Source: a virus
Length of the DNA stretch: 23,085 bases
IMG/VR virus record: IMGVR_UViG_3300027788_000092
Span: 1-23,085 of that record
Strand: one strand, 5' to 3'
The notes under the pieces: model-generated
What the model was told of the DNA's origin: nothing
The model's input: the letters and a program-made list of their open reading frames with translations, nothing else
Databases searched by the model: none
Program-made: the position numbers and the translations under genes
Shown: in pieces, positions 1 through 23,085 of the stretch
Layout of the letters: each line of letters opens with the position of its first letter
Numbering within the stretch: position 1 is the stretch's first letter

Positions 1-178
1 AAAAATCAAGAGGTGGCTCACAGAAGTCTTGAGTCTCTCTATCCATAAAGGCTACTTCCCATAGCCCACCTTTGTATCCATAAGAACCTGTAAATTGTAC
101 TACAGATACTATATAATTATCAAAATCAAACTGCATACGATATCCATCGTAATGTTCGAGCTTCTCAGGCCACTTCAT
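1..178 (-). CDS. Conserved phage hypothetical protein, 3' end cut by window
   Basis: The reading frame opens at ATG 178-176 and stays open to the window edge, giving 59 codons that begin MKWPEKLEHYDGYRM. The start overlaps the stop of the upstream gene as ATGA, which supports translational coupling and a real gene. It contains aromatic and glycine-rich segments (FTGSYGYKGGLWEVAF) and ends near an acidic DRETQDF stretch. The pattern resembles short phage proteins with a G-LWE-A core that I recall from marine myoviruses, but I know no function. The C-terminus lies outside the window. Confidence 0.75.
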   Translation of the reverse strand, partial: MKWPEKLEHYDGYRMQFDFDNYIVSVVQFTGSYGYKGGLWEVAFMDRETQDFCEPPLDF

Positions 179-471
179 AGGTACTTAACTCCTAACCAAT
201 TAGCAACCTTAGTTTTTAACCAAGACTTGTTTTCTATTCTAAGACTGATACCTTGATCGTCTATCCTTGCAGTCTCAGATCCGTTAGAATTACTCACAGT
301 AAGATACGAACTTATAGTTCCAACACTATTAAAATCACTAGATACATATGTTGACGCTATTGCATACGGAGTCCTCAAATTGTTTAGTAGATCCTTAGGA
401 ACCTCTAAGTCAAGACCTAGTTGTTGTGTAAGCGGGAATTGTAAATCAAGATGCTGCTGGTACATTACCAT
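175..471 (-). CDS. Hypothetical protein, 98 aa
   Basis: The start could be ATG 471 or ATG 465; both lie inside the 3' end of the upstream WYL_2-like gene, giving an overlap of 20 to 26 bases. The stop overlaps the next start as ATGA. The middle is rich in serine, threonine and asparagine (residues about 40-65, STYVSSDF and TVSNSNGSE). The C-terminus is basic and tryptophan-containing (SWLKTKVANWLGVKYL). No catalytic motif, signal peptide or membrane segment is apparent. The family is not recognised. Reality is supported by its place in a tightly packed operon read from the promoter at 790-762. Confidence 0.7.
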   Translation of the reverse strand: MVMYQQHLDLQFPLTQQLGLDLEVPKDLLNNLRTPYAIASTYVSSDFNSVGTISSYLTVSNSNGSETARIDDQGISLRIENKSWLKTKVANWLGVKYL

Positions 472-727
472 AACCTATTGCCCATCCAACCACAGTGTCC
501 AACCGAAAACTTCTCCAAGCTTCTTTATCAATTGCCCAAGCCGCGAAGTGTTCTGTATCTAAATCAATATCCTTCACCATTGGTTTAACACCAGCATCGA
601 CCAATGTTTGCTCATTGATAGTACAAGGCATAACACGAATCTCGTCCGTACCAATCTTTTTAAATGTTACTGTAACTACACCTTCTTTAAGTGCGTTAAG
701 TAAAGTTGCTTTTTCAGATACTTCCAT
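446..727 (-). CDS. WYL_2 / Sm-like SH3-barrel small protein (formerly DUF2693)
   Basis: This 93-residue protein has the layout of the phage WYL_2 family: an N-terminal helix (LLNALKEG), beta strands carrying VTVTFKKIGTDEIRVMPCTI, and a C-terminal segment in which AAWAIDKEAWRSFRLDTV matches the family's conserved tryptophan-Arg-Ser-Phe stretch. Members are small beta-barrel proteins of unknown role, common in T4-like phages. The ATG at 727 is preceded by an AGGA ribosome binding site, and the gene is the first one downstream of a perfect consensus promoter at 790-762. The family call rests on pattern recognition; no biochemical role can be inferred. Confidence 0.8.
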   Translation of the reverse strand: MEVSEKATLLNALKEGVVTVTFKKIGTDEIRVMPCTINEQTLVDAGVKPMVKDIDLDTEHFAAWAIDKEAWRSFRLDTVVGWAIGYGNVPAAS

Positions 728-761
728 AATATATATTCCTAATTATTGTATTGAGTTGTTT

Positions 762-790
762 ATTATAACACAGTTCTTATCACTTGTCAA
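762..790 (-). promoter_or_regulatory. Consensus sigma-70 promoter for the WYL_2-like operon
   Basis: On the minus strand TTGACA (790-785) is followed after exactly 17 bases by TATAAT (767-762). It reads leftward into the genes at 727 down to 1. It sits between the tRNA-Arg gene and the operon, so it can express the left-hand genes independently of upstream read-through. Confidence 0.9.
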
Positions 791-805
791 TAGTTTCTTT
801 TACGA

Positions 806-882
806 TGGCGCGGCTGATAGGAGTCGAACCTATGACCTTCGGTTTCGTAGACCGATATTCTATCCTGCTGAACTACAGCCGC
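806..882 (-). tRNA. tRNA-Arg, anticodon ACG
   Basis: A full 77-base cloverleaf is read on the minus strand. The acceptor arm GCGGCTG (882-876) pairs perfectly with CAGCCGC (816-810). The anticodon loop is CTACGAA on a CGGT/ACCG stem, giving anticodon ACG, and the T arm carries GGTTCGACTCC. The discriminator G and a genomically encoded CCA follow at 809-806. Anticodon ACG would need A-to-I editing by the host TadA to read CGU, CGC and CGA codons. Confidence 0.93.
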
Positions 883-886
883 GAGC

Positions 887-1144
887 TTAAATTACGAACT
901 GTTTTATCAGTCCTGTGATTAATACAAATAACGAAACACCATTTAATAGTATTAGCGCTCTGTCTTCCCATAATAATGATACCCATAACCAAAGGCATAT
1001 ACCGATTGTTCCTGCGATCATATCGATGTCCCTAAATTCAGGACCTGCTGCTCGAGCGATAATAGCGATCAACACCAGAATAGATGCAGACCACTTAACA
1101 TACCAATCGAGTTTCTTTTTGCCTTTGTTTAATGTACGAATCAT
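887..1144 (-). CDS. Small membrane protein, 85 aa
   Basis: A short basic N-terminus (MIRTLNKGKKKLDWY) is followed by two or three hydrophobic segments, at about residues 18-33, 43-58 and 65-82, so it should sit in the host inner membrane. The segment WYVKWSASILVLIAIIAR closely parallels SYVKWGATILAVFGVF in the 131-residue protein at 2035-2430, so the two are probably paralogues. The start follows the stop of the upstream gene by one base (TAATATG) and the ribosome binding site is weak, suggesting coupling. Similar small KW-containing membrane proteins occur in other T4-like phages; function unknown. Confidence 0.75.
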   Translation of the reverse strand: MIRTLNKGKKKLDWYVKWSASILVLIAIIARAAGPEFRDIDMIAGTIGICLWLWVSLLWEDRALILLNGVSLFVLITGLIKQFVI

Positions 1145-1145
1145 A

Positions 1146-1334
1146 TTATTCAGGGATTACCGTTTCCGTTAAAATATTAGCAGTTGGAAAATCAATAACG
1201 ATATGGTCAAGTCTCAGAACGTATGTTCTATTAGGATCGTCAAATTCACCGGCTGCTGCCATTAGTGGTCTGCCTGTAACTTCTAATGTTCTATCGGCAT
1301 CTAATTCATGCGTGTATGTATATGTCTTTTTCAT
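1146..1334 (-). CDS. Hypothetical protein, 62 aa
   Basis: This short protein begins MKKTYTYTHELDADRTLEV and has alternating polar and hydrophobic residues suggestive of a small beta-rich fold (VLRLDHIVIDFP near the C-terminus). It has no cysteines, membrane segment or recognisable motif. Its start overlaps the stop of the phosphomannomutase-like gene as ATGA, so the two are probably co-translated. I do not recognise the family. It may be a partner of either neighbour, but nothing in the sequence shows this. Confidence 0.7.
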   Translation of the reverse strand: MKKTYTYTHELDADRTLEVTGRPLMAAAGEFDDPNRTYVLRLDHIVIDFPTANILTETVIPE

Positions 1335-2038
1335 AATTCTTTTAAAACCTCCCAGGTTTGTTTGTAAGATTCAACAGGATATGTAGTTCCTGTCTTACTT
1401 AGTTCTATTGTAATTGCTAGTGGATAATCATTACCACCGTATGACATCTTATCTCCGAAGAAATGGATGTGATCGTACTTTTCAGATAAAAACTCATGTG
1501 CTTTAGATTTATTGTTACCACGTGGTGAAATATCAATACTGATCTCTCCACCCATTGATGCGTGTAATTTTGGATACTTAGAGTTAATCTCTGTACATAT
1601 TAAATATCTTTCATGGTATTTAGAATCCCAAGCAAAGTATTCCTTTCGTTGTTCTGCCGTACAATCACGACCTACAATAGAAAAGTTAACCATGCCTACT
1701 CTTTCTTCCATATGACCGCCAGCTTTAACTGGGTAACGAGTATTCGCAACTTTACCTCTTAAGAACTTTTTAAATTCAGCATCTGGTGTATAGTCATTCT
1801 TACTCTGTAAACTAGAACCAATCCAAAATTCGTTACCGTTACATTGCCATACTCCCTTACAAGACTCGTATATAGTAAAGCCTAGTTGTTCGTATGTCTT
1901 TGTTCTATCGGAACCTGTAACTAAGTATACATCATGTGATTCTATAAACTCAGCCATAAACGTTTTGAACTCAGGATCTATTGGTTGTCTTGATCCTGTT
2001 AGAGTACCGTCTACGTCAAATACAAATACTTCTTTCAT
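1331..2038 (-). CDS. Eukaryote-type phosphomannomutase-like HAD enzyme
   Basis: This 235-residue protein matches the eukaryotic phosphomannomutase (PMM) branch of the HAD superfamily from end to end. Human PMM2 is 246 residues. Motif I is FDVDGTLTGSRQ, with likely nucleophile Asp8, acid-base Asp10 and Arg17. The cap domain has EERVGMVNFSIVGRDCTAEQR read as separate parts, with Arg113, Arg124 and Arg131 in the places of the substrate-phosphate-binding arginines. GGEISIDISPRG (163-174) and Lys177 follow. Motif IV is FFGDK (193-197) with GGND (201-204). Known PMMs convert mannose-6-phosphate to mannose-1-phosphate for GDP-mannose synthesis, so a role in sugar-nucleotide supply for glycosylation is plausible. 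A simple sugar phosphatase is the main alternative. It overlaps both neighbours as ATGA. Confidence 0.85.
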   Translation of the reverse strand: MKEVFVFDVDGTLTGSRQPIDPEFKTFMAEFIESHDVYLVTGSDRTKTYEQLGFTIYESCKGVWQCNGNEFWIGSSLQSKNDYTPDAEFKKFLRGKVANTRYPVKAGGHMEERVGMVNFSIVGRDCTAEQRKEYFAWDSKYHERYLICTEINSKYPKLHASMGGEISIDISPRGNNKSKAHEFLSEKYDHIHFFGDKMSYGGNDYPLAITIELSKTGTTYPVESYKQTWEVLKEL

Positions 2039-2430
2039 TGAATATATTCCGTTAAACTTAATAGAACCGCAGTTCCTGTAATTGCACTGCCAATCATAAT
2101 TGCTTTGTCATTCCAACAATGTCCTACATAAGTCCATGCAATAGAACTTAAAGCATATGCAATTTTACCTATAAAAATAAAACCTGCGCTTTGAGTAAAT
2201 ACTCCAAACACCGCAAGTATCGTTGCTCCCCATTTAACATAACTATCAAGTGTACCTTCAGGAGTAACTGGTGTTAAGTCTTCTACTTGTACTTGAAGCT
2301 CTGCCATCTCTGTTCTTAATCGAGCCTTTTCAGCAGATAGCTCCATCGCAAGACGACCAGTTTTAGACATAGTACTATCTTTATACTGTTCTTTAATCTC
2401 TTGCTTAATTTCTTGTGTTAAATCAGTCAT
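2035..2430 (-). CDS. Coiled-coil plus membrane protein, 131 aa
   Basis: The N-terminal half (residues 1 to about 55) is highly charged and helical, with coiled-coil character (KQEIKEQYKD, AEKARLRTEMAELQVQVEDL). The C-terminal half resembles the whole 85-residue membrane protein at 887-1144: DSYVKWGATILAVFGVF is followed by hydrophobic segments at about residues 85-102 and 110-127. It looks like the same membrane module with an added cytoplasmic coiled coil. Its stop overlaps the start of the phosphomannomutase-like gene as ATGA. Function unknown. A holin-like role cannot be excluded but has no specific support. Confidence 0.75.
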   Translation of the reverse strand: MTDLTQEIKQEIKEQYKDSTMSKTGRLAMELSAEKARLRTEMAELQVQVEDLTPVTPEGTLDSYVKWGATILAVFGVFTQSAGFIFIGKIAYALSSIAWTYVGHCWNDKAIMIGSAITGTAVLLSLTEYIQ

Positions 2431-2435
2431 ACTTA

Positions 2436-2669
2436 TTAATTAAGATAGTCTTCCAGTTTTGGTTTCTCTAAACCTTTTCTTTCGTCTAAAGGTTTGAACA
2501 TATAATCACTCATTGCTAAATACATTGTAGTGTATAAAGGTACTTCTTGAATGATAGATTGTATACGCTGACTCTCTTCTTGTCCTTTCTTCCAGGCTCG
2601 ATGATCATCAGAATAATTGTAGTACCAATCATGGTGTTCTAATAACTTAAAAAAATCTTGAATGTCCAT
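2436..2669 (-). CDS. Conserved phage hypothetical protein, 77 aa
   Basis: I place the start at ATG 2669-2667, which overlaps the upstream stop as TAATG; an upstream TTG at 2675 is less likely. The AAGGA ribosome binding site lies in the end of the upstream gene. The N-terminus FFKLLEHHDWYYNYSDDHR, followed by WKKGQEES, is a pattern I recall from many T4-like and marine phage hypothetical proteins. The protein is helical, rich in aromatic and acidic residues, with no membrane segment or catalytic motif. Function unknown. Confidence 0.8.
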   Translation of the reverse strand: MDIQDFFKLLEHHDWYYNYSDDHRAWKKGQEESQRIQSIIQEVPLYTTMYLAMSDYMFKPLDERKGLEKPKLEDYLN

Positions 2670-2803
2670 TAACAATATTCCTTAATGTATCGCTTGTACT
2701 TATCGTATCCGCGAGCGGCCGCCTTCTTACGATCTTTGTGCGTGGCTGGTTTATTGAACTTGTTACAGTTCTTCGCAACCGGATTTAACTTGATCTTTTC
2801 CAT
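2669..2803 (-). CDS. Small basic conserved protein, 44 aa
   Basis: ATG 2803 opens a 44-codon frame that starts MEKIKLNPVAKNCNKFNKP and continues with HKDRKKAAARGYDKYKRY. The NPVAK...FNK...DRKKA..RGY...K pattern is a family of very small basic proteins found in phages and proteobacteria (I believe catalogued as DUF7230). An AAAAGG ribosome binding site precedes it. Its first 41 bases overlap the 3' end of the upstream gene in another frame, and its stop overlaps the next start as TAATG. The strong basic charge suggests nucleic-acid contact, but function is unknown. Confidence 0.8.
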   Translation of the reverse strand: MEKIKLNPVAKNCNKFNKPATHKDRKKAAARGYDKYKRYIKEYC

Positions 2804-2945
2804 TTTGCCTAAACCTTTTATTATACTGCCGCTTTATTTTCTTTACCGCACCAGATTGAGTAAGGTAACAATACCATTTACGAGCCTTAGTTAAAGCATC
2901 GTATTCAGCTCCACCTTTCAGTGGTATTCGTACTCCTTTCTTCAT
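2763..2945 (-). CDS. Small basic phage protein, 60 aa
   Basis: This 60-residue, strongly basic protein begins MKKGVRIPLKGGAEYDALTK and carries KARKWYCYLTQSGAVKKIK. The PLKGG.E.D.L...R..YCY pattern followed by a basic tail resembles small proteins seen in other T4-like phages. A good GGAG ribosome binding site lies just before the ATG (ATGGAGAACTGATATG), and a TATAAATA-type late promoter lies about 25 bases upstream at 2975-2968. The 41-base overlap with the next gene is unusually long for this window. Function unknown. Confidence 0.75.
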   Translation of the reverse strand: MKKGVRIPLKGGAEYDALTKARKWYCYLTQSGAVKKIKRQYNKRFRQNGKDQVKSGCEEL

Positions 2946-2967
2946 ATCAGTTCTCCATCCGTAAAGC

Positions 2968-2975
2968 TATTTATA
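2968..2975 (-). promoter_or_regulatory. T4-type late promoter (TATAAATA)
   Basis: The exact T4 late-promoter octamer lies on the minus strand, three bases past the CCA end of tRNA-Arg(TCT) and 23 bases before the ATG of the 60-residue gene. Initiation would be near position 2962, leaving a leader of about 17 bases with a GGAG ribosome binding site. gp55, encoded at 14877, is the sigma factor expected to read it. Confidence 0.65.
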
Positions 2976-2977
2976 TC

Positions 2978-3054
2978 TGGTACGCCCTTCAGGACTTGAA
3001 CCTGAAACCTACGCCTTAGAAGGGCGTTGCTCTATCCAGTTGAGCTAAGAGCGC
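2978..3054 (-). tRNA. tRNA-Arg, anticodon TCT
   Basis: A 77-base cloverleaf is read on the minus strand. The acceptor stem GCGCTCT pairs with AGGGCGT with two G-U pairs. The anticodon arm is ACGCC-CTTCTAA-GGCGT, giving anticodon TCT for AGA and AGG codons, and the T arm carries GGTTCAAGTCC. The discriminator is A and CCA is encoded (2980-2978). AGA codons are used freely in this window, so the tRNA probably supplements a codon that is rare in the host. Confidence 0.93.
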
Positions 3055-3068
3055 ATTATCAGATAAAC

Positions 3069-3494
3069 CTATTCTCCAAGCTCTTCCATAAACTTCGCTA
3101 CTAATTTGTACTGCAACTTTCGAGCTTCTTTCTCCCAAGGTTGATCTGCATATTCTGTATTAGCATGGCTTCGAGATTTCCATCGTGTTAAGCCTGAATC
3201 TAATTCACCTCGAGCGAACTGTTTAACATGAACCATCTCATGTGCTAACGTAACTAACCAATTTCCATATAATGCAACATCAACTTCAAAATTCCTCTGG
3301 TCCAGCGATAAACATAACCCTTCACTACCGTGGGAGTTGTCAGTGAATAGACCGTGGTGAAGGTTGACTTGATAACAGATCTTTAACCTGTTAATACCTA
3401 ATTGCCTTGCGAATGAATTCATTGCACAATAAGCATAGGTCTTCAAACCTTCGTCAAGTTTACCGCCTCTTGGACCAGTGAAATTAACCATCAT
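3069..3494 (-). CDS. SprT-like zinc metalloprotease
   Basis: The 141-residue protein has a zincin signature: LAHEMVHVKQFARGEL with the HExxH pair His85-Glu86-His89, and a downstream QPWEKEA segment (119-124) whose Glu121 or Glu123 may be the third metal ligand. This layout resembles the small SprT-like peptidase proteins of T4-like and marine phages. The cellular target is unknown; host SprT/Spartan relatives act on DNA-bound or unfolded proteins, but that role is only an analogy here. The start is ATG 3494 or 3491, with an AAGGA ribosome binding site that overlaps the stop region of the upstream membrane-protein gene. Confidence 0.8.
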   Translation of the reverse strand: MMVNFTGPRGGKLDEGLKTYAYCAMNSFARQLGINRLKICYQVNLHHGLFTDNSHGSEGLCLSLDQRNFEVDVALYGNWLVTLAHEMVHVKQFARGELDSGLTRWKSRSHANTEYADQPWEKEARKLQYKLVAKFMEELGE

Positions 3495-3506
3495 AAAATT
3501 TATTCC

Positions 3507-3659
3507 TTAATTAATAGTTATAAACAGTATTACAATCATCAAGAACAACAGAAATGCATTGTTCCAAATGAATGATATGGAACCAATGATTGCCTTAATG
3601 AATCCCAAGGTGAGAGTCAGAATGACAATCAAAGCAACAAGTATGGATATTAGCTCCAC
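3507..3659 (-). CDS. Small membrane protein with GTG start, 50 aa
   Basis: A GTG at 3659 opens a 50-codon frame that is almost entirely hydrophobic: LISILVALIVILTLTLGFIK, then a polar turn (GSISFIWNN), then FLLFLMIVILFITIN. Two membrane helices with both ends close together are likely. A GGAAAG ribosome binding site lies inside the end of the upstream gene, which it overlaps by 10 bases, and its stop lies within the ribosome binding region of the metalloprotease gene. No ATG is available in frame. The compact fit into the operon supports a real gene; function unknown. Confidence 0.6.
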   Translation of the reverse strand: MELISILVALIVILTLTLGFIKAIIGSISFIWNNAFLLFLMIVILFITIN

Positions 3660-3892
3660 CGAACGCTTTCCATATCTCCTTCATCATAAGAAGGTTTTAG
3701 ATTTAACTCAGAAGAAGCATCAAACTTGTCATCTGAATATAAAGAAAAATCTTTCATCTTTGATAGCTTGGCAACGGCTCGTTCATTCTTTGCTATTTCA
3801 CGACCCTCTTTGTTAGCTTCTTGCTTGTCGTACTGAGTCTTCATTTTAGTCAATTCACGCATGACCTTTTCGTAAGAAGTTAATTTTTTCAT
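3650..3892 (-). CDS. Hypothetical charged protein, 80 aa
   Basis: The first half is a long, lysine- and glutamate-rich helix with coiled-coil character (ELTKMKTQYDKQEANKEG, REIAKNERAVAKLSKMK). The second half is acidic and probably flexible (SLYSDDKFDASSELNLKPS). Its ATG follows directly on the upstream TAG stop (TAGATG), consistent with coupling. No domain is recognised and no catalytic or metal-binding residues stand out. It lies in the leftward accessory operon that starts at the promoter near 4294. Confidence 0.7.
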   Translation of the reverse strand: MKKLTSYEKVMRELTKMKTQYDKQEANKEGREIAKNERAVAKLSKMKDFSLYSDDKFDASSELNLKPSYDEGDMESVRWS

Positions 3893-4234
3893 CTACACAG
3901 TCTCCATCATATTATCAAAGTATTCTTTAATATAAGAGGCAACGATTACACGTTCACCACCGATATGCCATCTGTAATCAGACTGAGTCTTAGCAGCAGT
4001 ACCGCCATCATAGTCTTTCCAATTATAAATGGTTAATGGAGAGATTGAATTGAAGTCATGGTCTTCTACTTGAAGTTCCCACTCAATGTCGACCTTGCCA
4101 TCACCAGATGTTTCTGTTGATTGAGGTTCTCCGAAGACTTCTACCAAATCTGCATAACTTGCAGTGATATAGCCTTGAAGACTTGTTGATACCCAGTTTG
4201 ACCTAGGCTTGATTTCGTAATTCTCTGAATTCAT
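3893..4234 (-). CDS. Conserved phage hypothetical protein, 113 aa
   Basis: I choose ATG 4234, which has GGAG six bases upstream; an earlier ATG at 4246 would swallow that ribosome binding site. The core has SLQGYITASYADLVEVFGEP, later IYNWKDYDGG and YRWHIGG. The SLQGY...Y..LV..FG.P...YNWKD...WHIGG arrangement is one I recall from many phage hypothetical proteins, apparently a small alpha/beta fold. Function unknown. It is the first gene downstream of the consensus promoter at 4294-4266. Confidence 0.82.
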   Translation of the reverse strand: MNSENYEIKPRSNWVSTSLQGYITASYADLVEVFGEPQSTETSGDGKVDIEWELQVEDHDFNSISPLTIYNWKDYDGGTAAKTQSDYRWHIGGERVIVASYIKEYFDNMMETV

Positions 4235-4265
4235 AACAACTCCCATTGTTTTAATTTATACAACC

Positions 4266-4294
4266 ATTATACCATAGTTGAACACTAATGTCAA
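4266..4294 (-). promoter_or_regulatory. Consensus sigma-70 promoter for the leftward accessory operon
   Basis: TTGACA at 4294-4289, a 17-base spacer, and TATAAT at 4271-4266 on the minus strand. It lies immediately after the 29-residue ORF and reads into the genes from 4234 leftward, probably including the metalloprotease and the tRNA-Arg(TCT) gene. Confidence 0.9.
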
Positions 4295-4297
4295 CCA

Positions 4298-4387
4298 TTA
4301 TTTGCATTTTATTATGATAACATGTTCTTTTTCACCATCTTTATTGATGATTGTAGTAGATACCTGATCCCATACTGTATTTGACAT
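4298..4387 (-). CDS. Small hypothetical protein, 29 aa
   Basis: ATG 4387 opens a short frame beginning MSNTVWDQVSTTIINKDGEK and ending EHVIIIKCK. An AAGGA ribosome binding site lies eight bases upstream, and the gene has its own perfect promoter at 4446-4418. Another promoter begins four bases past its stop. The amphipathic beta-like C-terminus suggests a small folded or partner-binding peptide. The dedicated promoter and good ribosome binding site argue that it is real. Function unknown. Confidence 0.7.
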   Translation of the reverse strand: MSNTVWDQVSTTIINKDGEKEHVIIIKCK

Positions 4388-4417
4388 GTTTGATTCCTTT
4401 TATCAATTTATAGTACT

Positions 4418-4446
4418 ATTATATATGGAATCATAAAGAATGTCAA
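4418..4446 (-). promoter_or_regulatory. Consensus sigma-70 promoter for the 29-aa gene
   Basis: TTGACA at 4446-4441, a 17-base spacer, and TATAAT at 4423-4418 on the minus strand. The 25 bases from the -10 box onward (4423-4399) are identical to those at 22569-22593, and differ in one position from 6822-6846. Confidence 0.9.
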
Positions 4447-4503
4447 CAACAATTCATAGTTTGTATAGAACAAAAAGGAATAACCATATAACCAGAATGA
4501 ATA

Positions 4504-4695
4504 TTAGACTCCACAGGTCATATGTTCGTATGCGTCAGGACAGATATTGATATCGTCTCCACAACCGCACAATTGATCTTCTTCAATTGATGGAGCTCCT
4601 ACCATGTCTCTAATTTGAGACTCAGTCCACCTTTGTTTACCACCTACGGTGGATTGCTTCGCAAGCAATGTTATTTGTTCATTTGTTAATCCCAT
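4504..4695 (-). CDS. Small cysteine-containing phage protein, 63 aa
   Basis: ATG 4695 is chosen because AAGGAG lies about eight bases upstream and the promoter at 4764-4736 would not include any earlier start. The N-terminus is MGLTNEQITLLAKQSTVG. The C-terminal third carries CGCGDD, CPDAY and HMTCG, giving four cysteines and one histidine that could bind a metal ion such as zinc. The CGxGD...CPDxYxHM pattern recurs in small phage proteins I have seen, but no function is known. Confidence 0.75.
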   Translation of the reverse strand: MGLTNEQITLLAKQSTVGGKQRWTESQIRDMVGAPSIEEDQLCGCGDDINICPDAYEHMTCGV

Positions 4696-4735
4696 TCGTA
4701 TACTCCTTACTTTATTGTTTAAATCTGATAGATCT

Positions 4736-4764
4736 ATTATACAAGGAGTTTGGGTATCTGTCAA
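4736..4764 (-). promoter_or_regulatory. Consensus sigma-70 promoter, leftward
   Basis: TTGACA at 4764-4759, 17-base spacer, TATAAT at 4741-4736 on the minus strand. It drives the 63-residue cysteine-containing gene and diverges from the two rightward topoisomerase promoters. The intergenic region 4696-4951 holds these three promoters and nothing else that I can support. Confidence 0.9.
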
Positions 4765-4840
4765 TGGTTTTATGAAATTAATTTCAGATCAACACTCCTT
4801 ATACAATATATAGATAACTGAAGGTGGTAGAAAATAACTA

Positions 4841-4869
4841 TTGACATTCATAAAGAACTGTTGTATAAT
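4841..4869 (+). promoter_or_regulatory. Distal consensus promoter of the topoisomerase gene
   Basis: TTGACA 4841-4846, 17-base spacer, TATAAT 4864-4869. It lies 83 bases before the start codon of the topoisomerase large subunit. The -35-to--10 stretch is identical, over 29 bases, to the promoter at 6799-6827 in front of gp52. Confidence 0.9.
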
Positions 4870-4912
4870 GGTATCTGAAATGAGGAATGGAGCAATCCTT
4901 CTAAATTAACTA

Positions 4913-4941
4913 TTGACATCAACTACGAACTATGGTATAAT
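4913..4941 (+). promoter_or_regulatory. Proximal consensus promoter of the topoisomerase gene
   Basis: TTGACA 4913-4918, 17-base spacer, TATAAT 4936-4941. The -10 box ends only ten bases before the ATG at 4952, so transcripts from this promoter would have almost no leader. Confidence 0.85.
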
Positions 4942-4951
4942 GGTGGTTGAT

Positions 4952-6793
4952 ATGGAGAATAATGATTTGGCTAAACAAAACGAACAGTTCAGAATCCTAA
5001 CAGCTCGACAGCACGTTCGAGAAAGGATCGGCATGTATATGGGTTCAAGTTCTAAAGAGGACATCGAAAGATTTATCCTTGGCGAATGGAAGAAGACCAC
5101 GTATGTTCCTGCACTATCAAAAATGGTTGACGAAATTCTCGACAACTCAATTGATGAAGCAATCCGCACAAACTTTAAATTTGCTAACAAGATTGATGTA
5201 TCTATTAATAGCAACAAGATTACCGTAACCGACAATGGTCGAGGTATTCCTCAAGACAAGATCTTTGACGAAGCAATGCAAACTGAAATCTTAAGACCTG
5301 TAGCAGCATGGACGAAAGTTAATGCAGGTACTTCTTTTGATGATGAACGTGTGACAATCGGTACTAACGGCGTTGGCTCTGCTGCAACCAACTTCCTATC
5401 CAAAACATTCACAGGTAAAACATGGTCTAATCAAAAGTCGATACAACTTGACTGTAAAGACGGTGCTGATACCATGAATGTTAAGACAGGATCGAAAGCT
5501 GGGAATGGTACTGAGGTATCATTTGTTCCTGACTTTGAGTTGTTTGAAGTTGACTCATTAGACCAACTTGATACAATTATATTAATAGAAGATCGACTCA
5601 TCAGTTTGCAGATGGCATTTCCTGAGATTCAGTTTTCCTTTAATAAAAAGAAGATCGCGGTTAATAACTTTAAGAAGTATACTGAAATGTTTTCTGACAT
5701 ATCTATTATGGAAAAGACAACAAATCTTTCATACTTCATTGCTCCTTCGGAAGATGGGTTCAGAACTAACAGTTATATTAATGGTGTGAATACAAGACAA
5801 GGTGGTACATACGTTGACCACTTTATGAATTCCATTATTGATTCGTTGACCGTCAAAATTAAAAGACGTCATAAAGTAGAAGTATTAAAGACTACGATTA
5901 AGAGTGGTATTACTTTTGTGATGTTTGCTCGAAACTTTGTGAATCCTAAATTTGATTCTCAAACAAAAGAACGTCTAACTAATCCAACAGGAAACATCAA
6001 GGAACACCTTGAGATATGCAGGGTACGGGATGCTGAGTGGCTCGCCAACAAGATTCTTAATACTCCTGATATAATTGACCCAATCATTGAAGCTCAACTT
6101 GCGAAGAAGTTAGCGGCCGATAGAAGAGCTGCTACTCTCGCACAGAAAAAGTTACGTAAGGTAAAGGTTGCTAAACATATATCTGCTAACAAAGATGATG
6201 CAACATTGAAAATTGTGGAAGGTGATTCTGCAATGGGATTCTTATTAAAGGTACGTGATCCTGATACGGTTGGTGCGTTTCCACTTCGAGGTGTCATCAT
6301 GAATACCTGGGATATGAAACCTGCTGAAGTATTAAAGAACAAGGAACTATCAGAATTAGTAGCGGTTCTAGGACTCGATATAAACGATCCAGACTCTGTA
6401 GATAATATGACATACAAATATATTGCTACATTAACTGATGCTGACCATGATGGTATAGGACATATATCACCACTGCTAATTGCGTTCTTCTACAAATTTT
6501 GGCCTCGGTTGTTATTAGAGAATCGTGTTCAGATTACAAGAACTCCTATTATGATCTCTACAAAGGATAAGACTGTTAAATGGTTCTATACCTATGAAGA
6601 TGCACAAGAGTTCAAAAAGAACGAAGGATGGAAGCATCGATATATTAAAGGTCTAGGTTCTTTAACTGAAGATGAATATCATGTCATTATTAATAAACCA
6701 ATGTATGACACGGTAACGATTGATGATGCTTCGGTATTTCAGATGATGTTCGGTAAAGAATCTAGTTTACGTAAAGAATACATGTTTGCATAA
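4952..6793 (+). CDS. 39: DNA topoisomerase II large subunit (gp39-gp60 fusion)
   Basis: This is the ATPase and DNA-binding GyrB-like subunit that, with gp52, relaxes and untangles phage DNA during replication. From ATG 4952 it has 613 residues. The GHKL ATPase motifs are EILDNSIDEA (61-70), DNGRGIP (94-100) and GTNGVG (137-142). The TOPRIM metal-binding motifs are EGDSA (423-427) and DADHDG (496-501). T4 splits these parts between gp39 (ATPase) and gp60 (TOPRIM end); here they are one chain, as in many T4 relatives. Two promoters lie directly upstream. The in-frame extension upstream of 4952 is only the promoter itself. The medium subunit follows after 64 bases. Confidence 0.96.
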   Translation: MENNDLAKQNEQFRILTARQHVRERIGMYMGSSSKEDIERFILGEWKKTTYVPALSKMVDEILDNSIDEAIRTNFKFANKIDVSINSNKITVTDNGRGIPQDKIFDEAMQTEILRPVAAWTKVNAGTSFDDERVTIGTNGVGSAATNFLSKTFTGKTWSNQKSIQLDCKDGADTMNVKTGSKAGNGTEVSFVPDFELFEVDSLDQLDTIILIEDRLISLQMAFPEIQFSFNKKKIAVNNFKKYTEMFSDISIMEKTTNLSYFIAPSEDGFRTNSYINGVNTRQGGTYVDHFMNSIIDSLTVKIKRRHKVEVLKTTIKSGITFVMFARNFVNPKFDSQTKERLTNPTGNIKEHLEICRVRDAEWLANKILNTPDIIDPIIEAQLAKKLAADRRAATLAQKKLRKVKVAKHISANKDDATLKIVEGDSAMGFLLKVRDPDTVGAFPLRGVIMNTWDMKPAEVLKNKELSELVAVLGLDINDPDSVDNMTYKYIATLTDADHDGIGHISPLLIAFFYKFWPRLLLENRVQITRTPIMISTKDKTVKWFYTYEDAQEFKKNEGWKHRYIKGLGSLTEDEYHVIINKPMYDTVTIDDASVFQMMFGKESSLRKEYMFA

Positions 6794-6798
6794 ACCAG

Positions 6799-6827
6799 TT
6801 GACATTCATAAAGAACTGTTGTATAAT
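6799..6827 (+). promoter_or_regulatory. Consensus promoter of gp52
   Basis: TTGACA 6799-6804, 17-base spacer, TATAAT 6822-6827, beginning six bases after the stop of the topoisomerase large subunit. It allows the second subunit to be expressed independently and probably also serves the small genes that follow. Confidence 0.9.
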
Positions 6828-6857
6828 AGTACTATAAATTAATAAAGGTAATAATTG

Positions 6858-8201
6858 ATGGATTTGACAATGTTCACCGAAAAGCTTAAAGGCAATAACT
6901 ATCCTATATCTAAGGTAGCTGCTAATGAGTGGAAAGCATTCGCAATGTATACGGTTGAATCACGTGCAATACCAAATATGATTGACGGGTTAAAGCCTGT
7001 TCAGAGATTCTATTTGTATTCATCGTTGATTAACAGTAAACGTGATTTTAAGAAGGTATCTGCAGTGTCAGGTATTATATCAGACTATGGTTATAATCAT
7101 GGTGAATCTTCAGCGGCTGGTGCAGGACAGTTAATGGCTGCTGAATGGAATAACAACATTTGTCTTATTGAAGGTCGTGGTAGTTTTGGAACAAGATTAG
7201 TTCAGGATGCTGGTGCTCCTCGTTATGTTTATTCGAGAGTTAACGATAACTTCAATAAGTATGTTAAAGATATTGATCTTAGTCCTATACATGAAGATCC
7301 TGAACACGAACCACCTACGTTCTATTTACCAATCCTTCCTTTAGTGTTAGCGAATGGAACCAAAGGTATTGCTACAGGATTTGCTACAAACATCTTACCG
7401 CATAATCCTAAAGATTTAAAGAAAGCATGTGTTCAGTATTTAGAGAAAGGCAAGATTACTATAAAGCCTGCGATCAAATTTCCTGAGTTCACAGGTACAG
7501 TTGAACAGAGTAAAGAAGATCCTACTAAGTATATTGCTTATGGTACATTTGTAAGGAAAGGTAAGACTGCTGTTTCTATTACTGAAGTACCATACGGATT
7601 TGACCGAGAAGGTTATGTTAAGGTATTAGACAAGCTCGAAGAAGAAGGTGATATCGTATCCTATGAAGATAAATGTAATAAGAACGGTTTCCACTTTGAA
7701 GTTAAACTTAAATTAGCTTCTGCTAAATGGAATGATACCAAGCTTATTGCTAAATTCAAATTAGGTAAGCCATTCTCTCAAAACATCACTGTTATAGATT
7801 TTGATGGAAAACTTAGAGAATACACCGACGCTCGATCACTTATCAAGGACTTTTGTGACTACCGCCTTGGGATACTGCAGCAGAGAATTTACGCAAGACT
7901 AAAAGAATATACGGAAGAGGTTCGATGGCTTAATGTCAAAATGGAGTTCATTCAAGCAAATATTGATGGACGTATCGTGTTTAAAGATAACACAAAGGTA
8001 CAGGTCGTCAATCAAATAATGCAAGAGACATCGGCGCTAGGAGGTGACACAAACCGATTACTCGCATTAAGTATCTTAAACCTTACACAAGAAGAAATCG
8101 TAAAGCTTAAGAAACAGATTGCTGATTGTAAAGAGACATTAGGCCTGTGGGAAAACACCACACCACAAGAACAGTTTAAAAATGACCTAGGAAGCGTATA
8201 A
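6858..8201 (+). CDS. 52: DNA topoisomerase II medium subunit (gp52)
   Basis: This 447-residue protein matches the T4 gp52 length (442) and is the GyrA-like DNA-cleaving subunit. It opens with the AVESRAIPNMIDGLKPVQR-type segment (residues 33-50, ESRAIPNMIDGLKPVQR), which matches the winged-helix entry of type IIA enzymes. The catalytic tyrosine is expected at Tyr123 in GAPRYVYSRV, with Arg122 beside it. The later LANGTKGIATGFATNILPHN is typical of the tower region. The start is ATG 6858, not the TTG just before it, with AAAGG nine bases upstream. The C-terminus is short and lacks a GyrA wrapping domain, so it should act as a relaxing topoisomerase. Its stop overlaps the next gene as TAATG. 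Confidence 0.96.
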   Translation: MDLTMFTEKLKGNNYPISKVAANEWKAFAMYTVESRAIPNMIDGLKPVQRFYLYSSLINSKRDFKKVSAVSGIISDYGYNHGESSAAGAGQLMAAEWNNNICLIEGRGSFGTRLVQDAGAPRYVYSRVNDNFNKYVKDIDLSPIHEDPEHEPPTFYLPILPLVLANGTKGIATGFATNILPHNPKDLKKACVQYLEKGKITIKPAIKFPEFTGTVEQSKEDPTKYIAYGTFVRKGKTAVSITEVPYGFDREGYVKVLDKLEEEGDIVSYEDKCNKNGFHFEVKLKLASAKWNDTKLIAKFKLGKPFSQNITVIDFDGKLREYTDARSLIKDFCDYRLGILQQRIYARLKEYTEEVRWLNVKMEFIQANIDGRIVFKDNTKVQVVNQIMQETSALGGDTNRLLALSILNLTQEEIVKLKKQIADCKETLGLWENTTPQEQFKNDLGSV

Positions 8202-8290
8202 TGGATTTTTTAGTATTGCTCGGCTGCTTAGCTGTAGTAATGATTATATTAAACAAATGGGATAATGAGGATAATGAAAATGGCGAGTAA
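8201..8290 (+). CDS. Small membrane peptide, 29 aa
   Basis: ATG 8201 overlaps the gp52 stop as TAATG. The first 17 residues are hydrophobic (MDFLVLLGCLAVVMIIL) and the rest is acidic (NKWDNEDNENGE), so it is probably a single-pass membrane peptide with its acidic tail in the cytoplasm or periplasm. The next gene starts inside it. Similar tiny membrane peptides are frequent in T4-like genomes. Function unknown. Confidence 0.6.
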   Translation: MDFLVLLGCLAVVMIILNKWDNEDNENGE

Positions 8291-8642
8291 TAGTAATACA
8301 ACTCAATTAGAAATTGATACATCAGCACACATAGACGAGAGAGGCGTTGAAGTTTCTGTTTATATTGGTGCAAACTCATGTGAACCTTCTATTGAAACAA
8401 TCTTTGATTTTGAAAAATTGATTGAGAACCATTTTGAAGGTTATACAATAGGTGATATGATTCGACCTATAGATATTCCTGATGCAGAACTTTTAGTTAT
8501 TAAACTCGAGCAGATGGCAAAGTATGCACGAAACATGCTTGAAGATTATTGGGATATGATTCCAGTTGAAGACCGTGTTGAAGGTGAAGAACTTATTGAG
8601 ACGATCGCGGATCCTAAGCCTAACTCAAAATACTTTGCGTAG
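8280..8642 (+). CDS. Hypothetical acidic protein, 120 aa
   Basis: Three in-frame ATGs lie at 8265, 8274 and 8280. I choose 8280, because GAGG at 8267-8270 sits nine bases upstream; this gives MASNSNTTQLEID. The protein is acidic, with beta-like stretches (GVEVSVYIGANS) and a C-terminal helical region (LLVIKLEQMAKYARNMLEDYW) followed by an acidic tail. No domain is recognised. It overlaps the end of the membrane peptide gene and lies within the gp52 transcription unit. Confidence 0.75.
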   Translation: MASNSNTTQLEIDTSAHIDERGVEVSVYIGANSCEPSIETIFDFEKLIENHFEGYTIGDMIRPIDIPDAELLVIKLEQMAKYARNMLEDYWDMIPVEDRVEGEELIETIADPKPNSKYFA

Positions 8643-8650
8643 GTATTATA

Positions 8651-8857
8651 ATGAATACCGAAGATGAATTAAAGGCAATGAGCAATATTAATCGGCTTGA
8701 GGTTATAGACCAAACAGGTCGTGCTTATGTTCATTACTTTTACTATAATGAAAGTGTACGGTATAGTCTACAAGACAATAACAAAACGCTTAAAATATTT
8801 ATAGATAAAGTCGGAAGAGATGCACATGACGACTTATTGGAAGACTATACAGAATGA
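8651..8857 (+). CDS. Hypothetical protein, 68 aa
   Basis: It starts eight bases after the previous stop with a TAGGT ribosome binding region. It begins MNTEDELKAMSNINRLEV and has aromatic-rich strands (GRAYVHYFYYNESVRY) followed by a charged helix. The size and strand pattern suggest a small alpha/beta protein. I do not recognise the family. It belongs to the run of small genes between gp52 and the first methyltransferase. Confidence 0.7.
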   Translation: MNTEDELKAMSNINRLEVIDQTGRAYVHYFYYNESVRYSLQDNNKTLKIFIDKVGRDAHDDLLEDYTE

Positions 8858-8876
8858 CTTATGAGAGGATAAAATT

Positions 8877-9032
8877 GTGGAAGTAGTAATGCAGTTAACA
8901 AAATCAACAAAGAATACGCATGTGTACAGTAACGATACTGAAGATGCAGCTATTCCAACATTGTATATTAAAAAACATGCAATGGAGAAAAACCCACCAC
9001 TAAGAATTGTAGTGACGGTAATATCAGAGTGA
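8877..9032 (+). CDS. Small conserved phage protein with GTG start, 51 aa
   Basis: GTG 8877 opens a frame reading VEVVMQLTKSTKNTHVYSND, with AGAGGA seven bases upstream. An internal ATG at codon 5 is the alternative start. The pattern L.KSTKNT..Y....D..IPTLYI.K.A...NPP..I.V.V is one I recall from small proteins in many phages and some bacteria: a compact beta-rich protein of unknown role. Its TGA stop overlaps the next start as GTGA, which supports both frames. Confidence 0.75.
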   Translation: MEVVMQLTKSTKNTHVYSNDTEDAAIPTLYIKKHAMEKNPPLRIVVTVISE

Positions 9033-9187
9033 AAAACATGTGGCGTCTTTGGGCAAAAGCAATAGGCGAGAAAGAAGGAACAACTGATAGAGAAGCCGAC
9101 AAGATAGCAATGATTAGAACTGTTATCGTGTCGGTAAACTTTATTACTTGTTTTGTTATTATAGCAGGAAACATACATAACTGGTAG
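9029..9187 (+). CDS. Small conserved membrane protein, 52 aa
   Basis: The likely start is GTG 9029, coupled to the previous stop as GTGA; ATG 9038 (MWRLWAKAIGEKEG) is a good alternative that removes three residues. The MWRLWAKA-GEK...D..A..R opening followed by one hydrophobic helix (TVIVSVNFITCFVIIAGNI) and a terminal HNW matches a small membrane protein seen repeatedly in T4-like phages. One membrane pass with the charged N-terminus in the cytoplasm is expected. Function unknown. Confidence 0.75.
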   Translation: MKNMWRLWAKAIGEKEGTTDREADKIAMIRTVIVSVNFITCFVIIAGNIHNW

Positions 9188-9190
9188 ATC

Positions 9191-9895
9191 ATGGACAAGA
9201 AAAATTTAAACTTAAACTTACTCACTGAAGGATTACCTTTAACTGATGTTCAGACATTATATCACGAATTCTTTTATAGGAAAGACTATCAATGGTGGCG
9301 TGATGTTCAGCCAGGTGACGTTGTTGTTGACATCGGCGCTTGTGTTGGTTTCTTTGTTTGCCACGCTTTGGACCGTAGTGCTTCTCGTATCATTGCTGTT
9401 GAGCCTTCTCGACCACATCTTAAAACACTAATACGAAATATCTCTGATTATTTTATAGATCATGGAAAGGTTCCTGTCTTACCTATTGAAGCTGGTATTG
9501 GTTCAACTGCAAATCATTTTAAGAACGTCTTTTCAGATCATACAGGTTATAGGAGGATGTCATTCTTAGATCTTGTGGTTGATTACGATATTCCACATAT
9601 TGATTATTTAAAGATTGACTGTGAAGGTGGTGAGTACGGTATCTTTACAGAAATGAACTTCCCTTATCTACGAAATAACGTAACTCATATTGCAGTTGAA
9701 TTTCATATGAACGCCTATACAGGTTGTGTTCGTCAATGGCAAAAATTTAGAGACGGTATACTAAAGGATTTTGATACAACTCAGGTACGATTCCTCGAAC
9801 ACGAAGACAGAGCAAAAGCTTATGATGATGAGTTCCTAGCAGCAGGAGACTTTAGTCAATGGAGTTCCTTTATGTTGTTTATTACCAATTCTTAA
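9191..9895 (+). CDS. FkbM-family SAM-dependent methyltransferase 1
   Basis: The 234-residue protein carries the SAM-binding motif VVVDIGACVGFFV (residues 44-56, glycine loop DIGACVG), an acidic residue after strand 2 (IIAVEPSRPHL), and the FkbM signature HIDYLKIDCEGGEYGIF. FkbM-type enzymes usually O-methylate sugars or other small metabolites; phage copies often accompany glycosylation genes, but the substrate here is unknown. It starts four bases after the previous gene. Its last 14 bases overlap, tail to tail, the last bases of a divergent relative on the other strand. Both have the unusual shared lead-in W-W-x2-QPxDVVxDIG, so they are probably paralogues. Confidence 0.88.
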   Translation: MDKKNLNLNLLTEGLPLTDVQTLYHEFFYRKDYQWWRDVQPGDVVVDIGACVGFFVCHALDRSASRIIAVEPSRPHLKTLIRNISDYFIDHGKVPVLPIEAGIGSTANHFKNVFSDHTGYRRMSFLDLVVDYDIPHIDYLKIDCEGGEYGIFTEMNFPYLRNNVTHIAVEFHMNAYTGCVRQWQKFRDGILKDFDTTQVRFLEHEDRAKAYDDEFLAAGDFSQWSSFMLFITNS

Positions 9896-10577
9896 TATAC
9901 ATCATAAACGTATGTGGAACTTTATCCTTCCAATCATCATCCCATAACCACTCAAGCATCCGCTCGTCTTTGAATAATAGTTTTTCTTTGACTTCTGATA
10001 AGAATGAATCTCTCCACCTTTCAAATACTTTATGAGAATTGTATCGCTGACCTAATGTAATTCTTACTGCCGCAAATTTTACGTGACTTGTAAATAGCCA
10101 TAACATTTCTTTAGACAGTATATTATATTCTGCACCCCATGTATCAACTCTCAAGTAATCTATAATAGGAATCTCAAATCCTGTAATAAGTTCTTGTAAA
10201 TTTAAAACTTGTGGTTCAGGTTCTGCCTTATATGTTGGATTCTGATACATACTTGAAGAATCAATATCCTTTCCCATAGTAGCGCATATAGGATATACAC
10301 GACTATAAGGTGGAATATCAATTAAGTGGTCTGAAACATTGTGAATGGCTGCACGTAGGATTCTACGATTTGGTTCAACCATATAAACTTTACCTGCACC
10401 AGCGTCGAGTGCTTTCTTGGCAAACATTCCATTTCCTGTGCCAATATCTAATACTACGTCGGACGGTTGTATTTCATACCACCAATCGTAATCATATTGC
10501 TTGTATATTTGGTACCACATCGAACTTATTTTTTCGGGCGACATACCAGCGTAATCAAAATCTTGATTCATTTCCAT
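9882..10577 (-). CDS. FkbM-like methyltransferase 2, divergent
   Basis: From ATG 10577 (GGAA eight bases upstream) the protein has 231 residues. An upstream TTG at 10589 is less likely. The SAM loop is VVLDIGTGNGMFAKKAL (DIGTGNG at 44-50), followed by VYMVEPNRRIL. In the place of the FkbM signature K-I-D-x-E-G-x-E it reads YLRVDTWGAEYNIL, so the usual Lys is Arg and the usual Glu is Trp. The shared lead-in DYDWWYEIQPSDVVLDIG points to common ancestry with methyltransferase 1. It is the only minus-strand gene in the right four-fifths of the window and appears to start from a late promoter at 10629-10622. Activity may be altered or lost. Confidence 0.82.
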   Translation of the reverse strand: MEMNQDFDYAGMSPEKISSMWYQIYKQYDYDWWYEIQPSDVVLDIGTGNGMFAKKALDAGAGKVYMVEPNRRILRAAIHNVSDHLIDIPPYSRVYPICATMGKDIDSSSMYQNPTYKAEPEPQVLNLQELITGFEIPIIDYLRVDTWGAEYNILSKEMLWLFTSHVKFAAVRITLGQRYNSHKVFERWRDSFLSEVKEKLLFKDERMLEWLWDDDWKDKVPHTFMMYIKNW

Positions 10578-10597
10578 AACTAATTCCAAAGAGATAA

Positions 10598-10629
10598 ATA
10601 AATACTATAAACCATTATAGTTATTTATA
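10598..10629. promoter_or_regulatory. Overlapping face-to-face late promoters on an inverted repeat
   Basis: TATAAATA on the minus strand (10629-10622) reads toward methyltransferase 2. ATAAATA on the plus strand (10598-10604, within GATAAATAAATA) reads toward the tail-tube gene. The two boxes are the outer arms of one imperfect inverted repeat: 10598-10610 pairs with 10615-10628 around an ACCA loop with one bulged T at 10621. The minus-strand box is an exact match to the T4 late consensus; the plus-strand box lacks the first T. Confidence 0.55.
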
Positions 10630-10638
10630 GGATTTAAG

Positions 10639-11133
10639 ATGGCAGAAATAATTAACAACTACTTATCACCTTCGAACTTTACGATTAGTATTCAGCGCAT
10701 ACCTAATATTGAGTTCTTTGTTCAGAGCCTGACACTCCCAAGTTTACAGGCAACGCCTACAGAGCGTGAAACGCCACTGACTACTATGTTTGAAATAAAT
10801 GATAAGTTACAGTACAGCGATTTAGAATTATCATTTATCCTTGATGAGAATATGAATAACTATAAAGAAATACTTGAATGGTTAGAAGGTATTAGTGGAT
10901 CAAGAACTCCTGACGCCACTAAAGCATTGAGCCTTTCAAAATACGGATTTAAATCTGATATTATCGCAACGATTACAAACTCTCATAAGAATCCAAATGT
11001 TAAGTTTACATTCAGGGACTGTTTCCCAACATCTTTAGGATCGGTTGAACTTAATGTGAATACTCAAGACGTTGCCTATGCTACTTGCAGTGTCACAATG
11101 CGATACGATATTTTTACAATGGAACAACTATAA
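10639..11133 (+). CDS. 19: Tail tube protein (gp19-like)
   Basis: At 164 residues it matches T4 gp19 (163). It begins SPSNFTISIQRIPNIEFFVQ, then LTLPSLQATPTERETPLTTM, LQYSDLELSFILDENMNNY, EILEWLEGI, and ends with a beta-rich half (VKFTFRDCFPTSLGSVELNV and SVTMRYDIFTM). This F.V..L.LP....E...T...D..L.F..DE...NW/Y-E---W order is typical of T4-type tail tube proteins, which stack as rings inside the contractile sheath. A good AGGA ribosome binding site lies six bases before ATG. It is a lone structural gene among replication genes, with a possible late promoter just upstream. A baseplate or initiator paralogue of the tube is the alternative. Confidence 0.68.
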   Translation: MAEIINNYLSPSNFTISIQRIPNIEFFVQSLTLPSLQATPTERETPLTTMFEINDKLQYSDLELSFILDENMNNYKEILEWLEGISGSRTPDATKALSLSKYGFKSDIIATITNSHKNPNVKFTFRDCFPTSLGSVELNVNTQDVAYATCSVTMRYDIFTMEQL

Positions 11134-11148
11134 AGGAAAGACTATATT

Positions 11149-11754
11149 ATGAATTATGATTTTATTGAAGTAGGAACTTCGGACTTTGAAACCCACATAC
11201 AAAACGCAACCGATGATCATGTTGGTTTATCTATTGAACCAATACAATATTATTTAGATCGCCTTCCAAATAAAAAGAACGTTAAGAAATTAAGTTGTGC
11301 AGTTTCTTTTGATGGGATAGCAGGTCGAGATAAAGTATATTATGTCCCTCATGAAACAATCGTAAGACACGGCCTTCCACATTGGATCCGCGGTTGTAAT
11401 TCAATTGGTGATTATCACTATCAACACAAAATACGAAATCTTCAAGAGTTTGTTGAAACAATAGACATTGATATGATTCCGCTTGGTGATATCCTTGAGC
11501 AGCATAATGTTGAACAACTCAAAACATTAAAGTTAGATACCGAAGGTGGTGATTCTTATATCCTACAATCGTTCGTTCCTGTTCTCGAAAATAGACAACG
11601 TGATTGGTGGCCTCAGACTATTGAGTTTGAAACTAATATCCTAACACCAGAAGAAGTCGTAAATGAAACTATTGATATGTATGTTAACCTAGGCTATCGA
11701 GTATATCATCGTGGAGTCGGAGAACAAAATACCATATTGGCTATTGACATTTAG
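11149..11754 (+). CDS. FkbM-like methyltransferase 3
   Basis: This 201-residue protein begins MNYDFIEVGTSDFETHI, then GLSIEPIQYYLDRLP and KLSCAVS, and carries LKTLKLDTEGGDSYILQSF. These match the FkbM order: a first SAM strand (here FIEVGTSDF, without the GxGxG loop), an acidic strand-2 end (IEP), and the K-x-D-x-EG signature. It is too divergent from the other two copies to be a recent duplicate. It starts 15 bases after the tail-tube gene with an AAAGGAAAG ribosome binding site. The next promoter's -35 box lies inside its last codons. Substrate unknown. Confidence 0.75.
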   Translation: MNYDFIEVGTSDFETHIQNATDDHVGLSIEPIQYYLDRLPNKKNVKKLSCAVSFDGIAGRDKVYYVPHETIVRHGLPHWIRGCNSIGDYHYQHKIRNLQEFVETIDIDMIPLGDILEQHNVEQLKTLKLDTEGGDSYILQSFVPVLENRQRDWWPQTIEFETNILTPEEVVNETIDMYVNLGYRVYHRGVGEQNTILAIDI

Positions 11755-11772
11755 TCTGTTATTTGTTATAAT
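11744..11772 (+). promoter_or_regulatory. Consensus promoter of the uvsY-uvsW operon
   Basis: TTGACA 11744-11749, 17-base spacer, TATAAT 11767-11772. The -35 box is embedded in the last codons of methyltransferase 3 (ATT GAC ATT TAG). It should drive the five genes from uvsY to uvsW. Confidence 0.9.
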
Positions 11773-11806
11773 AACAATTAATTTCATAAAACTTTTGAGA
11801 TAGACT

Positions 11807-12244
11807 ATGGACACAAATGATATATCAACCATCTGGGCTGCTGATTCTCCACTTGACGAGACGAACCTCGTAGGTGAATCAAAAAGAATACCTTTACTTC
11901 ACAGCAAGTACTATAACATGTACTATCGAGAAGTATTGCGAGTAAAAAAGCTAAAAGCAGAATATAAAGAATTGGAAATGGACAAGCGTAATTACTACGA
12001 TGGTTCTATGGCCGAAGAAGATTTGCGAGAGAAAGGATGGAAGCCATTTCGTTTAAAAGTAATTCGTAATGATTTGGACAAATACATTCAGGCAGACAAA
12101 GAGGTTATCAAACTTAGTCTTACAATTGATTTTCATACTGCAAATGCAAACTACCTCGAAGATATAATTAAAACAATACACAGTAGGAACTTTATTGTTA
12201 AGAACATGATTGACATACTTAAGTTTCAGTCTGGAGAATATTAA
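11807..12244 (+). CDS. uvsY: UvsY recombination mediator
   Basis: The 145-residue protein is close to T4 UvsY in size (137) and pattern: LHSKYYNMYYREVLRVKKL near residues 30-50, DKRNYYDGSMAEEDL, then a basic helix, IQADKEVIKLSLTIDFH, and the C-terminal IKTIHSRNFIVKNMIDILKF. T4 UvsY loads the UvsX recombinase onto gp32-coated single-stranded DNA. The N-terminal IWAADSPLDETNL is longer than in T4. It overlaps the next gene as TAATG. Its place upstream of uvsW, with two small genes following uvsY, recalls the T4 order uvsW-uvsY-uvsY.-1-uvsY.-2. Confidence 0.92.
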   Translation: MDTNDISTIWAADSPLDETNLVGESKRIPLLHSKYYNMYYREVLRVKKLKAEYKELEMDKRNYYDGSMAEEDLREKGWKPFRLKVIRNDLDKYIQADKEVIKLSLTIDFHTANANYLEDIIKTIHSRNFIVKNMIDILKFQSGEY

Positions 12245-12462
12245 TGGATTGGTTAACAAAATTTTGGCGGAAGCCTGAAGTTCAGCAACAGGAAACGCTT
12301 GTGATAGATATGATGAAAGATGATGTTGACCCTGAAGAACTAACAATTGAAAACGCATATAAGACAAGATGGATTTGGTATCACACGATATTAGCCGTCG
12401 GAATATTTTTCACTAATGTATTGCTAATAGCGATACTATTACTATTGGCAATTAAATTATGA
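12244..12462 (+). CDS. Small single-pass membrane protein, 72 aa
   Basis: The start overlaps the uvsY stop as TAATG. The first 45 residues are soluble and acidic (QQETLVIDMMKDDVDPEELT); the rest is one long hydrophobic stretch (YHTILAVGIFFTNVLLIAIL then LLLAIKL), probably one or two helices at the C-terminus. It would be anchored in the inner membrane with its N-terminus in the cytoplasm. Its stop overlaps the next start as ATGA. Membrane proteins in a recombination operon are unexpected; function unknown. Confidence 0.75.
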   Translation: MDWLTKFWRKPEVQQQETLVIDMMKDDVDPEELTIENAYKTRWIWYHTILAVGIFFTNVLLIAILLLLAIKL

Positions 12463-12743
12463 TATATTTTTGGATTGGATTTATATTAATGTTTCTTAAT
12501 GAAGGATTCGTAATCATGCGACACGTACATCCTTGGTTTGCTGCAAAGAGAGAATCGTTAATTGCATACCTTGGTCGATATTGGAAAGTAACTCATAGTA
12601 TAGCAGATACATTATGGATTGTATTAATTGCTTATGGTTATTACTTAGTACCAGATTCCTGGGCAAAGTTTACTTTACCACTTCTTATCTTTTGGTTATC
12701 TGTCCTATTATTTGTATACATACCCAAGTGGTTTAAAAAATGA
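12459..12743 (+). CDS. Membrane protein, 94 aa, about three helices
   Basis: Three hydrophobic segments are visible at about residues 2-20 (IYFWIGFILMFLNEGFVIM), 47-64 (IADTLWIVLIAYGYYLV) and 70-88 (FTLPLLIFWLSVLLFVYI), with basic loops (KRESLIAYLGRYWK) and a basic end (PKWFKK). It is coupled by ATGA overlaps on both sides. I do not recognise the family, and no catalytic residues are apparent. The tight coupling to its neighbours suggests it is expressed together with UvsY and UvsW. Confidence 0.75.
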   Translation: MIYFWIGFILMFLNEGFVIMRHVHPWFAAKRESLIAYLGRYWKVTHSIADTLWIVLIAYGYYLVPDSWAKFTLPLLIFWLSVLLFVYIPKWFKK

Positions 12744-13207
12744 ATCCATACTGCGAAGATATTCCAACAGAATTAAAGAGAACCATTTACGATGGCTTCT
12801 GTCATATTCAAGAACTCAAAGGAATACCTCCGAGAGTACAACAATCAATGCTGCTTGCATTAACTGGTATGTTAAAAGAACATGGTTGGCCAGTGATTGG
12901 TATTACCGAAGCAGCGGCATTACGTATTCAAGAGAATGAATACAAAAGACCAAAGAAAATCAATCGTTCGCATATCTATTCAAGAAAGGAAACATCAGAC
13001 ATTTTGTTTTCAAAGGAATGGACTTTTACTGACTTTTGGGATTTCTTTTTAAAACGCGACTGTTGTGTATTAGCAACGTCTAAAGAAAACTATTCAAAGG
13101 AACCTGAAGACTTATGGAGACAAGTACCAAAAGGTATGTTTCAATCTGTAGGATTTGCGTTCAGAGTTGGAAAGGAAGAGGCCTGTTGGCTTAAAGAGCA
13201 ATTATGA
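12740..13207 (+). CDS. Hypothetical protein, 155 aa
   Basis: This soluble protein lies between the membrane-protein genes and uvsW, overlapping both neighbours as ATGA. The first part is helical (RTIYDGFCHIQELKGIPPRV, then QQSMLLALTGMLKEHGWPV); the middle is basic (NEYKRPKKINRSHIYSRKE); the last part is rich in tryptophan and phenylalanine (FTDFWDFFLKRDCCVLA). The basic centre would suit nucleic-acid contact, but that is a guess. I do not recognise the family. Confidence 0.72.
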   Translation: MNPYCEDIPTELKRTIYDGFCHIQELKGIPPRVQQSMLLALTGMLKEHGWPVIGITEAAALRIQENEYKRPKKINRSHIYSRKETSDILFSKEWTFTDFWDFFLKRDCCVLATSKENYSKEPEDLWRQVPKGMFQSVGFAFRVGKEEACWLKEQL

Positions 13208-14697
13208 GTGACAAGATAGAAATAGAATATATTGATTCGGTCTATATGCGAATCAAAGCCGACGCAGGTTTGAAGGTTGAACTATCAGAGTTCTTTTCTT
13301 TTAAACCAGAAGGTTATCAGTTCAGTCCAAAATATAAAGCAAGAGTGTGGGATGGAACGATTCGGCTGTTTCAACCAATGCGTCCTGTATTGTATGTTGG
13401 TTTGTATCCACACCTAAAGAAGTTTTGCGATGAGCGTGATTATATTCTAGAAGCACCTAAACAGATTGGCGAACCGGAGAACATCGAAGATGGATATATT
13501 GAGGAATTGGCGGAAGAGATTAACTGCAAGTTTAAACCACGAGACTACCAAATCGAATATATCAGCAACGCTTTGCGTAACCGTAGATCTTTATCTCTAT
13601 CACCGACATCATCTGGTAAGTCTTTAATCATTTATTTGATTCAGCAACATTACTACCAAGGACTTGGATTACGAACACTTATTATTGTTCCAACCATTTC
13701 ATTAGTACATCAAATGTGTGGTGACTTTGTTGATTATGGTTGTGATGAATCTGACATATATAAAATACAAGGTGGTGTTGATAAGAATACGAAAGCACCG
13801 ATAGTAATATCTACATGGCAATCTTTAGTCAAACAAGATAAGGATTGGTTTGGTCAATTTGGTTGTGTCATGGGTGATGAAGCTCATACCTTCCAAGCAA
13901 AGTCATTAACTACAATTATGCACAAACTTGAACACTGTGAATATCGTCACGGGTTTACAGGTACTCTCAAATCGGCAGAAAGTAAAACTCATAGGTTAGT
14001 ACTTGAAGGTTGTTTTGGAGAAGTGAAACGAATTGTATCTACAAAGAAATTAATGGATGAAGGTACGGTTGCTGACTTTGAAGTTAAAGCGATTGTATTG
14101 AATCATAGCAATGAAGCGAAGGCAGCATTTAAAAAGGCGATGGGACAAGTTAAAGAACCTGTTAAGAAATGGCCGGCTGAACGTGAATTCATTGTGAATC
14201 ATACAGGTAGAAATAATTTTATTAAGAATCTTGTACATTCCTTAAAAGGACAGAACAATTTAATATTATTTGATCTTGTGGAAAAACATGGTAAGATACT
14301 CGAACCTATGCTTCATAAAGAAGGTAGAGTATTACATTTTATATATGGTGCAACAAAAGGAGAAGAACGTGAACGCATACGACATTTGGTTGAGAACGAC
14401 CCTGATAAGAAACATGATATACTCGCATCCTATGGAGTTTTTAGTACTGGTGTTAACATTAAAAGGCTTGATAACGTAATCTTTGCTTCATCTTCAAAAT
14501 CTGAGATTAAAGTATTACAATCAATTGGTCGGAGTTTACGTAAAGCTGAAGACTCCCAGAAAGCAGTCTTGTATGATATTGCTGATGATTTGTCTATAGG
14601 TAGTTACGAAAACTATACATTAAAACATTTTAAATCTAGAATTGAAATTTACTCAACGGAAGAATTTCCGTTCAAGATCTTTACTGTTGATATTTAA
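13204..14697 (+). CDS. uvsW: UvsW-type RNA-DNA and DNA helicase
   Basis: The 497-residue protein matches T4 UvsW (about 500 residues), a superfamily 2 helicase that unwinds R-loops and branch-migrates recombination intermediates, shutting off origin replication in favour of recombination-dependent replication. The N-terminal 100 residues fit the small UvsW DNA-binding domain. Then come RDYQ (113-116), the Walker A motif PTSSGKS (134-140), DEAH (225-228), motif III FTGTL (251-255), and near the C-terminus STGVNIKRLDNVIFASSS with QSIGRSLRK (motifs V and VI). It overlaps the upstream gene as ATGA. A perfect promoter on the opposite strand lies just past its stop. Confidence 0.95.
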   Translation: MSDKIEIEYIDSVYMRIKADAGLKVELSEFFSFKPEGYQFSPKYKARVWDGTIRLFQPMRPVLYVGLYPHLKKFCDERDYILEAPKQIGEPENIEDGYIEELAEEINCKFKPRDYQIEYISNALRNRRSLSLSPTSSGKSLIIYLIQQHYYQGLGLRTLIIVPTISLVHQMCGDFVDYGCDESDIYKIQGGVDKNTKAPIVISTWQSLVKQDKDWFGQFGCVMGDEAHTFQAKSLTTIMHKLEHCEYRHGFTGTLKSAESKTHRLVLEGCFGEVKRIVSTKKLMDEGTVADFEVKAIVLNHSNEAKAAFKKAMGQVKEPVKKWPAEREFIVNHTGRNNFIKNLVHSLKGQNNLILFDLVEKHGKILEPMLHKEGRVLHFIYGATKGEERERIRHLVENDPDKKHDILASYGVFSTGVNIKRLDNVIFASSSKSEIKVLQSIGRSLRKAEDSQKAVLYDIADDLSIGSYENYTLKHFKSRIEIYSTEEFPFKIFTVDI

Positions 14698-14726
14698 ACT
14701 ATTATTGTTTTAAAGCAGATATACTT

Positions 14727-14755
14727 ATTATACAAGGAGTTGAACCAAATGTCAA
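14727..14755 (-). promoter_or_regulatory. Consensus promoter facing antisense into uvsW
   Basis: TTGACA at 14755-14750, 17-base spacer, TATAAT at 14732-14727 on the minus strand. It has no minus-strand gene downstream; it reads into the 3' end of uvsW. The interval 14698-14876 holds this promoter, the rightward gp55 promoter and no other gene I can support. Confidence 0.85.
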
Positions 14756-14814
14756 TAGTTATTTTCATTTATTTTCATATTTGTGAAATTAAACTCAAAT
14801 ACATTGATTAACCA

Positions 14815-14843
14815 TTGACATCAAGAACAAATTGTGATATAAT
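14815..14843 (+). promoter_or_regulatory. Consensus promoter of the gp55-deformylase-gp47-gp46 operon
   Basis: TTGACA 14815-14820, 17-base spacer, TATAAT 14838-14843, 33 bases before the gp55 start codon. A CAGGAG ribosome binding site lies between. The next promoter downstream is 3.9 kb away, so this one likely serves all four genes. Confidence 0.9.
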
Positions 14844-14876
14844 TACTATATTATTAAAAACAGGAGTCTATTCGTT

Positions 14877-15410
14877 ATGGCTAAGAAAAGGAACTATGTA
14901 AACAATAAAGACCTACTTGCGGCACTAATAGCCTACAGGGAAAGTGTAGCAGAGGCAGAAGAAGGTGGTGATAAGAAACCACAAGTCCCCGATTATATCG
15001 GTAAGTGTATTATGATGATTGCTCAAAGATTGGCAACACGCCCAAACTTTAGTGGATATATGTATAAGGAAGAGATGATCTCAGATGGTATTGAGAATTG
15101 TCTACAATATATACATAACTTCAATCCAGAGAAATCTCAAAATCCGTTTGCTTATTTTACTCAAATCATTTGGTATGCATTCCTACGTCGAATCTCTAAA
15201 GAGAAGAAGCAAATGTATATTAAATTCAAAGCTTCCCAGAGACAGATGTTTGATTCAGAAACCTTTGATGATTCCACAGGAACCATGGTTGGCAGCGTAC
15301 TGCCTGACTATATCAGTGAATTCATTGATGACTTTGAAACTAAGAACAGGCTGGCGAAAGAAAAGAATAAAGCGAAACAACAAGAACAGCAAGAACAAGA
15401 CGAGAAGTAA
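14877..15410 (+). CDS. 55: Late-transcription sigma factor gp55
   Basis: This 177-residue protein aligns with T4 gp55 (185), the minimal sigma factor that directs host RNA polymerase to TATAAATA late promoters. The N-terminus KRNYVNNKDLLAALIAYRES mirrors T4 NYVNNKELLQAI. The core NFSGYMYKEEMISDGIENCL, HNFNPEKSQNPFAYFTQII and AFLRRISKEKKQ matches the region-2-like segment that binds the beta' coiled coil and the -10 element. The C-terminus ends in a lysine-, glutamine- and glutamate-rich tail (KNKAKQQEQQEQDEK) instead of the hydrophobic clamp-binding SLDFL motif of T4. It is the first gene of its operon; peptide deformylase starts four bases after its stop. Confidence 0.94.
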   Translation: MAKKRNYVNNKDLLAALIAYRESVAEAEEGGDKKPQVPDYIGKCIMMIAQRLATRPNFSGYMYKEEMISDGIENCLQYIHNFNPEKSQNPFAYFTQIIWYAFLRRISKEKKQMYIKFKASQRQMFDSETFDDSTGTMVGSVLPDYISEFIDDFETKNRLAKEKNKAKQQEQQEQDEK

Positions 15411-15413
15411 ATT

Positions 15414-15986
15414 ATGGAACTAGTGAAAGCGTCAGATCCAATTCTGAGTAAGGAGTTGAATGATATTGATATTGAAAATCCGCAAGTTGATCTAAAAGAA
15501 ACAAAGGATCAAATGGTAGAGCTTATGGTCTCCAAAAGAGGTTTAGGACTATCTGCAGGACAAGTTGGTATTGACTATAAATTGTTTATTATTGGAGAAA
15601 GCAAAGAGAACTGTATGATGTTCGTGAATCCTGAAGTCCTCTCTGTATCTGAAGAAACCGAACTTGATGTTGAAGGTTGTTTAAGTTACCCAGACATGTT
15701 CGTTAAAATGCCAAGACCTAATATGGTTGAAGCAAAGTGGTACGATGAAGAAGGTAAACCACAAGAAGGTAGATTTGAGGGTTATACCGCAAGATGTTTC
15801 CTACATGAATATGATCACCTATATGGCGTTGTATTCAAGGATAAAGTATCACGACTTAAATGGGAACGAGCAAAGACAAAGAAAGGCAAAGTCTCAAAAC
15901 AAAGAAACCAATTGACAGCAATGATGGCGGATGCTCAAGCAGCGATAGATAACGCTAAAACCGCTCAAGCTGTTACCCAGGAGTAA
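15414..15986 (+). CDS. def: Peptide deformylase
   Basis: This enzyme removes the N-formyl group from new proteins. All three deformylase motifs are present: GLGLSAGQ (43-50), EGCLS (87-91, metal-binding Cys89) and HEYDH (131-135, with catalytic Glu132). Ser47 replaces the more usual alanine of the first motif. The 190-residue length includes a lysine- and alanine-rich C-terminal extension of about 45 residues after the catalytic core, which starts in KDKVSRLKWERAKTKKG; this tail differs from the short or absent tails of several phage deformylases. Phage copies are common in marine phages. The placement between gp55 and gp47 suggests early to middle expression. Confidence 0.93.
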   Translation: MELVKASDPILSKELNDIDIENPQVDLKETKDQMVELMVSKRGLGLSAGQVGIDYKLFIIGESKENCMMFVNPEVLSVSEETELDVEGCLSYPDMFVKMPRPNMVEAKWYDEEGKPQEGRFEGYTARCFLHEYDHLYGVVFKDKVSRLKWERAKTKKGKVSKQRNQLTAMMADAQAAIDNAKTAQAVTQE

Positions 15987-15987
15987 T

Positions 15988-17049
15988 ATGAAGATCGCAA
16001 TCGTTACCGATATCCACATCGGTGTTAGAGGCGATTCAAAAGTATTTCATGAAGTACAACGAAAGTTTTTTGAAGAAGAATTCTTTCCGTATTTAGATGA
16101 ACATGGTATCACTACTGTGTTCGATCTTGGAGATACTTTTGATCGTCGAAAATATATCAACTATGCTACTTTGTCCGCAGGTAAGTCATTCCTGTTTGAT
16201 AATTTAGTAAAACGTAATATAGATTTCCATTGTCTTATTGGTAATCACGATACTTATTACGCAAGTACTAACGAAATCAATAGTATGAATCTATTAACTC
16301 AAGAGTATCCTCAGTTTACTTTATATGAGGATGACGCTACTGAGTTAGAAATAGGATCTACAAAATTCCTTATGCTTCCGTGGCTCAACAAAGAGAACGG
16401 TGAAAAGAATCTTGAAGTCGTTAGAAACACTGATGCTACTATATTGATGGGTCACCTTGAAGTAAAAGGTTTCGAGATGATGAAAGGTGCGTTATGTACG
16501 CATGGTATTGATATGAACGTGTTTAAGAATTTTGAATCTGCGTTCTCTGGTCATTTCCACCATCCTTCAAGATATGGCAATGTTGAGTACCTTGGATCTC
16601 CATATGAAATGACATGGTCTGATTATAAAGGTAGTCGAGGTTTCCATGTATTTGATACCGAGACTCGTGAGATAATTAAAATCGAGAATCCTAATCGAGT
16701 ATTCTATAAAGTATTCTATGATGATGAAACATGGACAGTTGATGATGTTGCTAATTATGACGTAGATCAATATCGTGATAAGTTTGTTAAAGTAATTGTA
16801 CAAAATAGAACCAACGCGTATCTTTATGATATGTTTATGGGTCGCATGTCTGAATGCGGAGCAGTAGATGTTAGAGCAGTAGATGACCACCTGAATTTGG
16901 ATGCAGAAGGTGTTGATGAGATACTTGATGAAACAAAAGATACGACAGAAATATTATCACAATACATTGATGGTCTTGAGACTACAATTGATAAAGGCAA
17001 AGTAAAAACTGTATTGGACGATTTATATCATGAGGCAATGAGTTTATAA
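15988..17049 (+). CDS. 47: Recombination nuclease subunit gp47 (Mre11-type)
   Basis: The 353-residue protein (T4 gp47 has 339) is the nuclease half of the phage Mre11-Rad50 complex that resects double-strand ends. The calcineurin-like phosphoesterase motifs are DIH (8-10), GDTFD (48-52) and GNHDT (85-89), followed by LMGHLEV and SGHFHHPSRYGNVEYLGSP, which supply the remaining metal-binding histidines. The C-terminal third should bind the coiled-coil base of gp46. An AGGAG ribosome binding site overlaps the end of the deformylase gene. The stop overlaps the gp46 start as TAATG, as expected for two subunits made together. Confidence 0.96.
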   Translation: MKIAIVTDIHIGVRGDSKVFHEVQRKFFEEEFFPYLDEHGITTVFDLGDTFDRRKYINYATLSAGKSFLFDNLVKRNIDFHCLIGNHDTYYASTNEINSMNLLTQEYPQFTLYEDDATELEIGSTKFLMLPWLNKENGEKNLEVVRNTDATILMGHLEVKGFEMMKGALCTHGIDMNVFKNFESAFSGHFHHPSRYGNVEYLGSPYEMTWSDYKGSRGFHVFDTETREIIKIENPNRVFYKVFYDDETWTVDDVANYDVDQYRDKFVKVIVQNRTNAYLYDMFMGRMSECGAVDVRAVDDHLNLDAEGVDEILDETKDTTEILSQYIDGLETTIDKGKVKTVLDDLYHEAMSL

Positions 17050-18761
17050 TGAGAATCAATTTTGAGAAAGTAAAATATAAAAACATACTATCAACAGGAA
17101 ATGTATTTACGACAGTAGATCTAAATTTAGTTCCTAGTACATTAATCGCAGGATCTAATGGTTCAGGCAAAAGTACTTTACTTGATGCAATTGTTTTTGG
17201 TCTATACGGTCGACCTTTTCGTAATATTAATAAAGCTCAGTTAGTTAACTCGATTAATAATAAAGAACTGATTGTAGAATTGTATTTCTCTGCAGGTGGT
17301 GATAAGTATAAAATTAATCGTGGTATCAAACCTAATCTCTTTGAGATATGGAAGAATGGTGCTATGATTAATAAAGACGCATCTATTCGAGACTATCAAG
17401 GATTCCTCGAAGAATCTATTCTAGGTATTAACTTCAAAGCTTTTAATCAAATCGTTGTACTTGGTTCCGCTACTTATATTCCTTTTATGGAATTGAGAGC
17501 ATATCAACGTCGTGAGATTATTGAAGACTTATTAGACATTCAGGTATTCAGTGTAATGGGTACGTTGGCAAAAGAACGTATGTCGAGTATCAAGACTGAT
17601 ATTAATGATAACAAATATAATATAGAAATCGTTGATAGTAAAATCGTATCACAAGAAGACAGCGATGCAGCAATACGAAATCTAAAGTCTATCGAAGTTG
17701 ATAAGATCAAAGACAAGATGTCTGGTCATATTGATTCTATTGAAATAAAGAACACAACGATTGATGCACAAGACGAAATCATGAAAGTTCTATATGATGA
17801 TATTTCTGATAAGCCTGCTGAAAAGGCAAAGTATACTACCGCACAAGAGCAGCGAGCTGAACTCGAAAGAAATCGTAAAGCGTTTGAGAAAGAACTATCC
17901 TTTTATGAACACAACGATGATTGTCCTACTTGTAAGCAAGGTATTGCTCACGACTTTAAAGAATCTCAAATACTCGAAAAGAATCAAAAGAAAGATGAAA
18001 TCGAGAATGGATTAGTTAGTCTTACTGAAACAATTGAGACTCATACCAAACGCCTTAATTCAATTTCAAAGATAGAAGAACAGATTCAGTCAGTTAACTT
18101 TAAGATCTCTGAAACTCGTGCTGAAATCAAAATGGCAAAGAATGCGTTGATGAGTTATAAAAAGGATCTTGAAAACGCAAAGAAAGAAGTAGAAGAAGTT
18201 GATACATCTAAACTTATTGCCTTACAGAAAGCAATTGATAATCTTACTACGGTTCGTACTAAACTTCTCGATGAACACGAAGTACTTAACATTGTTCAAT
18301 TGATATTGAGAGACGGTGGTATTAAAGCAAAGATTATTTCTCAGTACATTCCAGTAATTAATAAACTCATCAACAAGTATCTTGCTGCTTTTGATCTGTT
18401 CGTTGACTTTCAACTCGATGAAAACTTTGATGAAGTAATTCGTTCAAGGTTCAGAGACAAGTTTACCTACGCATCGTTCTCAGAAGGTGAGAAGCTTCGT
18501 ATCACGTTATCAATCATGTTGGCTTGGAGATCTGTTGCTAAATTACGATCCTCCGTATCAACGAATCTATTGATACTTGACGAAACGTTGGATGGTGCAT
18601 TGGATGGAGTTGGTATTGAGAGTTTGATTGAAACACTACATGGTTTGAACAACGATGATAATATCTTTGTCATATCACATCGTGGAGATCAGTTCGCTGA
18701 AAAGTTTGAGAACAACCTCAAGTTCGAGAAAATCAAGAACTTCTCGGAGTTAGTACAATAA
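17049..18761 (+). CDS. 46: Recombination nuclease subunit gp46 (Rad50-type ATPase)
   Basis: The 570-residue protein (T4 gp46 has 560) is the ABC-type ATPase partner of gp47. Walker A is GSNGSGKST (35-43). Two coiled-coil arms flank a zinc-hook CPTC (Cys292 and Cys295) that would dimerise two molecules through a shared zinc ion. The ABC signature is SFSEGEKLR (from residue 476). Walker B is LLILDE with Asp511 and Glu512, followed by a D-loop (TLDGALD) and the switch histidine in FVISHRGD. Together with gp47 it prepares 3' ends for UvsX/UvsY-driven strand invasion. It ends three bases before a new promoter. Confidence 0.96.
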   Translation: MRINFEKVKYKNILSTGNVFTTVDLNLVPSTLIAGSNGSGKSTLLDAIVFGLYGRPFRNINKAQLVNSINNKELIVELYFSAGGDKYKINRGIKPNLFEIWKNGAMINKDASIRDYQGFLEESILGINFKAFNQIVVLGSATYIPFMELRAYQRREIIEDLLDIQVFSVMGTLAKERMSSIKTDINDNKYNIEIVDSKIVSQEDSDAAIRNLKSIEVDKIKDKMSGHIDSIEIKNTTIDAQDEIMKVLYDDISDKPAEKAKYTTAQEQRAELERNRKAFEKELSFYEHNDDCPTCKQGIAHDFKESQILEKNQKKDEIENGLVSLTETIETHTKRLNSISKIEEQIQSVNFKISETRAEIKMAKNALMSYKKDLENAKKEVEEVDTSKLIALQKAIDNLTTVRTKLLDEHEVLNIVQLILRDGGIKAKIISQYIPVINKLINKYLAAFDLFVDFQLDENFDEVIRSRFRDKFTYASFSEGEKLRITLSIMLAWRSVAKLRSSVSTNLLILDETLDGALDGVGIESLIETLHGLNNDDNIFVISHRGDQFAEKFENNLKFEKIKNFSELVQ

Positions 18762-18764
18762 CCA

Positions 18765-18793
18765 TTGACATTCACCTTCAACTAGTATATAAT
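18765..18793 (+). promoter_or_regulatory. Consensus promoter of DNA polymerase gp43
   Basis: TTGACA 18765-18770, 17-base spacer, TATAAT 18788-18793, starting three bases after the gp46 stop and ending 25 bases before the gp43 ATG. It gives the polymerase gene its own strong early expression. Confidence 0.9.
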
Positions 18794-18818
18794 GGTTGTT
18801 CAAATATAAAAAGGCACT

Positions 18819-21377
18819 ATGGCATTGACTAAATTCTATACATCCGTTGAAAGATACGGAAACAACATTCTACATCGCGGTTACGAAAACGGCAAACGTT
18901 TTTCATATCGTGTACCATTTCAGCCAACTCTATATATTAATACACCTAAAGCTGGTGGAGAAGGTTATCGTTCTTTAGATAGTTCGCTGCCCGTATCTCC
19001 TCATAAGTTTGGTGATATGAGAGAAGCAAAGGACTTCATCGAAGAATACAAAGGTGTTCACGGTATGAAGACGTTTGGTTCTACGAATTACGTTACTCAG
19101 TTTATTCAAGAAGAATACCCAGGCAAGATTACATATGACGTAAGTAAGGTAAATATCGTATCGTTTGATATTGAGGTAGACATCAGCGATGGTTATCCAA
19201 ATATGGACACTGCTGATAAACCGATTACATCTATTGCTTATCATAGTTCTCGAGACGATGTATATTATGTACTTGGTCGTAAAGATTATGACAAGACAAA
19301 AACTGTTACTGATATTCCTCAAGACAAGATTGAGTTCGTATTGTTTGATGGTATTGATGGTGAACGTGCTTTACTTCAATACTTTATGAAACTGTGGACA
19401 ACTGACTATCCTGATATTGTTACAGGTTGGAACGTTGAATACTTTGACATACAATATATCGTTACTCGTATTAGGTCACTCCTTGGTGAAGAAACCGCAA
19501 AGCGTTTATCTCCACACAAATCAATTAAACAATCCTCTCGAGAGATCTTTGGTAAAGTTGCCTCGACCTATCGTATTATGGGTGTTGCTGTTATTGATTA
19601 CATGGATTGTTTCAAGAAGTTTGGTTATAAGTACGGTCCTCAAGAATCATACAAGTTAGATCATATTGCTTATGCCGTCCTTGGTGAAAAGAAAATTGAT
19701 TACTCTGAATATGGTTCGCTAACTGGATTGTGGGAAGAGAATCCTCAATTGTATCTTGACTATAATTTAAAAGATACTCAACTGATTGCTCGTCTTGAAG
19801 AAGAAACAGGATTACTTGCATTGGTATGTACAGTTGCCTATGATGGTGGTGTAAACTATAATGATGCATTTGGTACAGTAGGTATTTGGGAATCAACCAT
19901 ATATCGTAAACTGATGAAAGATAAAATTGTTCCTCCACTGAAAGGTGGTCCAGGAATGAGAGCTGCTGATCTTGTTGGTGGTTATGTTAAAGATCCTAAA
20001 GTTGGAATGCATCCTTGGGTTGTTTCTTTCGATCTTAACTCACTATATCCTCACTTGATGTTACAATTTAATATGTCACCAGAAACATATATGCCAGATG
20101 ATCGAGAGTATGTAACTCAGGACATGGTACTCAAAGGTGAATATCAGAATGAACGTAACGGAGTCTCTGTTGCTGCTAATGGTGTTTGCTTTTCTAATAA
20201 GAAGTTAGGAATTATTCCTGAAATCATTGATGAATACTATAATAACCGTTCCGTGATTAAAAAGCAGATGATCCTTGCTGAACAACAGTTTGAGGTCGAG
20301 AAAGATCCACGAGAGCTCATAAGGCTTAAACGTGAGATTAATCAATTGCATAACTCGCAAATGTCAATTAAGATTGCCATGAACAGTTTGTATGGTGCTA
20401 CTGCTAACGTATATTTCTTATACTATATTAATGAAATGGCAGAGGCGATTACAACAAGTGGTCAGTTGGCTATTCGTTGCGCTGAGCAATCAGTGAATAA
20501 TTACCTAAACAGAGTTCTTGGTACAACAGGCCATGATTATATCGTTTATATTGATACTGACTCAATCTATGTTGACTTTGGTCCTATGATTAAAGAAGTA
20601 TTTGGTACGACTGATATTGATAAAGATAAAGGTGAAGAGTTTCTTGATCGTGTATGTTCAACCAAAATTGAACAGATCATTGAAGATGGTTACGAAAAGC
20701 TTGCTGCTGATCTTGGTACTTATCGTAATGCAATGGTAATGAAACGTGAAAAGATTACTAACAGAGCAATCTTTGTTGCTAAGAAACGTTACATACTAAA
20801 TACATTGAACTCAGAAGGTGTTCACTACGATACTCCTAAGATATCGGTAACAGGATTAGAATCAGTAAGATCTTCCACTCCTGAGATCTGTCGTTCTAAA
20901 CTCAAGAAATGTTTTGAAATCATTATGAATGAAGATGAAGAAACAACTCAAGCGTTTATTGGAGATTTTAAGGAAGAGTTCAAAACCTTAGATCCTATGG
21001 CAATCGCTAAGACTTCTGGTGTTAATGAACTCAAGAAGTACCAAGTAAAAGGATCCTTATACAAAAAAGGTTGTCCAATGCATGTTCGTGGTTCCTTGAT
21101 GTATAACCACTTCATTAAAGAGAAAGGTCTTGGCAAGAAGTTTCCAATGATACAAGGTGGAGACAAAGTCAAGCTATTATATTTAAAGGTACCTAATCCT
21201 ATTCGTGAGAACGTAATATCGGTTCCTGGCCTTTTACCAAAACAACTTGGACTACATGATTATGTTGATACTGAACTTCAGTTTGATAAAGTATTCCTTA
21301 GTCCTATACAGTCAATACTCGATGCGGTTGGATGGTCAGCAGAGAAGGTTAATACCCTCGATGACTTTTTCAGTTAA
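18819..21377 (+). CDS. 43: Replicative DNA polymerase gp43 (family B)
   Basis: The 852-residue chain matches T4 gp43 (898) from the N-terminus FYTSVERYGNNILHRGYENG to the end. The 3'-5' exonuclease motif I is SFDIEV (Asp117 and Glu119), with TGWNVEYFDIQYI as exo II. Polymerase motif A is SFDLNSLYP (Asp405), motif B is KIAMNSLYG (518-526) and motif C is YIDTDS (Asp579 and Asp581). KKRY near residue 657 is a typical DNA-contact motif. The C-terminus NTLDDFFS corresponds to T4 SLDFLFG, the sliding-clamp-binding tail, so clamp contact is probably kept. It is a single uninterrupted chain, with no intron or intein. Confidence 0.97.
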   Translation: MALTKFYTSVERYGNNILHRGYENGKRFSYRVPFQPTLYINTPKAGGEGYRSLDSSLPVSPHKFGDMREAKDFIEEYKGVHGMKTFGSTNYVTQFIQEEYPGKITYDVSKVNIVSFDIEVDISDGYPNMDTADKPITSIAYHSSRDDVYYVLGRKDYDKTKTVTDIPQDKIEFVLFDGIDGERALLQYFMKLWTTDYPDIVTGWNVEYFDIQYIVTRIRSLLGEETAKRLSPHKSIKQSSREIFGKVASTYRIMGVAVIDYMDCFKKFGYKYGPQESYKLDHIAYAVLGEKKIDYSEYGSLTGLWEENPQLYLDYNLKDTQLIARLEEETGLLALVCTVAYDGGVNYNDAFGTVGIWESTIYRKLMKDKIVPPLKGGPGMRAADLVGGYVKDPKVGMHPWVVSFDLNSLYPHLMLQFNMSPETYMPDDREYVTQDMVLKGEYQNERNGVSVAANGVCFSNKKLGIIPEIIDEYYNNRSVIKKQMILAEQQFEVEKDPRELIRLKREINQLHNSQMSIKIAMNSLYGATANVYFLYYINEMAEAITTSGQLAIRCAEQSVNNYLNRVLGTTGHDYIVYIDTDSIYVDFGPMIKEVFGTTDIDKDKGEEFLDRVCSTKIEQIIEDGYEKLAADLGTYRNAMVMKREKITNRAIFVAKKRYILNTLNSEGVHYDTPKISVTGLESVRSSTPEICRSKLKKCFEIIMNEDEETTQAFIGDFKEEFKTLDPMAIAKTSGVNELKKYQVKGSLYKKGCPMHVRGSLMYNHFIKEKGLGKKFPMIQGGDKVKLLYLKVPNPIRENVISVPGLLPKQLGLHDYVDTELQFDKVFLSPIQSILDAVGWSAEKVNTLDDFFS

Positions 21378-21382
21378 ACCTA

Positions 21383-21411
21383 TTGACATCTAACCTAAAC
21401 TGTGTTATAAT
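21383..21411 (+). promoter_or_regulatory. Consensus promoter of the Sm-like/glutaredoxin/MazG operon
   Basis: TTGACA 21383-21388, 17-base spacer, TATAAT 21406-21411, beginning six bases after the gp43 stop. A CAGGAAA ribosome binding site follows before the ATG at 21444. The next three genes overlap by four bases each and should be one message. Confidence 0.9.
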
Positions 21412-21443
21412 AGACACAATAACAAATTAACAGGAAATTTAAT

Positions 21444-21731
21444 ATGAGTGATATACAAATTGTAAGACTATCAACCGGCGAAGAGGTTGTAGCAAAAGTA
21501 GCCTATGATAAAGGATTCTATACTTTGACTGATGCGATCCTATTAGTCCCAGCTGGTGAAGGTAAAATTGGAATGGTTCCATTCGTACCTTATGCAACTC
21601 GTGAACCAGTTGTTATTGGCGAATCTCACGTAATGTTTACAGTAGAACCAATGGATGAGTTGAAGAAGCAAGTAATTGAAGCAACTACTGGTTTAATCCT
21701 ACCTGGGTCTGGTGGTTTGAAACTCGTATGA
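21444..21731 (+). CDS. Sm-like small phage protein, 95 aa
   Basis: The N-terminal 65 residues read as a five-stranded small beta barrel: IQIVRLSTGEEVVAKVAYDK, then YTLTDAILLVPA, KIGMVPFVPYA and SHVMFTVEPMDEL. This L.TGEEV...V....G.Y.L..P..L resembles the Sm/Hfq-like proteins found in many phages, in which the strand order binds RNA in the bacterial relatives. RNA binding by this protein is not shown. The C-terminal 25 residues are helical, then glycine-rich (LPGSGGLKLV). It overlaps the glutaredoxin gene as ATGA. Confidence 0.7.
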   Translation: MSDIQIVRLSTGEEVVAKVAYDKGFYTLTDAILLVPAGEGKIGMVPFVPYATREPVVIGESHVMFTVEPMDELKKQVIEATTGLILPGSGGLKLV

Positions 21732-21943
21732 TAGAAATATATGGAAAGACTAATTGTTCCTATTGTAACATGGCTAAACAGCTTTGTGAATCAAAGAAAT
21801 TAGACTTTGTGTATAAATCAATGGGTGAGGACTTTTCGCAAGAAGAGTTCTTTACTCAGTTCCCAACTGCAAGAACCTTTCCACAGATTACAATGGATGG
21901 TAAAGCAATTGGTGGATTTAATGAATTGAGAGAATTATTATGA
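21728..21943 (+). CDS. Glutaredoxin
   Basis: This 71-residue protein is a minimal glutaredoxin. The active site is CSYC (Cys10 and Cys13) at the end of the first strand; the cis-proline is in TFPQI (Pro52), and the glutathione-binding GGF lies at 62-64. It would supply electrons to ribonucleotide reductase or reduce protein disulfides, like T4 NrdC, which has CVYC. The reductase itself is not in this window. Overlaps of four bases on both sides (ATGA) couple it to the Sm-like and MazG-like genes, a nucleotide-metabolism context that suits the reductase role. Confidence 0.92.
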   Translation: MIEIYGKTNCSYCNMAKQLCESKKLDFVYKSMGEDFSQEEFFTQFPTARTFPQITMDGKAIGGFNELRELL

Positions 21944-22353
21944 GTAAAGATTGGGTAAAAGATATTGTTGACATGCAGTCAAAATACAGAACACATAGCT
22001 GGGTAGCAAACTCAGATATAGAAAAGTTGAAAGCGTTCTTGGAATTCAGAGTTAACTTCCTACAAGAAGAACTTGATGAAACAAGAACTGCTCAAAAAGA
22101 TATCGACTCCGAAGAAATCGTTGATGGTTTAGTTGACCTTTGTGTAGTGGCAATCGGTACTCTTGATGCCTTCGGAGTCGATCCTTATAAAGCTTGGGAC
22201 GCAGTTCTCAAAGCAAACATGGCAAAAGAAGTAGGTATTAAAGAAGGAAGACCCAACCCGCTTGGGTTACCTGATCTAATGAAACCTGAAGGATGGGTTG
22301 CTCCATCACATGAAGGTAACCACGGTATCCTGCCAACATTAAGAGAAGTATAA
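21940..22353 (+). CDS. MazG-like nucleotide pyrophosphohydrolase
   Basis: The 137-residue all-helical protein has the metal-binding pattern of MazG and phosphoribosyl-ATP pyrophosphohydrolase relatives: EELDE (Glu43, Glu44, Glu47) in one helix, then EIVD (Glu59 and Asp62) in the next. DGLVDLCVVAIGTLDAFG and AWDAVLKANMAKE complete the fold. The tail GRPNPLGLPDLMKPEGWVAP is typical of the phage branch. Such enzymes cleave nucleoside triphosphates to monophosphates and pyrophosphate; the preferred nucleotide is unknown, and depletion of alarmone or of unwanted dNTPs are both proposed for phage forms. It is the last gene of the operon. Confidence 0.85.
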   Translation: MSKDWVKDIVDMQSKYRTHSWVANSDIEKLKAFLEFRVNFLQEELDETRTAQKDIDSEEIVDGLVDLCVVAIGTLDAFGVDPYKAWDAVLKANMAKEVGIKEGRPNPLGLPDLMKPEGWVAPSHEGNHGILPTLREV

Positions 22354-22366
22354 CTTTCATGAATAC

Positions 22367-22449
22367 TGTCTCCTATCTGTATATATATTTTATATGTAAC
22401 AGAATTGTAACACAATTGTTGCATTAGAACCACCGCAATATAGGAGACA
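22367..22449 (+). promoter_or_regulatory. Structured leader that could mask a ribosome binding site
   Basis: A perfect 10-base inverted repeat, TGTCTCCTAT (22367-22376) and ATAGGAGACA (22440-22449), would place the AGGAG ribosome binding site of the 26-residue peptide gene in a stem. Nested inside is a second hairpin: TGTAAC-AG-AATTGT (22395-22408) pairs with ACAATTGTTGCA (22412-22423) around an AAC loop, with a two-base bulge. The region 22354-22612 otherwise holds that peptide gene and a promoter. No U-tract follows, so it does not look like a terminator. Confidence 0.6.
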
Positions 22450-22451
22450 AC

Positions 22452-22532
22452 ATGACAAAAGCATTTAAAGCCTTTCATAAATTTATGAAATCAGGTAGAA
22501 TTAGCAAAATAATCAACGAATACTGTAAATAA
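22452..22532 (+). CDS. Small basic peptide, 26 aa
   Basis: ATG 22452 follows a strong TAGGAGA ribosome binding site and opens a 26-codon frame beginning MTKAFKAFHKFMKSGRISK and ending IINEYCK. The net charge is strongly positive and the first half is amphipathic when drawn as a helix. The ribosome binding site lies in the right arm of a 10-base inverted repeat, so translation may be controlled by RNA structure. Codons 8-13 lie inside an 18-base perfect palindrome (22473-22490). No promoter is seen directly upstream, so it probably depends on read-through from 21383. It may instead be part of a regulatory RNA. Confidence 0.55.
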   Translation: MTKAFKAFHKFMKSGRISKIINEYCK

Positions 22533-22545
22533 TCCCAAATAACTA

Positions 22546-22574
22546 TTGACATCATAAAGAAACTATGGTATAAT
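22546..22574 (+). promoter_or_regulatory. Consensus promoter of the 107-aa gene
   Basis: TTGACA 22546-22551, 17-base spacer, TATAAT 22569-22574, 38 bases before the ATG at 22613. From the -10 box onward it shares 25 identical bases with the minus-strand promoter at 4446-4418. Confidence 0.9.
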
Positions 22575-22612
22575 AGTACTATAAATTGATAAACTAAATG
22601 GGAAACACATAA

Positions 22613-22936
22613 ATGATTGATTTTAAATATGCAAACTATTACGGTTACTCTGATGTTAGTCCTTATGAAATTACTAAGGTTATTTCTGATCTTACTTTAG
22701 AGGTTCGTCCAATGAAAGCAACATTGGATCCCAATTTTAAATGTGAAACAGTTGTTGGTGGATTCTTCGGACATACTACTAATAACAACAAACAATCTTA
22801 TTCTTACGAATCTATTGCCGATGCTGTGGTTACACGTATTCGATATAGTAAAGCAAAGAAAGGTTGGTTCAATAAGTACGGCCAACGTCATCTATTAGAA
22901 AATAAACCTGTTCGTTTTTATGACTACAACTTTTAA
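22613..22936 (+). CDS. Conserved phage hypothetical protein, 107 aa
   Basis: The protein begins MIDFKYANYYGYSDVSPYEI, has VISDLTLEVRPMKATL in the middle and ends VVTRIRYSKAKKGW, FNKYGQRHLLEN and PVRFYDYNF. The YANYY.YSDV.PYEI..V...TLE.R.M.A and terminal FYDYNF are recurring marks of a widely distributed phage protein that I have seen only as hypothetical. It looks beta-rich and soluble. It has its own perfect promoter. The AAGGAG ribosome binding site of the next gene overlaps its stop. Confidence 0.85.
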   Translation: MIDFKYANYYGYSDVSPYEITKVISDLTLEVRPMKATLDPNFKCETVVGGFFGHTTNNNKQSYSYESIADAVVTRIRYSKAKKGWFNKYGQRHLLENKPVRFYDYNF

Positions 22937-22946
22937 GGAGTAGATT

Positions 22947-23085
22947 ATGGATAAGTTAACAGAATTACTTGAACGTGCTTTATATAAACATAAACAAGGT
23001 AAGCTGTGTGGTACAGGAGATCTGTACAAATCACTTATCGGTTCATTAGGTGAATCCAAGGTTGTTGAACTGACGGAAGGTGAAT
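22947..23085 (+). CDS. Hypothetical protein, cut by window end
   Basis: ATG 22947 has an excellent AAGGAG upstream that overlaps the previous stop. The 46 visible codons read MDKLTELLERALYKHKQGKL, then CGTGDLYKSLIGSLGESKVV and ELTEGE. It begins as a charged helix. No motif is sufficient for a family call. The C-terminus is beyond the window. Confidence 0.7.
   Translation, partial: MDKLTELLERALYKHKQGKLCGTGDLYKSLIGSLGESKVVELTEGE

Follow-up and report, generated by a model that had tools for sequence, protein, structure and literature searches.

A candidate timing switch ahead of a conserved small-peptide gene in uncultured T4-like phages, with Pho-box-like repeats over a predicted late start

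The closest described counterparts of the leader considered here are those of the T4 genes e, soc, 49 and I-TevI, where early or middle read-through RNA hides the Shine-Dalgarno (SD) sequence and/or the AUG, and where a late promoter lies in the region encoding the 5' strand of the hairpin, such that late RNA lacks that strand (PMC3014915). The T4 late box itself, TATAAATA, is found at -13 to -6 and obeys a spacing rule (PMC1524935), and the cyanophage late box is known as NATAAATA. A further relevant class is that of the Pho-box promoters, bound by the host regulator PhoB; pho boxes predicted in phages have proved unreliable and are often not bound (PMC10976474). The leader described below likely works like the T4 late-bypass ribosome-binding-site hairpins: as in e, soc, 49 and I-TevI, SD and AUG are predicted to be hidden in the long RNA, with a box so placed that late RNA would lose the 5' strand. 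Unlike them, it precedes a 26-residue peptide gene, belongs to uncultured phages, has a non-consensus box in the record analysed, and carries Pho-box-like repeats between the box and the ribosome site.

The window, by which we mean the whole 23-kb IMG/VR record, comes from a T4-like phage, with a gene set that includes DNA polymerase, a gp46/47-like ATPase and phosphoesterase, a UvsY-type protein and a tail tube; no close isolate was found, the best polymerase identity being 44%. The phage encodes its own gp55-type late sigma factor (14877-15410; phrog_234 late sigma transcription factor, E 3.3e-64; this and all features below are on the + strand). A perfect sigma-70 promoter, TTGACA-N17-TATAAT, at 21383-21411 would transcribe a 95-aa gene, a glutaredoxin gene and a mazG-like gene (PRA-PH/MazG-type, 137 aa; 21940-22353; Pfam PF01503, E 1.4e-9) and continue into the leader, while another, that of the next gene, lies 3' of the peptide gene at 22546-22574. 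No + strand terminator-like site was detected from 18000 to the window end, so that long early transcripts should traverse the leader. The two strands of the window together hold twelve such perfect promoters, which are unusually uniform.

Within the leader, TGTCTCCTAT (22367-22376) and ATAGGAGACA (22440-22449) are exact reverse complements of 10 bases each, spanning 83 bases. The right arm contains the SD sequence AGGAG (22442-22446), 5 nt 5' of the ATG at 22452, and the left arm forms the anti-SD strand of this outer stem. Minimum free energy (MFE) folds also contain an inner hairpin of 12 pairs (22376-22403), a second small hairpin, and five predicted pairs between UCAUG (22357-22361) and the start-codon region CAUGA (22451-22455); the stop codon of the mazG-like gene is 3 nt 5' of the UCAUG strand. 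Folding z-scores are -5.5 for 22366-22451 and -5.2 for 22354-22470. The bare inverted repeat is near chance and not exceptional, the window holding 6 perfect repeats 10 bp or longer (loops of at most 100) as against 3.0 +/- 2.0 in Markov sequences; because such a repeat is not rare in an AT-rich window, the decision rests on relatives. Rfam at gathering score returned two tRNAs only for the window, both away from the leader, and at a relaxed threshold gave no credible leader match for nine related loci. Searched for directly, the exact 10-bp arms turned up in contigs nearly identical to the window and otherwise just once, in an unrelated chance match (L092).

With the mazG-like protein as query, a scan of viral contigs yielded 80 relatives. 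Pairing of the SD with the left arm has a probability of about 1.0 in the window clade, in L031, L033 and L029, and in a clade (L037, L046, L038 and L032) whose arms are GTTTTCTTTG and CAAGGAGAAC. A hand comparison of this last clade with the window shows four pairs changed on both sides and two pairs changed on one side, and its downstream gene differs from that of the window. In L031, L033, L029, L040 and L016 the upstream arm pairs too, often across the AUG. Native arm pairs are the more stable when compared with swapped ones, at -10.7 versus -8.6 kcal/mol in 12 clades, of which related ones are not fully independent (0 of 50,000 permutations), and pairing is weak in several group members (L019, L022, L025, L144). 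Judged from these comparisons the hairpin is conserved by covariation, though not uniformly among members, and with left-arm pairing at P about 1.0 the SD and AUG are sequestered in the predicted long transcripts.

It could be argued that this structure is a by-product of DNA sites, namely palindrome-like repeats and a TATA box, with the left arm matching the SD as a pyrimidine-rich promoter flank. TGTAACA and TGTTACA units would pair mutually by design, the count of 10-bp repeats is near chance as noted, a distant group has box and repeats without a left arm, and in the window's group even shuffled left arms pair at a mean P of 0.2-0.6. However, native arms outpair shuffled as well as swapped arms in most clades, the pairing often spans the start codon, and complementarity is kept by arms of quite different sequence, and we therefore consider a by-product unlikely. 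Since the left arm is absent from the wider family (alignment A2), the hairpin is best seen as a feature of one lineage.

The gene behind this leader (22452-22532) has 26 codons and encodes MTKAFKAFHKFMKSGRISKIINEYCK, a member of what we call the MKSGR family of 22-45 residue peptides. Peptides of the same type, among them MAKAFKAFHKLMKSGRLHKVIKILS and MKYIAKQYKKFHHMMKRNRIQNVWRKVL, occupy the same place in many relatives. The window clade has a dN/dS of 0.11, and a class of 28-residue peptides one of 0.53; the value of 0.15 in a distant class is biased low because its members were chosen by motif. Homologues and selection identify the ORF as a genuine small gene that is conserved. The family is absent from the family libraries and isolate genomes searched: PHROGs gave the peptides insignificant matches only, and BLAST of the region, the peptides and the leader-gene proteins against 50,697 isolated phages gave no convincing relatives. 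Certain phages (L037 3744-4150, L109 8710-9100) have an insertion between leader and MKSGR peptide that encodes a small protein with a signal peptide, and the N terminus of the inserted protein in L109 and L194, MAKxLGIVA, resembles the peptide starts of other phages.

A first-pass annotation of this DNA had described the inverted repeat, the inner 12-pair hairpin and the 26-codon ORF, all of which are present as claimed, and its assignment of the ORF to a real peptide gene is borne out by the homologues and dN/dS. It had further read the structure as translational control rather than a terminator, with which the SD-hiding fold, its covariation and the lack of a + strand terminator-like site agree, and the covariation search in relatives that it proposed as a check found covariation, including in the L037 clade. 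The box and repeats described next, which suggest how the structure operates, were not part of that reading.

Directly 3' of the left arm, and inside the hairpin, lies TATATATA (22380-22387), at the place where related elements have the T4-type late box TATAAATA; the consensus box itself occupies this position in the sister elements L028, L037 and L040. TATAAATA is strand-biased in the relatives, and 30 of its 47 copies lie at most 60 nt upstream of ORF starts, against about 3% expected, which by position marks it as the late promoter in these phages. The resemblance to T4 and cyanophage late promoters (TATAAATA or NATAAATA, with gp55) thus comprises the relatives' box, the gp55 homologue in the window and the enrichment upstream of genes. 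The window differs from them in that its copy, TATATATA, has one mismatch and is neither TATAAATA nor NATAAATA, and in that repeats come at the start site; beyond this case TATATATA is not seen near gene starts in these genomes (1 of 18). Late RNA is predicted to start at about 22393, 6 nt past the box, with initiation at the variant TATATATA a matter that we infer. In the MFE fold of this predicted late RNA the SD and AUG are unpaired, and in RNAs cut 6 nt 3' of the box mean SD pairing drops to 0.07-0.46 (window clade, L037 clade, L031, L033 and L029).

NATAAATA is rarer than chance in the window (5 against 12 copies), and on the + strand the only gene it precedes is that of the tail tube, itself a late gene. 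There (10591-10655), the upstream box, GATAAATAAATA, forms part of the left strand of a hairpin that extends toward the SD (AUAAAUACUAUAA..UUAUAGUUAUUUAU), and an RNA started past the box would lose that strand; late-bypass logic may possibly apply here too, on a weak fold (z -1.6).

The box and the repeats that follow it form about 45 distinct elements in viral contigs, 25 with NATAAATA and 20 with TATATATA, and most of them precede either peptides that end in ...F[D/H]..MKSGR... or a small signal-peptide-bearing protein. TATA[A/T]ATA directly follows the left arm in all collected elements, but the collection pattern required it, and the association is judged by control scans: GTATA[A/T]ATA plus repeats gave 52 matches in viral contigs, versus 0 for a G/C variant and 0 for a scrambled box. 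Many elements in which NATAAATA lies 3-5 nt upstream were also recovered when four-unit repeats were scanned for with no box required. The TATATATA box variant and repeats have a separate use in L103, L117, L127, L128, L129 and L142: there a 92-aa protein bearing a signal peptide (MKKLIVAILLLSPAFVHAD...) is preceded by TATATATA and two copies of the TGTAACA repeat. In other viral contigs (L244 1356-1450, L182, L222) TGTAACA 11-mers form long, dense arrays that lack a late box.

These control scans bear on another account, in which the hairpin regulates translation without any internal promoter, either constitutively or as a thermosensor, a protein-opened structure, or one opened by ribosomes ending the upstream gene. 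A strong stem does cover SD and AUG, and the upstream stop codon is close to the strand that pairs with the start codon in the window, and in relatives similarly close to the leader, so that the left arm might be perturbed by a ribosome terminating there. Yet the left arm is followed by a T4-late-type TATA box in every pattern-selected element and G/C or scrambled boxes are never found, the upstream gene varies among relatives, and the repeats would be left unexplained. In the window the core of the left arm starts 13 nt past the stop codon, a distance that would leave little of it within reach of a terminating ribosome. We regard this account as improbable. Of the controls suggested by the first-pass annotation, nuclease, temperature or a bound protein give way to promoter choice, which the late-promoter-like box inside the structure suggests and which is probably the trigger. 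The product of the same operon that had been proposed as Sm-like is a 95-aa protein without a Pfam match, whose PHROG match is of unknown function. Coupling to translation of the mazG-like gene is not specific, since related phages, in which the leader likewise starts soon after an upstream stop, have another gene 5' of it.

Between box and ribosome site, at 22395-22423, three units TGTAACA, TGTAACA and TGTTGCA, separated by gaat and caat, form a Pho-box-like array of 11-nt direct repeats. TGTAACAGAATTGTAACA consists of two direct 7-mers of the type TGT[C/A]A[C/T]A at an 11-nt period, and 22395-22412 is the top site of the window, at 15.7 bits, for a PhoB matrix derived from 59 ChIP sites of E. 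coli PhoB (median real site 14.1). The homologous site ranks first by this matrix in G001 (156 kb) and third in G003. Among 61 proteins encoded downstream of bacterial three-unit arrays made of these same words about 14 concern phosphate: six of PstS type, three of PstC type, three Pit and two phosphate porins (Porin_O_P). Compared with Pho-box promoters, both E. coli pstS and the PhoB-bound cyanophage promoters (P-SSM2 pstS, S-PM2), the window shares tandem 11-nt direct repeats and the 18-mer motif of E. coli PhoB sites. It differs in that the array lies downstream of a -10-like box rather than upstream, that no -10 follows the array at the usual distance, and that the gene downstream is not a phosphate gene.

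No TATAAT-like hexamer about 10 nt past the array was seen on inspection of the window and of alignments A2 and A3, and on this ground we rejected that PhoB, bound at an upstream array, activates a sigma-70 promoter. With the array lying over the start and no -10 downstream, hindrance is to be expected rather than activation, if PhoB binds. RNA pairing as the purpose of the repeats is disfavoured for the distant group. In all 20 aligned elements of the wider family both of the first two units are of the TGTAACA type (one element having C as the first base of its unit 2), and the perfectly complementary TGTTACA never occurs as either unit; the inner part of the structure, taken by the first-pass annotation for a regulatory hairpin, reads better as Pho-box-type 11-nt direct repeats. 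In the 20 distant elements ATAAATA, TGTAACA-N4-.GTAACA and AGGAGA are invariant and the sequence 5' of the box is all variable, which makes the box-repeat unit the older part and the SD-hiding arm an addition in the window's group. Alignment A2 (columns 83-112) also contains, after the fourth repeat, a small nested hairpin (GUAAC/GUUAC around CCC/GGG) with compensatory changes, which is absent from the window.

We hypothesize that the array is a Pho-box-type operator for host PhoB; given how often predicted phage pho boxes are unbound, binding is put forward as hypothesis, and the sign of its effect is a guess. A somewhat doubtful but substantial alternative is that a phage-encoded regulator or an RNA-binding protein, rather than host PhoB, binds the repeats. 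Repeats that begin beside the late start are typical of a repressor or a leader RNA element, a -10 at PhoB spacing is missing downstream, and the distant group has its extra small covarying hairpin. On the other hand the 11-nt spacing, the 7-mer sequence and the degenerate third unit fit known PhoB arrays, such arrays precede phosphate genes in bacteria, and the E. coli PhoB matrix finds its best site of the window here.

Taken together, we favour, with some confidence, a reading in which the leader is a timing switch of the conserved small-peptide gene, composed of an early hairpin lock, a late internal start and a Pho-type operator. Read-through RNAs from the sigma-70 operon would fold such that 22357-22376 pairs with SD and start codon, which would prevent synthesis of the peptide. 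At late times of infection the gp55-type sigma would start RNA from the TATA box at 22380-22387, near 22393, and since this RNA would not contain the left arm its ribosome site would be open and the peptide made. The operator would be the repeats, which cover about +3 to +31 of that RNA; host PhoB in its phosphorylated form would most likely act there as a hindrance to the late start and so tie the peptide to the host phosphate state. The gene is thus probably switched on only late, and possibly according to host phosphate state. Computed support for this reading comes from the conserved covarying hairpin, the real conserved gene, the late sigma factor in the window, the strict association of box and repeats and the PhoB-site match, while initiation at TATATATA, PhoB binding and its sign, and a function for the peptide are what we infer. 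More tentatively, it is possible that this is a widespread and so far undescribed regulatory module of marine T4-like phages, in which a PhoB operator array over a late start gates MKSGR peptides by the host phosphate signal, the hairpin being a second lock in the window's lineage.

As far as our literature searches reached, a Pho-box-like operator at a late promoter is apparently undescribed; reported PhoB control of phages concerns cyanophage genes with pho boxes upstream of the start, whereas the sites here lie over the predicted late start. If correct, our reading would extend the 'late only' translation lock of T4 to uncultured phages, and would provide a direct link from a host nutrient-stress regulator to the late programme of a phage. 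Because the regulatory region is more conserved than the peptide sequence, the MKSGR peptides would be good candidates for a late function in which timing is critical or which relates to phosphate.
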